Source: Dehalococcoidia bacterium (lineage in GTDB: Bacteria; Chloroflexota; Dehalococcoidia; Lucifugimonadales; UBA2985). From it: 46,356 bases of DNA. The stretch covers positions 15,086 to 61,441 of the forward strand of contig JACVQK010000008.1 in NCBI GenBank assembly GCA_015661155.1, in the 5' to 3' direction. The position numbers and the translations under genes were made by a program. The notes under the pieces were generated by a model, which was given only the letters and a program-made list of their open reading frames with translations, was not told where the DNA came from and made no database searches. Every line of letters begins with the position of its first letter. The first letter of the stretch is position 1. This document shows, piece after piece, positions 1 to 46,356 of the stretch.

Positions 1-101
1 TAGCCAACCTGGGCGGTCACCTGGGCCAGCAGCTCCGCAGAGGTCACCACACCCTGTCCACCTTCACCCACAAAACGAACTACGAAATCTCTCTTTCGCA
101 C
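1..101 (-). CDS. 2-oxoacid:ferredoxin oxidoreductase gamma subunit, N-terminal fragment
   Basis: The first 33 codons of a gene that runs off the left edge. The reading starts with GTG at 101 and continues RKRDFVVRFVGEGGQG, then VVTSAELLAQ. This is the N-terminal glycine-rich signature (GxGGQGVVTxxxLLA) of the gamma domain of pyruvate/2-ketoisovalerate/2-oxoglutarate:ferredoxin oxidoreductases, which decarboxylate 2-oxoacids to acyl-CoA and reduce ferredoxin. An AGAGG ribosome site lies six bases before the GTG on this strand. A TTGACA promoter lies about 200 bases upstream. The substrate cannot be told from this fragment. The alpha and beta subunit genes are presumably outside the window to the left. 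A ferredoxin that could serve as partner is encoded at 45.8 kb. Confidence 0.75.
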   Translation of the reverse strand, partial: MRKRDFVVRFVGEGGQGVVTSAELLAQVTAQVG

Positions 102-427
102 CTGCTGCCTCTTTAAAATCAAGTAGACTCACCCGTAGGGGGAACGATTGCGAGAAAACGGTAAAGGTGGGCTATCCCTCCTCTCCCCGCCACCACCCTC
201 GGGCATTTGCTTCGTCCATGGGCACCGCGAAACACCACTGAACGATGTTGGAACAAAAACCCGTAGAAGTGGCCCACGGGCCTGACTCTCCACTCCCCCA
301 CTATTCACTGTATCATCGCTTCTCAAGAGTTGTCAACCGCGTTGGCTCCCCCGCAACCGGGTGCAGCCCTCCGGCGCGAGGCAGAAAGAGCTTCAGGACT
401 CCCTCGGTCGCAGCCTCCCACAAAAAG
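102..427 (-). other. long leader / gene-free stretch
   Basis: No convincing gene. On the minus strand this holds the promoter at 307-336 and then about 200 bases of untranslated leader before the GTG at 101. The leader contains a GGCCC/GGGCC mini-hairpin. Short minus-strand frames exist here but look non-coding in composition. I recognise no riboswitch class. Confidence 0.4.
307..336 (-). promoter_or_regulatory. sigma70-type promoter for the 2-oxoacid oxidoreductase gene
   Basis: On the minus strand, a perfect TTGACA -35 box (331-336) is followed after 18 bases by TACAGT (307-312). It points at the gene starting at 101. Pattern match only. Confidence 0.45.
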
Positions 428-460
428 CGAGGGTGCCCCGATGCAATCGGGGCACCCTCG
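421..460 (-). terminator. Rho-independent terminator of the solute-binding protein gene
   Basis: A perfect 15-bp stem (428-442 with 446-460) with a three-base loop. On the minus strand it is followed by a TTTTT run (422-426). It lies 23 bases past the stop of the leftward gene at 483, as expected for its terminator. Confidence 0.85.
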
Positions 461-482
461 TCCCTTCTCTGCTAATCCAGGG

Positions 483-2453
483 CTATTTAGCCAGCCAAGT
501 CCTCTCGAAGGCGGAGTAGTTGTTGTTCGGGAAGATCACCAGGGTGTACCCCTTCACATTGGTCGTGGTGCCGAAGAAGATCACTATCCACCCGAAGTGA
601 ATTTCGTGCATCATCTCCAGGGTCAGCTTCTTGTCTATGGCCCGGACCATCTCCGTGCGCTTCGCCTGGTCCAACTCGACGGTCTCCGCCGCTATCATCG
701 CCGCCAGCTCTGCTTGCAGCACAGGCTCGGCGGCCGTTACCCCCTCCAGGTTGCATTTGTTGCTGGCGCTCTGCGGGTAGACCCAGCTGTAGCGGAGAAG
801 GGTGGCATCCGGGTCCCCGGTCGAGGTCCCGAGCACGTTCCCCTGCATATCGTAGTTGCACACGTCGGTGAACGGGGTCCACGCCGCCAGCTCATACGGC
901 TGGGTGGTCACACCGATGCCCAGCTTCTGCTTCACCTGATCCGTAAAGAACAGGCAGCTGTCCACGTAGTTCTGGCTGTTCCTGGTCTGGCAGGTGGTGT
1001 TGAACCGCTTCCCCTTCCCAAACACCTCATCCAGCAGCCGGTTCGCCTCCGCGATGTCCTGGTCCTTGGGCTGCCGGATGCCAGGCCACGTCCTCAGCAC
1101 CTCCTCCGGGGTGCCCCACCAGTAATCGGGGTAAGGCTCCATGAAACCAACCAGCTTCGCCTTCGAACGAGCCCCGGCCAGATTAAACAGCAGCCAGTCG
1201 TCCCGGTTTATCGCCAGGCTGATGGCCTCCCTCACCCGCCGGTCGTTGTAGGGGGCCCGGTTCAGGTTGAGCCTCGCTCCCATGCCGAAGGTGTGCAGGG
1301 TAGAGTGAAGCGCTATCCGGTCCGGGAAGTCCCGCTCCGCCTGGGCTATCTGCCCAGGCAGCAGGCTGGAGCTGCCGGCGCCGAACCAGTGGATCTGGCC
1401 CGTGGCCAGGGCCGTGAACCGGGTGGTGAAGTCCTTCAGGATGAACATGTCCATGCCGTCCAGCAGGGGCAGACCCTCCCGGAAGTAGCTGGGGTTCCGC
1501 CGTAGCTTCGCTATGATGTCCGGCTGAAACTCCAGGGGCATCATGGGCCCCGAGCCCGTACCCAACCTGTAGCTCGTGGGCGTGGCCGTGCCCATCTCAT
1601 CGAAACGGTTGGCCACGTACCACGTTATCCACTCCTTGTCCAGCATGGGAGGAATGTGAAGCACCCCCAGGGTCTTGCCCAGCACCTCGTTAAAGCTCAT
1701 CACCACGGTGTACCCCTTGGCTCCATCGGGGCAGGAGACGCCGGTGACGTGCTGCAGATTGGTGTCTGGGGTGCGCTTCGGCTCCGGCGGGTGCACGATG
1801 TACTCAATGGAGGCCTGCACATCTTCGCAGGTGAAGTCCGCGTTCCTCAGCCCCTCCGGTATCACGGGGTTGGCCTGGAACTTCACCCCCTCCTCCAGCC
1901 TGAGGGTCAGGGTCAGGCCGTTGCCGGAGAATTCCCAGCTCTTAGCCAGGTCCCCGGTCAGCGAGCTTATCCCCACCCACGGGTCATACCGCAGCAGCGC
2001 ATTGTAGATAGGGCCGGACATGGTTCCGAATATGGCACTCCCCAGGCTCGGCCGAAACTCGCCACCGCCCGGGTTCTGGGGCATCCCCAGCTTCAGTATC
2101 CCGCCCCTCTGGGGCTGCCCCCACTCCGGCTTGTACCCCGGAAGCTGGGTGAGGGTGGCGGCAGACTGCCTGGGCGTGGCCGTGGGCACCAATGTGGCCG
2201 TGACGGTGGGCACCGCCGTGGCCGTGGGCACCAATGTCGCCGTGGGCGTGGGATCCCCCGGCACCAGGGTGGCCGTGGGCATCAACGTCGCCGTAGGCGG
2301 CGCGGGCACCAATGTCGCCGTGGGCGCTGTGGTGGCCGTGGGCGGCGCGGTGGGGGTCGCCTTCTCTCCCGCACACGCCAGGCCCACTCCCAGCATGGCC
2401 ACGACGAGAATCGTCAGAATAGACTTGTTGTTTGGAGATAACAGTAGCTTCAT
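483..2453 (-). CDS. ABC transporter substrate-binding lipoprotein, family 5 (peptide/nickel type)
   Basis: A 656-residue extracellular solute receptor of the DppA/OppA family (SBP_bac_5), which captures peptides, metals or similar ligands for an ABC importer. Residues 1-26 are a lipoprotein signal ending in a GLAC lipobox, so the mature protein is lipidated at Cys27. Residues about 30-110 are a low-complexity Thr/Pro/Ala linker built from TATLVPT-like units, which probably holds the domain off the membrane. The family domain follows, with segments such as YNALLRYDPWVG, LAKSWEFS and VREAISLAINRDDW. No permease or ATPase gene adjoins it, so the ligand cannot be inferred and the transporter partner is elsewhere or orphaned. 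GGGAGGT lies before the ATG, and a promoter and terminator bracket it as a single-gene unit. Confidence 0.9.
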   Translation of the reverse strand: MKLLLSPNNKSILTILVVAMLGVGLACAGEKATPTAPPTATTAPTATLVPAPPTATLMPTATLVPGDPTPTATLVPTATAVPTVTATLVPTATPRQSAATLTQLPGYKPEWGQPQRGGILKLGMPQNPGGGEFRPSLGSAIFGTMSGPIYNALLRYDPWVGISSLTGDLAKSWEFSGNGLTLTLRLEEGVKFQANPVIPEGLRNADFTCEDVQASIEYIVHPPEPKRTPDTNLQHVTGVSCPDGAKGYTVVMSFNEVLGKTLGVLHIPPMLDKEWITWYVANRFDEMGTATPTSYRLGTGSGPMMPLEFQPDIIAKLRRNPSYFREGLPLLDGMDMFILKDFTTRFTALATGQIHWFGAGSSSLLPGQIAQAERDFPDRIALHSTLHTFGMGARLNLNRAPYNDRRVREAISLAINRDDWLLFNLAGARSKAKLVGFMEPYPDYWWGTPEEVLRTWPGIRQPKDQDIAEANRLLDEVFGKGKRFNTTCQTRNSQNYVDSCLFFTDQVKQKLGIGVTTQPYELAAWTPFTDVCNYDMQGNVLGTSTGDPDATLLRYSWVYPQSASNKCNLEGVTAAEPVLQAELAAMIAAETVELDQAKRTEMVRAIDKKLTLEMMHEIHFGWIVIFFGTTTNVKGYTLVIFPNNNYSAFERTWLAK

Positions 2454-2480
2454 CTGGCACCTCCCGAGGGGATTGCCAGA

Positions 2481-2509
2481 AGACTAGCACGGCGTCCTGC
2501 GACTGTCAA
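2481..2509 (-). promoter_or_regulatory. promoter for the solute-binding protein gene
   Basis: Minus strand TTGACA (2504-2509), 17-bp spacer, then TAGTCT (2481-2486), about 30 bases upstream of the ATG at 2453. The -35 is perfect and the -10 is weak. Confidence 0.4.
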
Positions 2510-2597
2510 TACATTGGGCAACCGGGTGGGGCCTTCGGGCCTGGATTTGGACAAAGGGGTAGCCAAACAGGAGTTGGAAAGGTAACATAGACCCAAG

Positions 2598-4268
2598 ATG
2601 ATAGTCAGGCATCTGATATTGGAGCTGCTGGAACAGGCCCTTCAACAGGCCCAGGAGGTGGGTCTCCTGCCCCCTGGCACTCCCACCGATGTCACGGTGG
2701 AGCATCCCCAGAGTCCCGAGCATGGGGATTTCGCCACCAGTCTCCCCTTAAGGCTCGCTCGTTCCCTGCGAATGAATCCCCTGGAAATAGCCCGGCGGTT
2801 GGCTCCCCTTATCCCTCCCGCGGAGGTGGTGGAAAGGGTGTGGACAGAGCCTCCGGGTTTCATCAACTTCTCCCTCAAGGCTGGCTGGCTCTCGTCCCAG
2901 GTGGAGAGCATACTTCAGGAGGGGGAGACCTACGGGAACGTGGACCTGGGAAGGGGAGAGCGAGTCCAGGTGGAGTTCGTCAGCGTCAATCCAACGGGGC
3001 CCATTCACGTCGGCCATGCCCGGGGGGCGGTGCAGGGAGACGCCCTGGCGGCGGTCCTCTCCGCCGCCGGCTATCAGGTTACCAGGGAGTATTATGTCAA
3101 CGACGCGGGGAACCAGATGGAGGCTTTCTACAACTCCCTCTACGCCCGCTACCAGCAGGTCTTCGGCCATCCGGCGGAGATGCCCCAGGGTGGATACATG
3201 GGCGATTACATGGTGGACCTGGCCCGGGCCATAGCCGCCAAGGAAGGGGAGCGGTTCCTATCCATGCCTCCCCAGGAGGCCGTGCAGGAGCTGGGACGGA
3301 TAGGCCTGGAGCAGATGCTGGGTCGCATCCGCGAGGACCTGAATCGGCTGAGGGTGCACTTCGACATATGGTTCAGGGAGCACACCCTCTACCAGGAAGG
3401 CCAGTACCAGCAAGCCATGGACCTCCTGCGCCAGGGCCACCACCTGATGGAGCGGGAAGGAGCCACCTGGTTCGTCTCCACCGCCCTGGGAGAGGACAAG
3501 GACAACGTCCTGATCAGGGGTAGCGGAGTTCCCACCTACTTCGCCGCCGACGTGGCCTACCACTACAACAAGTTCGTGGAGCGGGAGTTCTCCAGGGTAA
3601 TCAACATCTGGGGTGCTGACCATCAGGGCCACGTATCCCGGATGAAGGCCGCGGTGGGTGCCCTGGGCATAGACCCTCACAGGCTCATCATCATCATCTC
3701 CCAGATGGTCACCCTGAGGAGGGGGGACCATCTTCTGCGGGCTTCCAAGCGCACCGGAGACCTGGTAACCCTGCCAGAGCTTCTGGAGGAGGTGGGACCT
3801 GACCCGTGTCGTTACTTCTTCCTGGCTCGCTCCCCTGAGAGCCAGATGGAGTTCGACCTGGAGCTGGCCAAGAGGGAGTCGTCAGAGAACCCGGTCTACT
3901 ACATCCAGTACGCCCATGCCAGGATAGCCAGCATCCTGCGCCTGGCCCTGGAGCGTCAGATCGACTACAGCGATGGCGATGTATCCCTGCTCACCGACCC
4001 CGCGGAGCTGAGCCTCATCCGCAAGATGGTCCAGCTGCCGGAGCTGGTGGAGTCCATGGCTACCAACCTGGAACCCCACCACCTGCCCCACTACGCCCAG
4101 GACGTGGCTACCGCCTTCCACTGGTTCTATCAGCAGTGCCGGGTGGTCTCCAGCACGCCGGGGGAGGAGGCCCTGGTCAAGGCTCGCCTCAAGCTGGTGA
4201 AGGCCGCTGCCATCACCCTGGGCCGTTGTTTGCAGCTCATGGGCATGGAAGCCCCAGAGCAGATGTAG
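2598..4268 (+). CDS. argS: arginyl-tRNA synthetase
   Basis: A 556-residue class I aminoacyl-tRNA synthetase that charges tRNA-Arg with arginine using ATP. The N-terminal tRNA-recognition domain is followed by the HIGH box as HVGH (about 137-140, in NPTGPIHVGHARGA). The KMSKS-equivalent loop appears as ASKRTGD. The C-terminal anticodon-binding domain ends in the family's typical APEQM tail. Length is normal for the family. The start is the ATG after an A/G-rich stretch at 2575-2582, a weak ribosome site. It is divergent from the solute-binding protein gene. Its last 51 bases recur almost unchanged 1 kb downstream, beyond the CDF gene. Confidence 0.95.
   Translation: MIVRHLILELLEQALQQAQEVGLLPPGTPTDVTVEHPQSPEHGDFATSLPLRLARSLRMNPLEIARRLAPLIPPAEVVERVWTEPPGFINFSLKAGWLSSQVESILQEGETYGNVDLGRGERVQVEFVSVNPTGPIHVGHARGAVQGDALAAVLSAAGYQVTREYYVNDAGNQMEAFYNSLYARYQQVFGHPAEMPQGGYMGDYMVDLARAIAAKEGERFLSMPPQEAVQELGRIGLEQMLGRIREDLNRLRVHFDIWFREHTLYQEGQYQQAMDLLRQGHHLMEREGATWFVSTALGEDKDNVLIRGSGVPTYFAADVAYHYNKFVEREFSRVINIWGADHQGHVSRMKAAVGALGIDPHRLIIIISQMVTLRRGDHLLRASKRTGDLVTLPELLEEVGPDPCRYFFLARSPESQMEFDLELAKRESSENPVYYIQYAHARIASILRLALERQIDYSDGDVSLLTDPAELSLIRKMVQLPELVESMATNLEPHHLPHYAQDVATAFHWFYQQCRVVSSTPGEEALVKARLKLVKAAAITLGRCLQLMGMEAPEQM
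4218..4268 (+). repeat. direct repeat copy 1: 3' end of argS
   Basis: The last 51 bases of argS, identical at 49 of 51 positions to 5237-5287. This copy is the one in use as the end of the gene. Confidence 0.9.
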
Positions 4269-4275
4269 GGACGCG

Positions 4276-5211
4276 ATGGCACAACAACCGTTGGGTAGAC
4301 AGCAAGCCTTTGATGCTCACCGTGCCAGCAGCACGAGAAGCCTCAGAGCAGCCCTGGCTCTCATAGCAGGGTTCATGTTCATAGAGGTGATGGGTGGAGT
4401 ATTAGCAAACAGTCTGGCCCTCCTGGCGGACGCAGTCCATATGGTGACGGACGCTGCCTCCCTGGCCCTGGCCCTCGTAGCCATTTGGGTGGCAGGAAAG
4501 CCCCCCTCGGCCAAGAGGACTTTTGGCTTCTACCGTACCGAGGTCTTGGCCGCATTGCTCAATGCCCTCTTCTTGTGGGGGGTTGCTGCATGGGTCTTCT
4601 ACGAGGCCTATCAACGCCTCCAGAATCCTCCCGAGGTCCGTGGCCTTATTATGATGAGCGTGGGCGCTGCTGGCCTTCTCGTAAACATAGCAGCCGCGTG
4701 GGTACTACTGCGCTCTGCTGGACGTAGCCTGAACGTCAGGGGGGCCTTTATCCATGTCTTGGGAGACCTGCTGGGATCCATCGGCGTGGTCGTCGGCGGA
4801 GTCCTGGTCATAACCCTGGGGTGGACCCTGGCCGACCCTATATTCGGCGCCGCTATCGGCCTTCTTGTGTTGGTCAGCTCCACCAGGTTGCTCTGGGACG
4901 CGATGCACGTACTGATGGAGGGCACTCCATCCCAATTGAACCTGGACCACCTGTGCAGACGTATGGAGCAGTTAGAGGGAGTGATAGGCGTCCACGACCT
5001 GCACGTGTGGTCGCTGACCAGCGACTACCATGTGCTCAGCGCCCATGTTACCACCAGCGCTTCCTCTCTGGAGAAGCGAGACCACGTTCTGGGACGTCTG
5101 CGGAAAGTGGCTGCAACGGAGTTCAATATCGATCACGTTACCGTTCAGTTGGAAACCTCGCCCCTGGAATGCGAGGAGAACCACCACGTCTCCCATCTAG
5201 GGCCAGCCTAA
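4276..5211 (+). CDS. cation diffusion facilitator (CDF) metal exporter
   Basis: A 311-residue inner-membrane transporter of the CzcD/ZitB branch, exporting Zn2+ or a related divalent metal in exchange for protons. About six membrane segments span residues 25-215. The family's two HxxxD metal sites are visible: His55/Asp59 in segment 2 (ADAVHMVTD) and His160/Asp164 in segment 5 (HVLGD). A cytoplasmic C-terminal ferredoxin-like domain follows (HDLHVWSL, LSAHV), and the C-terminus is His-rich (ENHHVSH). It starts seven bases after the argS stop. It is sandwiched between two copies of the argS 3' end, which suggests it arrived by insertion at that site. No metal-responsive regulator is adjacent. 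Confidence 0.93.
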   Translation: MAQQPLGRQQAFDAHRASSTRSLRAALALIAGFMFIEVMGGVLANSLALLADAVHMVTDAASLALALVAIWVAGKPPSAKRTFGFYRTEVLAALLNALFLWGVAAWVFYEAYQRLQNPPEVRGLIMMSVGAAGLLVNIAAAWVLLRSAGRSLNVRGAFIHVLGDLLGSIGVVVGGVLVITLGWTLADPIFGAAIGLLVLVSSTRLLWDAMHVLMEGTPSQLNLDHLCRRMEQLEGVIGVHDLHVWSLTSDYHVLSAHVTTSASSLEKRDHVLGRLRKVAATEFNIDHVTVQLETSPLECEENHHVSHLGPA

Positions 5212-5236
5212 TCTTGCGGCTGCCGCCCGCATAGCT

Positions 5237-5287
5237 CTGGGCCGTTGCTTGCATCTCATGGGCATGGAAGCCCCAGAGCAGATGTAG
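5237..5287 (+). repeat. direct repeat copy 2: displaced argS 3' tail
   Basis: 49/51 identity to the end of argS (4218-4268), including the TAG stop. Similarity extends about 20 bases further upstream at protein level: this copy reads AAARIALGRCLHLMGM then EAPEQM and stop. Its Arg in the ARIAL stretch resembles the usual ArgRS tail better than the copy now attached to argS. It has no start and is a non-functional remnant between the CDF gene and the TfoX-N gene. Confidence 0.9.
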
Positions 5288-5338
5288 TGCGATAATGGAA
5301 CCCACATATCTACTTAAGACAGTAGCGAGAGGATACGC

Positions 5339-5668
5339 ATGGCCTATGACGAGAATCTTGCCCAACGAATACGTCAGTTACTTTCGGGTCAGCCAGGGCG
5401 AACCGAGAAGAAGATGTTCGGCGGCTTGAGTTTCATGCTGCAGGGCAACATGGCCTGCGGCGTGCTCAGGGACGACATGATTGTTCGTATTGACCCTGTC
5501 CAGCACGATGCCGTTACTGCTCAACCCCATATCCGCACCTTTGACATGACGGGTCGTCCCATGAAGGGTTGGATTGTGGTGGGCCCTGGTGCCATAGCCT
5601 CAGATGCGGAGCTGCAGGAGTGGGTCATAAAGGGCGTCCAATACGCCCTGTCCCTGCCCCCGAAGTAG
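5339..5668 (+). CDS. TfoX N-terminal domain protein
   Basis: A 109-residue protein matching the TfoX/Sxy N-terminal domain from end to end: KKMFGGLSFMLQGNMACGV, MIVRIDP, then the FDMTGRPMKGWIVV segment. In gamma-proteobacteria full-length TfoX promotes competence. Stand-alone N-domain proteins are common in other bacteria and their role is not known. A GAGAGGA ribosome site precedes the ATG. It is alone between the displaced argS tail and the cupredoxin gene. No competence function should be assumed. Confidence 0.85.
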   Translation: MAYDENLAQRIRQLLSGQPGRTEKKMFGGLSFMLQGNMACGVLRDDMIVRIDPVQHDAVTAQPHIRTFDMTGRPMKGWIVVGPGAIASDAELQEWVIKGVQYALSLPPK

Positions 5669-5762
5669 TACTTCGTCTTGGTGGTCTGGAAGCCCAGGGC
5701 GGATGTAGCCTGGGGGCCAAAGCTCCCATGCCGCACCTCCAAGCTGCGGAACAAGGTACACC

Positions 5763-5800
5763 TAGTTATTCAGTTATGATACACTAGTTATATTAGTTAT
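5763..5800 (+). promoter_or_regulatory. AT-rich TAGTTAT repeats upstream of the cupredoxin gene
   Basis: An AT-rich island in GC-rich surroundings with TAGTTAT at 5763, 5785 and 5794, and CAGTTAT at 5771. A -10-like TATGAT sits at 5775-5780, but no good -35 precedes it. It could be a promoter with repeated operator half-sites for the gene at 5842. Confidence 0.35.
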
Positions 5801-5841
5801 TACATACTCAGTTGCTGATAGTTCGGAATCAAGGAGAAACG

Positions 5842-6531
5842 ATGAAGCAGTCTGTGATTTCCCTGCTCATAACCGTCCTGACCATCACCATCTTCGCAGG
5901 GTGTACTGAGTCCCCCACGGCCACTCCCATACCAACAGCCACGGCTACGCCAATGCCCACGGCCACCCTCGCGCCCACTCCAACGGGTGCGCCCACCGCC
6001 ACGCCGCACCCTCCAACGGTTACGGGCCCAACTCCCACTGCCACCGCCATCCAGGCCACTCTTGGGCCCACTCTTACCGTCCCTGCGCCCACGCCAACGG
6101 GTGCGCCCACGGCTACGCTCACGCCATCGCCCACCACTCTCCCTACAGACACCCCTACAGCCACAACGACACCGGGCGGTGGAACGACCATTCAGCTCAC
6201 CATCCAGGATTTCCGCCTTGAAGACCGCACCGTGCGGGTCGGCGATACGGTGACCTGGACTAACCAGGGTGCGTTCCCCCATACCACCACATCCGGCACC
6301 TCACCTAACGCCAATGGCATCTGGAACAGCGGCAGCCTTCCGAGCGGGCAGTCCTTCACCTTTACCTTCAACCAGACGGGGACATTCCCCTACTTCTGTG
6401 CCGTCCACCCCTCCATGACCGCGGTCATCACCGTGGTGGAGTCCTCGGGTGTCATACCTTCTGGGGCGACGCCCACTCCCCCTACGGGCGGCACTGGTGG
6501 TAATATGGGAGGCGACATTTACGACTATTAG
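5842..6531 (+). CDS. cupredoxin-domain lipoprotein with Thr/Pro-rich stalk
   Basis: A 229-residue secreted blue-copper-type protein. The signal peptide ends in a FAGC lipobox (Cys21). Residues 22-112 are a Pro/Thr/Ala stalk of TPTAT-like units. Residues 117-200 are a plastocyanin-like domain (DTVTWTNQGAFPHT). Its copper ligands are all in place: His147, Cys186, His189 and Met192 (YFCAVHPSM). It probably carries electrons or binds copper outside the membrane. The C-terminus is a short Gly/Pro tail. The ATG at 5842 is chosen over an in-frame ATG 30 bases upstream because AAGGAGAAAC directly precedes it and the signal peptide begins there. No partner oxidase is nearby. Confidence 0.88.
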   Translation: MKQSVISLLITVLTITIFAGCTESPTATPIPTATATPMPTATLAPTPTGAPTATPHPPTVTGPTPTATAIQATLGPTLTVPAPTPTGAPTATLTPSPTTLPTDTPTATTTPGGGTTIQLTIQDFRLEDRTVRVGDTVTWTNQGAFPHTTTSGTSPNANGIWNSGSLPSGQSFTFTFNQTGTFPYFCAVHPSMTAVITVVESSGVIPSGATPTPPTGGTGGNMGGDIYDY

Positions 6532-6542
6532 GCTGCGGGGAG

Positions 6543-7193
6543 TTGAACGGCCCTAGCTACAAAGCCGCCGCGCGGCGGGCTCACAACCAGGTTCAGCAGC
6601 AGGCTTTCGATGACATCGTAGCCAGCTTTGAGCAGCCCATTCCCGAAGACGTCCTCCAGTGCCTGGAGCTGGTGGTGAACAAAGCCCAGATTCACCCCGG
6701 CGAGGCGGTCCTGGACATAGGCACGGGGATTGGGGTGCTGATACCATTCATCCTCAAGCACCACCCATCGCGAGTGGTGGCCTGCGACCTCTCCGGGGAG
6801 ATGCTGAAACGGGTCAGGGCCAGATTCGGCGACAGGGTGACCACCCTCCAGGCCGATGTGGTGGATATTCCCCTGGAGCAAGGCCCCGTGGGCGTCGTTT
6901 TCTGTAACGCCGTGTTCGGCAATGTCTACGACCAGAGAGAGACCCTGGAGGCCATTGGACGCCTTCTTGCCCCTGGAGGGCGTTTGGCCATAAGCCATCC
7001 CATGGGCAGCGCCTTTGTGAGGAGGCTTAAAGAGAGCAGTCCCAGGCTACAGCTGAAAGAGCTGCCCGACGAGGACTCCTTGAGGCGGCTCCTGGAGGGG
7101 ACCGGGCTTGCCCTGGCCTACTTCTCCGATGGCCTGGACCTCTACCTGGCCATATGCGTCAAAGCAGGGCAAGACATACCTCACGAACCGTAG
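6543..7193 (+). CDS. class I SAM-dependent methyltransferase
   Basis: A 216-residue Rossmann-fold methyltransferase. Motif I is VLDIGTGIGVL, the acidic loop after strand 2 is VVACDLSGEML, and a later strand reads GVVFCNAVFGN. The substrate is unknown. The start is uncertain. The best candidate is a TTG at 6543 directly after GGGGAG, 11 bases past the cupredoxin stop, but that ribosome-site spacing is very short. The last codons and the TAG stop (TSRTV-like DNA at 7180-7193) lie inside a repeat element, so the natural C-terminus may have been altered. Confidence 0.8.
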   Translation: MNGPSYKAAARRAHNQVQQQAFDDIVASFEQPIPEDVLQCLELVVNKAQIHPGEAVLDIGTGIGVLIPFILKHHPSRVVACDLSGEMLKRVRARFGDRVTTLQADVVDIPLEQGPVGVVFCNAVFGNVYDQRETLEAIGRLLAPGGRLAISHPMGSAFVRRLKESSPRLQLKELPDEDSLRRLLEGTGLALAYFSDGLDLYLAICVKAGQDIPHEP

Positions 7194-7258
7194 AACATGG
7201 TCAGATCAGGGCAGTCCCGACGTGTCGGGATTGAGTGTGGGTGCAGAGCCTGCCCTGA
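7177..7258 (-). repeat. family A repeat (reverse copy)
   Basis: The reverse complement matches the element seen complete at 25741 and 39966: a GC-rich core followed by GACCATGTTCTACGGTTCGT. The internal CTGTCG is replaced here by a TCCCGACACGTCGGGA palindrome. It covers the end of the methyltransferase gene. Confidence 0.7.
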
Positions 7259-7283
7259 GCCTGCCGAAGGGGCTCGCTCTGCC

Positions 7284-7312
7284 TTGACCCCTTCCTAGAG
7301 GATTGGTATACT
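7284..7312 (+). promoter_or_regulatory. promoter for fbp
   Basis: TTGACC (7284-7289), 17-bp spacer, TATACT (7307-7312), 33 bases before the fbp ATG. Both boxes match the sigma70 consensus at five of six positions. Confidence 0.6.
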
Positions 7313-7344
7313 GACTGCGAGTCCGAAGTGTGAGGGAGGGAACC

Positions 7345-8517
7345 ATGAGAATCACCTTATCCATCCTCAAGGCTGACGTAGGTTCTATAGGGGGCCACAC
7401 GAAACCGTCAGAGAGGATGCTGGAGGCTACCAGGAAGGCGGTCAAGGACGCCATCAGCAAGAAGCTGCTCATCGATGGCTTCGTGTCCCACACCGGCGAC
7501 GACATCGCCATGCTGGTGTCCCATACCCGCGGCGCCGACAACGAAGAGATTCACCAGTTCGCCTGGAAGACCTTCCTCGATGCCACAGCCATAGCCCAGA
7601 AGTACGGCCTGTACGGCGCGGGCCAGGACCTGCTGGTGGACGCCCCCTCCGGCAACATCCGGGGCGCAGGCCCGGCCGTGGCCGAGCTGGAGTTTGAGCA
7701 CGATCCGGTCAAGACAAACAAGGTCCGCCCCGCCGAGTCCTTTATGATGCTCGCCGGCGACAAGTGCGGTCCCGGTGCCTACAACCTCCCCCTCTTCCTG
7801 GGGTTTGCCGATCCCATGTACTGCGCCGGGCTGATGCTTCCCAAGCTCATCGGAGGGTTCCGCTTCCGCATCATCGACATGGACCACACCGAGGGCGACA
7901 GCGTCATTGAGCTGAACGCCCCGGAGGACTACTACAAGATCGCCATGCTGCTGCGGGACAACGAGCGGTTCGGCATAGACGCCATCTACTCCCGCACCGA
8001 CAACGAGCCAGCGGTATCCGTCTCCGCCCAACGACTCCACAACATCGCCGGGACGTACACCGGCAAGGACGACCCCGTGGCACTGGTGCGCAACCAGGGC
8101 ATCTTTCCCGCCCCGGAGGAGCTGGTATCGCCCTTCGCCAAAGCCCACTTCATCGGTGGCGACGCCCGTGGCTCCCATGTCATGCCCCTCATGCCCGTGC
8201 CGCTGAACACATCGGTCACCGGAATCTACTGCCTGCCCCTGGTGTCCTGCGCAGCCTTCTCCCTGGACGCCAGCGGACACTTCTCCGACGAGATCGTGGA
8301 CATCTTCGACAACCCGGCCTGGGACTACGTGCGTAACAAGGCGCAAGAGAAGGGGCTGGCTATGCGGGAGCAGGGTTGGTCGGGGGCCGCGATGCTCCCC
8401 TACAACGAGCTGGAGTACAGCGGCTTCCGGCACACGGTGGAGGGCCTGCTGGGCCAGTTCTCCGTGCGGAAGGACGGCCACAAAGCCGTTACCCACGCCG
8501 CCCACTCAACTCCGTAG
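7345..8517 (+). CDS. fbp: fructose-1,6-bisphosphatase, class V (archaeal-type FBP aldolase/phosphatase)
   Basis: A 390-residue enzyme of the bifunctional FBP aldolase/phosphatase family known from archaea and deep-branching bacteria, which makes fructose 6-phosphate in gluconeogenesis. The whole protein matches: ILKADVGSIGGHT at the N-terminus, FVSHTGDDIAML, GAGQDLL, GFADPMYCAGLMLPKLI and the DMDHTEGD metal-binding region. Tyr238 and Lys241 in YTGKDDP correspond to the catalytic tyrosine and Schiff-base lysine described for the family. The ATG at 7345 is chosen because GGGAGGGA precedes it. It is a single-gene unit with its own promoter. Confidence 0.93.
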   Translation: MRITLSILKADVGSIGGHTKPSERMLEATRKAVKDAISKKLLIDGFVSHTGDDIAMLVSHTRGADNEEIHQFAWKTFLDATAIAQKYGLYGAGQDLLVDAPSGNIRGAGPAVAELEFEHDPVKTNKVRPAESFMMLAGDKCGPGAYNLPLFLGFADPMYCAGLMLPKLIGGFRFRIIDMDHTEGDSVIELNAPEDYYKIAMLLRDNERFGIDAIYSRTDNEPAVSVSAQRLHNIAGTYTGKDDPVALVRNQGIFPAPEELVSPFAKAHFIGGDARGSHVMPLMPVPLNTSVTGIYCLPLVSCAAFSLDASGHFSDEIVDIFDNPAWDYVRNKAQEKGLAMREQGWSGAAMLPYNELEYSGFRHTVEGLLGQFSVRKDGHKAVTHAAHSTP

Positions 8518-8593
8518 CAACAGACGCCGCTCCGGCACTCCCTGGAGGGTGGCCAGCCCCCACAAGGGCTTGCGAAAAGCCTGTCACCATGCT

Positions 8594-8656
8594 CCGCTCG
8601 TGGTGAGCTTGTCGAACCATGAGCGACTCGCCCTTCGACAAGCTCAGGGTGAGCGG
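8594..8656 (+). repeat. long hairpin repeat, CTCAGGGTGAGCGG family
   Basis: Two 23-base arms (8594-8616 and 8634-8656) form an imperfect inverted repeat with four mismatches around a 17-base loop. The right arm reads TTCGACAAGCTCAGGGTGAG. Related sequence recurs at 28611-28840 and 39368-39414. It lies between fbp and rdgB and could act as an mRNA-end hairpin. Confidence 0.8.
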
Positions 8657-8696
8657 GATTGTGTCGTGACATGCATGCGCAGATTTACGAGCAGAC

Positions 8697-9302
8697 GTGT
8701 TAAGTAAACTCCTCCTGGGGACCCGTAATTCCGGCAAGGCCAGGGAGCTGAGGAAGCTGCTGGAGGGTGCTCCCGTGGAGCTCTTGACCCTGGACATGGT
8801 GGGCATCACCGCCGAGGTGGAGGAGACAGCCGGCTCCATCGCCGGAAACGCGGCGCTCAAGGCGAAGACCTACGCCGCTCTCAGCGGCCTTCCCACCCTG
8901 GCCGACGACTCGGGCCTAGAGGTAGATGCCCTGGGCGGTGAGCCTGGGGTTCTGTCGGCCCGCTACGCAGGCCCCGACGCCTCAGACCAGGAGAGGGTGA
9001 GGTATTTACTGAGCAAGCTGGAAGGTATAACATGGAATAAGCGGGGGGCGCGATTTCGCTCCGTTATAGCCCTGGCTGAACCGTCGGGACAGGTGCATCT
9101 GTTCGAGGGGACGTGTGAAGGGGTGATTGCCCTTGAACCCGTGGGCACGGACGGGTTTGGCTACGACCCCATCTTCTACATACCAGCCCTGGAAAAACAC
9201 ATGGCGGAGCTCACTTTAGAGGAGAAGAACCTCATCAGCCACCGCGGCAGGGCGGCCAGGAAGGTAGTGGCGTACCTGGAAGGCGTGCCGAGAAGCGGGT
9301 AA
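8697..9302 (+). CDS. rdgB: XTP/dITP diphosphatase (RdgB/HAM1 family)
   Basis: A 201-residue nucleotide-pool sanitiser that hydrolyses dITP, ITP and XTP to monophosphates and so keeps deaminated purines out of DNA and RNA. Family signatures are LLLGTRNSGKARELRKLL at the N-terminus, LADDSGLEVDALGGEPG with the catalytic Asp, SARYAG, TDGFGYDPIF, and SHRGRA near the end. GTG at 8697 is the start because it opens the conserved first strand. An obvious ribosome site is lacking. Confidence 0.93.
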   Translation: MLSKLLLGTRNSGKARELRKLLEGAPVELLTLDMVGITAEVEETAGSIAGNAALKAKTYAALSGLPTLADDSGLEVDALGGEPGVLSARYAGPDASDQERVRYLLSKLEGITWNKRGARFRSVIALAEPSGQVHLFEGTCEGVIALEPVGTDGFGYDPIFYIPALEKHMAELTLEEKNLISHRGRAARKVVAYLEGVPRSG

Positions 9303-9376
9303 TGTGACCCGTCCAAGGGATGAGAGCTAATTCGTACAGACGCATACGTGAGTAGCAACAGCCGCTTCGAGGGGAT

Positions 9377-10432
9377 ATGGACTCCAAGTCAATGAACGGT
9401 GGGCCAACAGGGCTCCAGCCGAAGATGCTCAGGGACGTCTTTGGCAGGCCGTTGAAAGACCTGCGGATTTCGGTCACGGACCGGTGCAACTTCCGCTGCA
9501 CCTACTGTATGCCCGCGGAGATATTCGGAGAGAGCTACCAGTTTCTGCCCAAAGGGGAGATACTCACCTTTGAGGAGACCACCCGCCTTGCCCAGGTCAT
9601 GGTACGGCTGGGAGCCACCAAGATAAGGCTGACGGGAGGGGAACCCCTGGTCAGAATCGGCCTGGAGAGGCTGGTTGCCATGCTCGCCGGTATCGAGGGC
9701 ATAGAGGACCTGACCCTCACCACCAACGGCTATCTCCTGGCCCAGAAGGCCCAGGCCCTCAAGGACGCCGGCCTCCGGAGGATTACCGTGAGCCTGGACA
9801 CCCTGGACGATGCCATCTTCGGCAGGATGAACGGCCGCGGCTTCGGCGCGGCAGAGGTGCTTCGCGGCATAGAGAAGGCGGAGAAGGTGGGCTTTCACCC
9901 GATAAAGGTGAACGTCGTGGTCCAAAAGGGCGTAAACGACCACACCCTCATTGACCTGCTCCGGCACTTCAGAGGGACGGGTATCATCGTGCGTTTCATC
10001 GAGTACATGGACGTGGGGAATCTGAACGGGTGGAAGCTGGACCACGTGGTTCCCTCCGCCGAGCTGGTCCGGCGAATCAACGCGGAGATGCCCATGGAGC
10101 CGGTGGAGAAAAACTACCGGGGCGAGGTGGCCAACCGTTACAGATACCTGGACGGAGCGGGAGAGGTCGGGTTCATATCGTCGGTGACGGAGCCTTTCTG
10201 CGGCGATTGCACGCGAGCAAGGCTCTCCACGAACGGGAAGCTCTACACCTGTCTCTTCGCCAGCGAGGGACGGGACCTCATGGGGCCCATGCGCTCAGGA
10301 GCCAGCGACCAGGAGCTGGAGGAGATCGTAAGTGCCGTATGGAGTCGTCGTGTAGACCGGTACTCGGAGACAAGAACCTCCATGACTGAGCCGCCGCCCC
10401 GAAAGGTGGAGATGTACCAGATGGGCGGATGA
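9377..10432 (+). CDS. moaA: GTP 3',8-cyclase, molybdenum cofactor biosynthesis
   Basis: A 351-residue radical SAM enzyme that converts GTP to 3',8-cyclo-GTP in the first step of molybdopterin synthesis. The radical SAM [4Fe-4S] cluster is bound by Cys37, Cys41 and Cys44 ([13 protein letters not shown]). The C-terminal substrate-binding cluster is bound by Cys275, Cys278 and Cys292 ([18 protein letters not shown]). The catalytically important Gly-Gly tail is present (YQMGG). An AGGGGAT ribosome site precedes the ATG. The next pathway gene, moaC, lies two genes on, with rnhA between. MoaC acts together with MoaA to form cyclic pyranopterin. Confidence 0.95.
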
Positions 10433-10433
10433 C

Positions 10434-10462
10434 TTGAGGGCGGCGCGACATAGGGGTATGAT
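10434..10462 (+). promoter_or_regulatory. promoter for rnhA-moaC
   Basis: TTGAGG (10434-10439), 17-bp spacer, TATGAT (10457-10462), just past the moaA stop. The predicted transcript would begin near the hairpin at 10464-10491. Confidence 0.45.
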
Positions 10463-10463
10463 G

Positions 10464-10491
10464 TGTGGGACAGCGAAGCGGCTGTCCCACA
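10464..10491 (+). terminator. hairpin between moaA and rnhA
   Basis: Perfect 11-bp stem (10464-10474 with 10481-10491) and a six-base loop. No T run follows. It could end the moaA transcript or sit at the 5' end of the rnhA-moaC mRNA. Confidence 0.4.
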
Positions 10492-10521
10492 TCTGTCTCC
10501 ATAGAGGGGTGGGAGTAAAAA

Positions 10522-10905
10522 GTGCCTGAGATGATCCACATCTACACCGACGGCTCCTGCCAGGGGAACCCCGGCCCCGGAGGGTGGGGCGCGATCGTCG
10601 AGCGGGATGGCAAAAAGCGGGAGCTCGCAGGCCGCGAAGGCGATACCACCAACAACCGTATGGAGATTACCGCGGCCATCAGGGGCCTGGAGGCCACTCC
10701 CGATGGCTCCGAGGTCACCATCCACAGCGACAGCCAGTACCTGGTGAACACCATGACCCGGGGCTGGAAGCGGAACGCGAATCAGGACCTGTGGGCCGCT
10801 CTGGATACCATGGTTAAACACCGACGCGTGAGATGGCAGTGGGTACGGGGGCATGTGGGGCATCCGGAGAACGAGCGCGCCGACAGTCTGGCCAGAGGGA
10901 GATGA
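10522..10905 (+). CDS. rnhA: ribonuclease HI
   Basis: A 127-residue endonuclease that degrades the RNA strand of RNA:DNA hybrids. The four catalytic carboxylates are at Asp10 (IYTDGS), Glu48 (NRMEIT), Asp70 (IHSDSQY) and Asp121 (NERAD), with the loop histidine His111 (VRGHVGH). It is shorter at the C-terminus than the 155-residue E. coli enzyme. GTG at 10522 follows a GGGAG site. An ATG nine bases later is an alternative. Its stop overlaps an in-frame ATG of moaC (ATGA at 10902), so the two are probably cotranslated although their functions are unrelated. Confidence 0.93.
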
Positions 10906-10910
10906 CGAGT

Positions 10911-11402
10911 ATGTCCGAAGGTGGTTCCAGACTCACCCACCTGGACGAGCAGGGCAGGGCCAGGATGGTAGACGTGGGATGGAAGGAGGAGACGCAGCGG
11001 GAGGCGGTGGCCCGAGGCTCCGTGGTGATGAAAAAACAGACCCTGGAGCTAATCAAGATGGGTGGAGTGGAGAAAGGGGATGTGCTCTCGGTGGCTCGTG
11101 TGGCGGGCATCATGGGGGCCAAGCGCACCTCGGACCTGATCCCGCTGTGTCATCCCCTGCCCCTGGACCAGGTGACGGTGGAGCTGGAGTTGGACGAGGC
11201 CCGGAGCGCCGTCAACATTACCGCCACGGCCAGGACCACCGCGAAGACAGGGGTGGAGATGGAGGCCCTCACCGCGGTGGCCGTCGCCGCCCTTACGGTG
11301 TACGATATGTGCAAGGCGGTGGACCGGGGCATTCGCATAGAGGGGGTGCGGCTGGTGAAGAAGACGGGAGGCAAGAGCGGGGACATCATCCTGGAGGGAT
11401 GA
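10911..11402 (+). CDS. moaC: cyclic pyranopterin monophosphate synthase
   Basis: A 163-residue enzyme that turns MoaA's product into cyclic pyranopterin monophosphate. Conserved stretches are [28 protein letters not shown] with the active-site region, [20 protein letters not shown] and a GKSGDI C-terminus. The start is either the ATG at 10902, overlapping the rnhA stop, or the ATG at 10911. The latter is preferred because it gives a usual MoaC N-terminus and better spacing from GAGGGAG. Confidence 0.94.
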
Positions 11403-11420
11403 GTTGGCCTCACAACAAGC

Positions 11421-11439
11421 GCCTCGAAGAGTCTTCGAC
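11421..11439. promoter_or_regulatory. 19-bp palindromic motif, copy 1
   Basis: gcctcgaagagtcttcgac contains the perfect inverted repeat TCGAAGA-G-TCTTCGA (11424-11438). The same 19 bases occur inverted at 21802-21820. This copy lies 43 bases upstream of the -35 box of the ATP synthase promoter, so it could be an operator. Confidence 0.35.
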
Positions 11440-11481
11440 TGGGGCAGCCCTCAAAGGTCTCCAAAACAGGTGCACAAAGCG

Positions 11482-11510
11482 TTGACCTGGCAAAAAGTCT
11501 GTGATACTAT
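11482..11510 (+). promoter_or_regulatory. promoter of the ATP synthase operon
   Basis: TTGACC (11482-11487), 17-bp spacer, TACTAT (11505-11510). The predicted start of transcription is only a few bases before the first gene, so the first cistron would have a very short leader. Confidence 0.6.
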
Positions 11511-11522
11511 GCACGAGGTTCG

Positions 11523-11771
11523 GTGGCGACGGTGAACAGGGGAACCCTGGCGATAGTCATGCAACTGGTGGGGGTGGGGTGGTACCTCGCCACGTGCATA
11601 ATCATGGGCCTCTTGGGAGGCCTGTGGCTTGACAGAAAGCTGGATACGGTGCCTGTTTTTAGCTTGATGGGGACGGCACTTGGTACGGCCCTGGCCTTTT
11701 ACGGCACGTACAAGTTGGTGTTGCCCCTTCTCAACAACCAGGGGCCAAGCAAGAAGAACGGGGAGAAATAG
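11523..11771 (+). CDS. AtpZ/AtpI-family ATP synthase assembly protein
   Basis: An 82-residue protein with two membrane helices (about 10-30 and 44-66) and a Lys-rich tail, at the position of atpI/atpZ in bacterial ATP synthase operons. Its GLLGGLWLDRKL segment is typical of this family, which helps assemble the c-ring or the enzyme and may bind Mg2+. GTG at 11523 is used. A second GTG at 11532 is possible because there is almost no leader and no clear ribosome site. Confidence 0.8.
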   Translation: MATVNRGTLAIVMQLVGVGWYLATCIIMGLLGGLWLDRKLDTVPVFSLMGTALGTALAFYGTYKLVLPLLNNQGPSKKNGEK

Positions 11772-11778
11772 CCCGACC

Positions 11779-12741
11779 ATGACACCCAGGCTCAAGCGGA
11801 TCATGGCTCTCAGCGCTGTCGTGGTGGTCGCCCTGCTGGTCGCCGGCCTGGCTACTGGAGCCATTGGGGCATCCCTGACGGGCAGCGAGAGCTTCCTCCC
11901 TGAGCCGGAGATTCACATGCCTCCTCAGAAGGTGTTCGTCACCGATATCGTGGAGGGCCATGAGGGTGACGCGCCTGAAGAGGAGCACGCAGCAGGGACC
12001 GTTGGCGCTGGCGACGGATTCGTCCTCACCAACACCATGCTCTCTTCCTGGATTGTAAGTGTGCTCCTGATTGGGCTTTTCTTCGCCGCCACCCGGCGCA
12101 TGGCCCTGGTTCCCCGGGGGTTGCAGAACCTGATGGAGATGGCGGTGGAGGCGCTGCATGGCTTCGTGGAGGGAGTGGCGGGGCATTCCAACGCCCGGCG
12201 GTTCTTCCCCATAATCGCCACCATCTTCCTCTTTGTGATGTTCAACGCCTGGATTGGCCTGTTGCCCATTTACCCCAGTCTGGGTTTCCGGGATGAACAC
12301 GGCATCATCGTGAGGCACCTGCTGCGCCCGGCGGGGACAGACCTGAACATGCCCCTGGCCCTGGCCCTCACCTCCTTCGTCTTCGTGGAGTTCTGGGGAT
12401 TCAGGCTTCTGGGCCGGCACTACGTCGGCAAATTCATTCGCCTGGAGAACCTGAGGCGGGGCAACTTCCTCCAGGTCCCCATAGACCTTTTCGTGGGGGC
12501 GCTGGAGCTCTTGAGCGAGTTCGTGCGCATCATAAGCTTCACCTTCAGGCTTTTCGGCAACATGACCGCGGGGGAGATACTGATCCTGGTGGTGACCTTC
12601 CTGGTGCCTTTCGTGGCGCTGCTTCCCTTCTATGGGCTGGAGTTGCTGGTGGGCTTTGTTCAGGCCCTCATCTTCGCCGGCCTTACCCTGGTGTTCGTGG
12701 TGGTGGCGGTAACCCCTCACGGCGAGGAGGAGCATTCTTAG
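11779..12741 (+). CDS. atpB: F0F1 ATP synthase subunit a
   Basis: A 320-residue membrane subunit that forms the proton half-channels against the c-ring. The essential arginine is Arg257 in FTFRLFGNMTAGE, and Gln295 sits in the last helix (QALIFAGLTLVF). Five or more hydrophobic helices run from residue 88 to 312. An N-terminal extension of about 80 residues has one hydrophobic stretch (10-31) and an acidic, His-containing segment (EGHEGDAPEEEH), which is longer than in many relatives. The C-terminus is His/Glu-rich (PHGEEEHS). The ATG at 11779 follows the atpZ stop by seven bases. Confidence 0.95.
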   Translation: MTPRLKRIMALSAVVVVALLVAGLATGAIGASLTGSESFLPEPEIHMPPQKVFVTDIVEGHEGDAPEEEHAAGTVGAGDGFVLTNTMLSSWIVSVLLIGLFFAATRRMALVPRGLQNLMEMAVEALHGFVEGVAGHSNARRFFPIIATIFLFVMFNAWIGLLPIYPSLGFRDEHGIIVRHLLRPAGTDLNMPLALALTSFVFVEFWGFRLLGRHYVGKFIRLENLRRGNFLQVPIDLFVGALELLSEFVRIISFTFRLFGNMTAGEILILVVTFLVPFVALLPFYGLELLVGFVQALIFAGLTLVFVVVAVTPHGEEEHS

Positions 12742-12758
12742 AGCGGGAGGTCAGAGAG

Positions 12759-12854
12759 ATGGAGATAGTGTTCCTGGCCCTGGCAATCGCGGGCGTTGGC
12801 CTGCTGGCAGGCATTCTGGGCGGGATATTCGCCCTTTACACCAAGATCGAATGA
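12759..12854 (+). CDS. 31-residue single-helix membrane peptide between atpB and atpE
   Basis: A small unrecognised gene encoding 31 residues: a short MEIVF start, one hydrophobic helix (about 4-27) rich in small residues (AGVGLLAGILGG), and a charged YTKIE end. GGGAGG (12745-12750) stands eight bases before the ATG, a strong ribosome site. The frame is intact and begins 17 bases after atpB. The GxxxG-like spacing suggests helix packing, for example against subunit a or c. Size and position recall the small extra F0 peptides found in some ATPases, but I cannot place it in a named family. It could be an assembly factor, a regulatory peptide or a divergent duplicate of a c-subunit helix. Confidence 0.7.
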   Translation: MEIVFLALAIAGVGLLAGILGGIFALYTKIE

Positions 12855-12906
12855 CAGATGCCGTAGATGCTCTTCTGGCGATCTGCTAGACAGCACTGAA
12901 CGATAA

Positions 12907-13146
<240 letters not shown>

Positions 13147-13193
13147 GCTGGAGAGAGCCTGTTGCAGCGTTAGGAAATCGAGGGGAGGAGCGT

Positions 13194-13694
13194 ATGGCAG
13201 ACCTGGGTTTTCACATACCCAGCCTAATAGCTTACGTCGTTAACTTCGTCATACTGCTTGCTGTCCTCTACATGGTGGGCTACAAGCCCATCCTCCGTAT
13301 GCTGGACCAGCGGTCCGAGCGCATCCGGGAGAGCGTGGAGACGGCAGAGCGGGTGAGGCAGGAAGCGGCGCGGCAGCAAGAGAGCATGGAGAAGAGGCTG
13401 GATGAGGCCCGTCAGGAGGGGCAGAGCCTCCTGGCTCAGGCCAGGGAGATGGCCGAACGGTACCGGGAGGAGGAGCGGGAGAAGGCACGCCAGGAGGCGG
13501 AGGCCTTCATAGCCCGAGCCCGGGATGAGATCCGGCGGGAGCGGGATGAGGCCATAGATGGGGTGCGCCGCCACTTCGCCGAGCTGGCCATTCTGGCCGC
13601 GGAGCGGGTGATAGAGCGCTCCCTGGACGCAGGCGCTCACCGGGACATCATAGAGAGGGTGCTGGCAGAGAGCCCCAGCATCGACCGGAGCTAG
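13194..13694 (+). CDS. atpF: F0F1 ATP synthase subunit b
   Basis: A 166-residue peripheral-stalk subunit with one N-terminal membrane helix (about 9-28) followed by a long, highly charged coiled coil (residues 35-145, rich in Glu, Arg and Gln). It ties F1 to subunit a and prevents F1 from turning. AGGGGAGGAG precedes the ATG. Only one b-type gene is seen, so the stalk is a homodimer. Confidence 0.94.
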   Translation: MADLGFHIPSLIAYVVNFVILLAVLYMVGYKPILRMLDQRSERIRESVETAERVRQEAARQQESMEKRLDEARQEGQSLLAQAREMAERYREEEREKARQEAEAFIARARDEIRRERDEAIDGVRRHFAELAILAAERVIERSLDAGAHRDIIERVLAESPSIDRS

Positions 13695-13703
13695 AGAGGA
13701 CTT

Positions 13704-14243
13704 ATGCCCAGAAGACCCTCGGCAAGGCGATATGCCCAGGCCCTCTTCCAACTGGCCCTGGAGAGGGATGAGATAGAGCGGTGGCAGAGGGAGTTGCTCT
13801 TCATGGAGGGGGCTTTGCAGGAGAGGGAGTTCGCCTCCTTCCTCGGCATGCCCAAGTTCAGGCTTGCCCAGAAGATGGCCGTGATACGGGAGGCTTTCCC
13901 AAGTCTGAGCCCCCTGGCCCGCAATCTGCTGGGCCTTCTGACCTCCCGTGGAATAACGGATATGATGCCCTCCATCCGAGAGGAGTACGGCGTCCTGCTG
14001 GACCGACACCAGGGCCTGGAACGGGCCCAGGTGGTCAGCGCCGTGCCCCTGGAGGAGGGTCACAGAAACCGGCTGGTGCAGTATCTCAGGGAGCTCATCG
14101 GCAAGGAGATTGTGCTGACCGCCGCGGTAGACCCCGGTGTTATCGCGGGACTGGTGGCCCGGGTGGGGGATAGGCTCATCGACGGCAGCGCCAGGACCCG
14201 GCTCCAGGACTTGAGGAGATCGTTGGCTGAGGCAGCTCTTTAA
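13704..14243 (+). CDS. atpH: F0F1 ATP synthase subunit delta
   Basis: A 179-residue OSCP-like subunit joining the b stalk to the top of F1. The N-terminal helical domain (ARRYAQALFQLALE) and the C-terminal segment (VVSAVPLEEG, DPGVIAGLVARVGDRLIDGS) are both present. It starts nine bases after atpF. An alternative frame on the same strand is not coding. Confidence 0.95.
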   Translation: MPRRPSARRYAQALFQLALERDEIERWQRELLFMEGALQEREFASFLGMPKFRLAQKMAVIREAFPSLSPLARNLLGLLTSRGITDMMPSIREEYGVLLDRHQGLERAQVVSAVPLEEGHRNRLVQYLRELIGKEIVLTAAVDPGVIAGLVARVGDRLIDGSARTRLQDLRRSLAEAAL

Positions 14244-14277
14244 GAGTCGCCTCCAATAGCTAGGCTAGAGGTGGAAT

Positions 14278-15789
14278 ATGGCAGTTCGTGGACAGGACAT
14301 TACCTCGGTGATCAAACGGCAGATTCAGGAGTTCGGCGGCCAGGTCACCATGGTGGACGTAGGCACTGTGGTGGCGGTGGGAGACGGCATTGCCCGAATT
14401 CAGGGTCTGGCCGGGTGTCGCTACACAGAGCTCCTGGAGTTGCCGGGGGGCGTCATGGCCATCGCCATGAACCTGGAGGAGGATAGCGTGGGCGCTGTCA
14501 TCCTGGGCGAAGACTCCCGCATAAAGGAGGGGGATGAGGTGCGCTCCACGGGCAGAATCGTGGAGGTGCCCGTGGGAGAGGCCCTTCTGGGCCGGGTGGT
14601 GGATGCCCTGGGACGTCCCATAGATGGCAAAGGCCCCATAAGGGCCCAGAAGACCAGGCCGGTGGAGAGGGTGGCTCCCAACGTGGTCACCCGCAGGGCT
14701 GTGACGACGCCGGTGCAGACGGGCCTCAAGGCCATTGACGCCATGATACCCATCGGGCGGGGACAGCGGGAGCTCATCATCGGGGACCGCTCCACGGGCA
14801 AGTCGGCCATCGCCCTGGACACCATCGTCAATCAGCGGGGTGGCGACCTGGTCTGCATCTACGTAGCCATAGGCCAGAAGACGGGAAAGGTAGCCCAGAC
14901 GGTGGCTACCCTGGAGCAGAAGGGGGCCATGGAGCACACCATTGTGGTGGCGGCCAACGCCTCGGATCCCGCTCCCCTCCAGTACCTGGCCCCCTACGCC
15001 GGGTGTGCCATGGGGGAGGAGATCATGGAGCAGGGCAAGGACGCCCTTATCATCTACGACGACCTCTCCAAGCACGCCTGGGCTTACCGGCAGCTCTCCC
15101 TGCTGCTCAGGCGTCCTCCGGGACGGGAGGCCTATCCCGGAGATGTCTTCTACCTCCACAGCCGTCTCCTGGAGCGTTCGGCCAAGCTGGACGCGGAGTA
15201 TGGCGGCGGGTCTCTCACCGCCCTGCCCATCATCGAGACCCAGGCGGGGGACGTGTCCGCCTACATACCCACCAACGTCATCTCCATCACCGATGGACAG
15301 ATATACCTGGAGGCTGACCTGTTCAACGCCGGCATTCGCCCGGCGGTGAACGTGGGCCTCTCGGTCTCTCGCGTGGGGGGATCGGCCCAGACCAGGGCCA
15401 TGAGACGGGTGGCGGGGCGGCTGCGCCTGGACCTGGCCCAGTACCGGGAGTTGGTGACCTTCGCCCAGTTCGGCACCGCCGACCTGGACGCCGCCACCAA
15501 GTCCCAGCTTGAGCGGGGCCAGCGCATCACCGAGGTGCTGAAGCAGCTCCAGTACCAGCCCATGTCCCTGGAGAAGCAGGTCACCATCATGTACGCCGTC
15601 ATCAACGGCCACCTGGACGACGTGGCCATCGGCAAGCTCAAGGAGTTTGAGGATGCCTTTCACCGGTTCATGAGTGGGGCCCATCCGGAGATTCTGAAAT
15701 CCATCGTCGAGACCAAAGACCTGGAAGGGGCAGCCGTTGAGGCCCTGGTCAGCGCCATCGCGGAGTTCAAGAAAACGGTGCCGTATTAG
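14278..15789 (+). CDS. atpA: F0F1 ATP synthase subunit alpha
   Basis: A 503-residue non-catalytic nucleotide-binding subunit of F1. The P-loop is GDRSTGKS (about 169-176), where most alpha subunits have GDRQTGKT. Both changes are conservative and should not stop nucleotide binding. Other signatures include [26 protein letters not shown], and [14 protein letters not shown] with the alpha arginine finger. Full length. The next gene in the usual order, atpG, is delayed by an extra small gene. Confidence 0.97.
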
Positions 15790-15798
15790 GGGGATATC

Positions 15799-16053
15799 AT
15801 GGGACTTGTCCGTTGCGACCGTCATGGGGCTCCAATGGGGAAGAGACACTATGTTCGCTGTGTAGACCCTCTCGGCTATCCGCAAACTGCGGCTATCTGT
15901 GGGCTCAAAGACTGTTACGAACCCGGTCGAGTTTGGTTGGATGAGGACGATGTTAAAGTCTACAATGAGGGCAGGCGCGTTATTGACCTTCCTACTGCTG
16001 CTGCGAAGGTTGAGGTGGAGTATGGGGAGTGCAGAGGGGCGAAGCCCCTTTGA
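15799..16053 (+). CDS. 84-residue Cys-containing protein inside the ATP synthase operon
   Basis: Not recognised as a named family. It begins nine bases after atpA with GGGGGAT before the ATG and is in step with the operon. Cys6, His9, Cys21, Cys34 and Cys39 (CDRHG, RCVDPLGYP, ICGLKDC) could form a small metal site, followed by VWLDEDDVKVYNEG and a hydrophobic strand. The last eight residues (ECRGAKPL) and the TGA stop are encoded by a family B repeat at 16029, so the original end may have been different. It is not a known ATPase subunit. A zinc-ribbon-like accessory protein is one guess. Confidence 0.65.
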   Translation: MGLVRCDRHGAPMGKRHYVRCVDPLGYPQTAAICGLKDCYEPGRVWLDEDDVKVYNEGRRVIDLPTAAAKVEVEYGECRGAKPL

Positions 16054-16133
16054 CGGGGTTCTAGGGGTGTCCCCTAGCTTCCTTCTCTTTTCCCCCTTTC
16101 CTGGCAGGAGAGGGGGCCAGGGGGTGAGGTTCT
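16029..16133 (+). repeat. family B repeat
   Basis: Starts with GCAGAGGGGCGAAGCCCC, then a GGGTTCTAGGGGTGTCCCCTAG hairpin region and a pyrimidine-rich tail with CTGGCAGGAGAGGGGG. It overlaps the 84-residue gene's end and fills the gap to atpG. Confidence 0.8.
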
Positions 16134-16136
16134 GAT

Positions 16137-18439
<2,303 letters not shown>

Positions 18440-18449
18440 AGGAGGCGGA

Positions 18450-18773
18450 ATGCTGGAGTTCATAGTACAGTCGCCCAGGAACAGGCCCGATCTGGTGGAG
18501 GTGCGCTACGACTGCCAGTGCGGGTGCAAGCCGCGAGCCCGCTACGAGAGGGGTAGCGACGAGGCCAACTTCGAGCACTGCTGCTGCGGGCAGGTCCATT
18601 TCGTGGGTGCCCGAGCGGAGGAACGCCTGAAAGCCTACCTGGGTGAGCGCTCCGCCCAGGGTCTGGATGCAGAGGTGGGGGAATACTCCATCCACGCTTT
18701 GCAGGTGAAGGCCCCGTGGGGTGAGCCGGTGCCGGTGGCCTACGCCCTGCCGGCCATGCACAAGAAACACTAG
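18450..18773 (+). CDS. 107-residue Cys/His-rich protein between atpD and atpC
   Basis: Not recognised. It begins ten bases after atpD with an excellent AAAGGAGGCGG ribosome site. The first half has a dense cluster of metal-type ligands: Cys22, Cys24 and Cys26 (DCQCGC), then His43, Cys44, Cys45, Cys46 and His50 (HCCCGQVHF). The second half is an ordinary alpha/beta stretch without cysteines, ending in MHKKH. Binding of zinc, copper or an iron-sulfur centre is plausible, and Zn2+ is the conservative guess. It has no membrane segment or signal peptide. Its place inside the ATP synthase operon suggests coordinated expression. No function is assigned. Confidence 0.7.
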
Positions 18774-18810
18774 CAGGCTGCCTGACTGTAGGTGCAGGGC
18801 TCGCCCTGCT
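18774..18810 (-). repeat. short family A repeat
   Basis: GGTGCAGGGCTCGCCCTGC at 18791 is the palindromic core of family A in reverse, directly after the TAG of the Cys/His-rich gene. It fills the gap before atpC. Confidence 0.6.
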
Positions 18811-18829
18811 CGGGACGAAAGGGGACATT

Positions 18830-19258
18830 ATGGCACCGATGAAAGTGGAGATCATCACCGCGGAGCGGGTGGTCTACTCCGAGGACGTGGATGTGGTGGT
18901 GGCTCCGGGCATTGAGGGGGAGTTGGGCATACTGCCCCATCACGCCCCCCTGATGACCACGCTTCAGTCCGGGGAGATTCGTGTGCGCAAGGGTGGCGAG
19001 GAGATATCCATGGCCGTGAGCGGCGGATTTCTGGAGGTGATGGCCAACAAGGTGACCATCCTGGCCGACTCCGCCGAGCGGGCCGAAGAGATAGACGAGG
19101 CCCGTGCCCAGGAAGCCATGAGACGTGCAGAGGAGCGCCTGCGAACCCACGCATCCGATGTGGACCTGGAGCGGGCCGTGGCTGCTCTGCGCCGCTCTCA
19201 GGCGAGGCTCAAGGTGGCGCGCCGTCGCCGCACAAGACCCTCCCCCCCTCAAGTCTAG
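18830..19258 (+). CDS. atpC: F0F1 ATP synthase subunit epsilon
   Basis: A 142-residue central-stalk subunit. It has the N-terminal beta-sandwich ([31 protein letters not shown]) and a C-terminal helical pair that in other species can inhibit ATP hydrolysis. Its basic tail (RRRRTRPSP) is unusual. Last gene of the operon. Its TAG stop overlaps the TAG of the convergent rex gene through a shared CTAG, leaving no room for a separate terminator. Confidence 0.95.
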
Positions 19259-19953
19259 CTCTCGCCCTGGCTCTCCTTGTAGTCGCCTGACGGGGCCGTC
19301 GCGCCATGACCTCCCAGCTTCAGATAGTAGGTCATGGACTGAAGGGCCAGGATGGGGTCGATGTTGCGAACCCGCACCCCAGGGGGGACCTGGGGGCCTA
19401 TGGGGGCGTAGTTCAAAATGGCTCCTATGCCACACCTCACCAGTTGGTCTATGACACCCTGGGCCTGGTCGGCGGGGACGGCCACAATCCCGATGTGAAT
19501 ATCCCTCTCCTTGATGGTCTCCTTCAGCTCTGAAACGGGCTGGATCACCAGGGCCCCAAGTTTCTGCCCCACCTGGCGGGGGTTCTCTTCGAAAGCGGCG
19601 ATGATGTAGAAACCCTCAGGGGTGAATCCGGGGTAGCTGATAATGGCCCTGCCCAGGCGTCCCACTCCCACCAGGCAGGCGTTCCATCTCCTCTCCAGGC
19701 CGAGGACCTGCCGCAGCTCTTCCAGGAGGTATCTCACCGGATAGCCTCGGCCCTGCTTGCCAAAGCGGCCAAAGTAGCTCAGGTCCTTGCGAATCTGGGC
19801 CGCTGTCACCTGGAGCTGAGCCCCCAGCTGCTCCGAGCTCACTACCGGCACGTCGCGCCTGAGCAGCTCCGCCAGGGCGCGCACGTACTGGGGGAGACGG
19901 ATAACCACCACTGCGGGAACTTCGTTCCCTGCTCCGAAGAGCTTATTCGACAT
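19255..19953 (-). CDS. rex: redox-sensing transcriptional repressor Rex
   Basis: A 232-residue NADH-sensing DNA-binding protein that represses fermentation and respiration genes when NADH is low. The N-terminal winged helix ([28 protein letters not shown]) is followed by a Rossmann domain with the dinucleotide loop [11 protein letters not shown], and later [11 protein letters not shown] and ILNYAPI. Length is typical. It runs toward atpC and overlaps it by four bases. A strong promoter and a Rex-like operator lie upstream. Targets in this window are not proven. The ATP synthase promoter at 11.5 kb shows no obvious Rex site. Confidence 0.95.
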
Positions 19954-20016
19954 CTCAGAGCTCTTTCACGGGGCCCTCCAGCCACGTCGGTGGGGACACA
20001 GAAGTTTAGTGACATG

Positions 20017-20045
20017 ATTCTATATTTGGACAGAGGTTTCGTCAA
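20017..20045 (-). promoter_or_regulatory. promoter for rex
   Basis: Minus strand TTGACG (20040-20045), 17-bp spacer, TAGAAT (20017-20022), about 65 bases upstream of the rex ATG. Confidence 0.6.
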
Positions 20046-20049
20046 CTAC

Positions 20050-20067
20050 TTGTGAAAGACTTCATCA
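20050..20067 (-). promoter_or_regulatory. candidate Rex operator upstream of rex
   Basis: TTGTGAA-agac-TTCATCA compared with the known Rex site TTGTGAA-N4-TTCACAA: one perfect half and five of seven in the other. It ends four bases upstream of the -35 box, which would suit autoregulation. Confidence 0.45.
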
Positions 20068-20068
20068 G

Positions 20069-20100
20069 GCAGGGCGAGCCCTGCACCCACACCTCTCAGA
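20069..20100 (+). repeat. family A repeat
   Basis: GCAGGGCGAGCCCTGCACCC followed by a CTCAGAAGCATTCATA tail that resembles the copy after secA (32605). It lies between rex and the MFS gene. Confidence 0.7.
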
Positions 20101-20150
20101 AGCATTCATAAGCGGTTGAACAGGGGTCTGGAAGGTGTGGGTCTGGGCCG

Positions 20151-20190
20151 TGCCCGGGGGGAACACCCCCAGACCCCCTCCAGAAGGGAC
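20151..20190 (-). repeat. family B repeat fragment
   Basis: The reverse complement reads GGGGGTCTGGGGGTGTTCCCCC, the core hairpin of family B. It lies about 50 bases past the MFS stop and could serve as its 3' hairpin. Confidence 0.65.
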
Positions 20191-20236
20191 CGGCCTGCTG
20201 CTGTCAGGAAAACACCTGGCGATACGGAGTATCAGG

Positions 20237-21592
20237 CTAGTCCAGCTTCCGCATCCGCGGCATGAAGGCCAGCGCCAGGACACACAGGATGACCAGAAGG
20301 ATGGCGAGACCTCCCACCGCCCACTGCACCCCTATGTAATCGGTCATGACCGCGGCGAAGAAGGCCATGAAGCTGGTGAGGCCGAACTCCATCATGTAGA
20401 CGCTCATCACCCGGCCCCGGTGCTCATCATCCGTGTAGTACTGTAGCAGGGTGTTGCTCAGGGTCATGCGGACCGTCTGGCCCAGGCCGATCACGACGAT
20501 CATGGCCAGAGAGAGAGACCACGCGCTGGAGAAGGAGAATCCCGTCAGTCCCAGGCCCAGGACTAGGCTCCCCACTATCAGCATGAGGCCGCGTCTCTTG
20601 TTGGGCAGCGAGGCCAGGACAAGGGAGCCAGCTATGGCCCCGATGCCGGAGACGCTCATCAACACCCCCAGCCCCCCTGCGCCTACCTGAAGAATGTCCT
20701 CGGTGAACACGGGCAGCAGCGACATATAGGGCATGGAGAGGAGGACTATGACCAATGCGAATACCAGGACCATGAGTATGGTGGGCTCATTACGGATGTA
20801 ACGGAAGCCGTCTTTCACGTCTGCCAGGGCGCCGCGCCCCCGGAGGGATATGGTGCCCGTGAGGGGCATGAGGGCGAAGAACACGACGGCCACAAGGTAC
20901 ATGCCGGCTATGAAGAAGTAAGCGGCCTCGAAGCCAAAACCCTCTACAAAGAAGCCGGCCAGGGCGGGCATCACCAGGCGGTTCACGTTCATCTCCAGGG
21001 AGCCGAGAGCCACGGCGTTCATGAGGTCTTTCTCGCCCACGATTTCGGCGATTATGGCCTGGCGCGAGGGCATCATGAGCCCCTGCACGGTCCCCTTCAA
21101 CAGAGCGGCTACCACCAGTATCCACCAGGAGTTGGGAATGTCCTTGCTCAAGAAACCGAAGATCAGTGACAAGGCAATACCCAGAGTGAGTACACCCGAG
21201 GCTGCCATGCCCCACAGAAGGACGTACTTCTTCTGGACCCGGTCCGCGATGACCCCGCCGTAGAGGGAGAAGAGGAGCATGGGTATGGAGTTGGCCAGGG
21301 CCATCACTCCCAGGGCGGTCGCCGAACCGGTGATGCGATAGATGAGGAGGGAGCGGGCCAGCATCTCCATGTTCATGGCGGCGAACTGGCCTGCCATAGC
21401 CGCGTAGTAGAGGCGAAAGACGGGGCTCTTGAGGGATCTGAATGCCCGCAGGTCGCGGAAGGAGATGCCACCCCCCATTCCCATACCGTGCCCCATCCCC
21501 TGACCGCCATCCCGCTGGCCTACGACGTCCCGGGCCTCGGAGGCTGAGACAGCCCCGACCTCCTCTGTTTTATCTCTTGTTGGCTTATCCAT
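20237..21592 (-). CDS. MFS transporter, exporter type
   Basis: A 451-residue major facilitator with about 12 membrane helices, resembling the drug/siderophore-exporter branch (SPVFRLYYAAMAGQFAAMNM, then LYGGVIADRVQKKYVLL as the loop 2-3 motif). Substrate unknown. An unusual hydrophilic N-terminus of about 50 residues includes a Met/Gly/His tract (GMGHGMGMGGG), which might bind metal. Otherwise of normal length. It is transcribed leftward ahead of rex with a repeat-filled 283-base gap. No local regulator of its own is visible. Confidence 0.88.
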   Translation of the reverse strand: MDKPTRDKTEEVGAVSASEARDVVGQRDGGQGMGHGMGMGGGISFRDLRAFRSLKSPVFRLYYAAMAGQFAAMNMEMLARSLLIYRITGSATALGVMALANSIPMLLFSLYGGVIADRVQKKYVLLWGMAASGVLTLGIALSLIFGFLSKDIPNSWWILVVAALLKGTVQGLMMPSRQAIIAEIVGEKDLMNAVALGSLEMNVNRLVMPALAGFFVEGFGFEAAYFFIAGMYLVAVVFFALMPLTGTISLRGRGALADVKDGFRYIRNEPTILMVLVFALVIVLLSMPYMSLLPVFTEDILQVGAGGLGVLMSVSGIGAIAGSLVLASLPNKRRGLMLIVGSLVLGLGLTGFSFSSAWSLSLAMIVVIGLGQTVRMTLSNTLLQYYTDDEHRGRVMSVYMMEFGLTSFMAFFAAVMTDYIGVQWAVGGLAILLVILCVLALAFMPRMRKLD

Positions 21593-21801
21593 TACCCGCT
21601 CTTCTTATCTACCGGCGCATGGGTGTTTGATTTTATGAGGTGGGTTGCTCTTCCAGGAAGTCCCTTCCCTGGGCCGGTTCAGGGGGGTGGGGTCCCGAGG
21701 GTTGTAACGGAGTTTAGCACAGGCACAACCCACTTCCAAGGGGGTCGCGGAGGACACCCCCAGGTCAGACTTCGAGATGGCCTCTGGTGGACAGGGCTGA
21801 G

Positions 21802-21820
21802 GTCGAAGACTCTTCGAGGC
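21802..21820. promoter_or_regulatory. 19-bp palindromic motif, copy 2
   Basis: Exact reverse complement of 11421-11439, centred on TCGAAGACTCTTCGA. It lies between the end of the EF-G paralog and the start of the MFS gene, about 210 bases upstream of the latter's ATG. Confidence 0.35.
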
Positions 21821-21844
21821 AAGAGCCGGGGGGCTTGGGTTCGA

Positions 21845-23884
21845 TCAGCTGTTGGTCCTCTTCGCCTCCTCGGCTACCCTCTCCGCAAGGTGGGCTGGTA
21901 CGGGATCGTAGTGGTCGAACTCCAGGGTAAAGGAGCCCTTGCCCTGGGTCAGGGAGCGCAGGTCTGTGGAGTAACGCAGCATCGCGCTCTGGGGCACCTC
22001 CACGCTTATGATGGTGTAGCCGTCCTGGGGAAACATTCCCAGGATACGGGCCCTTTTTGTGTTGAGGTCTCCGGTGACCTCTCCGGTGAAGCTGTCAGGC
22101 ACCTTGACCTGGGCTTTCATAATGGGCTCCAGGAGGACAGGTTGAGCCAGGCTCAACCCTTTCCTGAAGGCGTGGCCCCCCGCGATCTCGAAGGACATGC
22201 CCGATGAGTCCACGGGGTGGAAGCTCCCATCGTACAGGATCACTCGGATGTCCACCACGGGGTATCCAGCTATCACTCCCTCATCCAGGGACTTGATCAC
22301 TCCCTTCTCCACGGCGGGGTAATACTCCCTGGGCACGTTGCCTCCCACCACCCGCTCCCCGAACTCGAACCCGCTGCTCCTGGCCAGGGGCTCCAGCTCC
22401 AGGAACACATGGCCGTACTGCCCGTGGCCCCCGGTCTGCTTCTTGTGTTTGTATTCGACCCTGGTGGTGACGGTTATGGTCTCCTTGTAGGGGACTTTGG
22501 GGACCTGGAGTATCAGGTCTGTCCCGAACTTCCGCCTTATCTTGTCCCCAGCCACCTCCACGTGGCTGTCTCCCAGCCCTGATAGCAGTATCTCCCCGGT
22601 GTCGGGCTCCCGGAACACCCTGAGGCTGGGGTCCTCTTCTACTATGCGGCTCAGGGCGGTGGACATCTTGTCCACATCCTGTTTGCTCTTGGGGGACACC
22701 GCCACGGTGTGACAGGCTTCGGGAAAGGAGATGCCCGCCAGGGTCCAGGGGTGTTCTTTCTGGCACAGAGTATCCCCTGTGGTGGTGAAGTTGAGCTTGG
22801 CCACAGCCCCGATATCCCCTGCGGAGACCAGAGGGGTCTGCTCCTGGTTCTTCCCACGAGGGGTGAACAGCTGGCCTATGCGCTCCGCCTGGCCCTTGTT
22901 GGTGTTCCATGCCTGGGAATCGCTGGCGAGGGTGCCGCTGTACACTCTGAAGTAGGACATCCTTCCCACGTAGGGGTCGGCGGAGGTCTTGAACACCAGG
23001 GCGGCCAGGCTGTCTCCCGCCTCGGGCCGTAGCGTCGACTCCTGCTGAGAGGCTGGGTTTCGAGCTGCGGGCGGCGCCACGTCTCCGGGGGAGGGCATGT
23101 AGTCTATCAGGGCGTCGAGGAGCTCCCGAATCCCGATCCCTGAGGTCGCCGAGCCTGCCAGTATGGGCACTATCTGGCCCGAGGCAACGCCCTTCCTCAG
23201 GCCCTCCTTGAGCTCCGCCTCGGTGATGGGTTCTCCTTCCAGGTACTTGATGGCCAGGTCGTCGTCGCTCTCCGCCGCCGCTTCCGCCAGGCGTTCTCTG
23301 GCCTCCTCCATGTCCCGGGAGAGCTCCGGCGGGCAGTCCTGGCTCGGGCCCAGGATGTTCAGGACGCCCCGGAAGCCGGCCTCACTCCCCATGGGGATGT
23401 GGATGGAAACGCACTTGCGGCCAAACCGCTGCTGGAGGGATGTCACCGTCCGCGAGTAATCGGCGTTCTCCCGATCCATTTTGTTGACGAAGAGGATGCG
23501 GGGTATCGATTGCTGATCCAGTAGCTCCCACATCTGCTCCGTGCCCACCTCTATTCCAGAGGGTGCCGCTACCACCACCATCGCGCCATCGGCTACCCGC
23601 AGCCCCGAGATGACCTCCCCCAGGAAATCCGCGTATCCAGGGGTGTCTATCAGGTTGATCTTGTGCTCATTCCAGAGGCACGGGACCAGGGCCATCTGAG
23701 TGCTGCTTCTTCGCCTTATCTCTTCTGGCTCGTAGTCGGAGACGGTGTTGCCGTCATCTACCCGGCCCATCCTTGAGGTCGCCCCCGTGGCAAAGAGCAG
23801 GGCCTCTGCCAGGGAGGTCTTACCGGCCCCGCTATGAGAGAGGAGCACGATATTCCTCAGCCGCTCTACAGTAAGGCTCTGCAT
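21845..23884 (-). CDS. elongation factor G-like GTPase (EF-G2 type)
   Basis: A 679-residue translational GTPase paralog. G1 is SHSGAGKT (16-23) rather than the AHIDAGKT of canonical EF-G. G3 is DTPGYADF (80-87), where Tyr84 replaces the catalytic histidine. G4 is NKMD (134-137). Domains II to V follow at normal length (QTGGHGQYGHVFLELEPL; SMLRYSTDLRSLTQG-like C-terminus). The same G1 and G3 features occur in the EF-G2 family of Thermus and related bacteria, which is thought not to be the main translocase. GTP hydrolysis may be slow or differently triggered. AGGAGGGA precedes the ATG. The canonical fusA is not in this window. Confidence 0.9.
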   Translation of the reverse strand: MQSLTVERLRNIVLLSHSGAGKTSLAEALLFATGATSRMGRVDDGNTVSDYEPEEIRRRSSTQMALVPCLWNEHKINLIDTPGYADFLGEVISGLRVADGAMVVVAAPSGIEVGTEQMWELLDQQSIPRILFVNKMDRENADYSRTVTSLQQRFGRKCVSIHIPMGSEAGFRGVLNILGPSQDCPPELSRDMEEARERLAEAAAESDDDLAIKYLEGEPITEAELKEGLRKGVASGQIVPILAGSATSGIGIRELLDALIDYMPSPGDVAPPAARNPASQQESTLRPEAGDSLAALVFKTSADPYVGRMSYFRVYSGTLASDSQAWNTNKGQAERIGQLFTPRGKNQEQTPLVSAGDIGAVAKLNFTTTGDTLCQKEHPWTLAGISFPEACHTVAVSPKSKQDVDKMSTALSRIVEEDPSLRVFREPDTGEILLSGLGDSHVEVAGDKIRRKFGTDLILQVPKVPYKETITVTTRVEYKHKKQTGGHGQYGHVFLELEPLARSSGFEFGERVVGGNVPREYYPAVEKGVIKSLDEGVIAGYPVVDIRVILYDGSFHPVDSSGMSFEIAGGHAFRKGLSLAQPVLLEPIMKAQVKVPDSFTGEVTGDLNTKRARILGMFPQDGYTIISVEVPQSAMLRYSTDLRSLTQGKGSFTLEFDHYDPVPAHLAERVAEEAKRTNS

Positions 23885-24108
23885 GGTGCGTCCCTCCTTT
23901 AGATCAGCGCTGTCTATTTAGCTTTGTATCAGCGAAGGGATGATGCTCTTGGTTTCATGGCGTTCGGCGGGGGGCTCCGGGTGAGTTTTCGCCTCCATTG
24001 TAGACAAAGGGCTCCTGGGATGCAAGGCCGGTTTCCTGTATTCGGCGTTGCAAGCCCATACGTTGGGGTCTACCTGTCAAGGGAGAGGCGTGTGATGTCG
24101 TTGAAACT
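23885..24108. other. gene-free stretch upstream of the EF-G paralog
   Basis: Together with the repeat at 24109-24176 this is a 308-base gap. It holds the ribosome site of the EF-G paralog, but I see no clear promoter pair, gene or RNA. A minus-strand TTGACA at 24076-24081 lacks a matching -10. Confidence 0.35.
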
Positions 24109-24176
24109 GTTGCTGCGCTGGTCTGATCATCCTTCAGCCGAAGGACAGTTCGTAAGATGTGGGTCTGGGCTAATCC
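24109..24176 (+). repeat. family A repeat, variant with insertion
   Basis: Matches the 25741 copy from the GTCGCTG-like start through GGTTCGT and TGGGTCTGGGCTAA, but carries an extra CCTTCAGCCGAAGGA hairpin. It abuts the 3' end of the PHP gene. Confidence 0.65.
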
Positions 24177-24192
24177 CTGCCACGCCCTGCCT

Positions 24193-24936
24193 CTACGGGC
24201 GGGCACCGAGAAACGAGGGGTCCCACAGCGAATCCCTCCCATAGTAGACGGGGCGGCCCACGTGGAATCCCTCCAAAGGGGCGAACTCGCCTGCTCGGAG
24301 GGCCTCAAGGAGATCGCTTCCGTTGCGGACATCCCCCTTAAAGATGGTGGTCCCTTTTGCCAGGCCCTGGGTGGAGTGGGCGTCGCTCCCCCCCGTTCCC
24401 CAGTGACCCAGCACCCTGGCTACCCCTTGGGCAAACCGGTTCTCTATCTCCAGATTGCCGCCGTTCACCACCTCCACCTCGTCCACCAGCTCGAAGATGG
24501 GGTGCAGAGCACCCTCTTCAGGAATGCGGGGAACGGCGGCAGGGTTCTCAAAGAGCATGTTTTGAGTGTAGATGCCAGGAGGGTCGAAGAGAAAGCGGAA
24601 GGGATGCGCCAGGATCATGAAGCCTCCCACCCGCTTCACCTCTTTACGCAGCTGCCGGACGGTATCGATACCCCCCGCGGGCCCCGTCACGTAGTTCTCC
24701 ATGCCCAGGGTAATGATGTGTCCCAGGGGAGTGTACATCTCTATCGCCCGCACCATGACTATGTCCTGGCGGCGCGCGAACTCCTCGAAGCTGTGGCGCG
24801 GCCAGCCATTGTGCTCCGTCACCATGATGCCCGTAAGTCCCAGACGATGGACCTCCGTCACCAACTCCTCAGGGGTGAGGGCGCTGTCGGGACTTCCCTG
24901 GTTGGTATGGACATGGAGGTCAAAAATCGAATACAT
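24193..24936 (-). CDS. PHP-domain metal-dependent phosphoesterase
   Basis: A 247-residue protein of the polymerase-and-histidinol-phosphatase superfamily. Metal-binding motifs in order: DLHVHT at the N-terminus, VTEHNG, HPFRF and a late GSDAHS. Substrate unknown. Relatives include histidinol phosphatases and nucleases. It starts at the ATG beginning MYSIFDLHVH. A second PHP protein is encoded at 32.8-33.5 kb. They share only family motifs. Confidence 0.88.
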   Translation of the reverse strand: MYSIFDLHVHTNQGSPDSALTPEELVTEVHRLGLTGIMVTEHNGWPRHSFEEFARRQDIVMVRAIEMYTPLGHIITLGMENYVTGPAGGIDTVRQLRKEVKRVGGFMILAHPFRFLFDPPGIYTQNMLFENPAAVPRIPEEGALHPIFELVDEVEVVNGGNLEIENRFAQGVARVLGHWGTGGSDAHSTQGLAKGTTIFKGDVRNGSDLLEALRAGEFAPLEGFHVGRPVYYGRDSLWDPSFLGARP

Positions 24937-24990
24937 TCAGCGGCACTTCTCCCTATCAGACAGGCATCCCCGCGAGGGGATCACAGTGTA

Positions 24991-25020
24991 TATATAAGGG
25001 AATTCTATCCCGCCCGTCAA
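24991..25020 (-). promoter_or_regulatory. promoter for the PHP gene
   Basis: Minus strand TTGACG (25015-25020), 18-bp spacer, TATATA (24991-24996), 55 bases upstream of the ATG at 24936. Confidence 0.5.
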
Positions 25021-25107
25021 GAGAGGGTTCTCGTCGGAGGGTTGGTGAGAACGCCGCCGGCACGATTACCCATTGCTACGAAAATGCCATCCAGCATTGC
25101 CCATATG

Positions 25108-25160
25108 TCATTATGTCATTCCGAGGAAGTCCTTCCCTGAAGGACGACCGAGGAATCTAA
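25108..25160 (+). repeat. GTCATTCCGAGGAA-type repeat
   Basis: Resembles part of the 28611-28840 repeat (GTCATTCCGA...GAGGAATCTA) and contains the small palindrome GTCCTTCCCTGAAGGAC. It stands beside the family B element in a 405-base gene-free stretch. Confidence 0.5.
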
Positions 25161-25178
25161 GACCTACGCCTTTAGCAA

Positions 25179-25285
25179 GCTGTTCGGAAAGACCCTCACC
25201 CCCTGTGTCCCCCTCTCCCTTGGCAAGGGAGAGGGGGAGGAAAAGGAATCTGGGGGACACCCCCAGAACAGCATTTCCGAACAGC
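25179..25285 (-). mobile_element. family B miniature element with terminal inverted repeats
   Basis: A 107-bp non-coding element with perfect 12-bp terminal inverted repeats, GCTGTTCGGAAA (25179-25190) and TTTCCGAACAGC (25274-25285). Inside are a CCTCTCCCTTGGCAAGGGAG hairpin and the CTGGGGGACACCCCCAG hairpin. About 95 bases are nearly identical, inverted, to 33640-33725. The structure fits a MITE moved by an outside transposase. No clear target-site duplication is visible. Confidence 0.75.
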
Positions 25286-25306
25286 CTACATCATCCCACA
25301 AAGGCG

Positions 25307-25339
25307 GGGGGTGCCCCATGTAACCGGTGGGGCACCCCC
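25307..25339 (-). terminator. GC-rich hairpin after the GvpL/F-like gene
   Basis: A perfect 12-bp stem (25307-25318 with 25328-25339) starting three bases past the leftward stop at 25342. The T run after it is short (CTTTG). It resembles the stronger hairpin at 428-460. Confidence 0.55.
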
Positions 25340-25341
25340 TC

Positions 25342-25761
25342 TCATCCCATTCCATGCTGATGCCTGGCTATTTTGTACCTCAGGCTGGGATACTCCGCAG
25401 CCAGCCACTCCCTGACCACCTGCCCCACGTCACCGCCATCCCTGCCCTGAAAAACAGCGTTGAAGGTCGCTGGAAGGACGGTGCTCCACCGTCTCCAGGC
25501 CGTATCAACAACTCCCTGGTGAGCGAGGTCCCACCTTCTCACCACCTCCCGGTCCCTTGAACCGTAGGGTCTGGCGGAGCAGCGGTGCACGACGGCGCAC
25601 ACGTCCCCGAAAGGTATGGTGTATACCGCCGTGCCCCCCAGACCTATTCGCCCAAGGGTTGCCCTCTCCGGGCTGTCTGCCACGCAGTAGAGATACAGCC
25701 CTGCGCCCCAAGAGGCATCGGGTTGGAGACAGGGTGAAGGCAGGGCAAGCCCTGCACCCAT
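25342..25761 (-). pseudogene. truncated gas vesicle GvpL/GvpF-like gene
   Basis: The reading GAGLYLYCVADSPE, then AVYTIPFGDVCAVVHRCSARPY, and TVLPATFNAVFQGRDGGDV matches the N-terminal domain of GvpL/GvpF gas-vesicle accessory proteins. It stops after about 115 matching residues with a short YKIARHQHGMG end. The C-terminal domain, about half of the usual protein, is missing. No start codon precedes the homologous part except an ATG at 25761 inside a family A repeat, giving 139 residues. No other gvp gene is nearby. It is most likely a decaying remnant. A stand-alone N-domain is the alternative. Confidence 0.6.
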
Positions 25762-25834
25762 ACTCAACTGTCGCTGCCCTGGTCTGACCATGTTATACGG
25801 TTCGTGAGGTGTGGGACTGGGCCAAGCCCAGTCT
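25741..25834 (+). repeat. family A repeat, complete copy
   Basis: About 92 bases, nearly identical to 39968-40061: a CAGGGCAAGCCCTG core, then ACTCAACTGTCGCTGCCCTG, GACCATGTTATACGGTTCGT and a GGGCCAAGCCC end. Confidence 0.85.
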
Positions 25835-25925
25835 GGGGGACACCCCCAGACCCCCGTCAGAAGGGATTCCCATCCACCGGATGGGAGCCCTCCCCCTCTG
25901 GACTCCCCCTTCTTCATCAGCCTGC
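25831..25925 (-). repeat. family B repeat
   Basis: The reverse complement contains GATGAAGAAGGGGGAGTCCA, then GACGGGGGTCTGGGGGTGTC, matching the left part of the 33582-33725 copy. A different CATCCGGTGGATG hairpin replaces the GGCGAAGCC one. It directly abuts the family A copy. Confidence 0.7.
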
Positions 25926-26007
25926 TTATTCTGGACCACCGTGAGAAGAGGGGCAACGTCCGACGGTATGCCCATAAAACATACCCTGGGATGCATACTT
26001 TCAGATG

Positions 26008-26036
26008 TTGTGCTGGGGTGCGACGGGTGCTATTAT
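26008..26036 (+). promoter_or_regulatory. possible promoter of the signalling cluster
   Basis: TTGTGC (26008-26013), 17-bp spacer, TATTAT (26031-26036), about 97 bases before the kinase start. Good -10, weak -35. Confidence 0.3.
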
Positions 26037-26132
26037 GGAGCAAGAGAACCCCCGTGACGGCGGAAGGGTTCACTTTCCCACGGAGGCTGCTTCCTGACTG
26101 GAGTTGGCAAACCCACTTTAAGGAGGTGAGCG

Positions 26133-26945
26133 TTGAGACAGACCGAGATCCCGCTACGCCGAAACTTTGACGGCCTTAACCGCCAGCAGCTGCTCATCTA
26201 CGCTCGCGAGCTGGGAGAGCATCGCCAGAGAGAGCGGGGACTGGAGCACACCATCTCTCAGCGGGAGCAGCAGATGCGGGAGCTGGCGGCGGCATCCATC
26301 GCAGCTCAGGAAGAGGAGCGCCAGTACATCGCCTTCGAGGTCCACGACCGCATCGCCCAGACCCTGGCCGCCGCGTTCCAGCAGCTCCAGACCCTGGAAT
26401 CCATGACCCAGACCGACCCCAAGACACGGCAGGTGGCGGTGCGCGCCTCAAGCCTGGTACGGGAGGCCATCCGCGAGTCCCGGAACATCATGAACGACCT
26501 TCATCCCCCCGTCCTGGACGAGTTCGGTATCGCTCCCCTCATTGAGGAGGAGCTACGCAGCTTCCAGGAGCAGACGCACTGCCAGGTGAGATTCGATGTC
26601 GACTACCCGAAGAGACCACCCTCGGACGTGGAGATGGCCCTCTACCGCATTTTCCACGAGGCCCTGATCAACATCAGGAGACACGCTCCCGGCGCCAGAA
26701 AGGTGACCGTCTCCCTTGCGTACACGGGCCAGGCCGTCAGCCTCCAGGTTCAGGACGACGGTCCCGGATTCGACGTTGAGGAGGCACTCCAGGCCAAGCG
26801 GGTGGGAGGTCTCATGAGCATGCGGCGGCGGGCTGATATCCTCGGTGGGCAATTCGAGATAATCAGCTCCCTCAGCCAGGGGACCAGGGTATCTGTACTC
26901 GTGCCCGTAAATGGCAACAACCGGAAAGGGGGGCAAGGGAGATGA
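26133..26945 (+). CDS. soluble sensor histidine kinase, NarL/DegS type
   Basis: A 270-residue cytoplasmic kinase without membrane segments or a recognised sensor domain. Residues 1-60 are a charged coil (NFDGLNRQQLLIYARELGEH at 11-30). The HisKA_3 dimerisation helix carries the phospho-acceptor His71 (EVHDRIAQTL). The ATPase domain shows the N box (FHEALIN, 174-180), DDGPGF (208-213) and GGLMSMRRRA. It phosphorylates the LuxR-type regulator encoded next, whose ATG overlaps its stop. The start is TTG at 26133, chosen because AAGGAGG stands six bases before it. The input signal is unknown and may reach the coil through a partner protein. Confidence 0.9.
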   Translation: MRQTEIPLRRNFDGLNRQQLLIYARELGEHRQRERGLEHTISQREQQMRELAAASIAAQEEERQYIAFEVHDRIAQTLAAAFQQLQTLESMTQTDPKTRQVAVRASSLVREAIRESRNIMNDLHPPVLDEFGIAPLIEEELRSFQEQTHCQVRFDVDYPKRPPSDVEMALYRIFHEALINIRRHAPGARKVTVSLAYTGQAVSLQVQDDGPGFDVEEALQAKRVGGLMSMRRRADILGGQFEIISSLSQGTRVSVLVPVNGNNRKGGQGR

Positions 26946-27616
26946 CTGACCAGGGCAAGGCTCTGCAAGTGTTGCTGGTAGACGACCATCCCGTGGTCAG
27001 GGAGGGGCTTCGCTCCATGCTGAGTGGCGCTCCGGGAATCGAGGTGGTAGGCGAGGCGGCCAATGGCGAGGAGGCCATCGCGATGGTCAACGAGCTCAGT
27101 CCCCAAGTGGTGCTGACCGATATCCGTATGCCTGGTATGAACGGCATCGAGCTCACGCGAGGGATCAAGGCGGAACGGCCCAACATCGCCGTCATCGTTC
27201 TCACCATGTACGACAGCGAGATGTATGTGGTGGAGGCCCTCCGCGCCGGCGCAGCGGGATACCTGGTGAAGGACTCCTCTCGCGAACTCCTGTGCCACGC
27301 CATCAGCGTTGTGATGGACGGCGGCACTATGGTCAGAAGCAGCCTCCTCCGGCAGGCGATTCATGGGCTCTCCCGGGGGCCACGGCAGGTTGAAGATGGC
27401 CAGAGTGACCCTCAGATGATAGAGCAGCTAACAATGCGGGAGTTGGACGTGCTGCGCCTGGTGGCTCAAGGCCATGCCAACAGGGAGATCGCCTGGGAGC
27501 TGAACTTGGCGGAGGTGACTGTGAAGAAGCACGTCCAGAGCATCATCGGCAAGCTGGGAGTCTCCGACCGGACCCACGCGGCCATCGTGGCCGTGCGGCG
27601 GGGGCTGGTGGAGTAG
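26942..27616 (+). CDS. LuxR/NarL-family response regulator
   Basis: A 224-residue transcription regulator. The receiver domain has the phosphorylated Asp60 (VVLTDIRMPGMNG) and the switch lysine in GYLVKDSS. The C-terminal LuxR helix-turn-helix (LTMRELDVLRLVAQGHANRE, VTVKKHVQSIIGKLGVSDRT) binds DNA. It overlaps the kinase by ATGA, so the two are translationally coupled and almost certainly a cognate pair. A Gly/Pro-rich linker of about 25 residues separates the domains. Its targets are not known. Confidence 0.94.
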   Translation: MTDQGKALQVLLVDDHPVVREGLRSMLSGAPGIEVVGEAANGEEAIAMVNELSPQVVLTDIRMPGMNGIELTRGIKAERPNIAVIVLTMYDSEMYVVEALRAGAAGYLVKDSSRELLCHAISVVMDGGTMVRSSLLRQAIHGLSRGPRQVEDGQSDPQMIEQLTMRELDVLRLVAQGHANREIAWELNLAEVTVKKHVQSIIGKLGVSDRTHAAIVAVRRGLVE

Positions 27617-27651
27617 TCGTACAACCAGAAGGACAAGCAACGTCAGCTCCA

Positions 27652-27723
27652 ACAGGCTGCGGGGAAAGGGGTGTCCAGAGGGGCGAAGCCCCTTTGGCAG
27701 GGGTCTGGAGGTGTCCCCCAGAC
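27652..27723 (+). repeat. family B repeat
   Basis: AACAGGCTGCGGGGAAAGG, then GAGGGGCGAAGCCCC and GGGGTCTGGAGGTGTCCCCC. It separates the LuxR regulator from the lone receiver gene. Confidence 0.8.
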
Positions 27724-27754
27724 ACTCTATATCCCACTTCCAAAGGAGGGGAAA

Positions 27755-28156
27755 ATGGTCAAGAAGATACTGCTGGCCGATGACGAGGAGGGGGTCCTTG
27801 AGCTGCTATCCGCTACCCTTGGGAACGACAAGCGGTATGTTCTCTTCCTGGCCAGGGATGGAGAGGAGGCCCTCAGAATCGCCCGGAGGGAGAAACCAGA
27901 CCTCCTCTTTCTGGACGTTGTGATGCCCAAGATGAATGGATACCAGATGTGCCAGGCCCTGAAGGAGGACCCGGCCACCGCTCAAACCAGGGTAATAATG
28001 CTCACGGCCCTGGCCCAGCAGGCGCACCGGCAGAGAGCCATGGAAGCCGGGGCCGACGACTACTTCACCAAGCCCTTCAGCCCAACGGCACTGCTGAACG
28101 TGGTGGAGAACCTCGTCACCATGGGGACATTGGAGAGCTACTCTCCTCTGCCATGA
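27755..28156 (+). CDS. single-domain response regulator (CheY-like receiver)
   Basis: A 133-residue stand-alone receiver. The acid pocket is Asp9/Asp10/Glu11 (ADDEEG), the phospho-acceptor is Asp54 (LFLDVVMPKMNG), with Thr84 and Lys106 (DYFTKPF) completing the switch. There is no output domain, so it acts by protein contact or as a phosphate carrier or sink. CAAAGGAGGGG precedes the ATG at 27755, which is preferred over in-frame upstream starts that fall in the repeat. It lies between the LuxR regulator and the coil protein. Confidence 0.92.
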   Translation: MVKKILLADDEEGVLELLSATLGNDKRYVLFLARDGEEALRIARREKPDLLFLDVVMPKMNGYQMCQALKEDPATAQTRVIMLTALAQQAHRQRAMEAGADDYFTKPFSPTALLNVVENLVTMGTLESYSPLP

Positions 28157-28212
28157 GAAGCTCTGGAGGAGCAAACCCCTAGCCCAAACATCCTGGTGTG
28201 ATAGGATAGCGA

Positions 28213-28578
28213 ATGTCACCGGACGAAATGGAAGCTCCCCGTGCCTTTGAACGGCTAAGCCGGCAACAGCTGGAGACATACGCCAGGGAGCTCCGTGAGC
28301 ACTTCCAGGAGGAGCTTCGTCTGCGCAAGGAGATGGAGGCGCTGAACTGGCGAATGACGCAGCAGCTACAAGAGCTCACAGCGCTGAACCGGCTCTTTCG
28401 GCGACACCTGAGCGAGCGTTTTGCGGTGGTGGATGCCCACCGGCAGGTCCTCAGGGATCTCACAAGAGTGGCCCAGAAGACCGCTGCCCTGGCAAAACGC
28501 GCCGAGGCTCGGCTCCCTCCCGACCTCCAGGGCGCCCGCGGCCCTGGCTCAGAAAACGACGACTCCCGGGTTGAATAG
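28213..28578 (+). CDS. coiled-coil protein sharing the kinase's N-terminal module
   Basis: A 121-residue, highly charged, helical protein of no named family. Residues 11-30 (AFERLSRQQLETYARELREH) match the kinase at 26133 at the same residue positions with 13 of 20 identities, and the coil character continues in both. It lacks the phospho-acceptor helix and ATPase domain. It could pair with the kinase coil, compete with it, or bind the same signal source. A partial duplication of the kinase gene is the simplest origin. It lies 56 bases after the lone receiver, with only a weak ribosome site. Confidence 0.75.
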   Translation: MSPDEMEAPRAFERLSRQQLETYARELREHFQEELRLRKEMEALNWRMTQQLQELTALNRLFRRHLSERFAVVDAHRQVLRDLTRVAQKTAALAKRAEARLPPDLQGARGPGSENDDSRVE

Positions 28579-28610
28579 TACCTATTTACAAAACAGGCCG
28601 CTATAATCAA

Positions 28611-28840
28611 CCGCTCAGGGTGAGTGGGGAGAGGAATGTCATGCTGAGCGAAGCGAAGCATCTAGGGCGTGTGCCTTTGCCAAGTATGGTAGGCCCTAGA
28701 TTCCTCACTTCGCTGCGCTGCGTTCGGAATGACATGGGGAGCGCTGCGCAGCGAAGTGAGGAATGACATGGCTTTTTCTCACCCGCGGTAGCGGCTGTCT
28801 CCCGACCCCGCTCGTGGTGAGCCTGTCGAACCATGAGCGG
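28611..28840. repeat. composite inverted repeat region
   Basis: Begins CCGCTCAGGGTGAGTGG and ends with a CCGCTCGTGGTGAGCCTGTC element and ATGAGCGG. Between them, GCGAAGCATCTAGGGC and GCCCTAGATTCCTCACTTCG form a large imperfect hairpin, with AATGACATGG repeated twice. No gene is present. It fills most of the 430-base gap before prs. Confidence 0.75.
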
Positions 28841-28865
28841 CCCACCCCCGGTTTCCATTCTCCTT

Positions 28866-28895
28866 TTGTTAGGGGTGGGGCGGCTGTGCTATAAT
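28866..28895 (+). promoter_or_regulatory. promoter of prs-secA
   Basis: TTGTTA (28866-28871), 18-bp spacer, perfect TATAAT (28890-28895). About 105 bases of leader follow, with a small GGTGAT/ATCACC hairpin at 28931-28948. I do not recognise a riboswitch. Confidence 0.55.
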
Positions 28896-29008
28896 CACGA
28901 CGGAGCGATTTGAGACGCCCAGCGATACACGGTGATGGTAATATCACCTTGGGCCTCCTCAAGAAAACAGCGCCGCCGCTCAAGCAAACCAATAGCTAAG
29001 AGGGGATA

Positions 29009-29959
29009 ATGATTCGCTACGATGACATGAGAGTATTCACGGGAAGAGCCCACCCCACTCTGGCCGAGGACATTTGCCAATACCTGAAGATTCCCCTGGG
29101 GAAGGCCAACGTCTTCAAGTTCAGCAACGACAACACCTTTGTCCAGTTTCTGGAGAACGTTCGCCAGCGAGACGTCTTTCTTGTCCAGCCCTTCGCCTAT
29201 CCTCCCAACGATCACATCATGGAGCTGCTGATAATGATTGACGCCGCCAAGAGGGCCTCCGCGGGGCGTATCACCGCTGTCATTCCCTACTACGCCTACG
29301 GCCGTACCGACAAGAAGGACCAGCCCAGGGTTCCCATCACGGCGCGCCTGGTGGCCGACCTCCTGAGCGTTGCCGGAGCGGACAGGGTGCTTACCGTAGA
29401 CCTTCACGCCGGACAGATCCAGGGGTTCTTCAATATACCCGTGGATGAGCTTACCGCCCTGCCCATTCTCGCCCGCTATTTCCTGGGCAAGGGGCTGGAC
29501 AACCTGGTGGTGGTGGCGGTGGACATCGGCATCAGCAAGCGCTCCAGGGACATGGCGGCCAGGTTGAAGGTGCCCCTGGCCATCATCGAGAAGCGGCGTC
29601 CCAACACCAATGAGGAGAGGGTGGAGAGCCTCAACGTCATCGGCGACGTGGCGGGAAAGGTAGCCCTCACCTTCGACGATGAGATAGACACCGCCGGCAC
29701 CCTCACGTCCGCCGTGGCCGCCCTGGAGAAGGCGGGGGTGAAGGAGGTATACTCCTGTTGCACCCACCCGGTCCTCTCCGGCCCGGGGACCCATCGGGTG
29801 GACATGAGCTCCATAAAAGAGCTGGTGGTGACCGACACCCTTCCTCTGCCCTATGAGAAGCGTAACGGCAAGATAGTCGTGCTTTCGGTAGCTCCCCTCC
29901 TGGGAGAGGCCATCCGACGGATTCACGAAGGCCTCTCCGTGGGGGCCATGTTCGAGTAG
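29009..29959 (+). CDS. prs: ribose-phosphate pyrophosphokinase
   Basis: A 316-residue enzyme making PRPP from ribose 5-phosphate and ATP, the precursor for nucleotides, histidine, tryptophan and NAD. Signatures: YYAYGRTDKKDQPR (ATP loop), RVLTVDLHAGQIQGFF (metal site) and the PRPP loop FDDEIDTAGTL. Canonical enzymes usually have DDMIDTAGT, so Met to Glu is a mild change. AGAGGGGAT precedes the ATG. secA starts 15 bases after its stop, so the two are probably cotranscribed. Confidence 0.95.
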   Translation: MIRYDDMRVFTGRAHPTLAEDICQYLKIPLGKANVFKFSNDNTFVQFLENVRQRDVFLVQPFAYPPNDHIMELLIMIDAAKRASAGRITAVIPYYAYGRTDKKDQPRVPITARLVADLLSVAGADRVLTVDLHAGQIQGFFNIPVDELTALPILARYFLGKGLDNLVVVAVDIGISKRSRDMAARLKVPLAIIEKRRPNTNEERVESLNVIGDVAGKVALTFDDEIDTAGTLTSAVAALEKAGVKEVYSCCTHPVLSGPGTHRVDMSSIKELVVTDTLPLPYEKRNGKIVVLSVAPLLGEAIRRIHEGLSVGAMFE

Positions 29960-29974
29960 AAGAGATGTCAGACC

Positions 29975-32602
<2,628 letters not shown>

Positions 32603-32605
<3 letters not shown>

Positions 32606-32650
32606 CAGGGCGTGCCCTGCACCCATACTCCTCAGAGGCATCTACAGGCG
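32603..32650 (+). repeat. family A repeat after secA
   Basis: TAGCAGGGCGTGCCCTGCAC begins at the secA stop codon itself. A CTCAGAGGCATCTACA tail like that at 20091 follows. Confidence 0.75.
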
Positions 32651-32707
32651 AGTTGTCCTTCCCAGTAAGGAAGCGGACTTACGCAATCAAGCACCAGGCA
32701 GGGTGTT

Positions 32708-32815
32708 GAATAGGGGGGGGTGCAGGGGGCGAAGCCCCCGCCGGGGGTCTGGGGGTGTCCCCCAGATATAAGTTCTTCCCCCTTCCTGGCCAGGAAGGGG
32801 GCCAGGGGGATGGTC
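32708..32815 (+). repeat. family B repeat
   Basis: GCAGGGGGCGAAGCCCCC, GGGGGTCTGGGGGTGTCCCC and a CCTTCCTGGCCAGGAAGG hairpin in succession. Three hairpins lie between the convergent secA and PHP genes, which suits bidirectional transcript ends. Confidence 0.8.
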
Positions 32816-32848
32816 GAAGGAGTCTGGGCTGTACCCGGGGGGTAGCTT

Positions 32849-33523
32849 CTAGCCAGGCTGGGCAGCCAGCCGGAGCCGCTGGAGCAGGCTCAGGGGATTG
32901 CCCTCCAGGAGAAGGTAGGTCTCCTCTTCGGACAGGCCGGCTCCCCGGGCTATCTTCCCCGCCATCTCCGGGGTGAGAAGGTCATCGGGGCCGTGGGCGT
33001 CGGAGTCCAGAAGGAGCCTGGCTCCCCTGCGCAGGGCCAGTCGGGCCACGTGGCCGTTGGTGAGAGAGTGGCCCCGGCGGGCGGATATCTCCAGGAAAAC
33101 GCCCCTCTCCGCTGCCAGGGCTGCCTCCTCCTCCGTGATGAGCCCCGGATGGGCCAGGATGTCCACGTGGGGGGAACTGAGGGCCGACAGGTTAGTTCCC
33201 GGCTCCACAGGCTCCACGATGGTCTCTCCGTGGACTACCACCACCTGGGCCCCCAGCTCCCTGGCCCGCCGGGCCGCCTCGCCGACCAGGTCCTGGGGCA
33301 CGTGGGTGATCTCCACGCCGGGGAGGGCCACTATGCCCCACGCCTCGGTGGCCCTGCGGCACTCCCCTATCAGAATACCCAGAACCCGTTCCTGGTCCTC
33401 CAGGCCCACGTGGTCGGTAACGGCGATGGCCCCATACCCCTGGACATGGGCCCTGTGAATGAGCTCCATGGGCGAAAGCACCCCGTCGCTGAGGAAGGTG
33501 TGGGTATGAAAGTCGTATATCAT
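32849..33523 (-). CDS. PHP-domain phosphoesterase, histidinol-phosphatase-like
   Basis: A 224-residue PHP-superfamily enzyme. Metal ligands in order: DFHTHTFLSDG at the start, VTDHVG, EITHV, HGE, HPGLI, then DSDAHGPDDL near the end. This compact version resembles stand-alone histidinol phosphatases, but histidine genes are absent here, so the substrate is open. The ATG at 33523 is chosen because it opens the conserved MIYDFHTH strand. Upstream in-frame codons read into repeats. It converges with secA. Confidence 0.88.
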   Translation of the reverse strand: MIYDFHTHTFLSDGVLSPMELIHRAHVQGYGAIAVTDHVGLEDQERVLGILIGECRRATEAWGIVALPGVEITHVPQDLVGEAARRARELGAQVVVVHGETIVEPVEPGTNLSALSSPHVDILAHPGLITEEEAALAAERGVFLEISARRGHSLTNGHVARLALRRGARLLLDSDAHGPDDLLTPEMAGKIARGAGLSEEETYLLLEGNPLSLLQRLRLAAQPG

Positions 33524-33581
33524 CGCGGTCTGCCCAATCCCTGGCACCAGAGGATAGCACGAATGAAGGGCCACCAACAAT

Positions 33582-33725
33582 AGGCAGGCTGCTAAAAAAG
33601 GGGGAGTGCAGAGGGGGCGAAGCCCCTTCCGACGGGGGTCTGGGGGTGTCCCCCAGATTCCTTTTCCTCCCCCCTCTCCCTTGGCAAGGGAGAGGGGGAC
33701 ACAGGGGGTGAGGGTTTTCCGAACA
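33582..33725 (+). repeat. family B repeat, longest copy
   Basis: Runs from CAGGCTGCTAAAAAAGGGGG through GGGGGCGAAGCCCC, the GTCTGGGGGTGTCCCCCAG hairpin and CTCTCCCTTGGCAAGGGAG to TTTTCCGAACAG. The right end matches the terminal inverted repeat of the 25179 element. The left end has decayed. It fills the gap between the divergent PHP and methyltransferase genes. Confidence 0.85.
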
Positions 33726-33857
33726 GATGATGGGTCATCGTGAAGGGAGCGCAGACCCTCCGAAGGGCGTCGGTGCCCAGTGGACAACGCCCCGGAACGG
33801 CTCTATAGTTGGGGAAAACTGGTTGCCCCGCGGGGGAGCAAGGAGTCCGCGGAAGGG

Positions 33858-34697
33858 ATGAATGAGGTAGATTGGGTCGGGCTGTGGCGGGAGCTAAGCG
33901 AGCGCCTTCGCCGTCCGGAGGTCGCAGGAGAGGAGAGGCGGGCTGACCGGTGGAGGGAGCGTGCCCAGGGCTTCGACGCCGCGGTGAAACGGAAGAAGGA
34001 GCGCTCTGACCCCCTCCTGGATTTCGTGGTGGGAAGGCTTCACCAGGGGGACACGGCCCTGGACATCGGCGCCGGCACGGGCAGCTTCGCCATCCCCATG
34101 GCCAGGGTGGCCCGGAGGGTCACCGCGGTGGAGCCATCGCAGAGCATGGCCGCCATCCTGCGGGAGAACGCCGCCGCTCAGGGGCTGGTCAACATCGACC
34201 TGGTGGAGGCCCGATGGGAGGATACGGAGGTGGAACCTCATGACGTGGCCGTCTGCTCCCACGCCATGTACTCCAGCCCGGACCTGGTGGGTTTCGTTGG
34301 CAAGATGGAGCGGAGCGCCAGGAGTACCTGCTTCCTGCTGATGCGGGTTCCCAGCCACGACGGGATAATCGGAGAGATCTCCCGCCGCATCTACGGACAG
34401 CCTCACGACAGCCCCAACTTCGTGGTGGGCTACAATGTGCTGCACGGCATGGGCATCTACGCCAACGTGATGATGGAGCCCGTTGAGCGCTTCTGGGCCG
34501 ACGATAGCCTGGACGATGCCCTGGTGCGGGCCAAGCGCCACCTGCGGCTGGGCAACGGCACCGCCCACGATGACACGATTCGGGAGCTTCTGGCACAGCG
34601 TCTGACCTTCAGGGAAGGCCAGTACCACTGGCCCGATGGCATGCGCTCAGCGCTGGTCTGGTGGGACACCTCACGTCCAGGCTCGCCGCGCCCGTAG
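33858..34697 (+). CDS. class I SAM-dependent methyltransferase
   Basis: A 279-residue Rossmann methyltransferase. Motif I is ALDIGAGTGSFAIPMA, the acidic residue after strand 2 is VTAVEPSQSM, and motif II is the VAVCSHAMYSSPD region. Substrate unknown. A charged N-terminal helix of about 60 residues precedes the fold. The ATG at 33858 with GGAAGGG directly before it is preferred to a GTG at 33780 whose extra residues are repeat-like. It is unrelated in detail to the smaller methyltransferase at 6543. Confidence 0.82.
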   Translation: MNEVDWVGLWRELSERLRRPEVAGEERRADRWRERAQGFDAAVKRKKERSDPLLDFVVGRLHQGDTALDIGAGTGSFAIPMARVARRVTAVEPSQSMAAILRENAAAQGLVNIDLVEARWEDTEVEPHDVAVCSHAMYSSPDLVGFVGKMERSARSTCFLLMRVPSHDGIIGEISRRIYGQPHDSPNFVVGYNVLHGMGIYANVMMEPVERFWADDSLDDALVRAKRHLRLGNGTAHDDTIRELLAQRLTFREGQYHWPDGMRSALVWWDTSRPGSPRP

Positions 34698-34770
34698 GCG
34701 AGTAGCTGCGTCTTCGGGATTATTCACTAAGAGGGTATTTCCAAAGCCGCGGAAGGCCCCCCATCCTAGC

Positions 34771-34823
34771 CTTCCCCCGTCTGCGGGGGAAGGGATTTCT
34801 CTCCCCCGTGCAACGGGGGAGAG
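34771..34823 (+). repeat. tandem GC-rich hairpins
   Basis: Two adjacent perfect stems: 34771-34779 with 34784-34792 (9 bp) and 34799-34809 with 34813-34823 (11 bp). They lie between the methyltransferase and the giant membrane protein and may end the former's transcript. Confidence 0.6.
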
Positions 34824-34886
34824 TCAGAGAGGGGGCAGGCGATTCCCAATGTAGCGCGTCCCTTGGGAAACACGCTCTAAGCCAAA

Positions 34887-34915
34887 TTGCCCGCCGCTAT
34901 CCACCTTGCTACAAT
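34887..34915 (+). promoter_or_regulatory. promoter for the giant membrane protein gene
   Basis: TTGCCC (34887-34892), 17-bp spacer, TACAAT (34910-34915). It implies transcription from about 34922 and so favours the ATG at 34955 as start. Confidence 0.5.
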
Positions 34916-34954
34916 GGCTCCATTGTGGAGACCTCCATCCCAAAAGCGTCGCCG

Positions 34955-37900
34955 ATGTTCCTCTTGGGTAGGCTGGCCCTCAAGGCGGGCAGTTTAGCCG
35001 TTGCCTTCGCACCAGCGCTCATAGTCGCCCTCGCCCTGGCCCTACGCGTCTACGGCATAAACTGGGACCATGGAAACCTCTTCCACCCCGATGAGCGGGC
35101 CATCCTCTTCAAGGTGAACGAGCTGCGCTGGCCTGCCCTCTCCAACCTGGCTGTCCTCCTGGACGCCGAAAGAAGTCCCCTGAACCCTCGCTGGTTCCCC
35201 TACGGAAGCCTTCCCCTTTATGCGGTGAAGGCTGTGGAAGGGATGCTCTCTCCCTTCCAAGACCTGGGACTGTACGAGCTGAGGTTCGTCGGCAGGAGCC
35301 TCTCCGCCCTGGCGGACACGGGGACGGTGCTGATGGTGTTCCTCCTGGCGACCCGCCTCTACTCACGAAGGGTGGGGATTCTGGCCTCGCTCATGGTTGC
35401 CCTCGCGGTGCTGCACATCCAGCTCAGCCACTTCTACGCCGTGGACACCTACCTGACCTTCTTCGTCGTGGCCTCGGTGTATTTCATGGCCCGCCTGATG
35501 CAAGAGGGACGCCTGGGAAGCTCCCTGCTGGCGGGGGCCTTCTTGGGTCTGGCCCTGGCCTCCAAGATAAGCGTGGCTCCCCTGTTCCTGGCCTTCGGGG
35601 CGGCCCACCTCATCTACGCCTTCTCACCCTCTGGCAAGCATCTCTCCCTGGCCAGACCCTCCAGGGCTCTCCTCGCGGCCACCGCCCGCAACCTCATTGC
35701 GGGCGGCATGGCAGCCCTGGCGGTCTTCTTCATCACCACGCCCTACGCCTTTCTGGACTGGGGCAGGCCCAATCCGTGCCAGGTGCCCTTCTCCTTCCTC
35801 CGGTTCCTGGACAACAACTACTTCGCCTGCGATGTGGGAGAACAGCTCAACATGGTGCGGGGCACATCGGGGCTGCCCTTCACCCAGCAGTACGCGGGCA
35901 CCACGCCTTACTGGTATCAGATTCAGCAGCTGGCCCTCTTCGGCCTGGGCCTGCCCCTGGGGATAGTGGCCTGGGCCTCTGTCCTGTTTACCGCCGTCCT
36001 GGCCGTGGCCCGCCGCAACAAGGGCGACCTGCTGCTGCTGGCCTGGGTAGTCCCCTACTTCCTCCTCACAGGCTATTTGCAGGTGAAGTTCCTGCGGTAC
36101 ATGCTGCCCCTGACCCCCTTCCTTCTCATCCTGGGGTCGCGAATGCTCTTCTGGGTGCGAGACTGGGCCGCGAAGCACAGACCCCGTCAGACGGCCCTGG
36201 TTCCCTGGGCTATCGGCCTTGTGGTCTTCGCCACGGGCTTCTATGCCCTCTCCTACGTCACCATATACAGCAGGCCCCACACCGCGGTTCGGGCCTCCCA
36301 GTGGATCAACGAAAACGTGCCCAAAGGCGCGGTGGTTTTGCAAGAGCACTGGGAGGAGGGTATACCCAGCGTGCCGGGCTACAACTTCGGGTGCCGCGGT
36401 GTTCTCGGCGATGCCAGGACATGTATGTACATGTACGACTCCGACGACGTCATTTACCCCGGCGGCAAGGACAAGATGACCAGGGTGGCGGATCAGCTCG
36501 CCGGGGCCGATTACCTGGTCTTCTACAGCAACCGTCTCTACGGGAGCATACCACGCCTGCCGGAGCGCTACCCCCAGAGCGGCGAGTACTACCGCAAGCT
36601 GTTCGGAGGGGAGCTGGGCTACGAGTTGGAGCACTGGGAAGCCTCATACCCGGAGCTCATGGGCCTGGCCTTTGTGGACGATACCTTCTCCCGCCCAGAC
36701 CTGCCCACCCCCGCCGCCCTGGGGCCCTACCGGCCAGCCTCCGTGGTCTTGAACCTGGGCTACGCCGACGAGAGCTTCAGCGTGTACGACCACCCCAAGG
36801 TGCTCATATTCAAGAACCAGGAGCGTCTGAGCGCATCGGAGATACTGGGCCGTCTGGAGGAAGCCACCCCTGAAGCAGTCGCGGGGAAGAGCCTGCTGCT
36901 GAGCAGGGCGACCCTGGCGGCCCAGCAAGCAGGGGGGACATGGGCCAGCATCTTCGACCCCGACGGCCTGTCCAACCGCTTCCCCGTCGTCATATGGCTT
37001 GTGTGGGTGCAGGGCCTGGCTCTCCTGGCCCTGCCCCTGGGCCTCTTTCTCTTCAAGGCCCTGCCGGACAGGGGATACCTCCTGGCCAAGCCCCTGGGGA
37101 TTCTCCTCACGGCCTACCTGTCCTGGCTCTTCGCCAGCCTCCATTGGACGACCTTCTCCCGGGACTCCATTCTGCTGGCCGCTCTCCTGATGGCGGCGGC
37201 CTCGCTCCTGATTGTATACACTCGCCGGGTGGATATGGCCGCCTTCTTCCGGGAGAACCTCCGCCTGGTGGTGATAGGAGAAGCCCTGTTCCTGGGGACT
37301 TTCCTACTGTTCCTGCTGATTCGAGCCGCCAACCCCGACCTGTGGCATCCCTACAACGGCGGGGAGAAACCCATGGACTTCGCCTACCTCAACGCGGTGG
37401 TGCGCTCCACCTACATGCCCCCCTACGACCCCTGGTTCGCCGGGGGGTACATCAACTACTACTACTTTGGGCAGCTTATCGTCGCAAGCCTCATCAAGGT
37501 CACGGGTATACTGCCGGAGGTGGCCTTCAACCTGGCGATACCCCTCTTCTTTGCCCTCACGGTGGTGGGAGCCTACTCCCTGGTGTACAATCTGGCAGAG
37601 GGCACCCGGCGCGCCAAGGGCATGGTCGGGGGCAGGACGTCGCCCATCGTGGCGGGGCTTGTCGCGGCCTTCTTCGTCGCCCTCATGGGCAACCTGGACG
37701 GTGTGGTGCAGGTGGGTCAGGGCCTGGCCCGGGTGTGGCGCGACAACCTGCCCTTCGGCACCTTCGACTTCTGGCGCAGCAGCCGCATGATACCTCCCGG
37801 GGAGCCTCGTGGGTACGAGATCACCGAGTTCCCCTTCTTCACCTTCCTCTTCGGCGACCTGCACGCCCACCTGATGGCCATTCCCTTCACCCTGCTGTCC

Positions 37901-39391
37901 CTGGGCATGGCCCTCAACGTAGCGCTGCGGCTCAAGGAAGGTTTGGGCTTAGCTTCCAGAGTATTCCATCTCCTGGCCCTGGCTCTGGCGGTGGGTTCCC
38001 TGAGGGCCATCAACACCTGGGACTTCCCCACCTACCTGGCCATCGGAGCGGCAGCGATACTCATCGGAGAGTACACCCGTTATTGCCGCACCAACGTCCT
38101 CTTTGTGGTGCGGGTGTTGACCCAGGTGGCCTTCCTGTACTGGGCCACGTCCCTGCTCTTTGCGCCCTACATAGAGGGCTACCAGTCATTTGCCAATGGA
38201 GTGTTCTCCAGCAGATGGCAGACGCCCCTGTACGCCTATCTGGGCATTCACGGCCTCTTCATCTTCGTGGTTGTGACCTTCCTGGTGTACCGGGCTCGCG
38301 ACTACCTTCCAGGCTTCCTCAGAAAGGTTACGGGAATTGGCTATCGCGAGGGCAGAAGATGGACCGAGGAGCTGGCCGCGGACGCCGGCAAGGCCCTGAG
38401 GATTACCCTCCTGGCGGGCCTGTCCCTGGCCTCCGTTATCGCTCTCACCGTAGGCGGCTACGGCACCGTGGCCTTTCTCTCTGTGCTCCTCCTCCTGGCG
38501 ACGTCGCTGGGGTGGAGATGGCTCCACTCCCGGGATGAGGTGCCCTACGGGGCCTTCGCCCTGGCGCTGTTGGGCGTGGCCCTGGGCCTGGGCATCATGG
38601 TGGAGGTTGTGACCATCAGGGGAGACATAGAGCGCATGAACACGGTGTTCAAGTTCTACCTTCAGGCGTGGGTGCTCCTGGGCATCGGGACGGCGTATCT
38701 GCTGTGGCGCATGGGGTTTGGCATGGCCATCTTGAGAAGGGCGTCGGCGAACCTGGCGGGCACGGTTTTTCGAGGAGCATGGATGGCGTTGCTTCTAGCC
38801 CTGCTCCTGGGCAGCTCCATCTACACCGTGGCCGGGACCCAGGCGCGCCTGCGGGACCGGTTCCAGGTCCTGCCCCTTACCCTGGATGGGATGGCCTACA
38901 TGGAGAACGCTCGATACACCTTCGACCACGGTCGGGGCCGCGAGGAGCTTCTGGGGGACTACGACGCCATACAGTGGCTCCGGGGAGAGAGCATCCAAGG
39001 CTCTCCGGTGGTGCTGGAGGGACAGGGGGAGCTGTACCGGAGCCTGCACGGTCGGGTGTCCATCTACACTGGCCTGCCCACGGTGCTGGGATGGGACAAC
39101 CACCAGTCCCAGCAGCGGGGCTATGGTCAAGTCATCGGGGAGCGCATTGAGGACGTCCGGCGCATCTACTCCACCACCAGGAGAGAGGAGGCCCTGGAGC
39201 TTCTAGGCAAGTACCGGGTGGAGTACATCTACGTGGGAGAGATCGAGCGCCACTACTACTCGCCCCAGGGCCTGGAGAAGTTCGACCGCATGGTGGGCAC
39301 AGACCTGGAGCTGGCCTACACAAATCCCGAGGTGAAGATATACCGCGTTCTGAAGGGATACCCCTCACGCCATTCGACAGGCTCAGGGTGA
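34955..39391 (+). CDS. giant membrane protein: GT39-like mannosyltransferase fused to DUF2298 (Chlor_Arch_YYY)
   Basis: About 1478 residues with some 25 membrane helices in two halves. Residues 1-650 resemble PMT/GT39 glycosyltransferases, with the acidic loop after helix 1 (FHPDERAILF, Asp46/Glu47) and a soluble segment after the helices. Residues from about 750 are the DUF2298 family, with INYYYFGQ near 832, FPFFTFLFGDLHAHLMA, RAINTWDFPTY and ERMNTVFKFYLQAW. The family is mostly Chloroflexota and archaeal. A role in building or attaching surface glycans with lipid-linked sugars is inferred. ATG at 34955 is preferred to GTG at 34925 from the promoter position. The last residues (RHSTGSG and stop) come from a repeat. 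Confidence 0.85.
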   Translation: MFLLGRLALKAGSLAVAFAPALIVALALALRVYGINWDHGNLFHPDERAILFKVNELRWPALSNLAVLLDAERSPLNPRWFPYGSLPLYAVKAVEGMLSPFQDLGLYELRFVGRSLSALADTGTVLMVFLLATRLYSRRVGILASLMVALAVLHIQLSHFYAVDTYLTFFVVASVYFMARLMQEGRLGSSLLAGAFLGLALASKISVAPLFLAFGAAHLIYAFSPSGKHLSLARPSRALLAATARNLIAGGMAALAVFFITTPYAFLDWGRPNPCQVPFSFLRFLDNNYFACDVGEQLNMVRGTSGLPFTQQYAGTTPYWYQIQQLALFGLGLPLGIVAWASVLFTAVLAVARRNKGDLLLLAWVVPYFLLTGYLQVKFLRYMLPLTPFLLILGSRMLFWVRDWAAKHRPRQTALVPWAIGLVVFATGFYALSYVTIYSRPHTAVRASQWINENVPKGAVVLQEHWEEGIPSVPGYNFGCRGVLGDARTCMYMYDSDDVIYPGGKDKMTRVADQLAGADYLVFYSNRLYGSIPRLPERYPQSGEYYRKLFGGELGYELEHWEASYPELMGLAFVDDTFSRPDLPTPAALGPYRPASVVLNLGYADESFSVYDHPKVLIFKNQERLSASEILGRLEEATPEAVAGKSLLLSRATLAAQQAGGTWASIFDPDGLSNRFPVVIWLVWVQGLALLALPLGLFLFKALPDRGYLLAKPLGILLTAYLSWLFASLHWTTFSRDSILLAALLMAAASLLIVYTRRVDMAAFFRENLRLVVIGEALFLGTFLLFLLIRAANPDLWHPYNGGEKPMDFAYLNAVVRSTYMPPYDPWFAGGYINYYYFGQLIVASLIKVTGILPEVAFNLAIPLFFALTVVGAYSLVYNLAEGTRRAKGMVGGRTSPIVAGLVAAFFVALMGNLDGVVQVGQGLARVWRDNLPFGTFDFWRSSRMIPPGEPRGYEITEFPFFTFLFGDLHAHLMAIPFTLLSLGMALNVALRLKEGLGLASRVFHLLALALAVGSLRAINTWDFPTYLAIGAAAILIGEYTRYCRTNVLFVVRVLTQVAFLYWATSLLFAPYIEGYQSFANGVFSSRWQTPLYAYLGIHGLFIFVVVTFLVYRARDYLPGFLRKVTGIGYREGRRWTEELAADAGKALRITLLAGLSLASVIALTVGGYGTVAFLSVLLLLATSLGWRWLHSRDEVPYGAFALALLGVALGLGIMVEVVTIRGDIERMNTVFKFYLQAWVLLGIGTAYLLWRMGFGMAILRRASANLAGTVFRGAWMALLLALLLGSSIYTVAGTQARLRDRFQVLPLTLDGMAYMENARYTFDHGRGREELLGDYDAIQWLRGESIQGSPVVLEGQGELYRSLHGRVSIYTGLPTVLGWDNHQSQQRGYGQVIGERIEDVRRIYSTTRREEALELLGKYRVEYIYVGEIERHYYSPQGLEKFDRMVGTDLELAYTNPEVKIYRVLKGYPSRHSTGSG

Positions 39392-39414
39392 GCGGAGAGA
39401 GGAATGTCATGCTG
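39368..39414 (+). repeat. CTCAGGGTGAGCGG-family repeat at the gene end
   Basis: ATTCGACAGGCTCAGGGTGA, then GCGG and GAGAGGAATGTCATGCTG. It encodes the last residues and stop of the giant membrane protein and matches parts of 8634-8656 and 28611-28650. Confidence 0.75.
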
Positions 39415-39427
39415 CCTGGAGCATACG

Positions 39428-39652
39428 TTACCACTTGGTAATAGGTTTCCCCTCCTTGTCTTTCATAGACCCGGAGACAGCCATGATGAAGTCGATTAAT
39501 GCCCAGATAGTAAGCCCTCCAAACGTAAGCAGCATCAGGATTCCTGTGCCAGTTTTCCCCAGGTAAAATCGATGGATACCGAGCGTTCCGAGGAAGAAGG
39601 CAAGCAATGTAACGGCAAGCCTTGATTTTGGGGAAATGTCTTGTGCAGCCAT
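39428..39652 (-). CDS. TM2-domain membrane protein
   Basis: A 74-residue protein with the TM2 fold: a short N-terminus, LLAFFLGTLGIHRFYLGKTG (helix 1 and the conserved GxHRFYLG loop), then LLTFGGLTIWALIDFIM (helix 2). TM2 proteins are widespread small membrane proteins of unclear role. The ATG at 39652 is chosen because GGAGGGA stands just before it, making an in-frame ATG 18 bases upstream unlikely. It converges with the giant membrane protein gene, 36 bases apart. Confidence 0.88.
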   Translation of the reverse strand: MAAQDISPKSRLAVTLLAFFLGTLGIHRFYLGKTGTGILMLLTFGGLTIWALIDFIMAVSGSMKDKEGKPITKW

Positions 39653-39761
39653 GATTCCCTCCATAGTCACGGATTTGGTTGGACTCTACTCTACTCTACC
39701 CCCCCCCGTGTCAAGGGTTCATCGTCATGGAGTAGCGCGCGTCGAGAAGGGGAATGGGCCG

Positions 39762-39770
39762 TGATATAAT
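39762..39770 (+). promoter_or_regulatory. extended -10 promoter for the 51-residue gene
   Basis: TG-a-TATAAT: a perfect TATAAT (39765-39770) with the extended TGn motif. A -35-like TCGAGA lies 17 bases upstream (39742-39747). It stands 43 bases before the ATG. Confidence 0.6.
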
Positions 39771-39812
39771 AGAGGTGTTCTGGGGCTTTTGAGAGGGAAA
39801 GGAGGCGAAAGG

Positions 39813-39968
39813 ATGGGTAGTGAACACAAGAAGAAGCCGTGGCTTCTCTCCGGGCTGATTCTGGGAGGTATAATTGGGGCTCTGGCGGGCCTTTTCCTGG
39901 CCTCCAGGTCAAGGCGGGGTAAAGAGCGCAGCGGAGGAGGTAGCACCAATTTAGGCGGACGGCACTAG
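39813..39968 (+). CDS. 51-residue YtxH-like membrane peptide
   Basis: A small gene with a strong AAAGGAGG ribosome site eight bases before its ATG and its own promoter. The protein has a Lys-rich start (EHKKKPW), one glycine-rich helix (LILGGIIGALAGLFLA, about 12-29), then a basic Arg/Ser stretch and a Gly-rich tail. This is the layout of YtxH-type small proteins, whose role is uncertain. The TAG stop is shared with a family A repeat. Too short for most gene finders, but well supported by signals on both sides. Confidence 0.7.
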   Translation: MGSEHKKKPWLLSGLILGGIIGALAGLFLASRSRRGKERSGGGSTNLGGRH

Positions 39969-40061
39969 CAGGGCACGCCCTGCACCCACACTCAACTGTC
40001 GCTGCCCTGGTCTGACCATATTCTACGGTTCGTAAGGCGTGGGTCTGGGCTAAGCCCAGTC
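39966..40061 (+). repeat. family A repeat, complete copy
   Basis: TAGCAGGGCACGCCCTGCAC, ACTCAACTGTCGCTGCCCTG, GACCATATTCTACGGTTCGT and GGGCTAAGCCCAGTC. Nearly identical to 25741-25834. It touches the stop of the 51-residue gene on one side and encodes the last residues and stop of pheA on the other. Confidence 0.88.
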
Positions 40062-40883
40062 GGCGTAGCGGGGATAGGAGCCGAGAATCTTTATCATGGA
40101 GGCCTCGGCCCGGACGCCGTGGAGGGCCTCTTTTACTATGGGGTCTTCTCTGTGCCCCTCCAGGTCTATAAGAAAGACGTAGCGCCCCAGGCTCTCTTTG
40201 TTGGGGCGAGACTCAACCTTCACCAGGTTTATGCTGCGGCTGGCGAACTCCCCCATCACGGAGTAGAGAAGGCCGGGGCGGTCCTCTTCGAAGGAGAAGC
40301 AGAGGGAGGTCTTGTCCCGCCCCGTCGGGGGATGGTCCTGGTGGGCCAGAACCACGAAGCGGGTGGAGTTGGAGGGGTGATCCTGAATGCCTCGCGCCAG
40401 GACCTCCGCCCCGTATATCTCCGCCGCCCTGCTGGGGGCTATGGCGGCTGCGGGAAGCTGACTCTGTAGCATCTCCTCCACCGCGGCGGCGGTGCTCAGG
40501 GCAGCCACGGCCTGGGCCTTGGGAAAACACCTCTCGATAAAGCGGCGGCACTGCCCCAGTGCCTGGGGGTGGGAGTAGACCACCCTCACCTCCTGGGCCG
40601 ATCCCCCCGGCCTGACCAGGAGGCAGTGCTCTATGGGCATCACCAACTCGTGCCGGATGCACAGGTGGGACTCGTGGATCAGCAGGTCCAGAGTATCGGT
40701 GACAGACCCCTCCAGGCTGTTTTCTATGGGGACGACGCCCTCCTCAGCCATGCCGGCATCCACCGCAGCAGCCACGGCGGCTATGGAGGAGAAGGGTAGA
40801 AGCTGGGCCTGGGGGTCGTACCGCAGGGCTGCCGCCTCCGTGAAGGTTCCCGCGGGGCCGAAGTAGGCCACTCGCTTTGTCAT
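40050..40883 (-). CDS. pheA: prephenate dehydratase
   Basis: A 277-residue enzyme converting prephenate to phenylpyruvate in phenylalanine synthesis. The N-terminal catalytic domain begins RVAYFGPAGTFTEAA and contains the NSTRF motif. The C-terminal ACT domain (SLCFSFEEDRPGLLY, LVKVESRPNKESLGRYVFLID) senses phenylalanine, so the enzyme is feedback-regulated. It is monofunctional: there is no chorismate mutase part. The ATG lies four bases after the trkA stop, so it appears to be the last gene of the K+ operon, an unexpected partner. The last few codons are inside a repeat. Confidence 0.95.
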   Translation of the reverse strand: MTKRVAYFGPAGTFTEAAALRYDPQAQLLPFSSIAAVAAAVDAGMAEEGVVPIENSLEGSVTDTLDLLIHESHLCIRHELVMPIEHCLLVRPGGSAQEVRVVYSHPQALGQCRRFIERCFPKAQAVAALSTAAAVEEMLQSQLPAAAIAPSRAAEIYGAEVLARGIQDHPSNSTRFVVLAHQDHPPTGRDKTSLCFSFEEDRPGLLYSVMGEFASRSINLVKVESRPNKESLGRYVFLIDLEGHREDPIVKEALHGVRAEASMIKILGSYPRYADWA

Positions 40884-40887
40884 CTCC

Positions 40888-41553
40888 CTACGCCGTTCCC
40901 GTCAGGGCATCCCGCAGGTCTTCCTCCCTCTCGGGGGTGGTAATGGCCACCACCTCGTCCTCAGAGCTCAAAACGACATCGCTGTTGGGAACCAGGAGAG
41001 TGCCGTCCTTCCTCACGATGATGGAGATAGCGCTGTCGGAGGGCATGGGGACTTCTCCCAAGGGCTTGCCCACCGCGGCGGAGTCTGGAGGAATGCGAAT
41101 CTTCACCACCTCCTGATTGGAGCCCTTGATGTCCGTCAGGTGTATCAGAGGATGGGCTGGCAACTCCTCCTCTATGTGGGAGAGGATAATCTGGCTGGTG
41201 TTCACGCCCACATCAACGCCCAGCTCTCTGAAGAGCCTTTCGTTGCTGGAGTTGTTGATGATGGAGATGGTCCTGGGCACATGGAAACGGTGCTTGGCCG
41301 TCTGGCACACCGCCAGGTTGTCCTCGTCACTCCCCGTGGCGGCGATGAGCACGTCGGCCCGGGAGATTCCCGTCTCCATCAACACCCCCTCTTCACAGCC
41401 ATCGCCCACGATAACCATGCCTCCCAACTCCTCCTTGATGGCCTCGCCCCTCTCAGGGGAACGCTCGGTGATGACAACCTCGTGCTTGCTTTTCAGAAAG
41501 GCTTTGGCCAGATGGCGTCCTACCTTGCCCGCTCCTACTATGATGATGAACAT
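40888..41553 (-). CDS. trkA: TrkA-family K+ channel regulator (RCK_N + RCK_C)
   Basis: A 221-residue cytosolic gating subunit. The N-terminal NAD-binding Rossmann domain (MFIIIVGAGKVGRHLAKAF, with the acidic end TERSPERG) is followed by a TrkA-C domain (VVKIRIPPDSAAVGKPLGEV). It binds nucleotides and opens or closes a Trk/Ktr membrane subunit. It starts six bases after the TrkA-N gene. This is one RCK unit. E. coli TrkA has two fused units, so the two adjacent genes here may together play that part. Confidence 0.9.
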   Translation of the reverse strand: MFIIIVGAGKVGRHLAKAFLKSKHEVVITERSPERGEAIKEELGGMVIVGDGCEEGVLMETGISRADVLIAATGSDEDNLAVCQTAKHRFHVPRTISIINNSSNERLFRELGVDVGVNTSQIILSHIEEELPAHPLIHLTDIKGSNQEVVKIRIPPDSAAVGKPLGEVPMPSDSAISIIVRKDGTLLVPNSDVVLSSEDEVVAITTPEREEDLRDALTGTA

Positions 41554-41559
41554 GGCTTT

Positions 41560-41958
41560 CTAGCTACGGAGTGCTTCCAGTATCAGGTCTGAGGTCAACC
41601 GGGTGGAGCTCACTGCCTTCAGGCCCAGCTCGGTGTACATCTCGCAGCGAGCGGGATCGTCTATGCGACAGACCACCCTGCTTACTCGAAACACATGCTG
41701 GGCCATCTGGGCGGCCAGGGCGTTGTCGGTGTCCATGTCTGAGACCGCCACGAAGACATCCATGCTCTCGATGCCCGCCCTCCTGAGGTCGTCCTCCAGG
41801 GTGCCGTCTCCCACCATGGCTTCCTCTTGAAGCTCCTGGGGCAAACGGCGCAGCCCCTCGGCGCTGGGGTCCAGGACGACGACCGCGTGGCCCTCCTTCC
41901 CCATGGCTGTGGCCACCAGGATTCCCACTCTGCTACAGCCCATTACGAGGACTCTCAT
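41560..41958 (-). CDS. TrkA-N domain protein without TrkA-C
   Basis: A 132-residue Rossmann protein: MRVLVMGCSRVGILVATAM, DPSAEGLRRLP, VAVSDMDTDN and CRIDDPARCEMY, ending soon after the domain. It lacks the C-terminal RCK_C domain that its two relatives in the operon have. The ATG overlaps the TGA of the upstream universal stress gene (ATGA). A partner for the full-length TrkA next door is the likeliest role. Confidence 0.88.
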   Translation of the reverse strand: MRVLVMGCSRVGILVATAMGKEGHAVVVLDPSAEGLRRLPQELQEEAMVGDGTLEDDLRRAGIESMDVFVAVSDMDTDNALAAQMAQHVFRVSRVVCRIDDPARCEMYTELGLKAVSSTRLTSDLILEALRS

Positions 41959-42422
41959 GGTGAGGAGCTGGCTATGTCTGGGCCGTTGGCGACGTTGGAG
42001 GCCATGGGTTCCCTGCACACGAGGACCTGGCAGGGAGCGTTCTTGAGGATGTAGGAGACGGTATCCCCCAGGGTGAAGGAGCCAAAGCGCTTTTTGTAGG
42101 GCATTTGCACCACTATGACATCTACGCCTATCTCCATGGCCTCCTGGATAACGGCAGGCCCCACATCCCTGGCCTGGAGCAGTGTCGCCTCCACCGGACA
42201 CTTGAGCTCCTTCCCCAGCTCCTCCAGGTGATGCAAAACCTGCTCCGCCCTGAAGGTTTCCTGGGACACCTCGGCGTCCAGGGGCAGGTCCCGTTTCACC
42301 CGTATCACGTACATGGCATACACCCTTGCTTTGGTGCCTTTGACCATCTGGCTGGCCAGGTGCAGCGCTTCGTCCCCACCACCGTTCCCGTGCACCGCCA
42401 CCAGGACCTTGTCTACAGCCAT
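41955..42422 (-). CDS. universal stress protein (UspA family)
   Basis: A 155-residue alpha/beta protein with the Usp layout: VDKVLVAVHGNGGGDEALHLA at the start, YVIRVKRD, VDVIVVQMPYKKRFGSFTLG, then SYILKNAPCQVLVCRE. The typical nucleotide-binding GxxG-9x-G(S/T) end is degenerate (QMPYKKRFGSFTLGDT). It is encoded inside a K+ uptake operon, which fits known Usp links to K+ transporters. The start at 42422 gives the conserved N-terminus. Upstream in-frame ATGs read into ktrA. Confidence 0.85.
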   Translation of the reverse strand: MAVDKVLVAVHGNGGGDEALHLASQMVKGTKARVYAMYVIRVKRDLPLDAEVSQETFRAEQVLHHLEELGKELKCPVEATLLQARDVGPAVIQEAMEIGVDVIVVQMPYKKRFGSFTLGDTVSYILKNAPCQVLVCREPMASNVANGPDIASSSP

Positions 42423-42513
42423 GGCCTGTTTCACCCCTCGACATCCCTCAAAGGCGATCCCTTGCTTCAGTCCCAGATTATAAGGCGCGGCCCCTCTCAA
42501 ATCAACCGACGGG

Positions 42514-43194
42514 TCACGTATCCTCTTGTGACCCCTTCGGTTTTTGCCATCTCTCCATCCGCTCGTCTTTTCCCGCCAGCACCAGGATGTCCCCTTTGCG
42601 GAGTTTCTCACCCTCATCGGGAGCCAGGGTTACATCTCTACCCCGCTTGATGGCTACGACTGCCAGTCCGTATTTATCTCGGGTCCCTCCCAGCCCTGCT
42701 TCCTTGAGACTCAGGCCGGCCAGGGGGTCGGGCAGCCTGACCTTGCTGATGCCGAAGTCGGGGGTCAGGTCCATGTACTCCAGGACATCGGGGTTGAACA
42801 GGCTATGGGCTACAAACTCTCCCATCTCCTGCTCAGGATAGATGACCTTGTTGACCCCAATCCTCTGGAGGGTGTTGCCGTGGAGCTGGTCTTTGGCCCG
42901 GGCGACGATGAGAGGAACTTTCAGGGTGGCCAGCAGCACCGCGGTCATCAGGCTGGACTGCATATCAGAGCCGATGGCGATGATGGCGGCGTCGAAGTTC
43001 GAGACTCCCAGCTCCTTGAGGGTCGTCTCGTTGGTTGAGTCTCCCTGGACGGCATAGGTAAGCTGCCCCAGGCTGGCCTGCACGGCCTTCTCATCGGTAT
43101 CTATGCCCAGCACATCGTAGCCCAGCTTGAAAAGAGTGTGAGCTACGCTGGCGCCGAATCTACCCAAACCCACTACCATTATTGACTTGGCCAT
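42514..43194 (-). CDS. ktrA: K+ uptake regulatory subunit KtrA
   Basis: A 226-residue RCK protein. The N-terminal Rossmann domain (IMVVGLGRFGASVAHTLF, GIDTDEKAVQ, YAVQGDSTNE) is followed by TrkA-C (ISKVRLPDPLAGLSLKEAGL). It forms a ring that gates KtrB according to ATP/ADP or NAD(H). The ATG lies six bases after the ktrB stop. Its C-terminal tail is Lys/Glu-rich. The next gene, usp, follows after about 90 bases. Confidence 0.92.
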   Translation of the reverse strand: MAKSIMVVGLGRFGASVAHTLFKLGYDVLGIDTDEKAVQASLGQLTYAVQGDSTNETTLKELGVSNFDAAIIAIGSDMQSSLMTAVLLATLKVPLIVARAKDQLHGNTLQRIGVNKVIYPEQEMGEFVAHSLFNPDVLEYMDLTPDFGISKVRLPDPLAGLSLKEAGLGGTRDKYGLAVVAIKRGRDVTLAPDEGEKLRKGDILVLAGKDERMERWQKPKGSQEDT

Positions 43195-43200
43195 TTCACA

Positions 43201-44628
43201 TCACCCTATCTTAACCCTTTCCTCGGCATATCGGTAGGGAGCGGCCTTTTCCCTTTCGGCCAGAACCAGGGCCAGGCCAAGAGGTCCCACACGCCCCAGA
43301 AACATGGTGAGAACAATGATAAGCCTGCCCTGGGTGGACAGCTCTGGGGTAATCCCCAGGGACAGGCCCACAGTGCCAAAGGCCGAAACGGTCTCAAAGA
43401 GCGTCTGAATAAAGGGGAAACCCTCGCTGAGGGTGAGAAAGAACGCCAGGGAGAAGACCACTGCCATTCCCAGGATAAACATCGTAAGAGCCCGATAGAC
43501 CTGGAAATGGGGTATCTCTCTACCAAAGGCCGTCACATGGGTCTTTCCCCCAATGGAGGAGATGGCCGCAGCCAGCAGGACAGCCACGGTGTTGACCTTG
43601 ATCCCTCCGGCGGTGGAGGCGGAGGCCGCCCCAATGAACATCAGGACCGTGATGAAGAAGCCGGTGTGCTGCTTCATGCCGCCGAAGTCCACGGTGTCAA
43701 AGCCCGCGGTCCTGGTGCTGACGGAGTAGAACACAGAGTTAAGAACCTTTGCTCCCAGGGACATGGGGCCAAAGGTAGCGGGGTTAGAGTACTCAGACAC
43801 CAGAATGACCAGCGCCCCTATGCCCCACAGAACCATAGAAAGGGTAACGACCAGCTTGGTGTCCAGGGTGAAGCGGTTGAACCTCCGATTACGCAGCAGG
43901 TCCTGCAGCACGCTGTAGCCCAACCCCCCAGCGATGATGAGGTACATTATCGGAATCAAGAACCATAAGTCCAGCCGAAGAGCGTTCAGGCTTTGGGAGT
44001 CGGGAAGTATGGTGAAACCGGCGTTGTTGAAGGCGGCCACGGTGTGGAAAGCCGACTGGAACAGGACTGTTGCCAGGGGGTAGTCGCCCAACAGTCGCGC
44101 CGATAGCAGAAGGAAACCGACGAGCTGCAGGGCTCCCACGACGAAGACAACGCGCCTGGTAAGTATTATCAAGCCTCCCAACTGGTCGACGCCCAGGTTC
44201 TCCTTCATGAGCAAGCGGTTCATCAGGGTGACGCGCTGGCCGGTCATAATGAGGAGGAAGGTAGCGATGGTTATGATTCCCAGGCCCCCGGTGAAGATGA
44301 GAACCATAATTATGAACTGACCAGCGAAGCTCCAGTAGGTAGGGGTATCCACCACCACCAGGCCGGTGACGGTAACGGCGGAGGCAGCGGTGAAGAAGGC
44401 ATCCATAAGGGGTGTCATACCCCCATGGTTGTTGGTGAAGGGCAGGAGCAGAAGCAGGGTCCCCACCCCTATGAGGGCGCTAAATCCACCCACCAGGAGG
44501 GAAAGAGAGCCGAAGTTCCTGGGGGGAACCCGAGGGGTGGCCGCTACTATGCGCAGCGGCCCGATCTCTTCCTCCCGGGGGTGCCTGACCACCCTATCCC
44601 CCGGCCTGGGACGCCACTCCTGCTGCAA
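43201..44628 (-). CDS. ktrB: K+ uptake membrane subunit KtrB/TrkH
   Basis: A 475-residue K+ translocating subunit with four M1-P-M2 repeats. P-loops read AVTVTGLVVVDTP, TVAAFNNAGFTIL, SVSTRTAGFDTV and TVSAFGTVGLSLG, each with the key glycine. A cytosolic N-terminal stretch of about 45 charged residues precedes the first helix. The TTG at 44628 is chosen because AGGAGG stands seven bases before it. A TTG 30 bases upstream has no such site. First gene of the leftward ktrB-ktrA-usp-trkA-N-trkA-pheA operon. Confidence 0.93.
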   Translation of the reverse strand: MQQEWRPRPGDRVVRHPREEEIGPLRIVAATPRVPPRNFGSLSLLVGGFSALIGVGTLLLLLPFTNNHGGMTPLMDAFFTAASAVTVTGLVVVDTPTYWSFAGQFIIMVLIFTGGLGIITIATFLLIMTGQRVTLMNRLLMKENLGVDQLGGLIILTRRVVFVVGALQLVGFLLLSARLLGDYPLATVLFQSAFHTVAAFNNAGFTILPDSQSLNALRLDLWFLIPIMYLIIAGGLGYSVLQDLLRNRRFNRFTLDTKLVVTLSMVLWGIGALVILVSEYSNPATFGPMSLGAKVLNSVFYSVSTRTAGFDTVDFGGMKQHTGFFITVLMFIGAASASTAGGIKVNTVAVLLAAAISSIGGKTHVTAFGREIPHFQVYRALTMFILGMAVVFSLAFFLTLSEGFPFIQTLFETVSAFGTVGLSLGITPELSTQGRLIIVLTMFLGRVGPLGLALVLAEREKAAPYRYAEERVKIG

Positions 44629-44742
44629 ACCCGTACCTCCTGTAACCCTCTCTGTCAATGAGCTCTTGCTCTCGGTAAGGAGTCTCCTCGGCGACCAGGC
44701 TGATGGGTTGCCCTGGAGGCCCTCCTCACCCCATGGTGGTCT

Positions 44743-45501
44743 TCAACGGAACATGTCCAGCGATGCCTCTCTCAAGAGGCCCTTGGCCGTAGCCTCCTCG
44801 TCGGGGAGATAGGGGAATCCCCGGGCAATGGAGACGGGGACCAGGTCTACCTTGCCTGTCACCAGCTCCGCTGCCGAGGCGATCTCGTCGGCTACGGCGG
44901 CAGTGCTGGTTCGCAGAAGGTAGCCATAGGGGTCTGTCACTCCACGATAGTCCTTCAGGGGGCTGATCCCCGCGATGCCTATGGCCACATCGGTGGAGCC
45001 CAGTCTCCAGGGCCTTCCAAAGGAGTCCGAGATGATGACCGCCACGGGGAAGCCGAGCCGAGCCATGATGACCTCTCTTAAGCGGCGTGCGGAGCCGTCG
45101 GGGTCCCGGGGCAGGAGGGAGACCCTCTCCTCCCCCGGAATGTTGGACGCGTCGACCCCGGCGTTGGCGCAGATGAAACCGTGCTTGGACTCCGCGATCA
45201 GCACACCCCTCTCCATCCTCACTATCCGGCGGCTTTCCCGGAGCACCACCTCCACGTGGCGCGGGTCTTTGTTGTGTTCCCGGGCGAACTCCAGGGCGAG
45301 AGGAGAGGGTGTTACATCTTTGAGGTCCACAACCGCACCCTCAGCCTTGGACACCACCTTCTGGGTGACCACCAGGACATCGCCAGCCTCAAGGGTGGTC
45401 CCCTGGGCCTGGGCAGCGCTGAGGATCAGGGCGGCCAGATCGTCTCCCTCCGTCACCTCGGGGATGCCGGTAATGCCGATGATCTGTACTTGGGGTACCA
45501 T
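44743..45501 (-). CDS. cofE: coenzyme F420-0:L-glutamate ligase
   Basis: A 252-residue enzyme adding gamma-linked glutamates to coenzyme F420 with GTP. Conserved stretches: GDVLVVTQKVVSKAEG, HGFICANAGVDASN, PRDPDGSARRLRE, VIISDSFGRPWRLGSTDVAIGIAG and YGYLLRTSTAAVADEIASAAEL. It is the monofunctional archaeal-like form, without the C-terminal nitroreductase-like domain found in mycobacterial FbiB. No other F420 gene lies in the window. It implies F420-dependent redox enzymes elsewhere in the genome. Confidence 0.93.
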   Translation of the reverse strand: MVPQVQIIGITGIPEVTEGDDLAALILSAAQAQGTTLEAGDVLVVTQKVVSKAEGAVVDLKDVTPSPLALEFAREHNKDPRHVEVVLRESRRIVRMERGVLIAESKHGFICANAGVDASNIPGEERVSLLPRDPDGSARRLREVIMARLGFPVAVIISDSFGRPWRLGSTDVAIGIAGISPLKDYRGVTDPYGYLLRTSTAAVADEIASAAELVTGKVDLVPVSIARGFPYLPDEEATAKGLLREASLDMFR

Positions 45502-45822
45502 GGGCCCCCTATCGCCCTGGGCAGGCGCTAGGCTATCGATACTCCCTGAGTATAACCGTCCCCGGGCTCCTCTTGGAAGAGCGCACGGACAACTCGCCTA
45601 ATACGACCCCCACCAACTCGACCCAGGGACAGGCGGCTGTCTCCTGAAGAGGGGGAAAGGGAGAACCAGGAAGTCTTCGGCGTAACGGACAGGCGCAATC
45701 CCGTGGATGACTACGCTAATCCAGCCCTGGGAACTCGCTCTCCCCAGGGCTGGTAAGGCACTTCCTCTCATCGGGATATCCCTCGACCCACAGCGCCATC
45801 TGAGACGGTTTGTGTGTGGTGC
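45502..45822. other. gene-free stretch between cofE and ferredoxin
   Basis: About 320 bases without a convincing gene or tRNA. It contains the palindrome ATACTC-CCT-GAGTAT (45539-45553), which overlaps a minus-strand TATACT that could serve as the cofE -10, and the hairpin at 45721-45753. Confidence 0.4.
45721..45753 (-). terminator. hairpin after the ferredoxin gene
   Basis: Perfect 11-bp stem (45721-45731 with 45743-45753) with an 11-base loop, 70 bases past the ferredoxin stop. No T run follows, so this is a weak terminator call. Confidence 0.35.
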
Positions 45823-46086
45823 CTATTTTCTACCAGGGGTGGTCTTGGAGTAATCGTAGTCGGCGTTCTTCTTGATGTAGCTCTGCCACTCTGCGGGGAC
45901 GGAGTCCTCGGGGAAGATGGCGTTCACGGGGCACACCGGCTCGCAGGCGGCGCAATCTATGCACTCCTCGGGGTTTATGTAGTACTGGTCATCTGCCTCA
46001 ACCGTATAGATGCAGTCCACCGGGCACACGTCCACGCAGGCTGCGTCTTTCACCCCTACACACGGCTCCGCAATAACGTAGGCCAT
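45823..46086 (-). CDS. seven-iron ferredoxin ([3Fe-4S][4Fe-4S])
   Basis: An 87-residue electron carrier very similar in layout to the Thermus seven-iron ferredoxin. Cysteines: 9, 17, 21, 25, 42, 45, 48 and 52 (EPCVGVKDAACVDVCPVDC; ECIDCAACEPVCP). By analogy Cys9, Cys17 and Cys52 hold the [3Fe-4S] centre, and Cys21, Cys42, Cys45 and Cys48 the [4Fe-4S] centre. The second Cys of a classical CxxC is a Val here. A helical tail (WQSYIKKNADYDY) closes the fold. It could serve the 2-oxoacid oxidoreductase begun at the left edge. GGGAGGGAA precedes the ATG at 46086. Confidence 0.93.
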   Translation of the reverse strand: MAYVIAEPCVGVKDAACVDVCPVDCIYTVEADDQYYINPEECIDCAACEPVCPVNAIFPEDSVPAEWQSYIKKNADYDYSKTTPGRK

Positions 46087-46192
46087 CTCAGGTGTTCCCT
46101 CCCTTCTACTTCTCCCGGAACGTATCCCGGATCTGCTGGTGGCGGAGAGCGCAGAGGCGCTCCCGCGACTCTCGATTTCAGAGTCGGCCCTA

Positions 46193-46221
46193 ATAATACG
46201 CGAGGAGGTGTGAATTATCAA
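46193..46221 (-). promoter_or_regulatory. promoter of the ferredoxin gene
   Basis: Minus strand TTGATA (46216-46221), 17-bp spacer, TATTAT (46193-46198). The roughly 100-base leader that follows holds two small hairpins (GACTCT/AGAGTC and GAGCGC/GCGCTC). Confidence 0.6.
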
Positions 46222-46302
46222 TAGGGTTTAGCAGGGGAGACGACCTGGTTACGGCTCCCTTATTCTCTCACAACATATAGTACAGGGCGTGTAGAATGAA
46301 CC

Positions 46303-46356
46303 ATGTCCAGAGTACCGATTCGCACCATCATAGAAACATGGAAAGCCTGCAACCAG
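46303..46356 (+). CDS. possible start of an unidentified gene at the right edge
   Basis: An open reading from ATG at 46303 (SRVPIRTIIETWKACNQ) runs off the window. It is too short to identify, and no clear ribosome site precedes it. A TATAGT at 46276-46281 might be a -10 box. An ATG at 46296 in another frame is equally possible. Confidence 0.25.
   Translation, partial: MSRVPIRTIIETWKACNQ

Follow-up and report, generated by a model that had tools for sequence, protein, structure and literature searches.

A conserved small gene between atpB and atpE in Dehalococcoidia encodes a predicted single-helix membrane peptide, a candidate accessory of the ATP synthase Fo complex

Does the short open reading frame (ORF) lying between the genes for subunits a and c of a Dehalococcoidia ATP synthase encode a protein, and might that protein belong to the Fo motor? 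The bacterial F-type ATP synthase is usually described as having eight kinds of subunit, a set regarded as fixed. The ORF is found in a window of 46,356 nucleotides (the whole stretch of DNA that we analyzed) on contig C37 of a 1.8-Mb draft genome, in which the peptide has one place. A preliminary description of the window had reported the frame, a strong GGGAGG ribosome site at ideal spacing and its location between the two F0 subunits in mutual contact; reading the sequence confirmed the frame and the site, and Pfam matches of the two neighbors (PF00119 for atpB, PF00137 for atpE) confirmed the location. The features of the locus are as follows.

11523–11771, + strand: atpZ/AtpI-like gene that heads the atp operon (PF09527, E 3.7e-13)
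11779–12741, + strand: atpB, ATP synthase subunit a, directly upstream of the small ORF (PF00119, E 1.1e-40; stop codon TAG at 12739–12741)
12745–12750, + strand: Shine-Dalgarno (SD) sequence GGGAGG of the small ORF, with an 8-nt spacer to the ATG at 12759 (read from the sequence)
12759–12854, + strand: small ORF, gene for a predicted 31-amino-acid single-helix small membrane protein (ATG at 12759; TGA at 12852–12854, included)
12905–12913, + strand: SD sequence of atpE, AAGGAGGAG, a strong site of its own, separate from the small ORF (read from the sequence)
12916–13146, + strand: atpE, ATP synthase subunit c, directly downstream of the small ORF (PF00137, E 4.1e-18; start codon ATG at 12916)

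The translated product of the 12759–12854 frame has 31 amino acids, MEIVFLALAIAGVGLLAGILGGIFALYTKIE. The frame had been called too small for routine gene calling, which needs correcting: the usual lower limit of common gene finders is 90 nt, and the 96-nt ORF sits just above it, so some pipelines may call the gene. Two further ORFs lie within the same operon. Between atpA and atpG, 15799–16053 (+ strand) would encode a putative orphan of 84 amino acids with several cysteines, which had no Pfam match and no match in 29 relatives. Between atpD and atpC, 18450–18773 (+ strand) encodes a 107-amino-acid cysteine-rich protein, also without a Pfam match, of which 5 of the 29 relatives have copies that are 55–74% identical; the copy in genome G004 shares the atp contig, lying ~5.5 kb downstream of atpB, and those of the other relatives are on other contigs.

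To collect the corresponding gaps from relatives, most of which are metagenome drafts, we searched for subunit a in 60 related genomes and in named GTDB genomes (80 loci, from Dehalococcoidia and SAR202-cluster drafts) and for subunit c across 250 genomes from the window's order, and then retrieved 94 further gap regions. An intact homologous ORF was present in 45 of the 157 distinct atpB–atpE gaps, each with one hydrophobic helix. These ORFs span 31–38 codons (most commonly 32), begin with ATG in 41 of the 45 cases and are preceded in 42 by an SD-like site of at least four bases; their median start is 29 nt past the atpB stop codon and their median end 56 nt ahead of the atpE start codon. The gap itself has a median length of 76 nt without the small ORF, as opposed to 147–365 nt with it. 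The family consensus, M[ED][VI][LV]ILxLVVxxVG[LI]AAAALGG[VI]FA[IL]YASRQD, comprises an M[ED] start, a hydrophobic segment some 25 residues long, then Y27 and a terminus of charged or polar residues (ASRQD or TKIE, for example), with a small residue at alignment position 14 in all sequences, at 17 in 97%, at 18 in 87%, at 21 in 91% and at 25 in 73%. Neither the ~110 relatives' gaps lacking the gene nor 49 readable gaps from Chloroflexota of other orders and classes contained a comparable hydrophobic ORF with an SD site; across both sets the nearest were a 60-amino-acid TTG frame in L259 and a weakly hydrophobic 25-amino-acid frame in L273, both without an SD site. The recurrence of an intact, SD-led hydrophobic ORF in so many relatives marks it as more than a chance frame.

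The substitutions within these ORFs have the character of protein evolution. Using pooled Nei-Gojobori counts, we obtained pN/pS ratios for the small-ORF frame of 0.19 for the 10 sequences of the f41 clade, 0.17 for the 5 of the f7 clade and 0.34 for the 4 from the family of the window itself, and ratios of 0.89–6.9 for the remaining two forward frames of the same three sets, with values above 1 for both of these frames in f41 and f7. Pooled over 43 alignable sequences the ratio was 0.56, a comparison in which synonymous sites are near saturation. Identity at the three codon positions was 0.54, 0.72 and 0.36, respectively (20 sequences), with third positions drifting, and Rfam returned no RNA element. 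The codon-position pattern and the low pN/pS are the signature of a protein and do not fit a spacer or RNA element. The preliminary description had proposed looking in relatives for a conserved helix of 25–40 residues with low dN/dS, and this is the pattern that emerged, with pN/pS of 0.17–0.34 within clades. By these sequence measures, the small ORF is a real protein-coding gene under purifying selection on its amino acids.

A profile of the family matched 46 of the 250 genomes of the window's order, once per genome and across 29 of 97 genera and 16 families, and at least 43 of the 46 matches lay on the strand of the atpE match, 56–161 nt upstream of it. Among the other three, the match in G045 was seen upstream of atpE in locus L029, that in G361 was split over contigs and that in G494 is left uncounted. 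In a phylum-wide sample of 400 genomes the profile matched two, both from the window's order. G309, a genome assigned to a different order, has an atp locus with the peptide (G309:C16:145927-146019; L114) that is the same as in G015, perhaps through a misplaced contig, or else through transfer. Two lineages that fall outside the main clade had divergent ORFs for a small helix at the equivalent position (L048:1209-1301 and L074:4937-5050); these were counted by place, SD site and helix only, and because the profile misses both, the family may extend beyond our count.

Mapped onto a tree of atpB (155 rows, with broken copies scored as present), presence of the gene required 5 changes, compared with a mean of ~40 for shuffled labels. 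This distribution reads as an early gain followed by loss in two SAR202-type clades, of 33 and 12 sequences, and in L014, L021 and L022; L048 and L074 fall outside the main clade, so the gain cannot be pinned to one point. Beyond the 45 intact ORFs there were three broken copies, with an in-frame TGA in L008 (L009, of the same genus, has the gene intact), a frameshift in L016 and a degraded remnant in L044, and these may reflect draft errors in some cases or ongoing loss. In the clades without the small gene, atpB and atpE remain intact. Lost from two large clades and from a number of single lineages, and broken in three further copies, the peptide is dispensable for the ATP synthase as such. 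The preliminary description had suggested a peptide of this lineage; our searches likewise point to a lineage-specific gene, and these same losses make it less than universal there. Through this natural gain and loss, closely related motors that have or lack the peptide are available for comparison.

Searches of Pfam, NCBIfam and the PDB yielded only noise-level matches to hydrophobic helices, and no PDB chain matched the small-protein profile. The best recurrent match, Psb35 (E 0.003 at best, in 7 of 22 members), we took as helix resemblance. A partial duplicate of subunit c was rejected, because the profile comparison with AtpE scored 1.0, below the median of 5.3 for shuffled columns, and a piece of AtpB likewise, with nothing above shuffled columns. 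Membership in the AtpI/AtpZ family (PF09527) found no Pfam match, and comparison with the AtpZ profile was no better than with shuffled columns; the CydX family was absent from the Pfam and NCBIfam matches, and the context is atp rather than cydAB. Within these libraries, then, the peptide is unrecorded, as first suggested. We found no published report of such a gene in the open-access literature (most subscription journals lay outside our coverage), and the 31-residue single-helix gene is apparently undescribed so far.

What might the peptide do? AlphaFold2 predicted one helix over residues 2–30 (mean pLDDT 95), a result that is expected for a lone hydrophobic peptide and is silent on partners. 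In the C-terminal half, small residues gather on one helix face (p = 0.018 at 100 degrees, a modest value from one of four such tests), and conservation as such favors a helical face at p ~0.05 only. The one-sided face of G14, A17, A18, G21 and A25 fits helix packing. Columns changed in both loss clades include a few positions in subunit a helices at about L151, L270, V271 and F293 of the window's protein and one near the N terminus of subunit c, and among such columns no loss-specific change in subunit c stands out; resting on two clade-level losses, these shifts are no more than a hint at partner residues.

These observations suggest a mechanism in which the ORF, translated from its own ribosome site between the genes for subunits a and c, would yield a single-span membrane protein of 31–33 amino acids. 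Given its acidic N terminus and basic C terminus, the positive-inside rule would have it insert as one helix with the N terminus outside and the Arg/Lys-bearing C-terminal end inside. The conserved small-residue face could then pack against subunit a or the c ring, and the packed peptide could stabilize the Fo complex or tune its assembly or activity. The strict gene placement, the selection and the packing face together point to a membrane partner encoded alongside, subunit a or c, and because whole clades dispense with the peptide, it should tune or stabilize the motor rather than carry its core function. The preliminary description had cast the product as an F0 accessory or assembly peptide; the strict synteny fits that proposal, whereas binding and function are read from gene position. 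We consider it moderately probable that the peptide is a lineage-specific, dispensable, single-span accessory protein bound to Fo, a reading in which we infer membrane insertion, topology, Fo binding and role from sequence and gene order.

Several other explanations merit weighing. The peptide could be a transient assembly factor that departs after helping to insert or oligomerize subunit c or after linking subunit a to the ring. Its gene is directly before atpE, sister clades manage without it, and a role in c-ring assembly has been reported for Atp1/CGL160 (PMC11124002); against this, the operon already has an AtpZ/AtpI-like gene (PF09527), and we found such a gene in both carriers and losers of the peptide, albeit with a detection pattern that under-detects AtpZ. 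We regard a transient assembly role as somewhat unlikely. The peptide could instead be a membrane protein that is unrelated to the ATP synthase and merely expressed from the atp operon, as many small membrane proteins have no known role and the link to Fo is one of gene position. This explanation we find improbable, given that nearly all profile matches, across 16 families of the order, lie directly before atpE, with no other location seen in the genomes searched.

Quite improbable, too, is a translated leader, in which translation of the short frame would set the translation rate of atpE, so as to supply the large amounts of subunit c needed, and the product would have no importance of its own. 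The spacing of the ORF, so close behind atpB and before atpE, suits such a leader, but the amino acids, including those of the C terminus, are under purifying selection while third positions drift (pN/pS 0.17–0.19 in f7 and f41), Rfam offers no RNA element, and atpE has a strong SD site of its own. As for a chance frame or the shadow of another frame, the gap is GC-rich and the ratio for the antisense −1 frame is also lowered, as expected from the degenerate positions that it shares with the coding frame; conservation, selection and a phylogenetically coherent distribution make this explanation scarcely credible.

If the peptide is an accessory of Fo, a stronger form of the proposal would make it a new stoichiometric single-helix subunit of the bacterial Fo beside subunit a or the c ring, gained once in the Dehalococcoidia lineage, lost in several SAR202-type branches and a prokaryotic counterpart of the mitochondrial supernumerary subunits. 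We put this forward tentatively, as a real possibility that falls short of an even chance. If true, it would mean that small helices are added to Fo in bacteria as well, here by a gene between those of the two subunits forming the proton path. Because SAR202-type bacteria abound in the deep ocean, the carriers are more than a curiosity.

Among known systems, the mitochondrial Fo subunits 8, j and k are single helices next to subunit a, and the peptide would resemble them as a small single-span Fo helix, though they are eukaryotic and longer. AtpI, Atp1 and AtpZ (PF09527) are likewise small membrane proteins of the atp operon, and Atp1-type proteins act in c-ring assembly (PMC11124002), but they are larger, occupy a different place, show no relation by profile comparison and are already represented in the window by a gene of their own (11523–11771). 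AtpTheta of cyanobacteria, a lineage-specific small ATP synthase regulator of ~8 kDa that inhibits ATP hydrolysis (PMC11124002), is more than twice as long as the peptide, and is set apart here by description rather than sequence comparison. Other bioenergetic complexes provide precedents for operon-encoded single-helix subunits in CydX, CydY and CydZ (PMC4325964), and CcoM, the 36-amino-acid small subunit of cbb3 oxidase (PMC10433244), is similarly a small respiratory-complex subunit, albeit of another complex and with no sequence match in the libraries searched. The nearest likeness is perhaps to CydX of cytochrome bd oxidase, which has 37 amino acids, is encoded in the operon, varies in sequence, is limited to part of the tree and often goes unannotated (PMC4325964). 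CydX serves a different complex from a different position, has no sequence relation to the peptide and is a proven subunit, whereas the 31-amino-acid peptide is a candidate only; as a short, variable, operon-borne component of a bioenergetic membrane complex with a restricted distribution, the peptide would be comparable to CydX in kind, and not a member of its family.
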